A DNA stretch of 64,000 bases from Citrus sinensis. Its lineage: Eukaryota; Streptophyta; Magnoliopsida; Sapindales; Rutaceae. The translations under genes and the position numbers were made by a program. The notes under the pieces were generated by a model, which worked only from the letters and a program-made list of their open reading frames with translations, had not been told where the DNA came from and searched no databases. This document shows, piece by piece, positions 1-64,000 of this stretch (its first letter is position 1; each line of letters opens with the position of its first letter). Location of the stretch: the NCBI RefSeq assembly GCF_022201045.2, contig NC_068557.1:26389501-26453500 (forward strand), in the 5' to 3' direction.

Positions 1-3000
1 CTTTTGCCATACAGGGTCAATGTTTCAAGTAGTCAAACATGTGGCTCAGGTCATAGAAACATCATTCACCATATTAACATCAACTAGTATGACATGCTAC
101 ATAAGCCAGCAACTATTGGCCATCTAGATCACTGAAGCAGTCAAGAAAATGGATTATAATTAAACAGAAAAAGTAAATGAAAGAAATTCAGATAGCATTG
201 ACTGTCTGTTGAATGTTAAACTGAAATGAAAGAAAGCATTGAGAAATTCATTGGTCCATAACAGATTAATCACCCTCTTGATACAGTGCCCTCATACTGT
301 TAAATATGTGCTGTGTCCCTTGAAAACCAAATGATACACGTTGATAAATACAATAATTAATAAAAATGAATTAGTAAAACAACAAAAAGTTTTATGCTAA
401 AATGCCAAAAAAAGAAAAAAAAGAAAATGAAAGACATAGGCATGCTTGAAGGCCCAACTAAATTCGTAGAGCCTGCTAAGCGATGCTTGGGCGCACAAAA
501 ACCTTAACACTGCAAAATATTAGGGGAATTCATTCCTCATATGGAAAATACAGGAATAAATGGTAACAAATCTAAAATTGATTTACTTTGGGAAAGCAAG
601 AGGTAAAACTAGCCTATATGGAAGCATAATTATGATGGTGTTACTGTTAGAAAGAAAATAAAGGAACCAAAGCAAACAGTTTGTGAGTTGTGAGTTGCTC
701 TTATCATGGTAAATATGATAATAGTGATTATCTAATTGCAGCTGGATGACAGCAGGCATGTGAGAGATTAAGTTAACCAAAAAGGTTATAAATTGTTACA
801 CAGTTACAATTGCGCAGCCAGAAAACAACCTCACTAAAACATTCTCCCAAAAATACCATTGATGCACGGGAAACTAATGAACCATTAACTTTACTAACTC
901 CAAACAAAAGAGAAAAGAACCCAAATCCCACAATTCTGCAGTCAGAATAACACATCTTGATCACATCTCCTTTTAATCACTTTTCTTCAATCAAAATTGT
1001 CAAACCGTCAACTCAAACTGCTCTTTGTAGACTCAAACTAATGCCACTACTATAAGCTATATTTTCATGCACAAAAAACTCATCCTAAGACCTTCATTCA
1101 GACATGAAAATTAAAAAACTATTGCTCCGGTCACCAAAATTCTTACGAACCTGCTGCTTAAGATATGACTCCTAATCTGAGAGTCACTAAAAGTTTTAAG
1201 AGTCAAATGATTAGTTTTTTTCTTTAGGAAGTACACGTTCCACAATTTGGAACTATTGATGCAATTATAATAAGATTGAATGAAGCACATTTCCCATCTT
1301 GTCCAATAGTTTCCCAAATCTAGTTCATTGGTCCACTTTTGTAATAAGTTCAATAAACGAATTAATGCTTAAATAAATTGTTTGAATAGATTGTTACAAC
1401 CAATTTAGAACTTTAAAAAACAAACAACCACAAAGAAACTGCTCATAAAAATCAATATAGCTCATACGATATGAACAAGGCAAAATTTCACTACAACAAG
1501 TGAAAATCAGCCATCAAAAGCAAAATTTGATTCAATATAAGCAAATTATGTACATTGCATAAAAAAGTAGATAATCCAATTCACCAAGAAAAACAGCTAA
1601 AGAAATTCAATCGCCAGCAAAGACAACAACATCATAGATCAATCTCAACTCCCATAATCCAGATCAAAATCTCAGATTCTTGCGCAAAAGGGACAAGATT
1701 TATTTTCAGTTATTCAACAATAAGAAGGAAAACACATTGGAAAGTAATCAAAATAAACACGTAAAAAATGGGACAAAATGGCAATGCAAGCTGACGGTGA
1801 AATAAAACAAATTAAACAGAAATAAGAAAACCCAATAAGAGACATAGAAAATAGGACATACCCAGAAGCTCAAAATGAAGAAAGGATCCCTGCCGGTGTA
1901 GTGTTTGGTTATTCTTTTTGGAGTGCATCTACAAGCAAGCTTCAGCCACACTGCATTTTCATGGGACACTCGGACTACGCTTCTGTTTTTATATGGTAAC
2001 TAATAACTATGACTTTGAGAGATAAATAGACACGTTTTTCCTTTGTTGCAATATTATCCCTCTACATTTCTTTAATTTTGACGATTCCCTTCTAAATTTT
2101 TAACTTTCTCATCCGTCCTCACCTTCATCCACCTTCTTCAATATATGTACATTCTGCACAGCCATCTAATTAATGTATAATCTTTTTTATATACTTTAAA
2201 ATCAATTTAAAATATATTATTTTCTTTATATGATATGAATCGTAAGTGAAGAATTTTTTTTACCAGATAAATTTTAGCTAAAATATTTATTGTTAGAATT
2301 GATAAATTTTTCTAGTAATTTGAAATCAAGTCTAACTCCAATAGTAAGGAGCGGTTCTTTAGGGTTTAGATCTTGAGTTTAAGTAATGAGTGCATAAGTT
2401 AATAATAATAATAATAATTTCTTGTGATTTACATAACACGTACATGTACTTAGTTTTTCATTGAGAATCTTCATATAGAGAAAGAATTTGATGTAAAATT
2501 CAAAAGAGGTTTCTAAGAAAATAAAGCTTCCTTATAAATTTAGAAGATATACCAACAAATTAAATAAAATTCATTTATAACTTAACGTAATTTGGTCATT
2601 GAAATTTAATCCAAATTCTATATTTTCAGCATCACTTGATATAAATATTCAGAAAGCGTGAAGGTGTACATCAAATTAATTTACATATAAAAAGGATTTA
2701 AAAAATAATAAAAACAAAACATGACATATTTACCTATTTTTTATCAACGTAGGGAATAAATAAAATTTTATTAACCTATTATGTCAGCTACTTAAAGCGA
2801 TCTAATTCTAAGTGCAGTGTGGAGGGAGCAGAGATGAAGAATTTTGAACAATCTCAGGTTTCAAATGTGTGGTTTGATATGATTTTGTATTTTTTATCAG
2901 GGCGAAGATGAATGAAACTTGAATGCAATGGGGTAAAAAAATAAAAATACAAACGTATAAGGGTGTAAAAATAAATCAAAACCCATTAAACAACCAAAAC

Positions 3001-3742
3001 TGCGGACGCTTGCGGCTCTGCCTGCGGTATCACAAATACCGAAATCAGAGGGGGAAAAGAAAAAGGCCACGTTTCATTAACCAAACCAAACTTATTTCAC
3101 ATGCTATTTCTTATTATAATAATAATACATTTGCACGTGCAACCACGAGCTCATGTGGAAAGCCTTAATCTCACCAACTTTTTGGTGGATTATCATAAGC
3201 AAATCAGCCCTTGAGAGTTGGGACCTATTTAGCAAAGTTTAAACATAATTATTAAAAAAAAAACTTACATAAATTAAAGAATAACTTGTAATGATAGACT
3301 TACAATTTAAAGAGCTAAATTAACAACTCAAAATCGGATATAAACCAACAAACCTCCCTTGAATAATAGTTCTGTATTTCAACCAAACGATGAATCAATT
3401 CTGAACTTGATGCAATTCGGATCTTACTTTATTCCTATCTTAATTTTGTTGTCGTATCATCAATTCCATTCAAACCTATATCTTACCGGGAAAACACGTG
3501 ATGTAAGTAAAGAAATAATCAGTTTACAAAGAGAAGCAACTTTTCATTCCGAAAACGTTGTTCTTCATAGCTTCTTATCGTTCAAGTTAAGTTCATCTCC
3601 TGCTTTCAACAAGAGGAGCAAATGTATTGAAGCAAGTATCAAGAAATGTTCTGCTGAAGGTGATAACCAGTAAAACATTCAATCTGACAAACGAAGTTGT
3701 TCAAATTGTCCTGAAACTATTTAAAAGAAGTACACCTAACTC
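1..3742. other. no confident gene; possible 5' exon at 1874-1985 (-)
   Basis: AT-rich sequence with only short, unconvincing reading frames. On the minus strand a stretch from about 1985 to 1874 reads like a transcribed leader and ends at a good donor (CTTCTGG/GTATGT). It could be the 5' exon of a gene whose body lies left of the window, but I found no recognisable coding exon between 1 and 1870. An AAT trinucleotide run lies near 2400-2418. I see nothing else in 2000-3740 that I can name. Confidence 0.25.
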
Positions 3743-6425
3743 CTAAGAGACTTCAGAGGCAGGTTGAGCCACACCAAAGTTCTCTAGCAACATGGTCAGT
3801 GACTCTGGTGAGCATATTCGGTACTTCACCTTTCCAGAAGGCAAAAGGAAGACCTCAGCCAATTCAAGCTTTTCTGAAGTTAGACTTGTGCTATCCATTG
3901 TCTTTCTAAGTACCTTTAGTGCAAGCTGAACTGCCTCTTGTCTTGTCATATCATCCTTGTAGTCCTGGCTGCAGCCTTCCAGCCACTATAGTTCCCACTT
4001 GGATCACTCATATAAAGCTGGAAAACATAGTTTTTGTCCCAGCCCACAAAGAGAAACAAAACACCAAATGGACGAAGCCCACCAAATTGTGTGTAAAGCT
4101 CCTTGCTTGGTGTCACAGAGAGACTGGACAAGCTGTTCAACGGGCATTGGTTCTTGGTAACATTGGTTCTTGGTAAGCATAAGCATAACGCCGGGCTTGG
4201 ACCCTTGCAGTGTTGATGAGGATATTGGCATCGGACATTATCCCAGCCACAGCACATGCTACATGATCATCAATCTTGTACATCTTCTCAGCTGATGTTG
4301 ATGTCTGGAGGAGTTTGGAGGTGACATTATTTTCACCCACTAAACAACCCATCTTTAGACAATATCCCAATAGCTGATCCTGCATGGCCAATTGCCTCTA
4401 TCACATAGTCAACTTGGTAAAGGCAGCCTTCTGGAGAGAAGACTGTTGTTTGCCTATCATACCTTCGAGACATGTTATGTTACCCTGAAGACAAAAGAAG
4501 GAAAGAAATTCAAAAACTGAAAATGTAAGAACCTCGGCTTTCATGACTAAAACCAGCCTAACAAAGAATATTACCCAGAACTATGAAAATTTAATTGGGG
4601 AGACTCCATCACTCAATCCCATTCATTTATGAACATGCCTTTTCATCTTTCATGATCTTCAAATCAGATGAACATGACCTATTTTTGCACTGAATCAAAA
4701 CCAAAATAAAGCCAAAACAAAGTTTTTGACTTGGATTTTTCTAGTTTCAAACAAAAGTTTCTTGGAATAAAGTTTCCTCCTACAAGAAACTTGGAAGAGA
4801 CAGCAAGAGTGAACACTCCCAAATGAAACTTAAAAGGCCATATATGGCAAAAAGAGGTTGTCACATAGGCGAGATTGAGACTTATAACATAACTGTGTAT
4901 ATAGGATACCCTATAGTCAAACAATGCTCCTCCAGGACTTAAAACTGATGTCTTCCCTTGAATCCTAGACTCATGTGCTATGATTTAAACACTTCGTCAA
5001 TGGGTTACAATGCTGCAAGCATCAGATAGTACTTGTTTGACATTCTCTTAAATTCAACTTATGCAACACATTGAACCACCCAATAAAAGAAGTAAAATTA
5101 TAGCATAGCGTATTTTAGTTTCTCAGTTGACAGTCTTAACCTCCAGAGGAAAAGCCCTCAGAAACCCCACCCACCAGCAGTGGGGTGGAGAAAACTTATA
5201 ATGGTAACGCAGAAGAGTAGGAAAAAAAGGTGCCAAAGAGGATCTTATATCTTACAAATAAGAATCAACCAAAAATACAGAAAAGAAGGTTTGTTTTTGA
5301 CAAGGAATTGCTTTCCAACATGGCAAAAACAATTGGAAAGCCAAAAATGTTATGGCGTCATTCCAAGATGAGAATATTTTAAGGTCACCCGTAGTGTAGC
5401 AAAAGAAGATACAAATTTTTTAACTAAAAAAGTAAGAAAACCATTTTTAAATCTTAATGAGAAAGATGAATGCAGAATATAAATGGCTTCCATGAAGCAG
5501 TAAATTCAACATAGCAGAGTATAAGACAATAAAGAATCCCCTCTTTACTTGTTCAAGAGCCAGTGAGTGTTATATAAGACAATAAATAATCCTATGGAAA
5601 ATATATTTTAAACATGAGTGAAAATACATAATCTCCTCCAAAACAAGAAAATCCTAATGAAAATGCCAAAAGAATCTGAAAGGAAAAGGAATAGATTTTG
5701 GCTACATCACCAAGGCAAACCCAGTGAGTGTGTGATTGGCTAGTGTTTACCCACCTGAAAAAAGAAAAAAATAACAATTAAATAAAACGAAGAAATGAAG
5801 CAGAATTGCAGCCAAAATTAAAATATAAATTTCCAAGTTGGCATTCCGAAATATTTGTTCAGTCGACTTAATTGACTCTTAGCAGCTGTAATTGGGCCAA
5901 AAATAAAAATGGAAAAACCATGGAAAGAGTTCATGCGATAGTTACAAATTGAAGGTCCAAAAGAAATTACCTTGGATTTCACATTTTCTTTCCCAATGTA
6001 TTGGAAAAGTTTATTCGTGATACATCAAAATAAAGCTTTTTTTCTTTCCCAGTGCAATGAATAAAGGAACTTCAATTGCATTATTTCTAATATCAACATT
6101 AGAACACACTATACGCTCTATTAAAGAAAACCCACTTCTTAAGACAAGCTTCTCGCTGAAAATTCCAACACTCAGAAAATAATCGTCTTCTCATTTTTCC
6201 CTTCGTTTTGTTAGCAACCAAACAGATCATTAACGAAAAGTTCAAGGCAGATGATAACAAAATCAATATATTATATTATATACATTAATGAGTATTCAAC
6301 ATAGTGGAGAACAGAAGCAAACCTGAAGAAGGAGAAGCACGTTTGTGCTGGCCTGAGGATCAAGAAATCTGAAAGATTTTCAAAGGAATTGCTGTTTCGC
6401 CAGAGTGCTCCTAGGGGACATGTCG
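3743..6425 (-). pseudogene. 20S proteasome subunit alpha type-4 (PAC1-like), broken copy
   Basis: Minus-strand sequence from an ATG at 4473 to a TAG at 3743 encodes nearly the whole alpha-4 subunit of the 20S proteasome, but in several frames. It opens [16 protein letters not shown], then shifts frame after residue 43 or so ([10 protein letters not shown]). It resumes at [16 protein letters not shown] and runs through the well-conserved [18 protein letters not shown] short tandem repeat near 4147-4176 (GGTTCTTGGTAA twice) breaks it again. About 13 codons seem lost after GWKAAA (near 3965), where the family reads IGANNQAAQSMLKQ. The tail DSTSLTSEKLELAEVFLLPS is intact. A textbook acceptor (TTTTGTCTTCAG) lies just before the ATG at 4484, and a donor (CTTCAG/GTTTGC) lies at 6323. 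A leader exon at about 6323-6420 and a 1.8-kb leader intron therefore seem kept, which argues for a DNA-level duplicate rather than a retrocopy. Several frameshifts make a working alpha-4 unlikely. Confidence 0.85.
4487..6322 (-). other. presumed 5'-leader intron of the alpha-4 pseudogene
   Basis: No coding exon is visible. Another AG/GT junction (TTTTTTCAG/GTGGGTAAA) occurs near 5755 on the minus strand and could be an alternative leader exon border. The rest is ordinary intron-like AT-rich DNA. Confidence 0.35.
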
Positions 6426-6671
6426 AGCCGGCTGGCCCATATCCATGTGGACTATTGATCGGGTTATTAAAATAAAATAAAAGCCTGGTTTTAGATAATT
6501 TAATTTAAAAATAATTTGAAATTGGAGTATTGGCGCCCTCTGTTTTCCTCTTAAAACCACTTTTCTAAATACACCCTGTTAAGTAATTTAAAACGTTACG
6601 GAGTTTCCATTGACACCGTCTTTTATTCCATAAATATCCTATTTCACTCTTTTCCTTAAACAAACAAGGAT

Positions 6672-6778
6672 CATGCTACGGTGTTGCATCTAGCCGTTAG
6701 ATGCAGTTGGATTAGTGAGGTCCACTGACATCCAACGGCTAGATGCAACTGTGGCACGGTGTCACAGTTGCACCTAAG
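6672..6778. repeat. short foldback (MITE-like) element
   Basis: TTGCATCTAGCCGTT on the left is mirrored by AACGGCTAGATGCAA about 60 bp further on, around a centre near 6720. Outside that core the arms continue imperfectly (CGGTGTTGCATC against the complement of GATGCAACTGTGGCACGG). The size and symmetry fit a small non-autonomous foldback. I could not define a target duplication. Confidence 0.5.
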
Positions 6779-6809
6779 GTTTGCCCAACAAACAAACCCC
6801 ATCCATGAT

Positions 6810-7348
6810 CAGGGGCGGATCCAGCATGTGACCAGTGAGCCCCCACTGGCTAAAAAAAAATTGTAAAAATAAAAGAGAAAAATATTTTTGTTTTCTAATT
6901 AGCTCTCATTAAATTTATTAAAATAGTCACTATAAATTATAAACTCCATAAAATTTAAACTTTAACTTTTAAGAATTATAAAAACCTATATTTTAATTAA
7001 AAATAATGATAGCCCACCACCCAAAATATTTTATATTCTCAAAAATATGATTAATTCTTACATTTTCTATAATAATAGTAAAAAGAACATTTTCAGTAAT
7101 AAAACTCATGAAGAATCATCTTTGGAATTGGATGAGATAAATGATAGTTTGGTTGTTTATATAAGAAATAATAAATTTAATAATATTGATGACAAGTCTA
7201 TTGCATAACATTTTTAAAATATGAAATTCCGTAGAGAATAATTATAAATGTATTAACAAATATTTTATATATTCAAAATTTTAGTTTTTTATATTTTACT
7301 ATTATCTAATTTAGCCCCCGATAAATTATTCTTCTAGATCCGTCACTG
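6810..7348. mobile_element. decayed non-autonomous hAT transposon with TIRs and 8-bp TSD
   Basis: The left end CAGGGGCGGATCCAG is matched by the reverse complement of the right end, CAGTGACGGATCTAG. The flanks are tccatgat (6802-6809) and cccatgat (7349-7356), a 7/8 match to an 8-bp target duplication, which is the hAT hallmark. Inside, about 7084-7250 (+), a frameshifted remnant reads TFSVIKLMKNHLWN and then NDSLVVYI and IDDKSIA, ending FKI/NMKFRRE. I recognise this as the C-terminal end of the zinc-finger (TTF/ZMYM) type hAT transposase. Only that C-terminal piece survives, with stops and at least one frameshift, so the element is an old internally deleted derivative. Confidence 0.75.
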
Positions 7349-7356
7349 CCCATGAT

Positions 7357-8974
7357 AACTCTTTTCTTCATTTCTTTAGATATTTAAACAAAAATTTATG
7401 TGTTTCTCGCTAACCATACATCTTGTGTTTCTCTTATTATTTAACGGTAACCATGCATTTTATTAGAGTTGAGATTCTAACCCAATATGGAAAATAAACA
7501 AGCTGCTTAATATCTATATATTTAACAAAATTTACATCAAATATTTACACATTATTATATATATGTATGTATGCACGTTCAGGAGACATGCTTTTAAATA
7601 TAAGTTTAGACACAATGTTATAAATATTAGATTAGAGGTAATCAAGGGTTGAGATCAAAGATAATATGACCTTTTTTAATTCTAAAATCTAAGAAATAAA
7701 TGCAGTGGATCCCTATAAATTATTGTTTATTCTACTATCTCTTACTTAATATATTCTCTCTTTCTCTTCTATAATATTAGCCTTCTCTCTCTTATGAAAA
7801 CAAAAAAAATAAAAAATGTAAGAGAGCGCATAAGATGTGACAATAAAATCATATGAAATGTGCGTAGAATGCGGGCTGATGAAATAAATAAAGTGAGACT
7901 ATATTTAATCACACTTATAATTTAATTAACTCCATCTTTTTCTTAATTTTGTAAAATTACTCTATTGTCTTTTCAAGCAAAATTAATAGTGCTCTTGCAA
8001 AAATAGGAAAATTTAAAAATCTAAAACCTTGAACAACAGCTTGTGTTTAAAATTCTACTTTTGGTAAGAGAAACCCTTTTGACACCCCTCAAAATTCCTT
8101 GGAAAACTCTTTTTAATTGAAATTACTTAAATAACCTAACACAAATAAATTCATGTTTTGTTTTGAATGAAAATTCAATTAAATAGTTACATAAATTATT
8201 CTTTTGAAAAACTTTTCACTCCCATCCCATTTAATAATTTATATTTATATTTTAAATTTTAATTATTTTTGTTTGAAAAAATTATAAGAGTTTAGAATTA
8301 TGAAAAAATAAGAAAAAAATATAAGATAAATTTAATATTTTCAGGATTTGTATGTAATTTAAAAAGAAATATTTTTTGGCAAAATTTTGAGAAAATAATT
8401 AATTTTAATATATGAATTTACATTTTATCAATTTAACTAAGGATATTTTAAGAAATAAATTTAAGGAGAATGATATAAGGATTTTAGAAGTGTTACAAGT
8501 TGTTCTCTTTGGATAGATTGATAATGGATACGTCTAAGAGAACCTAGCAAGCCCATCTTCAGTTTCAAACAATAAAATAAGCAAGCCCATTTTTCAAATC
8601 TCTAACAAGGTTTTTTTTCAGCAGGAATGAAAATCAAGAAAAATTTCTGGATTTAAAAAAGAAGGTGATTATGCTGTTATGTTGGACAATGCATGTTATT
8701 ATATTGATTGTTAACATCTAATCCAACTCTGAAGGTTGGATAATACCAAGACTCAACATCTTAGCAGCAAGAAACTACATCAACCACGAACATTATATCC
8801 TTCAAATGTTCTGCTCTCTGTTACTTTCTCTCGTAATTACATGAGAAGTCCAAGAGATATCGAGATACACACAGTGACATTTACAAATAAACGTGGACTC
8901 CAAAGATTTTCCTTTTTAAATTAAATAAATAATACAGCGCCTGCAAATAGATCATATTGCCACCACTACTGCTC
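7357..8974. other. intergenic, AT-rich
   Basis: No gene or clear repeat. It may contain the 3' UTR of the polymerase eta gene, which ends at 8975. Confidence 0.4.
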
Positions 8975-11900
8975 TTATCTATTTTTAGACGGCGAGAAAT
9001 AATCAGCAATGGTGAAACCTCGTTTAACTCTATGAGGTCGCTTACTAGGTCGGAGCCAGGCCTGGATTTCGTCTTGGATTTCTTTTGGTAATTCATCAAT
9101 CACCGAGGGGTCAATCTCCTCAATCCTGAGTTTCCATGATTCACTTCTTTGTTGAATCTGATCTGAACCACACCTGTCAGTGGATGTGCTTGTGGTTGCA
9201 GCCTCTGCTAGTCTCTCTTTTGGTATATTAACTTGATTCTGATTAGACTCAGACAAGCAATCACCTGTCGAATTATCTAGTCTCTCTTTTGGTATATTAA
9301 CTTGCTTCTTATTGGACTCTGACAAGCAATCACCTGTCAAATTATTGTCTAACCTAATTAAGCCCTTACAATGGGAGAACGTATTTTTTGGTCTAAATGC
9401 AAAACCTCAATCTGTTCTACATAAGTAAATAGGATGAAAAAAATACCCAAGGGCAATAAGGTTTCAGCATGTTCAGTATCATGGTTCCCCGAAGAGCAAG
9501 AGAGGTCGCCGCTCTTGAAGAAATTCAAGATTGAACTTGCTCCCTGACACAAGAAGACAAACAACACAAAACAATTCCCTCAAATCTGAACTATTATATA
9601 TAAACTAACGGTATGTTTGGAATTAAGGTGCTGTGGTCAATTAAGGTCAGGATCAGCGTATTTGTCCAGATATAGCTACAAAACCAACTATCAATCCCCA
9701 AATCTCATTTATCAGATATAAGCATTCAAACATGTAAAGAATGTTTCCCCATCACAAGAATATCACTGTCTGAGAACACAAATGGTGATTGCAATGTGAT
9801 TCAGTAAATGGCAATAATCACTGAAGATAAAATGAAGGGCATGAATGAACCTTATCTTTTAATGCACTTTTCTTATGTTCCTGCTGGTTGGATTTAATCG
9901 GGACAGACCTCATCCGAGAGTCATCCCTATTCTGTGGCTTATTCTGGTCCAGGCTTGAAGAACTTTCAGTTCCTGAATGAAACCATTGACCTTGATCGCC
10001 ATGTGTAAAATAAATATGAAAAGGCACCAGAGGGAATTAAAAGAAACAGCATTATATGTTAAGACCTGAGGACAATATTAAAGAGATTTATTGGGTGAAC
10101 CTACCTGAAGTCTGCTTTGATATGGAGCAAGATGGATCCTGCTCGAAACAGAATCCCAAATTAGACATGTTCCCCCACGAAATATTTACCAGCCAGACAT
10201 ATAAGATCAATGAATTGCAAGTGGTTATATTTTGATTGTTTCTTTAAAATAAAAACAATAAAATAAAATAATAATAATTAAAAAAAAAAGTATTCATCAT
10301 AATTTAGAACTAAATCTGTTCAAAGAAATATATGCCTTCAGTAATATCACAGCATCAGCTGTGTTCTAAAGTCATAAGTGCCTAAATTCTCAGTAAAGTT
10401 AATGCAGCAAATTTTCATTTTAAAGTAAATTGTTCTCAAGAGTCCTTTCTGATTTGATGATCTTAAACAGATTCAAGCTGGCTTCCCAGCTGCATATATG
10501 TCTTAACAAGTCCAACTACCATCTATACATGTTGGACTGGCTGCGTGAAACGTCGACGGGGTTAACATTCTCGTAACAACATATTTATTATCATGAAAGA
10601 AAGTTTTCTTGGAAAAATTAAAGAAAAAGCAATCATACCAGCCCGTTCCATGTATTTGCTTTCATTTCTAGTTGACCCAAATCAGCCATAGAATGTTCGA
10701 TCCAAACTTGTTCACCAGGTAACTCATTTTGCAGCTCCGTTGAATTCAGTGTTGAATAGCTTTCATTCCCTGAACGAAAAGAGCATCCTAACAAAGCTGA
10801 ACACAAATGACCCAGAAATGCAGGAAAGTAAAATTTAAAACACCTGAGGGGGACAATGGTGCAGCATCGATGAAGTTGTCTGGTAACTGCTCTGAAGTCG
10901 AGCCGAATTTATCTGGGCCATTAAAGTATTTCATGATTGAACATGTTCCCTATGACATTTATTGTACAATGAGTATTAATGCATTAAAATCATTATCGAA
11001 GATAAAAATCAAGTGTATATAACTGAGGAAAAGAGTATCTATGCAAACAGAGAATTTCATCAATTCAGATTAAATAGATTTTCTTTAACTTGTTCTAAGA
11101 TAAATATTTCAAGATAAAAACCACTTACAAGAAGACAACAGCGCAGTAGATACAGAGATCATGCTATTTTTCAACAAACTAAAATAGCAACAAAAAGAAA
11201 AAGAATGCAGAATATTTCCAAACTGTTACGGTTCTTTCCTAGCAAGCTAGAGACAGGGAACCCTTAGCATTATCACAGGCAGAGAATAGATTCCCGTTCA
11301 TCAGTATTGAACAACAAAAGCCCAGGAATACAAGGAGTCCAAAAACATACAAGCACCAAATATTACAGACCAAGTGAATTTGAACTTACTGAAAGTACGG
11401 GAACAATTTTACTAGCTGAAACAGAAAGAGCTGTTATTCTCCACCCACTGTAATGACTTCCTTGAGTCTTAACTCCAAATGAACCCAAAAATTCACGTAA
11501 TCCAGCTTGAAACAGGTTGAAGGTATCTTCTTGAATCTTGGCAGTTCCATACCTTAAAGGACACGACTTTGAAGGAAACTTTTTACGAGAATCTGAATCA
11601 CTTGACTGCAGGAGAACTCTAATCAGAAATGTCAAAATAATAAATATAGACCAATTGACGAAAAAGAAGTTGCCAATATAGCATCAGTCAATATAGATCT
11701 GGTAGAAATTGGTACCTTGAATGCACTGGCATGAAGAGTGAGTGTGTGAGCAATCCGTTTGTTTTGCTCCAAGTCAGAGCAAAGACGCTCACTTAGTTCT
11801 TCACAGAGTTGATTCAGCCAATGTTGAACCTGAGGAAAAGTAACAAAGCCCCATTGATTAATATGAAACTAACTCTAATTCACCTCAAGTGGTTTTCAAC

Positions 11901-14900
11901 TTCCATGATGCACAAATACATACATAATTTAGAATTCATAGACTCAACGATTTCAGATCATAGTCTCAATATATATCTCCAGATTTTTGAGTTTATCAGA
12001 AATGGAGCAATCTAACAGCAAATATGTTTTAAAACAAATAATTTACAACCTAAGAAAATTTTGGGTTAATGATAAAATGGTAACAAACAGTAGATTACTG
12101 AAAATATTTAACATGTCTTATGCCCAAGAATGCACTTAATCTAATTGTTAAATTGGCAAAATAAAAATAATAAATTGCAAAGAAATATCATTAAGTGATG
12201 TGAACTGGTATAACATGATCTACAAATAAATAAATACGTAAATATATGAATTAGGATTAACTACCCCCTGTTCAAAGAAGTTCATTCTGACTTATGAATC
12301 ATTTCATTATTCCACTTTATATAACTTAGATACAGCTAACATGTGCTACTTCCAACTTTAACATGTTAGATATAATCTCAGTCATTCAAAGTACATCAAC
12401 CAACATAATATATATGGTCAAATTTAACAATTTAGAGAAATAGATGCACATATTATGTTGATTAAAATCAAAAGCTGCAAACCTTCTTGTCACTGAAGGG
12501 AGAAAATCTTTCTCAATACAATACAAATTCATTTTTTGTATACAAATAAATTCTTAGCTAAATCACTCTTTTGTGTCACTTACACATGGGATAACAAGAT
12601 TATACAACCTAAATTATGCGCAGCCTCTACTTAAGTACAACATATATTTTTTAAAAAAGAAAAATTGAGTTGTGTAAATAATAAATCTTACAGAAGCAAC
12701 TGTCTTTAAAGCCCGAGGACCAGGAAATGACTTCCCAGAACCATGGCTTTTGGGGAGAAGGCGTGCTTGAACTTCTTCACCATTAATTCCTCTCGCAATA
12801 TTCCATAACCAAGTACTTGAATGCATATTAAAAGTACAAATAAAAAACAGTAGCATATCAATTAAATAAATAAGCATAAAATTCTTTCTTTGTAATTATC
12901 TAGAATTATGGAGGAAAAAAAATAAATATAATGGCTAACCTACCATGAAGCTTAAGAAAATATTTGGCATATAAAGTTCACTAAAAAATCAAAATAACAT
13001 GAAATTAAGTTTAAAGGAATACATAATAGTTAAGAGTGAAAGCATCTTTCAAGAAGAAAAAAAATCTAATACACATGTAAAATCATTTTTTTTTACTATC
13101 TAAGAAATTAGAAAATTCTGAATTTTGTTCTGTAATTGACAATTACCCAGTATTGAAACCATAACGTTCTTGCAGCTTATCCTCTGAAAATTTCAATAGA
13201 TCTCCAACTGTGGTAACACCCAATTCATTTTGTAAGGATATGCCCAGCTTCCCACCAAGCTGTTTCCTGCAAACGAAAGTTTCCATTATGAAAATATATT
13301 TCATCTCAGAAGATCATAAAAAAAAGCAACCGCTCTACCTTAAAATAAATGAAAGGAAAATTCTACATTTTCTTTATTGGCAATGAATCGAGTAGCCCTT
13401 TCACGGATGAGAAGGGCACAGTAGTTTGTTGGGCAGGTTTATTCATACCACTTGCAAGTTTAGCCAGCATCTGCTATCAAATTCATACATAAGGTTTACT
13501 ACAGGAGTTCCCAGAATCCCAGTTATAAAGACAGGCGTATGGAAGACATAACGCAAGCAAAAAAGTAAAAGACTGTTTCAAACCTTATTATGAGCAATTC
13601 CAGCAGAACAAGTAAATTCAGTCTCCTTTAGAACTTGCATCCTAAGCTCTGTAACAATAAGGACACCACAAGCTAATAACTTATCACGATGATCAGCATC
13701 ACACCTACACAGCCACTCCTTCACAGTTGCTTTGGAGTCATTTCCATCCTGAACTTAATGACAAATTAACTGTAACAATTGCAGGAAGCTGATAGTAGGG
13801 AATGTTAAAAAAACAGAGCAAGAACAAACAGGCAGTTCACAAAATTCAGTGTTCTCATGTCTAATCCAATGTTAAAAATCTTATTTGCTCAGAACAGCAT
13901 GATATTCACTCACAAGAAAAAATTCTGAATTTCTCTTTTAAATTCAGTAATAGAAAAGAAAGTGAACGGAAGCTAGTACTTAAAAATTCAAAGGACCACA
14001 AGATTTCCATGTCAAAGTAGAAGGATATAAGAAAAAGTTAAGCGGCAACCAGAAAAGAGAGACATAGTGCCCTCACCCCATGCTTCATCTACTTTGTAAC
14101 ACTGGAAAAAGAAAAGGAGAAATACAATTTTTTTTCTCTTCAACACTCATTTCTTTTCTGGAAAGTCAGCGTGTGTAGTTTAAGGAAAGACTTCAAATTC
14201 TCTGAGCATAAAACTTTTTCCTAGACTTCCCTATCAAAGTTCAAGCATAAATTATTTTCAGCCAGAACTTGAAAACACTCATTTATCATATATGTGTGAT
14301 AAGTCACCCTTAGCCGTCAACTCTTGAAGCAAAACCCAAAAGAATAGTAGACTTGGTGTCTTACATCTCACTTTATGGTATTCTGCACTGTTTCCAAGAG
14401 TAACATTTTGAATATTCCAATATTAGATAGTGTGGATACCCCCTTCCACCAAATATGCACATAGCATAAAAAATAGGAAGCAGAGCCATTGCTCAATGGT
14501 TTTATGGTAAGATAAATGAGGAATGGGCTGTAAAATTTTAAATGATCAATGATCTTAAGAGCTCAGTGGGCTTTCCACAATTAAGGACCCGTATCTAAAT
14601 GTCACCCACTTCATTCATTCAAAGGCTGAACTATCAAAGTTTAAGAACTACTGAACACATAAGAATCTGCAGAATCAAAAACAATGACTTATACCTTGCT
14701 TTCAAGCCCCAAAATATGTGATTTAAGAGCTTCCTCATCTACTTCATCCAAGCTTTCTGGAGGAGTTTCTGCTAGCATAGCTTCTGCAGCGTCAGTAAGG
14801 TCAAGATACACTTCATCAATAGAAGCCCTCTCACATCGGCCCTTCCTAGCAAGAATGGAGACCACCTGTAATTTGATAAAAGTCCAGCATAAAATATAGT

Positions 14901-15944
14901 ATTTACAAATAGAAATCCATAGAGAAAACATTTCAACTACAGATACCTCTGAACCAGCATTACGGTATGAACTCAAATCAGCTTTACCACGGGCTACCGG
15001 GACTTGGACTAGCTCAATTTGTGGACAAACTTCCTTCGCCTCATCACCTCTCATTGAACTGACAACCATGCATTACATATTTACATTCTGACAAAAATCA
15101 GTTATAAAAGATTCAAGTAAAAGTAACTAAGGCTCCATTGTGGTATAGCTTATCAAGTATCGATTTTACGAAAAGGATGATATTTGTTTCACTCACAACT
15201 TTTAGTTAAAAACTTATAATTAAGTAAAATAAGGTTATGGTACGAAAAAGATATAATGGAATTTCTAAAATAATGTAGGCTGTTTTGGACAGATTAACAT
15301 TTCAAAAAACTCCATAAGTACTTATCAAAGAAGATAAGAATTTGAATGGATGTAAAATAGCTTGTTAGATTATTGAGGAGATCCACACAAATTTGGAACC
15401 AAATGCAGAGAATAAAAAATTAGAAAAAGCTAATAACTCTTCTGGTCATTCAAAACTCTGCATCAAATCGACACTAAACGAAAGCATTTTGCTTACCGCT
15501 TCACACCATAATTACGGGCCTCATAGCCAACAGCAATCAAGCCCCCACCTTTCCACTCATTGTACTGTACCACAGCAGTAGGTAAGCCTCTTAACTTTGG
15601 TTGCTTCCTCTGCTCCACTACAATTAAAAACAAACAAACCCAAAGAGCAAAATTTCAGTCAATTCACCAAATTTTGTTTAAATTCAGAAAAGAAACGAGG
15701 GGTTATCAGATATTTTCTGCCTCGCCAGGCTTATAAAGTAACATGAGACAGAAAATAGAGAGGGAATTTCTAAATTATTATGTACAGGTTAAACGAGAAT
15801 AAAACAAATACATAAAATTTTTATAATTAAAAAGAAAACTTAGGGAAAAAGGAGAGAGATTAAGAAACCTTGAACGTAGAAGCAGTCCAAGTCGACGTGA
15901 GCAATGATCCGTGCACCAGAAGAATCTGGTCTCGCCACTGGCAT
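8975..15944 (-). CDS. POLH: DNA polymerase eta (Y-family translesion polymerase)
   Basis: Nuclear polymerase that copies past UV dimers and other lesions. I place 16 coding exons: 15944-15869, 15617-15497, 15058-14947, 14865-14695, 13748-13584, 13470-13367, 13266-13147, 12815-12692, 11829-11716, 11605-11390, 10949-10844, 10769-10639, 10138-10105, 9972-9851, 9543-9447 and 9348-8975. All have GT/AG borders, and the sum of 2187 nt gives 728 aa, somewhat longer than the ~670 aa I recall for Arabidopsis. The start MPVARPDSSGARIIAHVDLD holds the metal-binding D18/D20. SIDEVYLDLT supplies the second catalytic acidic patch, and YGFNTGTWLWNIARG follows in the thumb/HhH region. The C-terminus has a ubiquitin-binding motif (about 680-702, DPSVIDELPKEIQDEI) and three PIP-like motifs: CSIMKYF (~444), SSILNFF (~575) and TIADYF (~717). 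None has the canonical leading Gln. A 69-bp tandem duplication lies in the last exon. Confidence 0.95.
9208..9345 (-). repeat. 69-bp tandem duplication inside the last POLH exon
   Basis: 9208-9276 and 9277-9345 are near-identical direct repeats of 69 bp. They encode two 23-residue copies (TGDCLSESNKKQVNIPKERL and TGDCLSESNQNQVNIPKERL, plus the linking DN residues). The unit is a multiple of three, so the frame is kept. It lies in the disordered linker before the ubiquitin-binding motif. Confidence 0.9.
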
Positions 15945-18900
15945 TTTCTCTTCCTGCCCTTTCTTTCCCTCCAATTCCAAATTTATTGATTAATTAAAGA
16001 GCGAAAGAATCTGAGATACTTTAAAAGTCGTATGTGTAATTCAGAACGGTGTCGTTATATGATTATTCGTGCCGTGTCGATTCAGCAGCCACAAATTAAA
16101 TTAATTTTGGGCGTAATGTCGTGATTTCAAAAATAATTGATATCAGTTGTAAGGTAGAAGAAATCTCTAAAGAAAATCAGTTAACTATTTATTAAAATTT
16201 ATTTTTTAAAATATCGGTAAATTTTAAAAACAGCCATTTTTATTTAGTAAATTTTTATATTAAACTATTGTAAAAATACAAATAACTGAAATATTGAATA
16301 AACTTATTGTGTATATACAATAATATTTATTGTATATATATAATAATTGATAAAAAATAAATATTTTTATTTTATTTTCATAATATAATTAGTAATAAAG
16401 TAATCTCTTTCATTTACTAATGGAATAAAAATAATTTTACATTTTTATTATAGACATATGGATATAAGAAGGACTTTTTGAATTCACCAAATTACGCATT
16501 AAACCTGTCTTTGGAAATATTTTTTAATTATTAAAACATCCCTAAATAAAATTACAATTATGGAAACTAAAATACAGCAAAAAAAAAGAATTTTTACTAG
16601 GAAAATTTATAAAAACTCCATAACCGTTTTGTTTTATAGATAAAAATTTCCAATAAGTAAAAACACTAATTTTATTCAAATTAGTAATGGTGAATTCTAC
16701 ATGTAAGGATAACAATAACAATAATAATGATAATAATTTCCTGTGGCTGTTTGTTTAGAAAAATGAAAGATTGCCAAAAAAAAAAACAATATACTTTCCC
16801 TTAAAAAGTAATATATAGTTAACAAAAAATAATACACGTGTAGCCCATGGCGCTAACTTTCAGAAAGGTTGTTGGGTAGTTTCCATTTGGAAGCGGAACA
16901 GGAAAGCAATAGGAGAAGCCAAACAAAATGAAACCTCCGAATTAGAGTATCAAAGAACTTGACTGTTTGCTTGGTCCCAAATCCCAGCAATAGCTCCATG
17001 TTTTCACAAGGGAAATTCCATCGTTAATGAATTAATCTTTATTATCGTTACTAACACGAAGTTATTTTGTTTTTTTTTTTTTTTGGGCTATTCTATGAAA
17101 TTTTTACTCAACAAGAATTTTATACTAAAAGTATTAACAGTGAGCCACATCATTATGAAATTTATATGAAAGAAAAAAATAAATTCATGAAAACTACATC
17201 CCCATGTCTTCATAAGATCTAAATCAATTAATAAGGGTTTAAAAATGAATTTAATGCATAAAAACATTAATATTATATAAATTGAATTTAGTAAAGAGAT
17301 AATGGGTATTTAAGTTGAGCTGTCGAGTGAAATTTAAAATTTTAAAATTTGAGAGTGGGTTTATTTGTTAAATGAGTGTAAGTATACAACTAATCAAATT
17401 ATAAGTATGAAACTACTCCTTCCTCCTTCTTGAATGTCATAAGATGTGGTGGTTTGATAAAAAATGATTTAAAAAAAAAATAAACACCAAATTAATTTTT
17501 TAACATTTCAAAATCACTTCTAAACCTCTAAAAAATAATCTCAAATAAACTCTTAAATCGCTTCAATCCCCAGGTTTAACCGCCTCAATGGGGATTGATT
17601 TCAAATTGATTTCTATTATTATTAACCTAAGAAAAAAAAAAAAACTCCAGTTAGCATTTTATGAAATAATCAATTAGTCATTCCTTTAATTTATTTTTTC
17701 AAAAATAAGTCCCTCAATACCATTCAGTTAAACTTCCAAGGGCAATACTCACAAAAAGATTAGTCCATTCCCTGGACTACCTAAATTTTAAGAAAGACGA
17801 CTAACTGATTATTTCAAATTCATAAAACCATTTAAATTAATAACTTATGTCGAATCCAGACATCTAGATATGTGACACAGGAAAAGGTCAACTTTGATGT
17901 CCAAAAATGCAGAAGGTAATGATGCAGAGATAACTTTCCAGCCTGTGATTACTCCAAAAGATGGATGCAATAACAATTGATAAAGAAAAGCTTCTGATAA
18001 AAACCTTTTCTGATGTTCTTATCTCTAACCTTGAGAACTAGAACAGAGCTACTTTACTCCTTACATGTGAAGAAAAGTGCTCCGAAAGATTGTCTCCAGT
18101 AAAGATCATGGAATCATAAATTCTATCCATTAGTGCATAAGCTACTCAAAACATCAAGGTTAAGAGAAACAGGAAACTGATTCTCCAACATTGAGAGACC
18201 CCAAAAGAAGCCATATGAGATAGAATCAGTAAGAAACAAATCAAGGAATAATGCTCCTAGTTTAGCAAATGGCAACAAGATTTTGGTGTTATTTGTGGCT
18301 TGAAAATTCCTCGGTATATAATTTTACAATCAAAAGAACTATTTTTGCTGTAACAACATTTCAACTTCTTAAAACTTCTACAAGGCATCACAAGAGGTAT
18401 CATCTGATCTTCATCAAAGCTAAGCTATTGTTTCCAGCTTCTGAAAAATCTTATTGGGGATAGAACGTACCACAAACCATTTGATTGTCCTGGTAAAGTG
18501 CATTGCAAGCCAATCGCAATATAATTCAGACGTAAGCACAGACTAGACAGTCAAGTTATGGATGCAGGAAACCAGGCATTACATAGGTGCCCATTCAACG
18601 CACCAAAGCAAAGAGCGCAACTCTTATTTTAGGTTAATGTTAAAGCAAAGATAACTAATTTTTTTTTTTAACAAGTTACCGTGTATGTGAATTCCAGCAA
18701 AAGTTACTCTAGTTCTTGTTCTTGTTCAGATTTTAGAAAGAGTAGTTATTTTAACAAGTTATCTATCTATTATCTATCTCAATGTCTATCTCATGCAAAC
18801 ATGCAACCACACCCGCACACTCCATTCCACGGAAACAATTCCTGTAAAAGAGCAACCATCACTGCCAGGACAGTATATCTACAACTCAAAACCATTGATT

Positions 18901-19227
18901 CTATCTTCCCTCCCTACCTCCCATAGATGCACGTGTCTGAAATAACTCGGATATAGGAAATCAGATAAGATTTTCAAACATCAAGTAAGAAATTATCAGC
19001 TCATTTCTACCTATTCAACACAAAAAATCTTTTCAAACATTAATTGGAAATTCCCAAGATCAAGCAACAGGAAATGCAAAACACTACGAGCAACTCAAAT
19101 GTAAAATTCAAACATGGCACTAAGTATCAAAATGTGACAATACCACATTAGAAACTGGCACGTACATCCAACAATCAAAACTGTATCAATATTTGAGAAC
19201 CCAATATTCACTATTAATGACACTTAC
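15945..19227. other. intergenic between POLH and YLMG
   Basis: AT-rich with homopolymer tracts and no convincing gene. Short frames at 18269-18463 and 18681-18926 have no recognisable content. The right part may hold the 3' UTR of the minus-strand YLMG gene. Confidence 0.4.
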
Positions 19228-19857
19228 TCACGCTCCCCGACTGAAAGTAAGTATCTGGGCGAGTGTTCCCAAAACGGCGAAAGCTAACAAGGGGCTGACA
19301 TCCAGTGTATCGAAAACAGGGGGGATAATATTCCGAAAGAGATTCAAATAAGGATCACACAAGTCCCGAATGGCCGAAAGCGGCTGCCTTTCCCAAGGAA
19401 TGTTGGGGAACCAACTCAGCAAAACCCTAACCAACAAAACCCCACTGTAAATGTCAAGCCACTTGGCCAATCCCGCCGCCACAACCGTGAGCGGCGTGTT
19501 CAAGCTCCCGCTAGGGCGCTCACGGAGAGCCGCGAAGAACAAGGGCCCCACAGACTGAACCAAATTGGTTGTTGGTTGTGGGAGGGTTGGGATTTTGGAG
19601 ATGGCGAATTTGAGGAGAAATCCGGAGAGAGATAGGAGGGTGGTGACGGTGCGAGTTGAGTCGTTGAGCAGAGGGGAGAGAGGTGTGATTTTGGGGGTCT
19701 TGAGGGGTAAAGTTGGGAGAGATGAGGATGACGATGTGGCTGCGGCTTTGATGGGCAGGAAAGAGGGGGAGGCACGGCAGGGAGATTGGTGGAGGGTTTT
19801 AGGGTTTGAGAGAAACGGCGGCGAACGGAGGGATAGTAGAGCGGCGCCTGTAGCCAT
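19228..19857 (-). CDS. YlmG/YGGT-family plastid membrane protein
   Basis: Single-exon gene of 209 aa. The first ~55 residues are rich in Ser, Pro and Ala with almost no acidic residues, as in a chloroplast transit peptide. The C-terminal half holds the YGGT domain. It has a membrane segment around LDIYSGVLLVRVLLSWFP, a conserved loop PNIPWERQPLSAIRDLCDPY with LNLFRNIIPP, and a last hydrophobic helix (DVSPLLAFAVLGTLAQIL). Family members in Arabidopsis (YLMG1) affect nucleoid distribution in plastids and thylakoid organisation. The loop wording fits the YLMG1 type better than CCB3/YLMG3. The ATG at 19857 is the first in frame and fits the transit peptide. The GC content of the N-terminal part is well above the flanks. 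Confidence 0.9.
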   Translation of the reverse strand: MATGAALLSLRSPPFLSNPKTLHQSPCRASPSFLPIKAAATSSSSSLPTLPLKTPKITPLSPLLNDSTRTVTTLLSLSGFLLKFAISKIPTLPQPTTNLVQSVGPLFFAALRERPSGSLNTPLTVVAAGLAKWLDIYSGVLLVRVLLSWFPNIPWERQPLSAIRDLCDPYLNLFRNIIPPVFDTLDVSPLLAFAVLGTLAQILTFSRGA

Positions 19858-21513
19858 TGTTTTGCTAGAAAAGCAGAGAAGACCAAAGGTGGATTGGCTT
19901 TTGCTATGGAGATAACGGAGACCTTGTATGCTTTTCTTATATTGTTGCTTCTCTTTGTTTAAACTTTAAAGTTGTTTCTTGTTGAAAAATTAAATTTTCG
20001 AATAATCACGAATACCATTCCCATTTTTATGCAACCATGATTTCTTTTTCTTTTTTTAATGTGATTTATAAAGCGATCATTGCCCAACTAAATAATCTCC
20101 ATTAAAATAGTCAAATGATAATAAACTTAAATAAAAATGTTACCTTGATATAATCTATTTTATATAAATTAGAGATTAAACTATTTTATTTATAATAAAT
20201 AAATAAAAGCTGCTGAAAAGAGAAAATTAAGAAATGAAAACGAACCAATTAAATTAATTGGACGAAGTAAATTTAATATGAATGAATTCTTATCCTGTGT
20301 AATTACAAAATATGTCATTATCTCTTTTTTTTTTTTTTCAAACTACTGGTGATTAGACATTTGTTGTTTTATAAAATAAATAAAAAACTTAAATATGAAA
20401 TAATAGTGAACAAATACAGAAGAGAAAAAAAAAGAACAATTCACACAAGAGAAAACCACACATCTCTTATAATGAAATATTAAAAAGGCATTTCTTTCTT
20501 TATTTGAAAATATCAGTATATATCGTCTTTAATTTGTATCAATAAAATATATTCCATTAAAAATTCTAATTAGAATATAGATATCTACAAAGTAAAATTC
20601 GAACGCCATATATAAATATACAACAATGCCATAATCAAAATTTGAACAATCAAAACATTATTTCACACTAAAAAACACTAAAAAAAAAGGAGAAAAATTA
20701 AAACAAACAGGTTAAGAATATTTTTGTTTTTTACAATCACTTTTATATCATCTTGAAAGAGTAAATATAGGCAATGGACAGACAACATGGTGAAGTATTT
20801 AACAAGAAAAAGGCTTCACTGACTATCGGGTTTGACTAGAAACGGTTTTTTCCTGAGGTGTCAGTGTAGTTAGCACTTAGGAGCGTGTATACAATGTAGA
20901 GTAATATTAGATGCACAATTAGAATAGAAATTTTATATCTGGTGTCGCAATAAAAAAGAATGATGCATCAAAAATTGTCTAAAATAAATATATAAAATAT
21001 TAGCTGAATACACACTCTCCAATTTGTAAATGATAATGCCCAGATATATATTTTTATTTATTTTTAGGTCCTTCTTTCTATTGTTTGCAAAGGAAATTCG
21101 TGTACGTGACCGGGAACGGAACTAGAAATTCTATTGAAAATTAAAAGTAAATAACTAAATTAATTAATTAATTAAAAGAGTTATGTAATGGGTCAATTAA
21201 GCGAACAAACTGAAAATTAAAAAGTGTAAGAAACTCGAAATTCTTGTCAAACAATACTATTTTAATTAAATTAGTAATTAGTTGAAAATCACGTGATGGG
21301 TACTAGAAATTCTTGTCCAACAAGTAAATAATACTTTAATTAAATTAGGAAAAAAAAATCATGTGCTAGTCCATTATGACATTGAAGTTCCGGTCCTATA
21401 ATACAAAAAATCCGAAAAAGAAGTTAATAAGAGAAAGAAAAACTTCAGACTTCAGCATAATTTATAGGCCAAAGCGACCCAACAGTGAGCAGAGAAAGAA
21501 ACCCCCTGCAGCC
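19858..21513. other. intergenic between YLMG and the UGT gene
   Basis: AT-rich spacer with simple-sequence tracts (poly-T near 20326-20338, AATT repeats near 21155-21175). A near-duplicate phrase (TACTAGAAATTCTTGTC-like, with ACTTTAATTAAATTAG) occurs around 21240-21280 and 21300-21350, upstream of the UGT start, suggesting a small local duplication in its promoter. The frame remains open upstream of the chosen UGT start as far as 21376. Confidence 0.35.
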
Positions 21514-23046
21514 ATGAAGAAGTTCCGGGTTGTTCTCATTTGTACCCCAGAAATGGGCAATCTCGTTCCACTCGTTGAATTCGCGCATCTGCTGACCAAT
21601 CGCGACCGTCGATTCTGCGCCACAGTCCTCATCATGACCGTACCAGAACGGCCCATCGTCAACGCCTACGTCAAATCACGGGACGCTTTGGCCACAACAA
21701 CTGATGCTCATAATATCAACTTCGTCTACCTCCCTTCTGTAGACCCTCCCTCACCGGATCAGTACAAATCCACTCTTGGCTACCTATCTCTGTTCATTGA
21801 AAAACACAAACCCCACGTAAAGAACGAAATCACCAACCTCATCGAGACCGAGTCAGACTCCGAAGACTCGGACCGAGTTGCTGGGTTATTCATCGACATG
21901 TTTTGTACTTCCATGACCGATGTCGCTAATCAACTCGGCATCCCCTGCTATCTTTACTTCGCTTCACCAGCGAGCTTTTTGGGATTCATGCTTCACTTTC
22001 CAAACATAGACGCCCAGATCGCGAACGAGTTCGTTGAGTCAAATACCGATTTCTTTGTCCCCAAAGACTCGACAACCGAGTTGGTGATACCGAGTTTTGC
22101 CAATCCCTTACCTCCTTCTGTTTTACCTTCGACGGTGTTGAAACGAAAGCGAGATGGGTATGTTTGGTATCTTCGTCATGCTGCGAGATATATGGAAACC
22201 GAGGGTATTGTTGTAAACACGTTTCAAGAACTTGAACCTTACGCAATCGAGTCGATTTCTGTAAACGGGATGCCACCGGTTTACCCGATCGGTCCGGTTC
22301 TTGACCTCAATGGACCGGCTCAATGGCACCCAGACCGGGTTCATCATGAAAGTATCATGAAATGGCTTGATGATCAGCCTCCATCGTCGGTGGTATTCCT
22401 GTGTTTCGGGAGCATGGGAAGTTTTGTTGGACCCCAACTGCGAGAGATTGCAATCGGGTTACAACGGGTCGGGTTTCGGTTTTTATGGTCAATCCGTGAA
22501 CCATCCAAGAGCAAAATATATCTTCCTGGGGAGTACACAAACCTTAAGGTTAAGGAGATGTTGCCCGAAGGATTTTTAAATCGGACGGCTGGAGTTGGGT
22601 TGGTTTGTGGGTGGGTCCCACAAGTGACGATTTTGTCCCATCAAGCAATCGGAGGGTTCGTGTCACATTGCGGGTGGAATTCCGTGTTGGAGAGTCTATG
22701 GTACGGTGTACCAATTGCTACGTGGCCGCTTTACGCTGAGCAACAAATGAACGCTTTTGAGTTGGTGAAGGAATTGAGATTAGCGGTGGAGATTAGATTG
22801 GATTATAGGGACGGTAGAGGTAGTGACTTGGTGTCGGCGGAGGAGATTGAGTGGGGGTTACGGCGCCTGATGGACGGTGATGATGAAGTGAGAAAAAAGG
22901 TTAAGGAAATGAGAGAGAAGAGTCGGACGGCTGTGATGGAGGAAGGGTCATCCAATAAATCTTTAGGGTCATTGATTGAGAAAATAGTGGCTGATGTAAG
23001 AAATTTTGAAGCTCAGAGGAAATTGATCCACTCGACTTTCCAGTAG
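21514..23046 (+). CDS. UDP-glycosyltransferase, UGT71-like (family GT1), His16 position is Asn
   Basis: Intronless, 510 aa. It should transfer a sugar from a UDP-sugar to a small hydroxylated molecule (flavonoid, phenolic or hormone) in the cytosol. The acceptor cannot be read from sequence. The PSPG box spans W367 to Q410 and contains FVSHCGWNSVLESLWYGVP; the closing Gln is usual for glucose donors. D128 (LFIDMF) matches the Asp that normally partners the catalytic His. In the N-terminal motif, where the family reads GH-L-x-P, this protein reads PEMGNLVPLVEFA: codon AAT gives Asn16 instead of His. I chose the ATG at 21514 because it gives the usual MKKFRVV start. The upstream in-frame extension to 21376 is Lys/Arg-rich leader without family resemblance. 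No stop or frameshift interrupts the gene. Confidence 0.92.
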   Translation: MKKFRVVLICTPEMGNLVPLVEFAHLLTNRDRRFCATVLIMTVPERPIVNAYVKSRDALATTTDAHNINFVYLPSVDPPSPDQYKSTLGYLSLFIEKHKPHVKNEITNLIETESDSEDSDRVAGLFIDMFCTSMTDVANQLGIPCYLYFASPASFLGFMLHFPNIDAQIANEFVESNTDFFVPKDSTTELVIPSFANPLPPSVLPSTVLKRKRDGYVWYLRHAARYMETEGIVVNTFQELEPYAIESISVNGMPPVYPIGPVLDLNGPAQWHPDRVHHESIMKWLDDQPPSSVVFLCFGSMGSFVGPQLREIAIGLQRVGFRFLWSIREPSKSKIYLPGEYTNLKVKEMLPEGFLNRTAGVGLVCGWVPQVTILSHQAIGGFVSHCGWNSVLESLWYGVPIATWPLYAEQQMNAFELVKELRLAVEIRLDYRDGRGSDLVSAEEIEWGLRRLMDGDDEVRKKVKEMREKSRTAVMEEGSSNKSLGSLIEKIVADVRNFEAQRKLIHSTFQ

Positions 23047-24477
23047 CTTGGGTTTGATGACGGAGACGACTGGAGAGATAGTGGGACTTGGGGACTGAAT
23101 TTCGTCACGACAGCTTTGTTAATTTCGAACATTATCATATTAAGGCCATTGTCATTATTAAGAAGTGGCTTGTTAAGCCTTATATACGGTGTCAAATTTA
23201 TAGTAATTCATAAATAATTTTTTTTTATGACTCAATTGTTATAGGTTAAATAATTAAAGAATCATAAAAAATAACTTACAAGATATAATTACATATATTA
23301 TAATTTAGTGGTTGTCTAAAAGGCGAATCAGAGTAAAATTTTTTTGTCGTTATTTTGGTTTTTATTTTAATAATAAAGTTGGGTTTGATTTGTTTTATCT
23401 ATGATAATATAGGTGAGAATATCAGCAAGTCACTTGCATTAACAGAGAGAGGAGGGAAAAAGGAAAAAAAAAAAAAAAAAGAGTACTAATAAATATATTC
23501 CAAAGTTTTATCATAAGTTAGGTATTGAATTATGGCTGGCGGTGTCCAAGGTAGGAGGCATTGGTAAAAGTTAATTGAGCATTGAAAAATCAACAGCCAT
23601 TACTAAACCGATTATTTCATGTAATTTATAATTAGTTAAAATAATGTAAAAATGAGTTACAAATCAGTGAATCAATGTATGAATTATGTTTAGATTATTT
23701 TAATTAATTGCTGATTACTCATTATACATTAATTATCTTCAAATCAGCTGTTATTTTTTTAAAAATCAATTTACTTCATATTTATTAATAAGATTAAAAA
23801 AATTCATCAATCAACCTTCAATTTTCCTTTCATCTTAAAAAAAAAAAAAGGAGAAGAGGTGATGTGAAAATAATCAATTCACAATAGGGATAATCTAAAA
23901 TTTGCCCAAAAAATAAGCTTACATTTGCATTGAAACCATGTTAATGTTTTTTTTTTCTATTTTTTACTTGGTATTTTGTCGAAGTAATACAAAAAAACCA
24001 TGCCACAAATAATGGGGTAATTTTTAATGTTCTAAATGTGGGTTGACTTAAATAAGAGCATTTTCATTATGTTGATAAGAGGTGTATAAATAGATTTGAT
24101 TAAATCAGGATTCGTCCGTAGTGATTCGAATTCCTGCAATAATGAATACGAGTTGGTGTTTGCACAAAAATGCTATAACTACAATTAATTAATAGTCGAA
24201 GTGCACCATAAATTTTAAGCCATTGTTAACTTGGCAGGGACTGTAAAATGGTGTTGAATCATTGATGGTAGGAAAATCAAAACATAGAAGATGGATGCCT
24301 TGTGATTCGACAAGCGTCGATTTACGATTTCCTAGACCACTTGGGTCCACCGAATTTTAAAATCAAAAGCATTTTTGTAATGAATAACTTAGGAGAGACT
24401 CGGAGAGATATTAATAAGAATTAAATTTAAACCAAATCAAATTAACTTGATAGAATCAATAGTGTGATTACATACCA

Positions 24478-24720
24478 GCAATGAGAATGTAAATTCTGGA
24501 ATCAAAATGAACGACGCATTTACTTACAAAAATTAAGGTTTGGAATTGGAATCAAAATAGTATTGGACTAATAAATTTAGGAATCATTACTAGAGTTCTA
24601 ATTCTTAAGGGGAGTTTAGGAATAAGAACTTCATTCCCGTAAATGATTTTTTTATCCCAACTAAACTTTTTAAGACCCATTTTATCTTTGATTTAAATAA
24701 TAATTAATAATTAATAATAA
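24478..24720. mobile_element. fragment of the TIR element family seen at 52.3-53.5 kb
   Basis: The order of motifs here (tctggaatcaaaatgaacga, then gcatttacttac, then ggaattggaatcaaaat) parallels the left end of the 52349-53506 element (ccagaatcggaataattgac, gcatttacttcg, ggaatcggaatcgaaat). The copy is diverged, and its right end is not recognisable. Confidence 0.5.
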
Positions 24721-24829
24721 TAAATTATAGCTATTTTAATAAATTATATCTGAAGTAGTAGTAGTAGAAGTAGTAGGAAGAGGATGATGTCATTGAGTTG
24801 GTGGAGGAAAAGAAAGTATTGGAATGAGG

Positions 24830-25135
24830 GCCTGTCTCCAGCTGCTAGAAGTTGTAGGCAAGGCAAATGAGTCGGGGGGCTGTTAGAGAGCCCAGCTGCT
24901 GGAAGTTCAGATAAGGCAAAGAGCTCAACAACAGCTTATAACTTACATAAGTTAGCTACTGAAAAGCTCAGCAGTCGGAAGCTTAAATAAAAAAAAAAAA
25001 AAAAAAAAAAACATAGAGCTATTGAAGAGCTTAGCAACTGAAAGCTTTGATAAGACAAACAAATATAGTTACTGGAGAGGGTAGCAATTGGAAATTTAGA
25101 TAAAACAAACAACTCCCAACTCCCGGAGAGCATTC
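24830..25135. repeat. degenerate minisatellite
   Basis: Several diverged copies of a unit of the form AGCT(A/G)CTG-GAGAGC-x-AGCAACTGGAAG-xTT-AGATAAGACAAAC occur in a row. One is interrupted by a 27-base poly-A run. The period is roughly 50-70 bp and the copies are only about 70-80% alike. Confidence 0.55.
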
Positions 25136-25453
25136 TTTGAGTCGCGTTAATTTTTTATATGTCACTTATTATTATATAGTCCCCATTTATTAGACCCTTT
25201 GTGACAGTTTAACATTGCATTTAGTTGGTCATATATACTGGTTTTTTTGTTTTTAAATTGTTAATATTAATAGATATTTTATTATCATTTGCATATCAAT
25301 GTTAACTAATGCAGGGGAGGGTACGTAAACACTCCTAACTGAGTGAGATGGTGGGTTTGAAACTCATGCATGCATGCATGCATGAATGGGAAGATAGCCA
25401 GTTCATAAAATGGTTCAAAACAATTTATATATAAAATATCAGGCATGGATATT

Positions 25454-25523
25454 ACTTTCGTTATGACTATTACTTTCTCGATAGTCATATATACTTTCGT
25501 TATGACTATTACTTTCTCGATAG
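25454..25523. repeat. tandem duplication, 31-bp unit at 39-bp spacing
   Basis: The phrase ACTTTCGTTATGACTATTAC with the following TTTCTCGATAG occurs twice, at about 25454 and 25493. Confidence 0.8.
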
Positions 25524-26037
25524 CTGCCAAGTCATCAACAAACAAAAGTTCCATTAAATTTGGACAAAGTCAAACTGAAAAAATGAGAGTAGAAATTTGG
25601 CCAAGTTGACAAAAGAAAAAAAAAATGGTAAAAAATAAATAAATAAATAAATAAAAATTCAGATGAAGACAGTCCGTCCAGCTGCAGGTTAAGTTCTGAA
25701 CGAGAGATTGCTTGAAGAAAGACACAATTTCCAAATCAGGTCATTATCTTTATACCAAAAATGGAGGTTTCTTGACGGAAAGCAAGGACTACCAAATATG
25801 ACAAGTAAACTTTTTCCATTTTTGAAAATTCTGAGACAAATGATAATACTAGAGAGGATGATGGACTGACATGAACTAGACAGTGTGTGTGAAGTGATAA
25901 TTATTTATTGGGTTCAGTTACTTGGAGTATCTCCAACATACACCACCAGTCTCCAAAATATTCAGTCAACTTTTTAAAATTAGGGTTGCTCTATTTTGGA
26001 GATACTCCAACCCAGCAGGTGCCTTATTTTAATTGAA

Positions 26038-26071
26038 GGGGGGGGGAGGGGGGGTGGGGGGTGGGGGGGGG
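26038..26071 (+). repeat. G-rich tract
   Basis: Thirty-four bases that are nearly all G, with single A or T interruptions, containing at least four runs of five or more G. They fit the general pattern for a G-quadruplex on the plus strand. It could also be a run-length-uncertain microsatellite. Confidence 0.7.
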
Positions 26072-26589
26072 TGAGAGTGAGAGTTCTGATAAACACTTTC
26101 TTCTCACTTCCCTTAAACAAAACCATACAAAAGCCAATTGTGTTAGATGAAGAGAATATTACTTACTGCTGAGAGAAAGGAAGTAAAAATTAGTGGGGGT
26201 GTTGTCACGTGTACAGCAGAGACATAGACCAGAGAGAGAGATCACACGCCACCTCACCTGAGAAAAAAATAAAAAAAGTAAAAATCTATCACCGATTTGA
26301 GTGAGAGATAGATGGGATTGGACGTATGATATGACATACTCTTTTTGATTGTGTGAAAACTGCAGTTGAAATGATATCTCAAAACCATCAACAGGTTCTT
26401 CGACCCAAAGCCAAAAGCAAAAAAAGAGATACATGCTACATGTGACCATAGATGATTTAACAATATCAATTTTTAATATTAAAATTCAGAATATTCTAAT
26501 TCCAGCATTTGTTTATCTTCCAAAAAAAAAAAAAAAAGGTTCAAGAGTTTAATATTGCCTGAAAATAAGATACCTCGTCTCATTAGAAT

Positions 26590-27140
26590 CACTGGTTAAC
26601 TAATTTAAATAAAATAATAATTTTACCTTGAAATAAATTAAAAAATTATTTTATTTTATAAAAATTTTAAAAAATAAAAAAATTATTATTATAAAAATAT
26701 CCCTAAGTTTAATAAAAAATAAATCCCAAAATTATAATTTTTATTTTTAATAAAAATCTGAATAAAAAATATAATTATAAAAATAATTGTAAAATTTTGG
26801 GATTTAATAAAAACCCCTAAATTATTAAAATTTTGGGATTTATTTTTTAATAAATAAATTCAATTATTTTAATAAAATTTTGCAAAATTATAAATTTAGT
26901 TATTTTTATTAAAATTTTGCAAAATTTTAATTTTAATAAAAATAATTATTAAAATTTTATAAAATCGAAATTTAATAAAAATCAGCTGAGCACCTCTATT
27001 TAAGATTTTTTTATTGAATTTAAGGGTATTTTTATAATAATAATTTTATTATTTTTTAAGTTTTTATAAAATAAAATAATTTTTTAATTTATTTAGGAGT
27101 AAAATTATCATTTCGTTTAAATTATTTAACGGTGTTAGTG
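26590..27140. mobile_element. AT-rich long-inverted-repeat MITE
   Basis: The left arm begins CACTGGTTAACTAATTTAAA and proceeds through AATAATAATTTTACC and AAATTAAAAAATTATTTTA. The reverse complement of the right arm reads CACTAACACCGTTAAATAAT and then GATAATTTTACTCC and AAATTAAAAAATTATTTTA. The matched arms run about 120 bp each. The middle contains further smaller inverted repeats (tttgggattta motifs). No coding capacity is seen. Superfamily uncertain. Confidence 0.6.
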
Positions 27141-28661
27141 CAAAAATATCTAGTTGATACAAATTTAAAAAAAAAAAAGTGATGCAGAGAACATATTAAA
27201 ATTTTTAGTGATTGAATGAACATAAAATAAAATAAAAGTAATGTAATGATAATTTCTCATAAACAAATAATAAATCAATTCCTTAAATATTTTAATAAAA
27301 ATTATAACTTTTCAACCACAATATAAAAGCCGGGCCGGCTAAATTCACTTTAATTAAAATCCACCTTTTTTTTTTAAACAATCCAGAAATCAACGCACAA
27401 AAATGATTAAACTGCCCCCAGAGGTTGAGTAGTCACTGTTCAATTTTTTTCAGTAAAACTCTTACATCACTTAATAATTATCATGGGAGTCCTCGGAAGC
27501 AAAGCTGAATTGAATTTTCCGAGAAGGGGACGTTAATTACAGAAAAGCCCAATAAAAAGCTGTGAAAGAAAACTTGTTAAAATTTAGAAAAAGATTTGGG
27601 TACTCCTAAATACACTACAAATTCATGCAACCAATCGTAAGAATTTCAACACATGACAGAAATTTAATCTTAACGATTACAACCGTACACACTCCTCATA
27701 AAACTAACCGCAGCATTTTATTGCTACTGAGATTCAAATTAAGTTTGTCATCGTTTTTCTTCTACAAATTTTACTTTTTCTTGAAGATCTTTCCAAGAAA
27801 ATTTGTTCTCCAATCTCCAACGCTGGCAAATTTGTTCGACTTTCTGAGCTATTGTTCTCAGCTTTCTCAAATTTATTTTTTGTAGTTGATTAAGAGCGCC
27901 TAATTCAAAAACCCATTTCAAGTACGCTTTCAAAATTAGATTAGTGGGGATTGATTTTATTCGAAAAATTATCTCAGAATTACTCAGATTACACCACCAC
28001 ATAGTCACATACATAGTAAAATTTTGGTGATTCATTTTTTATTACAAGTATTAGTGAATTTATACTGTAATATTAAGAGGCAAAAAAGAAACTACTATAT
28101 ATATCACTGATTTTGATACAACTGAGATTGGAATCGTTGTCGATTTTTCTGAAATTTAGGCAAAAAAAAATAGATTGAAAGATTTCCCAGATTCTCTCTA
28201 AATTTATGACACCAACTTCGGCATTTTTAAACATATGAAAGTGATGATCAAAACTTGATCAGGATTGAGAATTTAATTTTGTGTCGCACTTGCCATGAAA
28301 ACGAACGACAATAGTGCTATTGGCCTTTGCAGCTCTTCTTTTAATTGAAGTAGGGTGTGAGTGATTGAATATTTGAATTATCAAAGTATAAAAAAGGACA
28401 CACGTTGTGTGGCAAATGAGTTGCCTTCGTCGTCTCCTACGCTGCAAAGTGTCCTTGGTTCCTCGGCCTTTGACAAGAAAACACTCATGATTTGATAGAT
28501 GAAACCATCAGAATCATCACTGCAATTCTCCAAAGTCTACTAGAAAACAAGCCCTAAAAACAAAATCATAATTTATAAAAAAAAATATTTAAAAATGAAA
28601 AAGAGAAAAAAAAAATTCAAAAGAAGATTTAAAAAAAAAAAAAAAAAGTCTCCTTCACTTC

Positions 28662-28669
28662 TATATAAA
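28662..28669 (+). promoter_or_regulatory. TATA box of UFO
   Basis: TATATAAA about 125 bp upstream of the UFO start codon, just after an A-rich tract and before a CA-rich leader typical of plant 5' UTRs. Not proven. Confidence 0.55.
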
Positions 28670-28791
28670 CACTTGTCCCTTCCAACCCAACCACAACAAC
28701 ACCAACAAACCCTAGATAAAAGATTATCAAAAACCAACTTCTTCCCAAAGAAAGCCGTCAGCTCTTTTGCAAACATAATTCCTCGTCCAAG

Positions 28792-30153
28792 ATGGAAGCA
28801 TTTAACACCTTATCAATGGCTTCACCTTTCTCCTACACCTTCACAAGCAGCAGCAGCAGCTGTGGTAGTGGCAGTGGCAGTGGCACTGCCACAAGCAATA
28901 ATCCTATGTTTACTGCATGTCCCTGGATGGACAGTAGAATCTGGAGCAAGCTTCCACAGCGCCTCCTGGATCGCGTTCTTGCATTTCTCCCGCCACCGGC
29001 CTTCTTCCGAGCCCGTGCCGTCTGTAAAAGATGGTATGGCCTCTTGTTCTCTAACAGCTTTCTTGAATTATACATCCATGTTTCCCCACGCCACCATTGG
29101 TTCCTTTTCTTCAACCAAAAAACACCCCTCATCAAAACCACCAGCTATATCTACACTACCAATAACAATAGTATTAGATCAGCTGCTGCTGCTACATGCT
29201 GTGAAGGTTACCTCTTCGATCCTCATGAGCTTTCTTGGTATCGAATTTCCTTCGCTTTGGTTCCATCTGAGTTCTCTCCTGCTTCCTCTTCCGGCGGCTT
29301 AGTCTGCTGGGTATCCGATCACGCTGGAGCCAAGACTTTGATCCTATGCAACCCGGTCACTGGCTCGCTCTCTCAGTTGCCACCCACTCTAAGACCCCGA
29401 CTCTTTCCTTCAATCGGCTTGAAAGTCACCCCCACGGCTGTTGATGTAACTGTTGCCGGAGACGACTTGATATCTCCGTATGCAGTCAAGAATCTGTCAT
29501 CTGAAAGCTTTCATATTGACGCTGGTGGGTTTTTCTCTCTCTGGGGCACTACCTCTTCGCTGCCAAGACTCTGTAGCCTTGAATCAGGCCGCATGGTTCA
29601 AGTTAATGGCAAATTCTACTGCATGAACTACAGCCCCTTCAGCGTTCTAGCTTATGACATCTCAGCCAACGCGTGGTTCAACATTCAAGCTCCCATGCGA
29701 AGATTTCTCCGTTCGCCAAGCCTGTTGGATAGCAACGGCAAGCTAATCCTCGTTGCAGCTGTTGAAAAGAGCAAGCTGAACGTGCCAAAGAGCCTGAGGC
29801 TTTGGAGCTTGCAAGCCTGCGGAACACTGTGGGCAGAGATTGAGAGAATGCCGCAGCAACTTTACGCTCAGTTTGCGGAAATTGAAGCAGGAAATGGGTT
29901 CGATACCATTGGCCATGGAGAGTTTATTGTGATTGTGATTCGAGGGTCAGACAAAGCCTTGCTGTTTGATCTTTGTATGAAGAGTTGGCAGTGGATTCCA
30001 CGGTGTCCGTACGTTCAGGCAAATAATTGTGGTGGGAATTATGGAGATGGAGAGGGGGAATTGCATGGATTTGCTTATGAGCCTAGGCTTGCTACTCCAG
30101 TCACTGCACTCTTGGATCAGTTGACACTTCCGTTTCAGTCTTTCAGTGGTTAA
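28792..30153 (+). CDS. UFO: F-box protein UNUSUAL FLORAL ORGANS (UFO)
   Basis: Intronless gene of 453 aa. UFO is the F-box subunit of an SCF complex and the transcriptional cofactor of LEAFY; together they switch on B-class floral genes in the flower meristem. The opening MEAFNTLSMASPFSY is characteristic. A low-complexity Ser/Gly stretch (about residues 19-36) encoded by AGC and GGC repeats follows. The F-box spans about 46-92 (DSRIWSKLPQRLLDRVLAFL, then AVCKRWYGLL), and the rest is the Kelch-type C-terminal domain with FDPHELSWYRISF, GGLVCWVSD and LILCNPVTGSL. Length is close to the Arabidopsis protein (about 440 aa). The ATG at 28792 is well placed after a TATA box. The frame is intact and I see nothing abnormal. 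Confidence 0.95.
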   Translation: MEAFNTLSMASPFSYTFTSSSSSCGSGSGSGTATSNNPMFTACPWMDSRIWSKLPQRLLDRVLAFLPPPAFFRARAVCKRWYGLLFSNSFLELYIHVSPRHHWFLFFNQKTPLIKTTSYIYTTNNNSIRSAAAATCCEGYLFDPHELSWYRISFALVPSEFSPASSSGGLVCWVSDHAGAKTLILCNPVTGSLSQLPPTLRPRLFPSIGLKVTPTAVDVTVAGDDLISPYAVKNLSSESFHIDAGGFFSLWGTTSSLPRLCSLESGRMVQVNGKFYCMNYSPFSVLAYDISANAWFNIQAPMRRFLRSPSLLDSNGKLILVAAVEKSKLNVPKSLRLWSLQACGTLWAEIERMPQQLYAQFAEIEAGNGFDTIGHGEFIVIVIRGSDKALLFDLCMKSWQWIPRCPYVQANNCGGNYGDGEGELHGFAYEPRLATPVTALLDQLTLPFQSFSG

Positions 30154-31114
30154 AATTGGCTAGCCGCTCTCCTGATCCAACGAATTAATGGTTTTATCAA
30201 GTTAGTTTAGAACTAGCATGCAGTAGTAGTGTAGCTCAGTGTTTCTGGAGAATCTAGTTTATGGTTTTCTGTACTGTCTCTTTAGTGTATCCAGTCTTTT
30301 TTTTCGTCGTTATCTGCTCAACGAGTCAAAAATCAAATAGCTACTACGTTCATCGTTAAATTTTGCAGTCTAATTGGTGCTTAATATTTTTTATTTTGTT
30401 ATATATTTTGCTACCGCATTGTCCGGGTAAAATTTGGTACTGCTATTTTGCTTGCCTGTGCAAATTATCACTGCTGACGAGGCACATTAAATGTCACATT
30501 ACTTGTAAGAAAAAACTTTGTAATCTTCCCATTTGAAATCCAATGAGACAATCATAATTTTCTTTAATTCTAAAAAAGATTTGGACTTTGTTTCCAGAAA
30601 TACATATCTGTCTTTAATAAATTGAAACTAAATGAATCAACTTTTAATTTTTGGATTAACATCCTCTCACAAACAGTAAGATCCTCTCAAACTCAGAATT
30701 CACCTGAATGTTTAAAGATTCTACGTCGTCATGTGTAGATAGTTAAAGTTATTGCTTGTTAATCCACTGTAATTCCTCTTACATCTAATCTTCATTGGCG
30801 AAGATTAGTACTTAGTAGTAGTAGTAGTAATGACTTCGCAATGAAATCTACAAATGGAATGACTCAAGTTTCAATTCATTCCCCACTTTTGGGCAACTAA
30901 TTAATGGATTTGCAAAGTGGGCACTGAAATTGAAAACAATGAAATCTTCAATGTTCTTTCTCCCCGTGTGTACAGTGGTGTACATTTAAAGACTTGGCTT
31001 TATCATGAACAGATGCACTGGTGCTAAGTCATTATCTAGCGAAGACATTTGTTAGTATTTTCATAAAAAAAAGGATACATTTATACATTTTTTAAAAAGA
31101 AAATGCTAAATGTC

Positions 31115-31863
31115 GAGAGAGTTGAGAGAAACGGCAGCATATGCTGCAATTTTGCTTCCCTCACTCTTTTCGGTTTAGCAATTGAAATATTAAAAATATA
31201 TATTAAAAAATAATTAAAAAAAAATAAGAGGAAATCCAAAAAGCAGTACTCCTCTCAGCTTATCCTCACCCGCCCGTCAATCCTCATCCACTATCCTCTG
31301 TCACGGCAAAGCAACATTCTTTCACTCTTCTCCTTTGTCACTGCAAACCGGCACTCTTGAACGGCTCTGTCGGCAAACAAACCCAATTCCACCATCCACC
31401 ACCTCGTCAACATTAAGTGAGCTAAATCGTGTTTGTTTTGAACTACTTCTGTTTCTTTTACTTTGCTTACATTTTCTCGGCTACCAAACCTAAGATTAGT
31501 TTTCTATCATGGTCCTTACGGATTCTAAAATTAAGAAAGTCATCTTGATTAGTCAAATTTTTATGTTTTTTTTTTTCCTCTGAACTTTTTTAATTTATTT
31601 TCTATCATTTTCTCGAGAATCAAACAGGATAAGTCTTTTGATGATCATTATGTGCTAAATTGATGAGATTTGTTAAATCAATGTCATAAGGCAATGCAAG
31701 ATATGATAAACTTCTTTGATTTTGTAATGCTGTAATGTTGCAGTTAAGTTGAGGGGAGTACTGTTTTTTGGATTTCCTTTTACTTTTTATTATTTTTAAA
31801 TATTTTTTTTAATTACTAAACCGAAGAGAAAGAGAGGGAAGCAAAGCTTTCTCTCAGCTCTCT
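31115..31863. mobile_element. non-autonomous long-TIR element, Mutator-like (MULE) candidate
   Basis: The left arm starts GAGAGAGTTGAGAGAAA and contains TTTGCTTCCCTC, TTCGGTTTAG and GGAAATCCAAAAAGCAGTAC. The reverse complement of the right arm reads AGAGAGCTGAGAGAAA, TTTGCTTCCCTC, TTCGGTTTAG and GGAAATCCAAAAAACAGTAC. The arms are about 120-145 bp. Long TIRs fit Mutator-like elements. I could not identify the expected 9-bp target duplication, so the superfamily is tentative. The centre (about 31260-31500) is noticeably less AT-rich and pyrimidine-rich, like a plant 5' leader. Confidence 0.6.
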
Positions 31864-32268
31864 AGACATAAAACAACACTCATTTCAAAACACGTACTTT
31901 ACAAAATATGTACACATGTAAACACACAAAAATAATTAAGCAATGACTCCAAGCCACACATGCAAAGTAATAAATAATAAAACATATTTTATAACTTTAA
32001 TCGTAATAATAAAAATGTTATAACTTTAATCGTGTGGTTATAAATACATACTCTATCTTAGAACGATTCCAACGTAAATAGACACAAATAATAATCACAT
32101 ATTGCGCAATTCTACCATACAAGAAATTCTAAATCTTAGCGATCCTAGTTGCACACAAATTTTGTCTTATAGCTACGACCTACACTGGGTTAGTTAAAAT
32201 GTAAACTCTCCGAGGAAAAATATAAAGCAAATTCAGATCCTTTTCCATCCTTTATTTTATGGGTAATG

Positions 32269-32364
32269 CTAAGTTACATGCATGTACCTTACATCCCTCT
32301 CACATGAATAGTGTATGGATACTATTCATGTGAGAGGGATGTAAGGTACATGCATGTAACTTAG
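32269..32364. repeat. perfect 44-bp inverted repeat with 8-base loop
   Basis: The left arm 32269-32312 (starting CTAAGTTACATGCATGTACC) is the exact reverse complement of 32321-32364. The loop is GTATGGAT. The flanks TTTATGGGTAATG and AGGGATCCTTATTT show that homology ends there. It is a small palindromic MITE or a hairpin-forming sequence. Confidence 0.9.
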
Positions 32365-32861
32365 AGGGATCCTTATTTTATTATTATTATTATTATTATT
32401 TTGGGCACATGTACAGAAGGAGAAACTAAATATTAGTATTTGTCCTTAAATTATTTGATAACCCAATGAAAGTAATTTTTCAATGAATAACATAATGTAG
32501 TCATTGTACAATGGTACATAAGTACAAAATTTATAAATACCAGAATGAATTCAGATTAAAAAAGCTAGGCAAATTAATCTTAACGAGATGCTGCAAGATA
32601 AACATAATACAAGAAAAGATAATGCAGATTTTTTCCCCCCCTAAAATAAGGGGCTCTTGGGGCATTTGTGTTACAACGCCTAGGTGTCCAATTTAAACTC
32701 CTGAATTAAAGCTCAACTCTAAAAAACCTTTGCAAGGGAAAGAAACCAGATGTTTACCGTAGAAGTGCACCTGATAGGCCTTCTTCATATATACACAATC
32801 AGATGGTACAGTGCGAGATGAAGCACTTCTCAAAAATTGATTCATTTGTTGAGCCCATCAC

Positions 32862-35800
32862 TTAAGTCTTTAGTCTAACCTGGAGGATTAGATGCACATC
32901 CCTTTTAAAGATGGACCTTAGCTCTTCATTAGCTTCAACACCTATTCTCCTGTTTAAGAAAAATAATACTTCTTTGTGTAAGATATCATGAATAATCATA
33001 ATTATAATAATATTATTAATAAATAAATAAAATACATGATGTTTTGCCTGAAAGAGAGTAGCAATGTTCATCAATAAAATCCTTGTGCTGTACACCTAGA
33101 TTGAAGCTTGAGAAGAATTTATCATATTAGTGAAAGAACATCTGGATAATTTTGCTGCTGAACTAATGGTCTAATTTTGTTGTTGAGGCATTATACAGAA
33201 CAATGACTTAAGTCCAATTACAATAATGTTAGTTGCATTCAGGTTCAGCATGGGATAGAACAGATCGCACATATCAATATATTAAAGTCAGAATACCAGC
33301 AAAAACTACAGAAATGAGGACTCATGACAGATACTATTGCAATGCTGTAATAGTATTGCATATTTTTTGCATTGAGATAATAAATAGAAACTCCGTTGCT
33401 AAATAATTACAGCAATGGTTACCACAAATAGATATGTAATCCTGGAGATTGGGCAAATTACCCTATTTTAGAGCCATTCTTCCCCACGAGAATTTTTCGC
33501 TGGCTTAGCTTGTTGGTAATCAAGTGTTGTTCAATCCTAAGGGAGCCATCTCGTAAATCCTTCCAGTCTATCAACCGATGTTCAATACTGTAAGGAATTT
33601 CCTGAAAGGAGAAAATTTCTCATTTAATAAGTTCAGAAACACCCATGTCCAGCCCTCTCCCTCTCTTTCAGAATAATATTTCCAGATAGGAGCTCCACAA
33701 CCTTATACAACATAAAGAGAACAATCTGCTGTACCTGATGTACATGGTCCAGTAACCTCTCCCGGACGACTTCCAATGAAATGTTCTTCATAACTTCTTC
33801 ACTCATGGTTAATGGATCTTCAGACCAAGGTCTTTGAACTGCCTAAGCATAAAAAGCCATCAAATAGCCAGAGTCAGGATGATGATTTAGAAGAGCAGAC
33901 ATTTGTTGCTTAAGGTTAGAAACTAGTCAAAGACCTAGAAAAATTTAAAAGAAACTGCATTATAATCATATACCAGAAACACCACATAAAAACACACACA
34001 CTCATATCATCAAGATGAAGTGAAGATGATGAAGACATGCCTGCTCCATCAAATATTGAGTAAGAGCTTTTAATCCAGCACCCTTCAGTCCCGATGTCAT
34101 AAAAATCCTGGAAAATAAATGAAATAAACAAAGAAAAAGAAGCTATGTTAAGCATCCTTGCTCAGCAAACAAAATGGGAAATAGAACTTATTATGACTAA
34201 CAAGAAAACCCTACCTTTCGTACCCAGGAAGATGTTTAAACTGCTCAGCAACTTTTAGCAAGTCTTTTTTCTTTGTAACTAAATCAACTTTATTCATACA
34301 TAAAACTCGCTTCTGCTTTGGAGGAGCTTGTTTGCCCATACGTTCAATCAATCTTATAACCCTTGAATCAGGACTAACCGGATGAAAAAAGATCACATTA
34401 TCAGTGAAGAGTATAAAAGAAGAGCATAAACGTTTCACAACTACTAAAGCAAGAAGTAAAATGGCATTACTCAAAACAAGAAGTTGAACCAAAAATTATG
34501 TACTGTCCTTAAGCACACAAAGCATATCAGTGTCTCAGAAAAAATAAGCAGACAAATAGAACCTTCAAACATATGAAGTGCGGTTCAGAAATTCGAAAAA
34601 ATAATTGCAGCTCAAAGACGGAGATAGCTCACTCCTGCTCCAAATAGAGCATCCCGAAGGGATTTATGCAACGTCTATACCCATCTAGACATTTGATTAA
34701 AATACTTGATTAATCCTTTGATCATAAGTGATATCATGGAATCTTGATTAATCCTTAGATCATAAGAGATACCATGGAATATTACAACAAAAGTATACAA
34801 TTGATTACCACTAGGCATGTTATTTTCATTAAAATGAAAAATCCTGACATTGACAGTATGTATTTGCTGATCACTCGCAAGCAGCAGCAACAATACATGA
34901 CTATGTATGATTATCTGTTCCACAAATTAAGTGATGTGGATCACATTACATATTCATCAATAGTATAGATCATGATACATACATACTTATCCATCTACCT
35001 TGATGAATGGGAATAGATATTCCAATTATGTGGATTTATGCCAGGAAAGTGCAACTCTTGAAAGATTTAAAGCTCAAGAAAATTAAAAATCCAGAATCAC
35101 ACAAGACAGGAATTTCCTGAAGATAAGGAGGACAGAGAAAGAGAGACTATTATCAGAAGAGAAAATAAAAAAAAGAGTCCGGGGGGGGTTGTGTTGGGGG
35201 TGGATAGGAAACATTGATCTTTAAACATCTTTGGCCAAATAACTTCCATATCAAAAGAAACTCTAGGGAGACACAGGCACATTGACAACTATCAACCATG
35301 TGTTGTGGGTTCCAGAAGATTGGAGCAATGGGGCAAAATAAACAAAAATTACTCCAGGTAGTGACAATGGGACAATGAGCCTAGTGACACAGTCAAAGAC
35401 TGAAAGTAATAATTATTTCATCTTTAACTTTGATCAAGAAAGAAGAGTAAAGATTATATTGCCCTGAGTTGAGTTGACCAGAGTGAGAGTTATGTCATCA
35501 AACTCGATTTGGTGTGATTGCATAGAACACATATCAAAAGATGCAACCTTCCTTCATAGAATAGAATGATATAGCCCTGAGTGAAGTTGACAGCTCAGAG
35601 TGCCATGTAAACTGGTCAAACGGAATATGACGAGGTAACAGGAAACAAATCTAAAAGAGAGCACCTCTCTTGAAAGAATGAAATGACAAAAATAACAGGG
35701 AGAAGTCGTTAATTCTCTGTCAATAGAAAGTGGATTTCTATAAGAAATTGATTGAATGGCAACTAAAAAAAATTCCAAATGGTCAAGGCTAAATTAAAGA

Positions 35801-37852
35801 TAAAAGCTGGATTTGCATGCATGTAGTCAAGTTCCATATCCTTTGACCAGTAATTAAAACCTTCCATCATGAACTAAGTGCAAGAACCATTCATATAATA
35901 TCTTGCTAAGTTTGCATCACAAAGAAAAGTTGACTTAGAAACTTAAATCTAATCAAAACACATTCAACAGATCACGAACCTGGTAAGATGTCTATGAACA
36001 TCAAAAACAACCATGAGCACCTCAAATAGATTAACCGCACTCCATGCACTTTCCACGCGAACCTTGACATCTTTGTGAGAGTACCCACTTTTGTTCAACA
36101 TAAGTCCAGGGGTATCAAAGATGCACTGAATAGCAGATACATGCAATTAGGATAATCTAGCTTCCAGTCACCACTATTGCAAATACAAAATATCAAGAAA
36201 AGATTATTTTCTTTCATATTACCTCATTAAGAAGCAATATAAAATCACTTATCAGAATGTTTTAACTTAATTTTTAATATACTTCTGAGAGGGGAATGGT
36301 GAAGAGTTGTTTTGCATCATTTACAAGTGAAGATACTTATGAAATCTCACAAAAGGAAAGCTAAAAATTTAAACAAGAAAAAAACTATTTTGATTCACCA
36401 TAAAACAGCCATGCATTTGAGTAAGGTGACGCCTAATATAAATCAATACCACATCACATACTTGTGCTTCTGCATATTATAAACTATTTTAATCTTCACA
36501 AAGAGTTATGAAAAAATTGTTAGATGAAATTAATGAAACACAGGAAATAGTTAGAACTCTGAACTGAGAAGTATTAATTAAAAAAAAAAAAGACATACAA
36601 TTTGAGTGTCCGCCTTTGTCATCACTCCTAATACTTCATGAGTAGTTGTATTCGTCTTCCGAGAAACAGCAGAAACCTTTGTCCCAACCTATAACAAATG
36701 AAATAACCATATAACGTATCAGCACATAGTCATCAACTGAATTGTTAGTCATGAAAGGCTCCAAAAACATTATAATAGCTAGTTCTTACAAAATATGATT
36801 ATGAATGCTTAAACTAGAAGTATCTCTTACTCAACATAGAAACATCATAACTTTGGATCTGTTTTCTTGAACCGTTTTCAAATAAAACTTGACAGACTAG
36901 ACATGACAGAGTTTGAACTTTGTAAATAAATAAAAAACCTCGATACCAGGATACTATAAAAATACAAAAAAGAATCCTTTACTGTCACAACATTCTCCCT
37001 CTTGCCATCATCAGTTATTCATGAAACCTTAGTGAAAATATAATCCAGTTCACATCATTGGTACTAACATACAAGTAAAAATATAATCTCCAGCAATCCT
37101 TTCCAAAATCTCATATATTTCATGAAACAACCAATTGAACACTTCTATACCAACTCCAAACTAAAAATCAAATAAAATCAACCCATCCATAACCACAAGA
37201 TACAAATCTTCTTCTACAAGTTAGAGAACTTCTAGATATGGAGCTCAACCAATAATGGAGATTTGAAAAATTCCCAACAACCCATCATTCAAAAACCAAC
37301 ACAAAAAATCAAACATTCTTAAACCTACAATCCCAAATGAAAAAAAATAAATAAAAAAAAAATCAGTAGACAAACCATGTAGTTAATGATGGAAGACTTT
37401 CCGGCATTAGGCGCGCCAATAATCCCAACAGCAACCGATTTCTGGTCCTCTTCCTTCACCTCTTCTTCCTCCTCCTCTTGTCTCTCCAAAGCAGCCTGAA
37501 GAAGCGCTTTTGCAAGAGCTCTATGCTTCCTCTCCTCTTCTTCCTCCTGAAAAATCCTCAACTTCCCTTTCTGGGCTTCTTCCCCAAAGACTATCCTATC
37601 AGTCCTCTCTCTGTACTTCTCATCCCAATTAGGCTCTTGCTTTTTGGCGGCGTTATTATTCTGGGGATCATCAATCGTCGGAATTCTGAAATAGGAACTG
37701 TCAAAAACTGAATCACAGTCGTTTTCGGTTTCATTGTCTGTTTGTTGTGGCTGCGCCGAGTAGAATCGATGAATGAATAAAGGGTTTAAACGGGGCTTAT
37801 TGGGTTTTTCTGCAAAGGGCGCGAGGGTTCTTAAAGCTCTCAAAGCTTTCAT
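32862..37852 (-). CDS. ERG: Era-like GTPase ERG (organellar, ribosome assembly)
   Basis: Eight coding exons: 37852-37376, 36688-36599, 36125-35980, 34373-34215, 34107-34041, 33842-33735, 33601-33462 and 32949-32862. The total of 1275 nt gives 424 aa and stays in frame. The family helps 16S-like rRNA and small-subunit maturation; plant ERG proteins are mitochondrial and needed for seed development. The N-terminus (MKALRALRTLAPFAEKPNKP) is a presequence-like region. A Glu-rich coiled stretch precedes the G domain (about 101-135). GTPase motifs are G1 GAPNAGKSS (146-154), G3 DTPG (193-196) and G4 NKVD (265-268). A KH RNA-binding domain closes the protein (ILVGKNGSKIG, then RIGVEANEELRSIFKRDVHL). 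I chose the ATG at 37852 because it begins the presequence; an alternative lies 21 bp upstream. Intron 5 has a GC donor (CAG/GCATGT). Confidence 0.94.
34705..34780. repeat. 38-bp tandem duplication in ERG intron 3
   Basis: 34705-34742 and 34743-34780 are two copies of a 38-bp unit starting CTTGATTAATCCTT, with about three differences. Confidence 0.85.
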
Positions 37853-38574
37853 TTCAAGGATTAGATACCCCACTGTAACGAGACGAGCATCTTATGCTTC
37901 TAAGTTTGGGTGAAAACAAAATAAAAAATAGGGCTCCTCTGTTATGCCTTAATTTTTTTTACCGTATGAAGATTGTAAACAATATATATCGTTACATGTA
38001 ATTAACGGTGCATATTATTTTTATTAATAAAATTTTAATTATTTTAAAAATATTTTAACTGGTTAACAAACCAGTTAAAATATTTTTTATCATATCTTTA
38101 AAAAAATAGATTTTTTTTTAAGATATGATAAAAAAATAGAAATAAACTTAAAAAGAGAAAAAATAGAGATATGATAAAATATAATTTTTTTTTCTCTCAC
38201 ATTCATATATATTTACAATTGATTTTTTTAAGACTATCTCTATTTCTTAATGATTAGACAAAAGAGATTTGATAAATTATTTTTTATAAGTATTATGGTA
38301 AGTTGTTCTTAACAAGTATTGCTTATTCCATAGCACTAACGGTGCAAAAAAATCTGAATTATTTTTGTTATTTGAATTAATTTTATGGTGAATTCTTGTG
38401 AATTTCAGTTGTATTTTCAATTTAGATTTTTTTTTTTAATAACACAACAGTCTCCTTCCAAATCAAGGAGATGTATAATGTTAACCTAGGAATTTTTTTT
38501 TATTAACCATTTACTGAACCGTAAGCTTGTCCTTCTAGTTCAACTTATTGTTAGTTTATCGCCTTGAGTATTTA

Positions 38575-38950
38575 TGGCCATGGTTTAAGGTCTGTGTCTG
38601 TCCTACGCTAATGAAAATCATTCTTTAACGTGCTTAAAGGCACTAGACGACGGCTTCGGGGCTCCTAAAGGGGCCACAGAGATTGCCAGCCATACGGTAA
38701 AAGTCAAAGGGGAGAGCAATCACGAGGCAATGAACCCTTAAAGGTGAGATACCTTGGGCTTTACCTGGGCAGGGGGTGATTTAATTGACTATGTGTTCCG
38801 TCGTCAGCAAGCGTGGCCTGAGCGAGCTGTTTTGAACTTGGGCTGAGAAGAAAAGAAAGCTTCATAGAGAACTATTCCTTCGAACATGCTAGCCCCTGGA
38901 TCCAGCTTTCCACTAGTTTTATGAGCAAAAATTGTTTTGAGAAGGGAATT
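38575..38950. other. GC-richer island of unknown origin
   Basis: About 375 bp with base composition near 50% GC (for example GACGACGGCTTCGGGGCTCC and CTTTACCTGGGCAGGGGGTG), flanked on both sides by strongly AT-rich DNA. No open frame of useful length. It may be an insertion of organellar DNA or the remnant of an old element. I cannot tell from sequence alone. Confidence 0.4.
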
Positions 38951-39216
38951 CAGCTGACTATGGATATCTTACAATTAAATTTTAAAAGTTGGTCTTTAAA
39001 TTCTAAAAATTAAAGATGATCCTATTATGAAAATATAGTAGTTAAAATCTTCAATTTTGTTTATTGATATTTTATTTGTTTAGTTACATATCTTTATAGA
39101 TATATTTGATGTTACATGATTGATCAAATATTAACACAAAAATGCAAATGGAAGGAAAATATGATGCAGAGCTCTAAAAAAGCATAAAAACAAATGGAGA
39201 GGGTGAAGCAAACTTT

Positions 39217-39615
39217 CAAAATTGAAACCCTGAGAAGGAATTGACAAAGTTTAATGAAAAAATTAATCGAAAAATATTTAATCTCGCTGCTATCAAGTAC
39301 GAAGTTGGTGAGCTAAAGAGGAACAATTTAGATACTTATGCATTGGTACAAAAAATGTATAGTGTAGTTGAAACACTTAAACATAATATAACTCATGCAA
39401 TCACACCCACAGATAAAGATGTTCAGAATAGCAAAAATAAATCAAGTGGTCAAAATTTCATGGAAAAGAGAGATGAGTTTGGGGTGAAGATAGTAGAGAT
39501 TAAGGAGAAGATTGAAGATGCATGTGATGAAAATTTGTCATTAAGAAACTTATTCACATATAGGAAATTGAAACAGAACCATATTTTCCACAATATTATT
39601 AAAAAGATATCATAA
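39217..39615 (+). pseudogene. unrecognised charged, coiled-coil-like open frame
   Basis: An open frame of about 130 codons without a usable ATG at its start. The translation is rich in Lys, Glu, Asn and Ile with heptad-like spacing (TKFNEKINRKIFNLAAIKYE; DEFGVKIVEIKEKIEDACDE). The preceding bases stay partly codon-like in another frame. I do not recognise a family. It could be a relic exon or chance. Confidence 0.2.
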
Positions 39616-40828
39616 TACACTATTATTCTACATTTTTAAAAAAAATTATTTGTACTAGCACATTCATTAAATAAATAAAAAATTATTAAAATTCATGTTC
39701 ATTTATACTGATTCCTAAGCTAAATCCTGTGCACCTTGAATCCAAACTTTCCACTTGGGAGAACTCAAAATCTACCAGCAGCTGCCGTTGCTTCACCTTG
39801 GAATTTCTGATTACAGCCCCAAGCCTGTCAGCTTCCTTTGTGAGCTATTTGCTGAATCAATAATGCTTAAAACCAAGTTTTAGCTTTGGCCTCTGTTCTT
39901 GGAGCCGCATTAGACTCATCTGCATTGCAAAGATTTTCTAAGGATCCAAACCTGACAAAGCCATTTTGCACTCAACTAAGGCATGACAAGTGTGTTTCTT
40001 TCCATTTGCCCATCTTTAACCCATAAATATTGTAAGCACCTTTTTGGCCGTGAAGTTTGCAGCTGTTGGAAGCAGATTAATAAAATATAATCATTTTTGC
40101 AAGCAAGTATGGGAGTATGGGAGCGACAAGGGCTAATTTTGTCACAAGGAAATCACTAAGGAAAGAAAAAGAATAAACTAACAAAAGAAGCATACATCTG
40201 AGGAAGGGGAGGAAACCAAACCAGAGAGAAAGGCATCGAGTTGTTCATTTTCCTTCTTGATATCTTGTAAATCAGAGTGAATGAGAGCGAACCAACAAAC
40301 ATTTTTCTTGGGCTTTTATTATCTTAATGACAAAATAATCAAGTGATTCAACTTCATTCAAAATTTAAAAGCAGAAAAAAAAAACATATATTTTAAAAAC
40401 CTCCATGGCCACCCACTGCTTGAAATGCATGTTTGACTTTATTCATTAATTTGTGTTATACTATTCTAAAACATTGTGCAAAAAGATCCATAATCAGTAC
40501 ATAGAAATCCATAACTATTAGGACTTGGGAGATATATTTTAACTCGGGAGAAAGGGGAGAAAATTTAAAATGGAAATTCAATGTGATAAATGTGTAATGA
40601 GAACCAAAATTATATTCCAATAGGTTTACAATGTGACCAGAAATAGATATTCTTCTTTTTTTTTTAAAAAAAGGAAAAATAAAAAAGTCATAAAATTTCA
40701 GATTTCACTGCTTCAGCTGCTTGTAACTTACTTTCTTGCAAAGAATACAACACCATATCTAAATAGCTCTTTTCTAAAGACCCTAAAAAAATGGTTCCAA
40801 CAGGTTCATTGTCTGATGCCCAGTCAGC

Positions 40829-43800
40829 CTAAAATGCCATTCGACCTGCAAGCCTGCTTTCTGATATCCTTCTGTCAATGGCAGCATCAATTGAGCTCAT
40901 CTGAAACAGAAACACAAACAAAACGATAAGAGAAGAACTGAGGATACTATCATTTCGAGAAACCACATATGTTACAGCTTGGTCCTATACAAGTGATGCC
41001 AAACATTGCAGAAGAAGCTGACCTGGGCCAAGTCTGAATTCACTGTTCGATCATTAAAATAAATTGTAACGATGCGAATGAAAAATTTTTGGGGTATGAC
41101 CTTGTTCCACTCAAACCCAAAACACTTAAGAATCCAGCATAGGGTGAATGAATAACAACAAAATTAAGCCAAATTTTAGGAGGACAAGTACATACACTTT
41201 GTTCTTTTAACTGGGTACAATATTAGTTTGAAGAATCCTGTACTTGTTTCCAGCAAGCTTGTCAAAAGTGTAATTACTAGAAAAATGCAAATACCTACTT
41301 GATTCTTTTGACGCCCACAACAGTTGGAGGCAGTGCGTGCAAACCGGAGAATAGCAGTTTAAGATAAACAATATTGCCATCATCCAATAGTTGGAGCAAA
41401 ATGATAATTAAAAGAAAGCTAGCATGTTCGTCAACATTTTTTGCCCTCATTTCGTGAAGATTAAAAAAAAAAAAAATTGGAACTCATAGAGAAAATACCT
41501 CTCTAAATAGGTAACAAAGCGTAAACAACTTATCTGAAAACACGAAACATAAGGCCTATCCATCTGGTTAGAAAATACAAACCAACTCCATATTTTAAAG
41601 AGGTAGTTATAACTTACCTGGCTAGTTTCATCATGCACCTGATACTTCACCGAGGACATTCTTCTCTCCTCCTGCATTTTTTTCAAATCACAACCACAAT
41701 TAACAAGTCTGCAGTAACATTTGAGATAACCACCTTTTTACTTTGCATTTAAGAATATTAACCATGGTTTATCAAAAATAAATAAATAAAAATAACTAAC
41801 CATGGACATTGCTTCATCCTCCCAAACTAAATAGACCTCATTAACAGCTGGCTGGGTTGCAGGAGCTTTATTTGCAATTACAGGGGGTGGTCCGATAGAA
41901 GGACCACCAGTATTTGGACCAGAAGCATAAGAATGAGAATTGGATAATGTCCCACCTGCAAATATGATATAATTTCATAAATCAGAAAAATCAACGTAGA
42001 CACCATGTTTTAGGGATGGGAAATAAAAGTTGACCTATTCAAAAACTTCTTGAATTTCAAGGATAACATAAATTGAACTTGTAGATATCCAATGAGCAAT
42101 CGTACAACAACAATATTAGTCTTAGTACCAATCAAGCTAAACAGATAAGGAATTGGATGTACAATTATATAAAGATATCACTCTCAAATGCTAGGTGATA
42201 CAAAACCTATTCCTTTTAACCATAACTAGAGGAAGTTTAAACATGCATTTGAACTGCATTCAGCGTGTATGCACGCAATAGAGAATGCAAGGAATCAGAG
42301 AGAAAAAGAGAGACAAAAAACTACCAACTACACAGTACATAACCCACCTTAGCTAACTACAAAGAATACAAAATTAAATATCCATCTAATTATCAATAGA
42401 GTGAAGAATATAAAGCAGTCTAATCATATGAAAAATTGAAAAAAAAAAATGAGACACCCTTCTCAATCAAACATAACATTGTGAAAAGAAAAATTTTCAT
42501 TATTAGTGAAAGAATAATCAAACCTTGCATGCTTGGGACATGGTAGCTGTTGGTCACAGATGTGTTAGCACTTGAATGGGCATCAACTGAACCCTTAATT
42601 TCTGCTGAAGAGCTCAGTGCAATACTTGTTGAGGGAATAGGAGCCGAAAATAGGGAACTTTGACTAGTCGTATTGTTATTCACCACAGGAAACAAGGGTT
42701 GGGATACGGTAACAGGAGGTGTAGACGAGGGCATTCCAGGAGGAACTACTGGAGAAGGTTGGAGTGCAGGTGATGTAGACGATGCCAGAGGGGGCCTCAC
42801 ATTTTGCACAGGAAATAAAGGCTGTTGAGCATAACCCACTGCAGCAGGTGGGGGAATTGAAACTGCTGCATGCTGTGGATACCAGGGTTGAGGACGAGGA
42901 GGCACTGGCCAACCAGCGGGAGGCACGGGAACTGCAGAACTATAACTGTGGCCCAAAAACAATCAGTAAAAAACTTCAATAAACATATAACCTCATGGCA
43001 TGAAAATGTTACCATATCATAATGATTAATAAAATGAAAAAGAACTTATAAAGAAAGGGATGGTAATGATTTGAGATTATGGCAAGGAAAGAGAGAGTTA
43101 AAAAGTGGACATACAGAATTATACTTTATGGCTCCTTTTACGAGAGGTATGTATAGAAGAAGAAGAAGAAGAAGGAGAATCAGTAGGAAACCTACATTGG
43201 CTGCATCATGCCTAAAGTTGATTGAGGAGGATAGCTGACACCCAATTGTCCTGGCACCACCCCACCTACCAGCTGTGGGAAAGAAGTATCCACTTTGGCC
43301 ATTTTAGATGGAACTTCTTCTTCTGCAATAATATTAACATTTGTTAAGAGTGAAGCTCTATTTTGCTCAATAGCTTCAGATGTGCAAAATCTTCAAATTT
43401 TCTTAAGACAGAATTAGTACCGAGTCCAAAAACCACCAAGACACTTGGAACATTAGAAAGTACTTATCTATCACTTTCATGAACATTGAATCAACAATTA
43501 AGATATAAACATAACAAGTACTCCGTAACTTAGTTTGTTCAGTTTCTAGCTTGAAAAAAAGTTTGAATATGAATAGTAAGACCAGGGAGATTGAAGCAAA
43601 CTATACAAAAAGAAGTTCAACTACTGAAAAATAACCTCTCTTGTGTACATGTGAGCAGGAGAGCGAAAAAACTCCAGCAAAGCATAAGCCAATTGTTCAC
43701 AAGAAAAAAAAAACACCATAGAGAAATCCAGCAGCCAACTGTTTGTAACTAATCTATTTATTGGTTGCTCTTTAGCTTCTAATTCAATCAAAACTAATTA

Positions 43801-44715
43801 CAACAAACAAACTGGTGCAAAAACAATCCATAAATTAGGTGGATAAGTGACGCATTTGCAAAGCACCTCACCTTCTTCTCCATAATGAGCAGCTAAGACA
43901 TCAGGTGGTATTCCTTGCATTCCATAAATTTCAATGTCGGTCGACTCTCGACCTGGTTTTGCATTAGGTACTCTGGCAAAAGAAGTAAAATTTCAAAGAC
44001 AGTAGGTATGAAAACAGAAAATTGAGACTGAATGAGTATACCATGTCAAAAAGGAAGTATATTATTATTCTGTTCATCATCCACAGTAACAAAGAATTCA
44101 ATAACTCAAAATCAACAAATTCACATCAGTAAATAACTTGAACTGTGCTCCCTTACATGAAAATTATAAGCATTTTCAATATACATACCCAACGATACTT
44201 TCATACCCGGTTGTTCCCAGATTAACATGCAATTATTATGCAGTAGCTTGCCTTCGGCTTAATTAATCAAATAATAACTCCTAGATGTTCAGGATCTACG
44301 AAAATGCAGCTATCGTATTAAAAAAATCCCAATGCAAAATTGCTTTCTTTTTGCCTCCTATTAAAAAAAAAAATTGTTTTTCTTTTTGCCCTATCACTCA
44401 CTTGTTAAATATCCGAATTCAGCAAATAGAACAATTATGAAAAGTTTACCAAGAACCTAAATTTGACTCGTATCATCCAAAATTAATCAAATAAATAAAA
44501 GAAAAAAAGAAAGATTATTACTTGGTGACATTCTCTTTGTGAACCTGAAGGACGTGAATGGCCATGCCGCCGGCGGTGGAGAGCTTCTTGTGGCACACGT
44601 GGCACTTGAAGTGCTTAGCTTTCTGATGTTGTACTAAAATCTTTTCGTCATCGAATTCCCTGTCGCAGTAATAGCACCAAACCTTCGACGATACTCTCTT
44701 CTTCTTCTTTCCCAT
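40829..44715 (-). CDS. SUF4: SUPPRESSOR OF FRIGIDA 4-like C2H2 zinc-finger protein
   Basis: Seven coding exons: 44715-44522, 43972-43872, 43322-43196, 42945-42524, 41955-41801, 41671-41618 and 40900-40829. The sum of 1125 nt gives 374 aa, against 367 aa as I recall for Arabidopsis SUF4. In Arabidopsis the protein is nuclear, binds DNA at the FLC promoter and works in the FRIGIDA complex to delay flowering. Two zinc fingers lie at the N-terminus: C14, C17, H30, H35 (CYYCDREF) and C38, C41, H54, H59 (CHVCHKKL). A short acidic link follows ([14 protein letters not shown]), then a long Pro-rich region (about 115-300, e.g. [20 protein letters not shown]). The conserved C-terminus has [20 protein letters not shown] and the final [14 protein letters not shown]. 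All borders are GT/AG. FLC-type partners may differ in this species, so the flowering role is inferred. Confidence 0.95.
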
Positions 44716-45645
44716 CTTTGCCCTTCCCTGTTTCTCTCTATTTGCCTTTAAAAAAAATTTATCAAAATCACTCTCGTTCTCGCTCGATTGATTTATTAGG
44801 GTTTCCTACTGTTTCTCCCCTCTCTCGTTCTCTGCTCGATATCTCTGATCTGAGGTTTTGTTATTTATTTATGCAAGAGGGGAGGTATGACGTGTTTTTA
44901 ATAGCGCCTCAAAGTGCCGCTTGCCACGTAGGATCTTAGTGGGGGCCACCGAAGAAAAGCTTATGTAAGAAAAATTACTTTTATTAGCAATTATCATAAC
45001 GAAAGAAATATTGGCGCAAACAACGATTTTTCTTTTAATCAGGAAATCATAAATTCACAACCAGCAAAAAGGAAAGAAACCGAGCGAGCAAGAGAGAGAG
45101 AGACAGACACAGCGGACGAGAAAAGAGAGAGACAATGGAGAGATCGAAAAAGAGATAAAGGCTCAACGATTCTTCACCGGAAAATTGGTCAGTAATTCAA
45201 TGCAAGCAAATTTCACTCCCATTTCTACTGAATTTATTTTGAAATTCTTTTTTTTTTTTTTGCCGATTTTGTTATCCTTGGCCACTGCTGTCTTTAATTG
45301 TCGCCACCGTTTAGATTTAATTCTTGTCTGTAATTGTGAATTTGTATATGAGTACTTTTTTTTAATATCCAAAAGTCAGTTTTAGCTTCTAGGTTCTTAG
45401 GGTTTATGCCATGTGATGATAAACATGATCTGTTAATTCTTACATTTGAAGAATTTCAGATGGCTTATTATGCATTTGGTGATTGCCAAATGTGTAGATC
45501 TTGTTATAGGAACGAAAAATTTGTGTGTTTGTTCAGTTTTCTTAATGAGTAACTATTGCTGGTTTAGTTGGACAGGTTTCTTTTAATTTTGCGTGAATCC
45601 TTGTACTTGCTAACAGTTTGAAGTAAATTTGAAGATAGGTTGGAA
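44716..45645. promoter_or_regulatory. shared upstream region of SUF4 (-) and PIG-C (+)
   Basis: The two genes are divergent with 930 bp between start codons. Near 45086-45135 there is a GA-rich leader (AGAGAGAGAGAGACAGACAC). A likely PIG-C leader intron runs from a GT near 45188 to the acceptor TTGCTAACAG at about 45616, as the sequence between is T-rich and intron-like. A pyrimidine-rich stretch (44750-44860) serves as the SUF4 leader. Confidence 0.45.
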
Positions 45646-46548
45646 ATGGAAGACAATAGCTCTTCTCCGAATCCACCAAGATGGAGGAAAGTGGCATACG
45701 GAGGGATGCAACCTGGGTTTGAGGACAACCATACCGATGAATCTTTTCTTGAGCAAATGGTCATGAATGCCAGTGTTGTTAAAAGGGACATTTTGAAGGT
45801 GATGCAAGACTCAGTTTCGATCTCACAATATCTATGCATTGTTGCTCTTGTTGTATTAGTTTGGGCCTACACTCTTAGATCTAGTCTCGATGAAAATTCC
45901 CTCTTGCTTCTAGATGTTAGTCTCCTTGGAACAGGTTTCCTGATTCTAGTTCTTACTGAAGGAATGCTTTCTCTTAACCTTTTATTCCATTATATCCTGA
46001 ATATCTCTTTTTTTATAACTGGGCTTTATGTTTTAGCTCCTATCTACCAAACACTCACGAGATCCATTAGCTCAGACTCCATCTGGGCATTAACCATTTC
46101 ACTTCTTGTCCTCCACCTCTTCCTGCATGACTACTCAGGATCCACTATAAAAGCTCCAGGGGCTCTACAAAATCCGACCTTAACTAGCTGTATCTCTTTG
46201 AATGCTTCTGTTGTAGCATCTGTTTTCATTGCTTCCCGTCTTCCATCAAGGCTTCATGTCTTTGCTATTATGCTTTTCTCCTTGCTAGTCTTCCTTTTTG
46301 CTCCGCTAGTCACTTACTGTGTAAAGAAATACTCCTTTCGTTTGCACCTTTTATTCTCTGTGGCCTTAATGATTGTGACCCTGGCATTTGTTCATATGTT
46401 GCATCAGTTACTTTTTGTGTTGTTTTTAGGCTTGTTGGTTTTTGTGAACGTGGTGTGTCCTTACTGGCTTATACGAATTCAAGAATACAAATTTGAGATT
46501 AATGGTCCTTGGGATGAGGCCAAACTCTGTTTTGATATAACAGATTGA
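45646..46548 (+). CDS. PIGC: PIG-C/GPI2, GPI N-acetylglucosaminyltransferase subunit C
   Basis: Intronless coding region of 300 aa. PIG-C is a subunit of the ER enzyme that adds GlcNAc to phosphatidylinositol, the first step of GPI-anchor synthesis. The diagnostic N-terminal motif is [20 protein letters not shown] (residues 13-32), followed by SFLEQM. The rest is a chain of hydrophobic segments (about 62-77, 84-105, 111-131, 149-162 and several between 185 and 275). The C-terminal tail is short and soluble ([17 protein letters not shown]). I use the ATG at 45646; the frame is also open two codons upstream but from TTG. Length matches the family. The gene looks intact. Confidence 0.95.
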
Positions 46549-47812
46549 GCATATTTGTGCCTCTCTTTATCTGTTTAATGACAATTTTAAGATTAATGAG
46601 TTCAGTTTTGTAACCATGGATTCATGATGAAGTTGTTGGCTGATATTTGCCGTATGTACTAACAGTTACAGACCTAAATTTAGGTAAATATTATAGTTGC
46701 TAAACTTTCATTAGATTTTCCAAGTTTTTACTTATACTTCACTAAGTTACTTGCAAATTTTCAAGCCACTTCCAGATATTTCTTCCAAGTGGATCTTCCC
46801 GGAGTAATATGCAATTCCACTTGTATCAAACATTTCTCCAACGTTACTGTTTGTTGAATCTCTATGTTAACTGTTGTTAGCCAATGTTCTTTCAAGTTTC
46901 AAACTGTGATGTGAGTATATAGTGAAACATTTATTTATTGAATATTTCATTGACCACAAAAAGAAACAAATGATATTTTAAGTTGCATTCAGAATTTGGT
47001 TATCTAATAATTCTCCAAGGATCAATCAGAAATATACATTACAAAAATGATGGGCAAGCTTGATTATGGCAGCATTCGGACGATAATCTTATATAATTCA
47101 TGTAGTGAGAACCTCGGAGAAGAAGTACTATTCAATTTATTTGTTTTAAATATTCGTAATGAAAAATCATTTCCCAACCTTGATAACCAAAAGTGGAACC
47201 TCAAATTGTCTAACCATTGCTAATGCAATTGTAATAGATTTGATCACCCAAATAAGCCCTCATAACTGAAGGTTCAAGACCAATCTTATATCACCATTTT
47301 TCACACAAGATTGAAGAGAACCAAGAACTTACTATTGGCTCATCAACACAATTAATTCAAAAAAATTGTTCCAGATTTTTTTTTAAAAAAAAAGGGAGAG
47401 AGAGAGGAGTAGACTACAGGAAATTTTGAAGCTAAAGGATAGAAGAGGATAAGCATTACATCAGCATATGAAGAGGATAAGCATTACATAAGCATATGAA
47501 GATCCTCATCAGTTAATGGCTGGTTTCCAATAATTGCACCATAAGAAGATTATTACATAAGCATTCCACCTCCCTTCACACTTCCTCCACACCAAGTTCT
47601 TTTCTCGAAAGAAAAAGGAAAAAATAACTAAGTGAACAGCACAAAATCATACATCTCCCAAAATTGTAGGGTTGGCACTGAAACTCTGGCATGACACTTT
47701 AGAAACATAGATAACCAAGCATATTTCAACTTTATCCAATCAGCAGTGAGCCCTGCTTGCACATTTCATTTGAAAATTTTCTCAAAGGTGAAATGGCCAA
47801 GGCTTTGGTATC
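46549..47812. other. intergenic between PIG-C and VMA21 (convergent 3' ends)
   Basis: Holds the two 3' UTRs. A 28-bp tandem duplication (47442-47469 and 47470-47497, unit GAAGAGGATAAGCATTACAT plus AAGCATAT) is present. No other feature is seen. Confidence 0.5.
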
Positions 47813-49122
47813 CTACTCTTTTTTCTTGAGGGATTCAGAAGAAACCTCAGCTTTATCGGTAGGCTGGCTTACACTAGCTTTTGCCTCGGCAAGAAATTTA
47901 GGGTCTGGCTCATGTTTGTCTGAAGGTTCCCTCATTGCCATATAAATGTAAAATGCAATAACTATATTTACAGATATCACAGCAAGAAACCCACTCAACA
48001 GAGTTGCAGAGTAAGGAGTCAAATTTGTTGAACCTGTCAGAAAGTGTGAAAACACTTCAAAATCTTATCATCAAAGAGGAAAAATGATGATGCTTCAACA
48101 AGATGCTCCTATGAACTGCATTGGAGCACAGATCAGGAAAAGTATAATAATTGATATCAATTTTATAATATACTCAAAAAAGAAATGGAGCAATCCCCTA
48201 AGAAGAGGAGGGGCTACTTTTGGCTTCGAAGTTTCGACTTAAGGAACCATTTTAGAAAGAGATAAAACCAGTTCCTAGACTGTCTTTAAGAAAAAAAGGT
48301 CTATCATTGCAAATGTTGGCCAGGGTTTATTTACTTTTTCTAATTTCAAAGTTCCCTGCAGTCTGGACAGATTACGGGATTAATGGAAAACCCTAACTCC
48401 CATCACATAGGCTTTCCATAAAATGTTAAATTGTTAATGGCCAAGCCATATGTAATCCAACCACATCCATGGCGCTTCCCTCTCCCGGTGAAGCACACTT
48501 CCATTGCAATAACTTATAATTGAAAAAAAAAAAGCATGGTGTTATCCAATTTTCTAGTTATACATTGTTTTTAAAATAACGGAACAAAAAAAAAAAAATC
48601 AACTAGTACGGCTGGTGGCACTCAAGTACACGTGTATAAAAAAGCGTTAGGCTTAACTTTCTCTGTTAAGCTTGAGGAGATACTTCTTAATGCGAGATGG
48701 TTAGCATCCTTTCCAGGATAATGAAGTTAAGTTGCGAGAGTCAAAACTGCATTCAACAAAAACAAGAGCAAACCTACCAATTGATAACAAATCAAAATGA
48801 AAAGGGCATTCACAATAAACTATATTTGTTTCCTCGATTTAGATCCTATTTCCACCAACCCAGAAAAAAAAAACAAACAAAAACGTTCACACACAAACAA
48901 TTCAAGTAATAGCCGCAATAAAATCCACAATTTTTATCAACCTAAGGGAACTAATTCGAGCATAAGCTACCAAACTTCAGAACAAGTGCTTAAGAAAAAA
49001 TCGAAAAAAAAAAGTTCGATCTTACCAGGAAGCAAATTATGATTAAAAGCGTATAAAATGGCAAGCGGAGCCATCCACATAAACATCGATGCGATGAAGA
49101 ATTTTTTCACCACAGCTGCCAT
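47813..49122 (-). CDS. VMA21-like V-ATPase assembly factor
   Basis: Two exons, 49122-49026 and 48033-47813, together 318 nt, 105 aa. VMA21 proteins sit in the ER membrane and chaperone assembly of the Vo sector of the vacuolar proton pump. The N-terminal half has a first membrane span (FFIASMFMWMAPLAILYAFN) and the second exon gives the second span (SATLLSGFLAVISVNIVIAF). The tail is charged and ends LKKKE. That places Lys at positions -3 and -4, as in the dilysine ER-retrieval signal that yeast Vma21 also has. The start ATG at 49122 opens MAAVVKKFF. The intron is GT/AG and splits a Gly codon. Too short for confident naming by motif alone, but size, two spans and tail agree. Confidence 0.85.
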
Positions 49123-50201
49123 TGTTATTTTGTTTCTGCCAAAAACTACGAACTTAAATTCAGCGAACTCTTCCGTTTTGTTTCAGTTTCGCAGAATCGT
49201 CCAGATGGGTAGGTTCGATTGATTTTTGAAAGAGAGCATGGAGTATGGTTCGGTTTAGTCTTACTAGACCGAATATTTGGTTCGCTCAGACATGTAAACC
49301 AGTCAACCAAAGGGTTGGCTGGCCCGGAAAATTTTGGCCTCTGGGCAATGGCCTAATATCATGTGCCAGCCTAATTTGCTGGCCCAAAAAAGATTTATTT
49401 TATTTATCTTGTCATTATTTTGTTTCTTCAAAAATAATAAATTAATAATTATGATAAATTTATGAAATTAGATACATAGTTGCAATTTGTAAATATGTAT
49501 ATCATCACATAAATCGGGACAATAAAAATGTATATCATTACATCAGTCAAGACAATAAAAATTTTGAATTTCTTTTAATAACTTGAGAATCAACCTAAAT
49601 TTAATGATAATACAATATTTCTTATTCTTACCAATTAATCAGTTTTCACATGTGCCTAATAAATTTTGTATTGATTAAAGTTAAAAAAAATATTTCTATT
49701 CTTATGAATCAATGAATTTTCAATTTTTCACAAGTACCCAATATACTTTTTTGAGGAGTAATGATTTTAGTAGTAGCCACTGTAAGAAAATACCTTCAAA
49801 TTTAGAATTGATGTCAGTTGATAAAATTTCAAATGGAGAGAATATTCACCACCCCATGAAAAATCAAGAAGAATGATTATTGAATAATCAAGATTTGTTG
49901 GCAATGGGTTGAATGAGCTGACTTTCTTAGTTGAATTCCTAGCATCAAGTGTGAATAGGCAAATCACACGCTTATGTTGGCAATGGTGATCCAAAATTTA
50001 AAATTTAACTAATATTACCGTCAAATTATACTACAAATCCCTACTTTTAGAACAATTCACACATCCATTTATTTTTCTACGATTCAGAAAGCTCATTCTC
50101 ACCTTCTGGAATTTTAAAAAGTTTGGTTTTCAGCATGATTCGTGATATATCTCAATTAATATTAGAGTTAATTATTCTATGGCGACATTTGTTTTGACAT
50201 A

Positions 50202-50207
50202 TCTATA

Positions 50208-50257
<50 letters not shown>

Positions 50258-51993
50258 TGGGACTTGAGGAGGTGATGTGACATCACCATTTTTCATCTTT
50301 GTATATTCTCTATTATCTAATAAATAGAGAAATTTTCTTTTAGATTTGGTTTTTCATCTTCTCATAATTAATTTGATTGTTATTATACAATAACAATTAT
50401 GTAAAGATGTTAATGAGGCATAATATTTATAATGAACATTCAAGGGGGAGTGTTATGAATTTATTAAAATAAATGTAGATGTTCATAACATATATCTCTT
50501 AGTCTCCCCACTATCTCCCATTAGCAACATTTAGCTTCTCTATAACTCCCACTATCTCACAAGGAATTATGATTCATAATTTTTTATTAATTTCATGGAG
50601 TGATTATGTAACTATAAAAGGAGAGCTCATCTTTTTATTTTGTACACACACAATTGGAATGAATAAAATCACTCTATAATATATTCTCTCATTTTATTCT
50701 TTATCTTATATAAAGTTGAGACTTTAGGAGGTGATGTGGCATCACCATTTCTCATCTTTATATATTCTCTATTATCTAATAAATAGATAAATTTTCTTTT
50801 AGATTTGACTTTTCATCTTCTCATAATTAATTTGATTGTTATTATACAATAACAATTGTGTAAAGATTTTAATGAGGCATATTCTTTGTAATGAACATCT
50901 AAGGGGGAGTGTTATGAATTTATTAAAATAAATGTAGATGTTCATAATATATATCTCTTAGTCTCCACACTCTCTCCCATTAGTAACCTTTAACTTCCCT
51001 ATAACTCTCACTATCTCACAAGAAATTATGATCCATAATTTTTCATTAATTTCATGGAGTGATTATGTAACTATAAAAGGAGATCTCATCTTTTTGTTTT
51101 GTGCACACATAATTAGAATGAATAAAATCACTTTATAATATATTCTCTCATTTTATTCTTTATCTTCCATTGCTTCTTTATTTGTATTGCTGGCTAATAA
51201 TTTTTTTTTTTATTTTTTATAAGGCTGCCTCATCTTTTAAAAAAATTAATTCATATTTTTTATCAGTTTCGTTAAGTGTAAAGTAAAAAAAAAAAGATAA
51301 TACTAAATTCTTTTTTCAAAGCCGCGTAAAACGCGGTTCTATTTTCTAGTATATATATAAAGCTGGGGCTTGAGGAGGTGATGTGGCATCACCATTTCTC
51401 ATCTTTGTATATTCTCTATTATCTAATAAATAGAGAAATTTTCTTTTATATTTAGTTTTTCATCTTCTCATAATTAATTTGATTGTTATTACACAATAAC
51501 AATTATGTAAATATTTTAATGAGGCATATTCTTTGTAATGAACATCCAAGGGGGAGTGTTATGAATTTATTAAAATAAATGTAGATGTTCATAACATATA
51601 TCTCTCAGTCTCCCCACTATCTCCCATTAGCAACATTTAGCTTCCCTATAACTCCCATTATCTCACAAGGAATTATGATCCATAATTTTTCATTAATTTC
51701 ATGAAATGATTATGTAATTATAAAAGGAGAGCTCATCTTTTTGTTTTGTACACACACAATTGGAATGAATAAAATCACTCTATAATATATTCTCTCATTT
51801 TATTATTTATATTGTGTTACTTCTTTATTTGTATTGCTGGCTAATAGTTTTTTTTTGTTTTTTATAAGGCTGTCTCATCTTTAAAAAAAATCAATTTATA
51901 TTTTTTATCAGTTTCATCAAGTGTAAAGTAAAAAAAAACGATAATACTAAATTCTTTTTTCAAAGCCGCGTGAAGTGCGGTTCTATTTTCTAG
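50202..51993 (+). mobile_element. head-to-tail array of three Helitron-like units
   Basis: Three copies of one sequence follow each other in the same direction: about 50202-50708, 50709-51349 and 51350-51993. Each begins with a TATATATATAAAG stretch and GGGACTTGAGGAGGTGATGT or a variant of it. Units 2 and 3 end with a GC hairpin and CTAG: CCGCGT-AAA-ACGCGG at 51322-51336 with CTAG ending at 51349, and a slightly imperfect hairpin with CTAG ending at 51993. The first unit starts with TC after an A, and the last CTAG is followed by T. These are the Helitron rules (5' TC, 3' hairpin plus CTRR, insertion in AT). Unit 1 lacks the 3' hairpin. No Rep/helicase coding is present, so the elements are non-autonomous. 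Confidence 0.75.
50443..51815 (+). mobile_element. three copies of a copia-type LTR fragment inside the Helitron units
   Basis: Each Helitron-like unit carries a purine-rich tract (AAGGGGGAG) followed by a segment starting TGTTATGAA: about 50451-50708, 50910-51169 and 51557-51815. Each is close to 260 bp and has a TATA-like CTATAAAAGG and an AATAAAA signal. The purine tract next to a TG start resembles the 3' end of a copia-like retroelement next to its LTR. Only this terminal part is present; there is no coding region, so it is a fossil fragment that multiplied with its host element. Family assignment is tentative. Confidence 0.5.
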
Positions 51994-52348
51994 TTTTTAA
52001 AATATGACTCATGTTTTTAAAACATTCAATCAAGTGGTAATTAGTTAATTTTTGTCATTAACTCTAATAGCACAAAGGTAACATTAGAAAAATAAATTTA
52101 TTTATCTTCCACATTTTGTTTGTTATCTCTTTTTTTTTTTCTTTTTTTTCCCCCCCCCCCCCCCCCCCCTTCTTTCTTTGTCTTTCCCGTGCTCCATCTA
52201 CATGCTTCATCTTCTCTACATTCATAGCACGATAGTAATTGCGAGTTAAAACAAATGCTTACTAAGCCATAAAACCGGACTCAAACTGATTCTTGAGGAA
52301 TCAAGTCCAACATTTGCAAAATTAGAGCTAATGAAATAAAAACATTAG

Positions 52349-53506
52349 TGGTGTGTTTACTTCCCGCATTGGGAATCAAAATCCAGAATCGGAATAATTG
52401 ACGGCATTTACTTCGTAAAAATGGAGTAGGAATCGGAATCGAAATCGTAGGACCCACAACTATTTAGGAATGGGAAATAGGAGATTGATTCCCACGGGGG
52501 GTGGGAATCAATCTCCCATTCCCTAGAGTTCCCATTTTGCCCCATTGACATATTAAATTTCCTAAAATGCCCCTCCTTTAAACAAAAAATATAATTATTA
52601 AAAATAAAAAAGCCAAATATATAATTAATTAATATACTATTATAATTAATTAATTAGTATATTATAGTTAATTAGTATATCGGTACATTATTAATAATTG
52701 TAATTTTTGAATAAATAATCACAATAATTAATATATTATTATTATAATTAATTAATTACTATTCTATTATAATAATTATTAATATAGTTATTATAATTAA
52801 TTCATATATTATCATTAATTAATTGAAATAAATATTACTATTAATTAATATATATATAATTATTACTATTAATAAATATATTAATACATTATTAACAATA
52901 ATATATTAATAATCATAGTTTTTGAATAAATAATCACAATAATTAATGTATTTTTATTATTATAATTAATTAATAAATATACTATCATAATAATCATTAA
53001 TATAATTATTATAATTAATTCGCATATTATTATTATTAATTAATTAATATAATTATTACTATTAATTAATATATTAATACATTATTAACAACAATATATT
53101 AATAATTATAGTTTTTGAATAAATAATCACAATAATTATTATATTATTATAATTAAATAAGTAATAATATTATTAATTAATATATCAATATTATTGAAAA
53201 TAATTATTAATAATAATAATTTTTGAATAAATAATCACTATAATTAAAATATAAAATAATAATTATGACAATAATTCATTAAGTGCTTTTTAATAAATTG
53301 TTACAATCTAACTCATTCCGATTCCGATTCCGATTCCAAGACAAAGTAAACACATTTATGACAATTCAGCTCATTCCGATTTCGATTTCTACACTTCAAG
53401 CAAATAACTTATTATGATTCCCATTCTCTATTCTCATTTCAACCCATTCTCATTCCTATCCATTCCGATTCTAGCTCATTTTGATTTCAGTTTAGTAAAC
53501 GCAACA
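52349..53506. mobile_element. TIR element, possibly PIF/Harbinger-type, with doubled ends
   Basis: The left end is TGGTGTGTTTACTTCCC and the reverse complement of the right end is TGTTGCGTTTACTAAAC, with TAG on both sides as a possible 3-bp target duplication. Both ends also carry a second inner copy of the terminal motif: GCATTTACTTCG near 52408, and the complement of AAAGTAAACACA near 53345. Each is followed inwards by GGAATCGGAATCG-type repeats. The 700-bp middle is nearly all A and T, built of TAATTAATATA and TTTTTGAATAAATAATCACA repeats. No coding capacity. Confidence 0.6.
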
Positions 53507-53948
53507 TAGATTTATATTGATTCATGAGAGATTGCCTTTTATTATGTTAAAAATGAGTTTGATTCAACAATAATTTTTTTTCAAAAAAATTGATTTATCT
53601 TTTAAAAAAAGTCTTGTTAATGAATTCAACTTAAGATTTACATTTAATTTTATATATTTTTCTATTGAAAAAAAATTAAAAATCAATGAGTAGAAACAAA
53701 CACGTCATTTCCTAACTGATTTACCACTTCCATTAGAATTAATAGTAAAACTTAACGAATTATCATCTAATCGAGTATTTTTAAAATATGTATAATCCTT
53801 TTATAATATATCAAAACAAGTGTTACCCACAGATAATTAACCCTTAATATTATATTTTACATGAAGGCAATTACGCTTTAAGTTGCAATAAGTCATGAAC
53901 AAGTTTGCATTTCGTAAAAACAGGAAGGCGAAAGCATGGCTGTGAATT

Positions 53949-55891
53949 TTAGGCCCATTTAGCCAAGAGAGACATGCAACCTGAGCCTAAAAGAAGAGAA
54001 AAATTAGCTCCAAGCTGCAACTTGAAATTGGTTTGCAACTTAGGACTCATAAAATCCGTTGCAAGAAGATCCACAAGCGCCATATAGATCAAGATTCCAG
54101 CTGAAGCAGAGTTGAAAATGCCTTCAATAACAAGAGCTGTTGGGCTATTCTCTTTGTAAACTTTTGATATCCCAATCCCAATTCCAATCCCGACGGGAGT
54201 GGTCAGGGAAAAGAAAAGTATCATTGCCGCTACGGCTTTTGACTTGAACTTTGCCTGCTTCCACAAACAAATCAACACCATCAATGCTCTTTATATTTTG
54301 TGTTCTTGGCTTTTACATTTTAAAATTTGTGACTAACGAGTAGAGAGTACCTGAGAGATGCATCCACCAAGGCCCATGCCTTCAAAGAACTGGTGAAAAG
54401 TTAGTGCTGCTACGAGGGGCTTGATTGTCTTTACACTTCCGGAAGCACCCAGTGAAATCCCAATGATCACCGAATGCACAACTATCCCCAACTCTAATAC
54501 CTATAAAACATTCAATTTTGTTACGTGGAGGAGAATTGAAGGCTTCGCAATAGTGAACAAACTTTTCAACGAACAGATAGATATAGTGTAGTATCTTCAC
54601 CATATATGCTTTAAATATAATTCAAATGAAATATAATTCAAATGAAGATAAAGGCAAGATAGCCCCACACTGTAAATGCCTTTATCCTATTTTTTGCACT
54701 ACCCACATGATACAAACAGTAAACACAGTTCCATTTTCCAACTAATGTCATATCAGTACCAGAAAACATCGACCCATCTTTGTATCAGAAAGCATATCAG
54801 TAGTGTCACAGATAATGCTTTCTGCAAAACTGACTTCACAGATAATGCTTTCTGCAAAACTGACTTTCTGAATCTTATTCGCAACTCAAAACCTGATGCC
54901 AAGATTGATGCAAAGTCAGGAACTGTTATCATGGAACCCACCTAGCCCAACGTGTACGTGCAATTGATTGACCACACCAAAGGACTTTCAGGACGTACTT
55001 ACAAGTTAGTCAGTCAACTTCTGGAACATGCGCAAACACAAGCGGCGCGATAAATTATCAGAAGTACTTGTTACAAGTTTTGTCATCTCTGGAAATTGCT
55101 TCTTCGATTAGATAGTTTAGTTTTTTTTTTTGGAAAAGAATTAGATAGTTTAATTAAAATAAAATATTTGAGGATTTATTTGTTTTTTTTTTTCTCACCA
55201 TCAGAATGGTGTAATAGAAAACAAAGGGGAAAGTAAACTATCAACTCACATCAATTGATACCTGTGATACAATTCGGTGTCGGAAAAGATCAGAAGTCCC
55301 AGAACCAGAAGCATCCGACGATGCAAAAGCAGAGCCATGAGCATGGCCGTGCGTGGCATGTGTATGTACATGAACATGACCTTCATGCTCTGCATGCATC
55401 TCCTTGTCATCATCATTAACAGGCAAAGCCTTACTAAAATGCAAACGTTGATAAAAAGATGTGGCAAATGCATCAACCATCATAGTCAAAATCGCGGAAA
55501 CCATTGCCACAAACCCGGTGAAAGGGAAATCCTGCCATGGTTTTGGGCTTAAGCATGGACTTGTTAGACTCTCATACGCATCAGGCAGTATGTGGACAAA
55601 GCCTGTGGCAAGAATCACGCCGGCGGCGAAGGCTTTGATTATGAAGAAAATATTGTTCTCAGGATGAAAAGTTGAGATGTTTTTTCCAAAGCTTGGAATT
55701 GAAACACCGAAAGCACCCGCAATCAGGATTGATAGAATCGCAACGATTTTCAATTTCAAAGCTTTGTTTTTGTGGCCACTGCCGCCGATGGTTTCAGTGA
55801 GATCACACTTGCATTCTGCAGAAGCTGAGAGGGGGAGGAGAATCAAAAGAAAACAAAAGAAAATAAAGAGGAACATTGTTTTTCTGGCCAT
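53949..55891 (-). CDS. ZIP-family zinc/iron transporter (ZIP1/IRT-like)
   Basis: Three exons: 55891-55262, 54500-54351 and 54254-53949. The sum of 1086 nt gives 361 aa. ZIP proteins carry Zn, Fe or related divalent metals into the cytosol, usually at the plasma membrane. A signal-like hydrophobic start (about 1-25) is followed by the membrane spans. The variable cytosolic loop between TM3 and TM4 is His-rich (about 166-187, with [20 protein letters not shown]), a metal-binding hallmark. The TM4 signature has H219 ([14 protein letters not shown]) and TM5 has [11 protein letters not shown] with H246. The last exon gives the remaining spans and ends LLAKWA. Exon borders fall exactly at GT/AG with phase 0. 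Substrate is not predictable; sequence resembles zinc transporters ZIP1/ZIP3 more than iron-specific IRT1. Confidence 0.93.
54807..54866. repeat. 30-bp tandem duplication in ZIP intron 1
   Basis: 54807-54836 and 54837-54866 are identical 30-bp units beginning CACAGATAATGCTTTCTGCA. Confidence 0.9.
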
Positions 55892-56739
55892 GGCTGCAAT
55901 TACTGAGTTGCATTATTCAATATTGTTGAGTAGTGTTATCTTTTATGATTTTGAGTGTGTATTTATTGATGAGAATAATTGGTCAATGTGATCAAGAAAG
56001 TGTTAAATGGCGACATGAAAGTGTATGAAATATGCATTTGATTGGCTTAGGCTTGACAAGTGTGTAGTCTGTTGACTAAATGATGACATTATGAGTTAAC
56101 ATCTTCGTTCTCAAGGAAGTTGGATTTTAATTGGGTTTTGGGATCACTAACAGTCCCATCAAATTAGGGGACTTAGTGGAAAGTGACACTGTGGCTCTTC
56201 TGCGAACTCAAAACAAAGCTACCTTTTTCTCTCTTAAAAAATGGAAAATTTCATCAAGTTCTCTCGGACGTTTGATTGTACTATTATTCTATTACACAAT
56301 AGATTATTTTAAATATGTACAATTAATTATTACTATTGTTTATGATATCATCATTAGGGCACGATGTGAGATGCGAGATTGTGATGCTTGTTGTACAAAC
56401 ACCTCATGATGAGAACACAATTCTGATCGCCCAAGAACTACCCTTGGACCCCTAACGAGCCCAGATAAACCAAGCCAGCTCATTTTGACTGTATTATCCA
56501 TTTATTCTTCATTATTTAAGCTAAAAGGAAGGGGCTTGTAGTGGTAGCACGTGTAGGAGTGAATTTCTGAAAATTTGAATGGAAACAATTATAGAAAAGT
56601 TAATTTTATTTACCTCATCAATGAAAAAATAAATCAATGTTTTTAGTACAAATAATTCTTTCGCCTCTCTCGAACATATGACAACAATTCATTAAACAGT
56701 GTATATAACACATATGGAGTATCGAACACGTTCTCCCGT
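55892..56739. other. spacer between ZIP and BXL copy 1
   Basis: Upstream region of the ZIP gene and 3' region of the beta-xylosidase gene. The frame at 56131-56409 has no recognisable content. Confidence 0.5.
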
Positions 56740-59700
56740 TTAATAATTGAAGTTGAGATGAATGGGAAATGAAACCCCTCCATTGCCAACAAAAATAGTG
56801 TGCTCCCCAGCCGGCAGAAGGGTATTTGCAGCATAGTCCACCATATTTAAGCTCTTGCAAGCATTAAACACAAATTTAATCCTCTTATTCCTTCCGGCCC
56901 TCACAAAAACCCTTTGGAAACCGATGACTTGCTTGATATAAGTTGCAGCTATTTCTGCAGGGGGCTTGGAGTACACAATGACAACATCACTGCCATCTGT
57001 GCTGCCAACATTTTGAAAGTCAACTTTGAACTCAAAATAATCATCGCATCTCAGGTCATTGACCAGAACACCAGGACACCGGGTCTTGGAGGCATCACTC
57101 GTATAGTTTAGATTGCGACAATGTTGAAGTTTGTTCAAATTTACTTGAATTGTCTTCGTAAAGGAAAGTAGATTGTATTTGAATTGCGTATAGCTGAGGC
57201 CGTATCCGAATGGATACAGTGTTGGGCCGTTGTAGAATTTATATGTTCTTCCCGGATAACCTAAGCTATCAACAGGCCTCAATGGCATGGAAGTCAATGG
57301 TAGCATCTGGACGTAATCACCATTATACCAGGTTATGGGCAATCTTCCACCTGAAAGCAATATCATCATTTCTTTGTTATACCGAAAGCATACATACAAA
57401 TTAAAATCGAATTAATCCATATTCCCCTGTAAATATATACTTACCAGGATTGAATTTACCGAAGACAACATCAGCAATGGCACGGCCACCTTCCTCTCCA
57501 GGATAGCCAGCCCATAAAATAGCTTTGATGTTAGTGTTAGTCTCAGCAAAGGCGATATCGACGCCACCGGCAGACATGATTACGAGAATGACCGGACCTT
57601 TGGCAACTTCAGCAACCTGGTTGATAAGCTGAGTTTGGTATCCAGGAAGCCAGAGATCTTCCCTGTCCAAGCTCTCTGCCTCAACTGACAAATCCAAGCC
57701 TGCCAAAATTATTGTGGCATCCGCGGTCTTTGCGGCTTCTGACGCAGCAAATATGGAGTTATTGCTCTTGCAGGCAACGTCATCACATCCCGTCTTGTAG
57801 GTCACGTTTGCATACCCAGAGAAGCCAGCAATTGGAGACATGTATCGACACGGAATACCTACAACAAATTAACATGTCGTATATAATTAGTTTTTGAAAA
57901 CTAAAGAGTAACGAGCAAATGTATCTCCTTTATTTAGATTGCGGTTTGGTGGTATTCAACGAATGTACCTGCGTAATTTCCAATCATGGCTACAGTAGCA
58001 TTGGCGTGTGGCCCCACAACTGCGACTGTTTTGACCTTGGCAGAGTTCAAAGGCAGAGTGTTCTGATCATTCTTTAAAAGAACAATTCCTTCTCTGGCTG
58101 CTTCTGCGGCTAACTCTATATTTTCATCCGAGCAAATATCTTGTTTGCCAAGAGATACATACTGAGGGCTTCCATCGAAGAATCCTAGCCTCATTAGAAC
58201 GGTGTAAAGGTACTTGAGAGATTTATCTATATCTGTTTCCTTCACCTTCCCTTGTTGCACTGCATTTCCAGTGAAGTTTGTGTAGTATTGTCCACAGTCC
58301 AAATCCAATCCTAAGACAAAATAAAACCGTGCATAAACTCCATTCATTAATTATAAAACCAAAGCAGCAGCAATATGTTTCGGAAATCTAAAAACTAACC
58401 AGCTTTTAGTGTTTGGGCAACAGCATCTTCTTTCGAATCAGCTAGAAATTTGTGGTTATCAACCATAACTTGGATTGAATCACAGTCTGCCACTATGTAT
58501 CTGAAAAAAAAAAAAAAAGAGTTCAATAGTTATAAAATAATAGTTAGCAACTATAATTTATTTTCGGTTAAAAAGTTATTCATTATTGAATTATATTATA
58601 AAAGAATATTAATTGTACCCGTGAAGATCCCATTCTCCCCTAACAGTTTGATTTAAGAGCTTTGGGTCAGCACAGGAAGGTATGCCATTGACACGGTTAT
58701 AAGAGCACATAACACTGCTAGCGTCGCCTTCTTTGACACACATTTCAAATGGTCTAAGGAAAGTTTCCTCCATATCTTGCTCGGTCACCTTAATTTAAAA
58801 TCCAAGAAATTGTTAGAAATTTAATTTGAGTTGTATCTCACACTCCGTAGCTTAGTTAATTTTTCGTCATTAGATTTGGAGGTACTAACCCTTGCATCAA
58901 AATGATAACGATCAACTCCCTTCCAATTATCAACATCATAGGCAGCATAATGCTTGCAGCACGATGAAACTTTTAAAGGTCTAGAGTTCAAATCCGTAGC
59001 ATTTTCATGTCCCTCGACGTCTTGTAAGCCCCTAACATAGTTGACTGCATATCTTCCAACAACAAAAGGATCTTCGCCGGGCGTCTCAGTGATTCTTCCC
59101 CACCTTGGATCCCTCGCTACATTAATGTTTGGACTCCAATATGTTAATCCAGCTCGCCCTAGATTGTACATCGCTCGTGCTTCTGTTGAAACGGCCTACA
59201 ACAATAAAGAGTGAGTTTTTAGTTTAATGAATGCTTTCTTAACGAGGATTTTCGTACTTTATTAAGATCTGAAAAAGACTTTTACACACTTTAATGAAGT
59301 GCAAGAACCACTTATTAAAATGTTTCGATTAATTTAATTATCCACGACATGCTAACAAAAATAAATAAAATGGCGCGTGAGATCAAATACCTGGCCTATC
59401 TTTTTCCACAATGACTCATTGAATGAAGCTGTTGTGAGGATAACAGTGGGAAAACTTGTTGCTCCAGGAATTACATCATCGAAATGAGTGCCAGGACCGA
59501 CATTAGACACTCCATGCAGTGCTTCGGACCACCACTCGTACTGCGGAAGCCCCAACCTTGGGACGCCGTGAGCAAAATCTCCGAGTTGCTGCACTTTTTC
59601 GTCAAGGGTCATTCGGCTCACCAAGTCCTTCACTCTTATGGAGTAGGGTAAAGATGAGTCACAGAAGAGAAAGCTTGACATTTGCAGTCCAAGTTTAGAG

Positions 59701-59825
59701 AACCGACCGGGGTCACAAACGAAGACAGGGCTACTGCTGCCATTCGCATCAACAGCGTTTGTAGAGAAGACAAGTAAAGCAATGGAGAGACTGAAGCATA
59801 GGAGAGAACTAACTACTTTGGCCAT
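56740..59825 (-). CDS. beta-D-xylosidase / alpha-L-arabinofuranosidase, GH3 (BXL3/BXL4-like), copy 1
   Basis: Seven exons: 59825-59391, 59195-58890, 58788-58619, 58500-58400, 58310-57969, 57858-57445 and 57350-56740. The sum of 2379 nt gives 792 aa, usual for plant BXLs. The enzyme acts in the cell wall, releasing xylose (and often arabinose) from xylan and arabinan. The first ~25 residues form a signal peptide ([18 protein letters not shown]). Domain 1 contains [47 protein letters not shown] and [16 protein letters not shown]. The nucleophile should be D309 (YIVADCDS). The acid/base Glu lies in the second GH3 domain, probably in VEAES (about 511-513). A fibronectin-III-like C-terminus follows ([12 protein letters not shown] onward). 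Wording such as STEARAMYN with GLTYWSPN points to the BXL3/4 group. Head-to-head with copy 2. Confidence 0.94.
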
Positions 59826-61867
59826 CGTTCTTATTCTTAGTCTTTGAGAAAGAAGCTTGTAGCTATGAAGCAGTTTATGAAGCTGCCTATCTTTTTATAA
59901 GCAATTAATTATGCGCTTTTGAGTTCATCTCAAAGGTTATTATCTTTGACTAGCTAGATTGCTGTTATAAAATTACAGTTTCACGGTTTGTAAAGATAAT
60001 GTGAACCACTAAATCTCTATTTAGTTTATGACAACAAACTTATTGCTAAATTTTTTTCTAATGCTTGATTAATCATGGGTGACAACTAAAGCTTGCTGTG
60101 CTCGATATGGATGAATGCAAGGAGGTTTTAAGAACAATATAAACGATTTGTTGTTTCAAGTTTCAACCCATTTGATTGTTTTTTATCCAATTCTCACAAA
60201 CTGTCGCTAATTAATGGCGATTGATTTAGCCAATTAGCCAAACAATAATAAATTTATAGTTATGTTATCTCGTTCAAATTTATTCTAGACCGGTTTATTA
60301 TTTTTAGTTGGACATTGTGAGTACATTTATGTAAAATTCGTTAATGATTACTGAAGATATTTGGGAAAGATGGGGATCCTTTGACTGGTTAAAATTTATT
60401 GGAACCTAAATATTCATTTATTCATTGATTCCATACAATCCATTTAGAAAAAAGATTTTACAAAACGATATTATCTTAATTAGGTTACAGAATTTGATAA
60501 AACATATGAAATATTCAATATCCAAGTAGTTATGAAAAATTTTGTCACCTATTTTTTTATATATGAAAGTAAAATTGTTGAAAGAAAATACCGTTTTAAG
60601 TTGTTAATTCATCTATTGTACTGATGGTTCATTATTAATTGTGTCACCATCTAAATAAAAATATAAGATATTTACCTCATTTAGAAGAATTAAAAACATT
60701 CCAAAATACTGAATGCTAGAATCGAAATCTCTTTAGAGCTGCAACTAAAATTTATGTTTATTGTAGTAAGGCAAAATTCCTTGTGCCTGCTCTAGTTTAT
60801 GTTGAATTGTTGAAAACGACACACACCACCAACTAATTAATTATCTCAATACAACCTATTAGGATTTGCTTATGTAAGCTTATTATCAACTTTGAACTTG
60901 TAATAGAGCTACTAATTGGAATTTGGAATCAAACCTCGTCGATTCATGAAATAGTTTTAATCTTTCGAATTAACTAATTAATATTAACTTCTTCTTTTTT
61001 TATAATTAATTTATGAAATGGAGTCTTAGACTTATCTTTTTCATAAGAAAAAAGGGAAAGAAACTAGATATATTAATTTGTTCAAAGGATTACAACCAAA
61101 TTGATCGGCTGAAACGGAATCCACATTAATCCACGACCTAATTTTCCTGATTTTCATATTCAAATTAACTAACTAAAACAAAATTGTTTGGCTAAGGGTG
61201 CGTTTGGGATTGAGGTTGGGCAGCTGTAGCTTAAAAGCTAAAGCACTAAAGTGTTTGGTAAACACTAGCTGCTGTAGCTTTTAAGCTATGTTGATATGAT
61301 TTTTCACTTGTATAATACAAAATTTATTATATCTTTAATAATTTTATCAAAATTATTATTTAAAATTTATATTTACTATATATTATTAACTTTTGTTTCA
61401 TAATTACAGCTTTTTTTTCACAGCAGCTGTAGCTTAAAAGCTACAGCACCTCAATCCCAAATGCACCCTAAATCAATCGGCATTAATTTGCGACATTTTA
61501 GGAGATTTGGATAAAAGAAACCATCAAATGGGTTGAAACTTGAAACGACAAATCGTTTATTGTTCGTAAACTTTCCATGCATTCATCCGCACTTGAGCAC
61601 AGCGAAGTAGAGTTGTCATGCGTTACTGTAATCAAGTATTCGACAAAATTTAACAAATATGTTTGCTGTTATAAACTAAAAGGAAAGTGAGTGGTTCACA
61701 TTCTCTTCTACAATAGTAACTTCATAACAGTAATCTAGCTAGTCAGAGATAATAGCCAATCACATCAGCCAAAGGGTGCAAAAATCACTTATAAAAGCAC
61801 ACAGCTGCCTCATAATTTTTCCATAGCTAAAATCTATAGCTTCCTTCTCAAAGAATAAGTAGAGGAT
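59826..61867. promoter_or_regulatory. divergent promoter region between the two BXL copies
   Basis: About 2 kb between start codons. TATA boxes are TATAAAA at 59899-59893 (-) and at 61790-61796 (+), 68 and 75 bp from the ATGs. A CCAAT motif lies at 61756-61760 on the plus side. The flanks are mirror-related: TGGGTTGAAACTTGAAAC near 60150 (complement) and near 61530. The centre (about 60250-61160) is unique AT-rich DNA. A MITE (61196-61468) sits only in the right arm. Confidence 0.6.
61196..61468. mobile_element. Tourist/PIF-Harbinger-like MITE, 273 bp, TAA target duplication
   Basis: The ends are GGGTGCGTTTGGGATTGAGG and the reverse complement of CCTCAATCCCAAATGCACCC, differing at one base. 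Inner inverted repeats CAGCTGTAGCTTAAAAGCTA occur near both ends. TAA flanks it on both sides (61193-61195, 61469-61471). The other arm of the inverted duplication carries the uninterrupted sequence TTGGCTAAATCAATC (60223-60233 region, complement), that is the empty site. Confidence 0.85.
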
Positions 61868-64000
61868 ATGATGGCCAAAGTTGTTAGTTTCCCCCTATGC
61901 TTCAGTCTCTCCATTGCTTTACTTGTCTTCTCTACAAACGCTGTTAGTGCAAATGACAGCAGTAGCCCTGTCTTCGTTTGTGACCCTGCTCGATTCACTA
62001 AACTTGGATTGCAAATGTCAAGCTTTCTCTTCTGTGATTCATCTTTGCCCTATTCCGTAAGAGTGAAGGACTTGGTGAGCCGAATGACCCTTGACGAAAA
62101 AGTGCAGCAACTCGGAGATTTTGCTCACGGCGTCCCAAGGTTGGGGCTTCCGCAGTACGAGTGGTGGTCCGAAGCACTGCATGGAGTGTCTAATGTCGGT
62201 CCTGGCACTCATTTCGATGATGTAATTCCTGGAGCAACAAGTTTTCCCACTGTTATCCTCACAACAGCTTCATTCAATGAGTCATTGTGGAAAAAGATAG
62301 GCCAGGTATTTGATCTCACGCGCCATTTTATTTATTTTTGTTAGCATGTCGTGGATAATTAAATTAATCGAAACATTTTAATAAGTGGTTCTTGCACTTC
62401 ATTAAAGTGTGTAAAAGTCTTTTTCAGATCTTAATAAAGTACGAAAATCCTCGTTAAGAAAGCATTCATTAAACTAAAAACTCACTCTTTATTGTTGTAG
62501 GCCGTTTCAACAGAAGCACGAGCGATGTACAATCTAGGGCGAGCTGGATTAACATATTGGAGTCCAAACATTAATGTAGCGAGGGATCCAAGGTGGGGAA
62601 GAATCACTGAGACGCCCGGCGAAGATCCTTTTGTTGTTGGAAGATATGCAGTCAACTATGTTAGGGGCTTACAAGACGTCGAGGGACATGAAAATGCTAC
62701 GGATTTGAACTCTAGACCTTTAAAAGTTTCATCGTGCTGCAAGCATTATGCTGCCTATGATGTTGATAATTGGAAGGGAGTTGATCGTTATCATTTTGAT
62801 GCAAGGGTTAGTACCTCCAAATCTAATGACGAAAAATTAACTAAGCTACGGAGTGTGAGATACAACTCAAATTAAATTTCTAACAATTTCTTGGATTTTA
62901 AATTAAGGTGACCGAGCAAGATATGGAGGAAACTTTCCTTAGACCATTTGAAATGTGTGTCAAAGAAGGCGACGCTAGCAGTGTTATGTGCTCTTATAAC
63001 CGTGTCAATGGCATACCTTCCTGTGCTGACCCAAAGCTCTTAAATCAAACTGTTAGGGGAGAATGGGATCTTCACGGGTACAATTAATATTCTTTTATAA
63101 TATAATTCAATAATGAATAACTTTTTAACCGAAAATAAATTATAGTTGCTAACTATTATTTTATAACTATTGAACTCTTTTTTTTTTTTTTTCAGATACA
63201 TAGTGGCAGACTGTGATTCAATCCAAGTTATGGTTGATAACCACAAATTTCTAGCTGATTCGAAAGAAGATGCTGTTGCCCAAACACTAAAAGCTGGTTA
63301 GTTTTTAGATTTCCGAAACATATTGCTGCTGCTTTGGTTTTATAATTAATGAATGGAGTTTATGCACGGTTTTATTTTGTCTTAGGATTGGATTTGGACT
63401 GTGGACAATACTACACAAACTTCACTGGAAATGCAGTGCAACAAGGGAAGGTGAAGGAAACAGATATAGATAAATCTCTCAAGTACCTTTACACCGTTCT
63501 AATGAGGCTAGGATTCTTCGATGGAAGCCCTCAGTATGTATCTCTTGGCAAACAAGATATTTGCTCGGATGAAAATATAGAGTTAGCCGCAGAAGCAGCC
63601 AGAGAAGGAATTGTTCTTTTAAAGAATGATCAGAACACTCTGCCTTTGAACTCTGCCAAGGTCAAAACAGTCGCAGTTGTGGGGCCACACGCCAATGCTA
63701 CTGTAGCCATGATTGGAAATTACGCAGGTACATTCGTTGAATACCACCAAACCGCAATCTAAATAAAGGAGATACATTTGCTCGTTACTCTTTAGTTTTC
63801 AAAAACTAATTATATACGACATGTTAATTTGTTGTAGGTATTCCGTGTCGATACATGTCTCCAATTGCTGGCTTCTCTGGGTATGCAAACGTGACCTACA
63901 AGACGGGATGTGATGACGTTGCCTGCAAGAGCAATAACTCCATATTTGCTGCGTCAGAAGCCGCAAAGACCGCGGATGCCACAATAATTTTGGCAGGCTT
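61868..64000 (+). CDS. beta-D-xylosidase GH3 (BXL3/BXL4-like), copy 2, cut by window edge
   Basis: Same gene as at 56740-59825, facing the other way. Exons seen: 61868 (or 61871)-62305, 62501-62806, 62908-63077, 63196-63296, 63386-63727 and 63838->64000. Two in-frame ATGs open it (MMAKVV); copy 1 has only one. The signal peptide and mature N-terminus differ at several residues (VSFPLC against [15 protein letters not shown] against [18 protein letters not shown] against [15 protein letters not shown] against SIRVKD). From [10 protein letters not shown] onward the visible protein is identical to copy 1, including the nucleophile motif YIVADCDS. The acid/base region and C-terminus lie beyond the window. 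Its own TATA and leader make separate expression possible. Confidence 0.93.

Follow-up and report, generated by a model that had tools for sequence, protein, structure and literature searches.

How can two neighbouring genes differ at almost one site in ten at the start of their coding sequences, be identical through all of the introns that follow, and diverge again beyond their stop codons? The genes in question lie head-to-head in Citrus sinensis and are transcribed outward from a shared centre. They were found in a stretch of 64,000 nucleotides (hereafter the window, C2:26389501-26453500) of a 299.7-Mb genome made up of nine large and two small contigs. The right-hand gene (R) runs past the window edge at position 64000; the adjoining sequence was added, and positions above 64000 continue the window numbering. 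The reading we favour, with a probability of roughly 0.8, is that an old inverted duplication was followed by very recent interlocus gene conversion between R and its left-hand partner (L). Provided that the assembly is right, the pair would be a clean case of gene conversion, as judged from its sequence.

The predicted L protein contains the Pfam domains Glyco_hydro_3, Glyco_hydro_3_C and Fn3-like, with scores of 116.3, 172.7 and 39.4 bits against cut-offs of 27, 31 and 25. It matches 79 distinct sequences of solved structure; among the top 60 listed, the first six are named xylosidases (E values of 1.4e-148 to 1.2e-132), and the best match is 7vc7. By their domains and closest solved structures, the predicted products of both genes are GH3 beta-xylosidases. 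They share the GH3 domain make-up of the plant GH3 beta-D-xylosidases (BXL), of which citrus BXL genes are named in the available part of PMC5296326. Set against plant BXL, the enzyme itself is unremarkable, and it is the history of the pair that is special.

The two arms form an inverted repeat in which R 61468-64965 pairs with L 60229-56731, with only R 61468-64000 of the right arm falling inside the window. Between the shared ATG (R 61871, L 59825) and the stop codon, the R position and the L position sum to 121696 throughout, with zero indels, so the collinearity that the first-pass annotation had described from the start codon onward holds past the window edge to the stop codon. Both reading frames are open, with seven exons apiece; the six R introns all begin with GT and end with AG, and those of L mirror them (Table 1). 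R has a second ATG immediately upstream of the common one (ATGATG, 61868), which was overlooked in the first pass, and its protein of 793 residues has one extra initial Met relative to the 792 residues of L. The proteins differ at residues 7, 8, 26, 29, 40, 43, 63 and 759 (L numbering), and nine more codons differ silently. We take codons 26-63 to lie downstream of the predicted signal peptide. The earlier suggestion that the two enzymes share a mature sequence is then nearly right, the exceptions being codon 759 (Ile/Met) and five amino-acid differences in codons 26-63. The two genes are predicted to encode nearly the same enzyme, with promoter regions and leader peptides that have diverged.

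Table 1. Features of the two arms, in window numbering
Feature	Position	Strand	Details
L 3' flank	56614-56739	-	homologous to R 64957-65075; 35/112 sites differ (31.3%), 5 gap events
L gene, predicted GH3 beta-xylosidase	56740-59825	-	7 exons, 792 aa, intact; gene model, translation and Pfam
L exons	59391-59825, 58890-59195, 58619-58788, 58400-58500, 57969-58310, 57445-57858, 56740-57350	-	
L exon 7 tail, intermediate divergence	56740-56892	-	2/153 differ from R 64804-64956
L identical tract	56893-59638	-	mirror of R 62058-64803
L diverged exon 1 start	59639-59825	-	mirror of R 61871-62057
L 5' flank, promoter side	59826-60232	-	alignment extends ~30 bp beyond the R-side MITE, then is lost
MITE in R promoter, absent from L	61196-61468	.	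20-bp terminal inverted repeats (19/20 match); TAA on both sides (by eye)
R 5' flank, promoter side	61474-61867	+	92/383 sites differ from L (24.0%), 7 gap events
R gene, predicted GH3 family as L	61868-64956 (window part to 64000)	+	793 aa, intact; stop codon ends at C2:26454456
R exons	61868-62305, 62501-62806, 62908-63077, 63196-63296, 63386-63727, 63838-64251, 64346-64956	+	
R diverged exon 1 start	61871-62057	+	17 differences in 187 bp (9.09%); dS 0.24, dN 0.057 over codons 1-63
R identical tract	62058-64803	+	0/2746 bp differ; 1943 bp inside the window

Divergence between the arms changes in steps, from 24.0% in the 5' flank through 9.1% at the start of exon 1, 0% in the tract and 1.3% in the exon 7 tail to 31.3% in the 3' flank, the 5' flank count leaving out the MITE. 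The 17 differences in the first 187 bp followed by none over 1943 bp, introns and a homopolymer included, that had been reported for this locus proved exact, and the homopolymer has 15 bases in both arms. The promoters had been put at roughly 20% divergence with indels; the indels are there, and the divergence is slightly higher than that figure. Alignment of the sequence right of 64000 showed the 3' flanks to be homologous as well. This homologous, diverged 3' flank adds strength to the proposal of recent gene conversion over the gene body and not the 5' end, which is the best-supported reading here. The picture of a single converted gene body needed amendment: conversion stands, but the tract ends near R 64803 and is followed by 153 bp of coding sequence with intermediate divergence, so that there was perhaps more than one event.

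Within the tract, none of the 707 bp of the six introns and none of the 457.7 synonymous sites differ; had these sites changed at the raw synonymous rate seen where exon 1 begins (9 in 43.8 sites), ~239 differences would be expected. Random placement of 19 differences over 3086 bp, repeated 100,000 times, gave a longest gap of 1805 bp, compared with the 2746 bp observed; the analytic P for a difference-free run of 2746 bp is ~1e-17. As gene conversion would have it, the tract of identity is longer than the surrounding differences permit, neutral sites have been homogenised along with coding sites, and homologous flanks that predate the tract lie on either side of it. Outside the tract, the distance between the arms is 0.29 in the 5' flank and 0.40 in the 3' flank; for synonymous sites where exon 1 begins it is 0.24.

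Four related genes (K1-K4) are clustered ~5.1 Mb away on the same chromosome, at C2:31.55 Mb. Alignments were made with K1, K3 and K4, three of the four; K2 (~C2:31.5517-31.5558 Mb), for which tblastn matches were fragmentary, was left out. At the start of the coding sequence (first 187 bp) the two arms share 170 of 187 sites with each other; their counts against the paralogs are 108-111 of 187 for K1, 100-105 of 175 for K3 and 75-81 of 151 for K4. By these alignments the 5' ends of L and R appear closer to each other than either is to K1, K3 or K4. Because the 5' ends are sisters, the divergence there would date the duplication of L and R themselves (dS 0.24, codons 1-63). With L exon 1 as a query against the genome, the next match after L and R is at most 73% identical (15 matches).

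Comparison with K1 also indicates that the tract region is free to diverge, with no general freezing: its exons are 69-87% identical to those of K1, and of the two introns measured out of six, intron 1 matches at 67 of 141 sites (48%) and intron 3 at 62 of 113 (55%), while intron 1 of K3 offered only 3 aligned sites. R and K1 are identical at 111/187 sites in the exon 1 start, 191/248 in the rest of exon 1 and 104/153 in the exon 7 tail. The start of exon 1 thus seems to evolve generally faster than the body, and the step at its end is probably in part a step in rate. Such a rate step is unable to explain zero differences in introns. At the protein level exon 7 is the lowest against the paralogs (58-59%), and the exon 1 matches of K1 and K4 begin only at residue 35-36. 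We dropped the idea that conservation against the paralogs is at its lowest in exon 7, since in DNA the exon 1 start is lower still.

The fast start of exon 1 would suit an account without conversion, in which the body is under strong purifying selection and selection at the ends is relaxed or positive. We give that account next to no credence: introns and synonymous sites of the tract are unchanged between the arms, yet introns 1 and 3 are only about half identical to K1, and protein selection as the cause of the tract is excluded by the identical introns and synonymous sites. Recent duplication would also leave an identical body. In that case the body or the whole gene would have been copied and joined to the 5' end of an unrelated or older paralog, giving a chimeric gene. 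From body identity alone, such recent copying is indistinguishable from conversion, and PMC3966223, in its available part, warns that an ORF-limited duplication can resemble conversion. At the citrus locus this warning is answered by flanks that can be aligned between the arms on both sides, at 24-31% divergence, and an identical tract bracketed by old homologous flanks implies that no new copy of the body was set into unrelated surroundings. A 5' end taken from the C2:31.55 Mb cluster is ruled out, in the comparison with K1, K3 and K4, by the sister relationship of the L and R ends, and with L exon 1 as query no genomic match other than L and R exceeded 73% identity. Swapping the body of one old arm for that of the other would be conversion by another name. 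Taken together, we regard recent duplication as very improbable.

An assembly artefact, already named in the first pass, is unlikely in our judgement, though it is the main rival to conversion. A gap in one arm could have been filled, or a collapsed contig placed twice, with reads of the other arm, and gap-filling would yield just such an identical tract bounded by true arm-specific ends. The lengths of C1, C4, C10 and C11 end in 500, which suggests Hi-C scaffolding and hence post-assembly steps. There is not a single N across the 106.5 kb counted from the window start, which says little against an artefact, since a filled gap leaves none. Collapse, however, requires near-identical arms beforehand and cannot alone bring a body diverged by 10-20% to 0%, and a simple gap fill is not expected to give the segment with 1.3% divergence. 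Neither point amounts to proof. A fold-back read artefact predicts identity from the centre outward; the centre-facing ends are diverged here, and this variant is ruled out.

On the favoured reading of an old duplication and recent conversion, a GH3 beta-xylosidase gene would have been duplicated long ago in inverted, head-to-head orientation, and the arms would have diverged before interlocus conversion between them overwrote one gene body with that of the other. The very recent event would have spanned codons 63 to 742, a length of at least 2746 bp, and probably overlies an older conversion that extended roughly to the stop codon. The likeliest route would be a double-strand break in one arm followed by synthesis-dependent strand annealing, a repair step familiar from break repair in general, with the other arm as template and the tract ends sitting where identity drops.

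The 1165 neutral sites of the tract set an upper limit on its divergence of ~3 differences, or 0.0026, which is ~1% of dS outside. At the rate of 2.5e-9 per year given for Populus tremula in the available part of PMC7023750, the duplication would date to ~48 million years ago and the last conversion to less than ~0.5 million years ago. Both figures are approximate, with dS based on 43.8 sites, and a faster rate would shorten them. One consideration against conversion is that a first event would have had difficulty crossing introns already 20% diverged and carrying indels. Conversion that recurred from an early stage would be more credible than one late first conversion.

In the exon 7 tail, codon 743 differs silently and codon 759 encodes Ile in R and Met in L. 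By Fisher tests, the tail is less diverged than the exon 1 start (P 0.0016) and more diverged than the tract (P 0.0028, a value that is too good because the cut at 64804 was set by the data). After rate scaling with the K1 figures, ~11 differences would be expected in the tail where 2 are seen, and constraint can explain part, though not all, of this low divergence. An older conversion to about the stop codon and then a recent one ending at ~64803 fits best, although these counts give hints and the case is weak; two chance mutations in the tail after a single conversion event are possible.

Others have already proposed conversion for inverted copies whose flanks are diverged, which makes L and R a clean example and not a new kind. 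In C. elegans, according to the available part of PMC3966223, the hsp16-1/hsp16-48 modules form an inverted repeat which, like the citrus arms, is 100% identical within and diverged outside; conversion was proposed there in preference to recent duplication on the grounds of identity inside and divergence outside. Each hsp16 module consists of a head-to-head pair, and its flanks are described as completely diverged, leaving ORF-limited duplication possible, whereas both flanks of L and R are recognisably homologous and the duplication can be dated independently. The palindromes of the willow W chromosome, as described in what is available of PMC7023750, likewise provide an inverted repeat in a plant, with a 3-kb region free of differences in one species that was ascribed to conversion. 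They differ from L and R in lying on a sex chromosome, in having 20-kb stretches and four arms, and in being backed by read depth and a second species; the citrus locus is one gene pair in one assembly. Among the papers listed on gene conversion, tandem or inverted paralogs and xylosidase, judged mostly by title, none had a title on conversion in a plant xylosidase pair, which is weak evidence of absence; those bringing gene conversion and xylosidase together concern bacteria, to go by their titles.

With alignable but diverged sequence on both sides of a long perfect tract, the age of the duplication and the age of the conversion can be read at one locus, and in this the pair is an unusually clean natural example. 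It also carries a warning, for dating L and R by their coding sequences would make an old duplication look brand new. A further idea, about which we are doubtful and would put the odds well against, is that selection maintains the differences between the promoters and between the leader peptides even as conversion evens out the bodies, with the result that a single enzyme would be deployed under two control regimes. Were this true, conversions crossing into the 5' end would be weeded out, and the sharp 5' step would be a selected boundary. If regulation of the two genes differs, the pair would allow a test of one enzyme being preserved by conversion while its expression diverges.

The 19 differences in coding sequence could be partly polarised with K1, K3 and K4, and L appears derived at more sites than R, among them 64804 and 64854, where K3 and K4 agree with R and K1 is unlike both arms. 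Within a tract of complete identity either arm could have been the donor, and the polarised differences in its flanks carry no information on this. The MITE in the R promoter has close relatives across the genome: the best 40 of 2212 first-look candidates that were scored, this MITE among them, are 96-100% identical and lie on all nine chromosomes.

A diverged start of exon 1 followed by a better-matched remainder, as in the head-to-head beta-xylosidase genes L (left) and R (right), may also occur in the related cluster on the same chromosome. Between two of its members, K3 and K4, 93 of 139 sites match at the start of exon 1 and 221 of 248 in the rest, which looks like a step of the same kind but milder, although it is possibly nothing other than a fast-evolving leader.

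The LTR element behind R starts 183 bp past the stop codon and is apparently non-autonomous, since its interior contains no stop-to-stop frame longer than 143 aa. Its two LTRs are ~94% identical, a divergence that would make the element younger than the inverted gene duplication and older than the last proposed conversion between L and R. The MITE, probably of Tourist/PIF-Harbinger type to judge by its TAA target, is present in the R promoter only, close to where the homology of the arms ends. Among 2212 first-look candidates, the 40 best, which include this copy, are 96-100% identical and spread over 9 of 9 chromosomes, which implies recent movement of some of the family, if not all of it.

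The pair is flanked on each side by one ZIP zinc transporter gene, both in the same orientation and 69-77% identical over three matching stretches; an older duplication may have included these neighbours. Direct repeats arranged in tandem also lie within the window.

Features around the xylosidase pair
Feature	Window position	C2 (NC_068557.1) position	Strand	Details
Four related xylosidase genes		31547634-31565001		clustered
MITE	61196-61468			273 bp; TAA flanking each end
ZIP gene	53949-55912		-	
ZIP gene		26462656-26465018	-	
LTR element	65140-68661, counted from window start (outside window)	26454640-26458161		TTTGT flanking each end
Tandem direct repeats	50244-51994			roughly 640 and 460 bp; 92-95% identity
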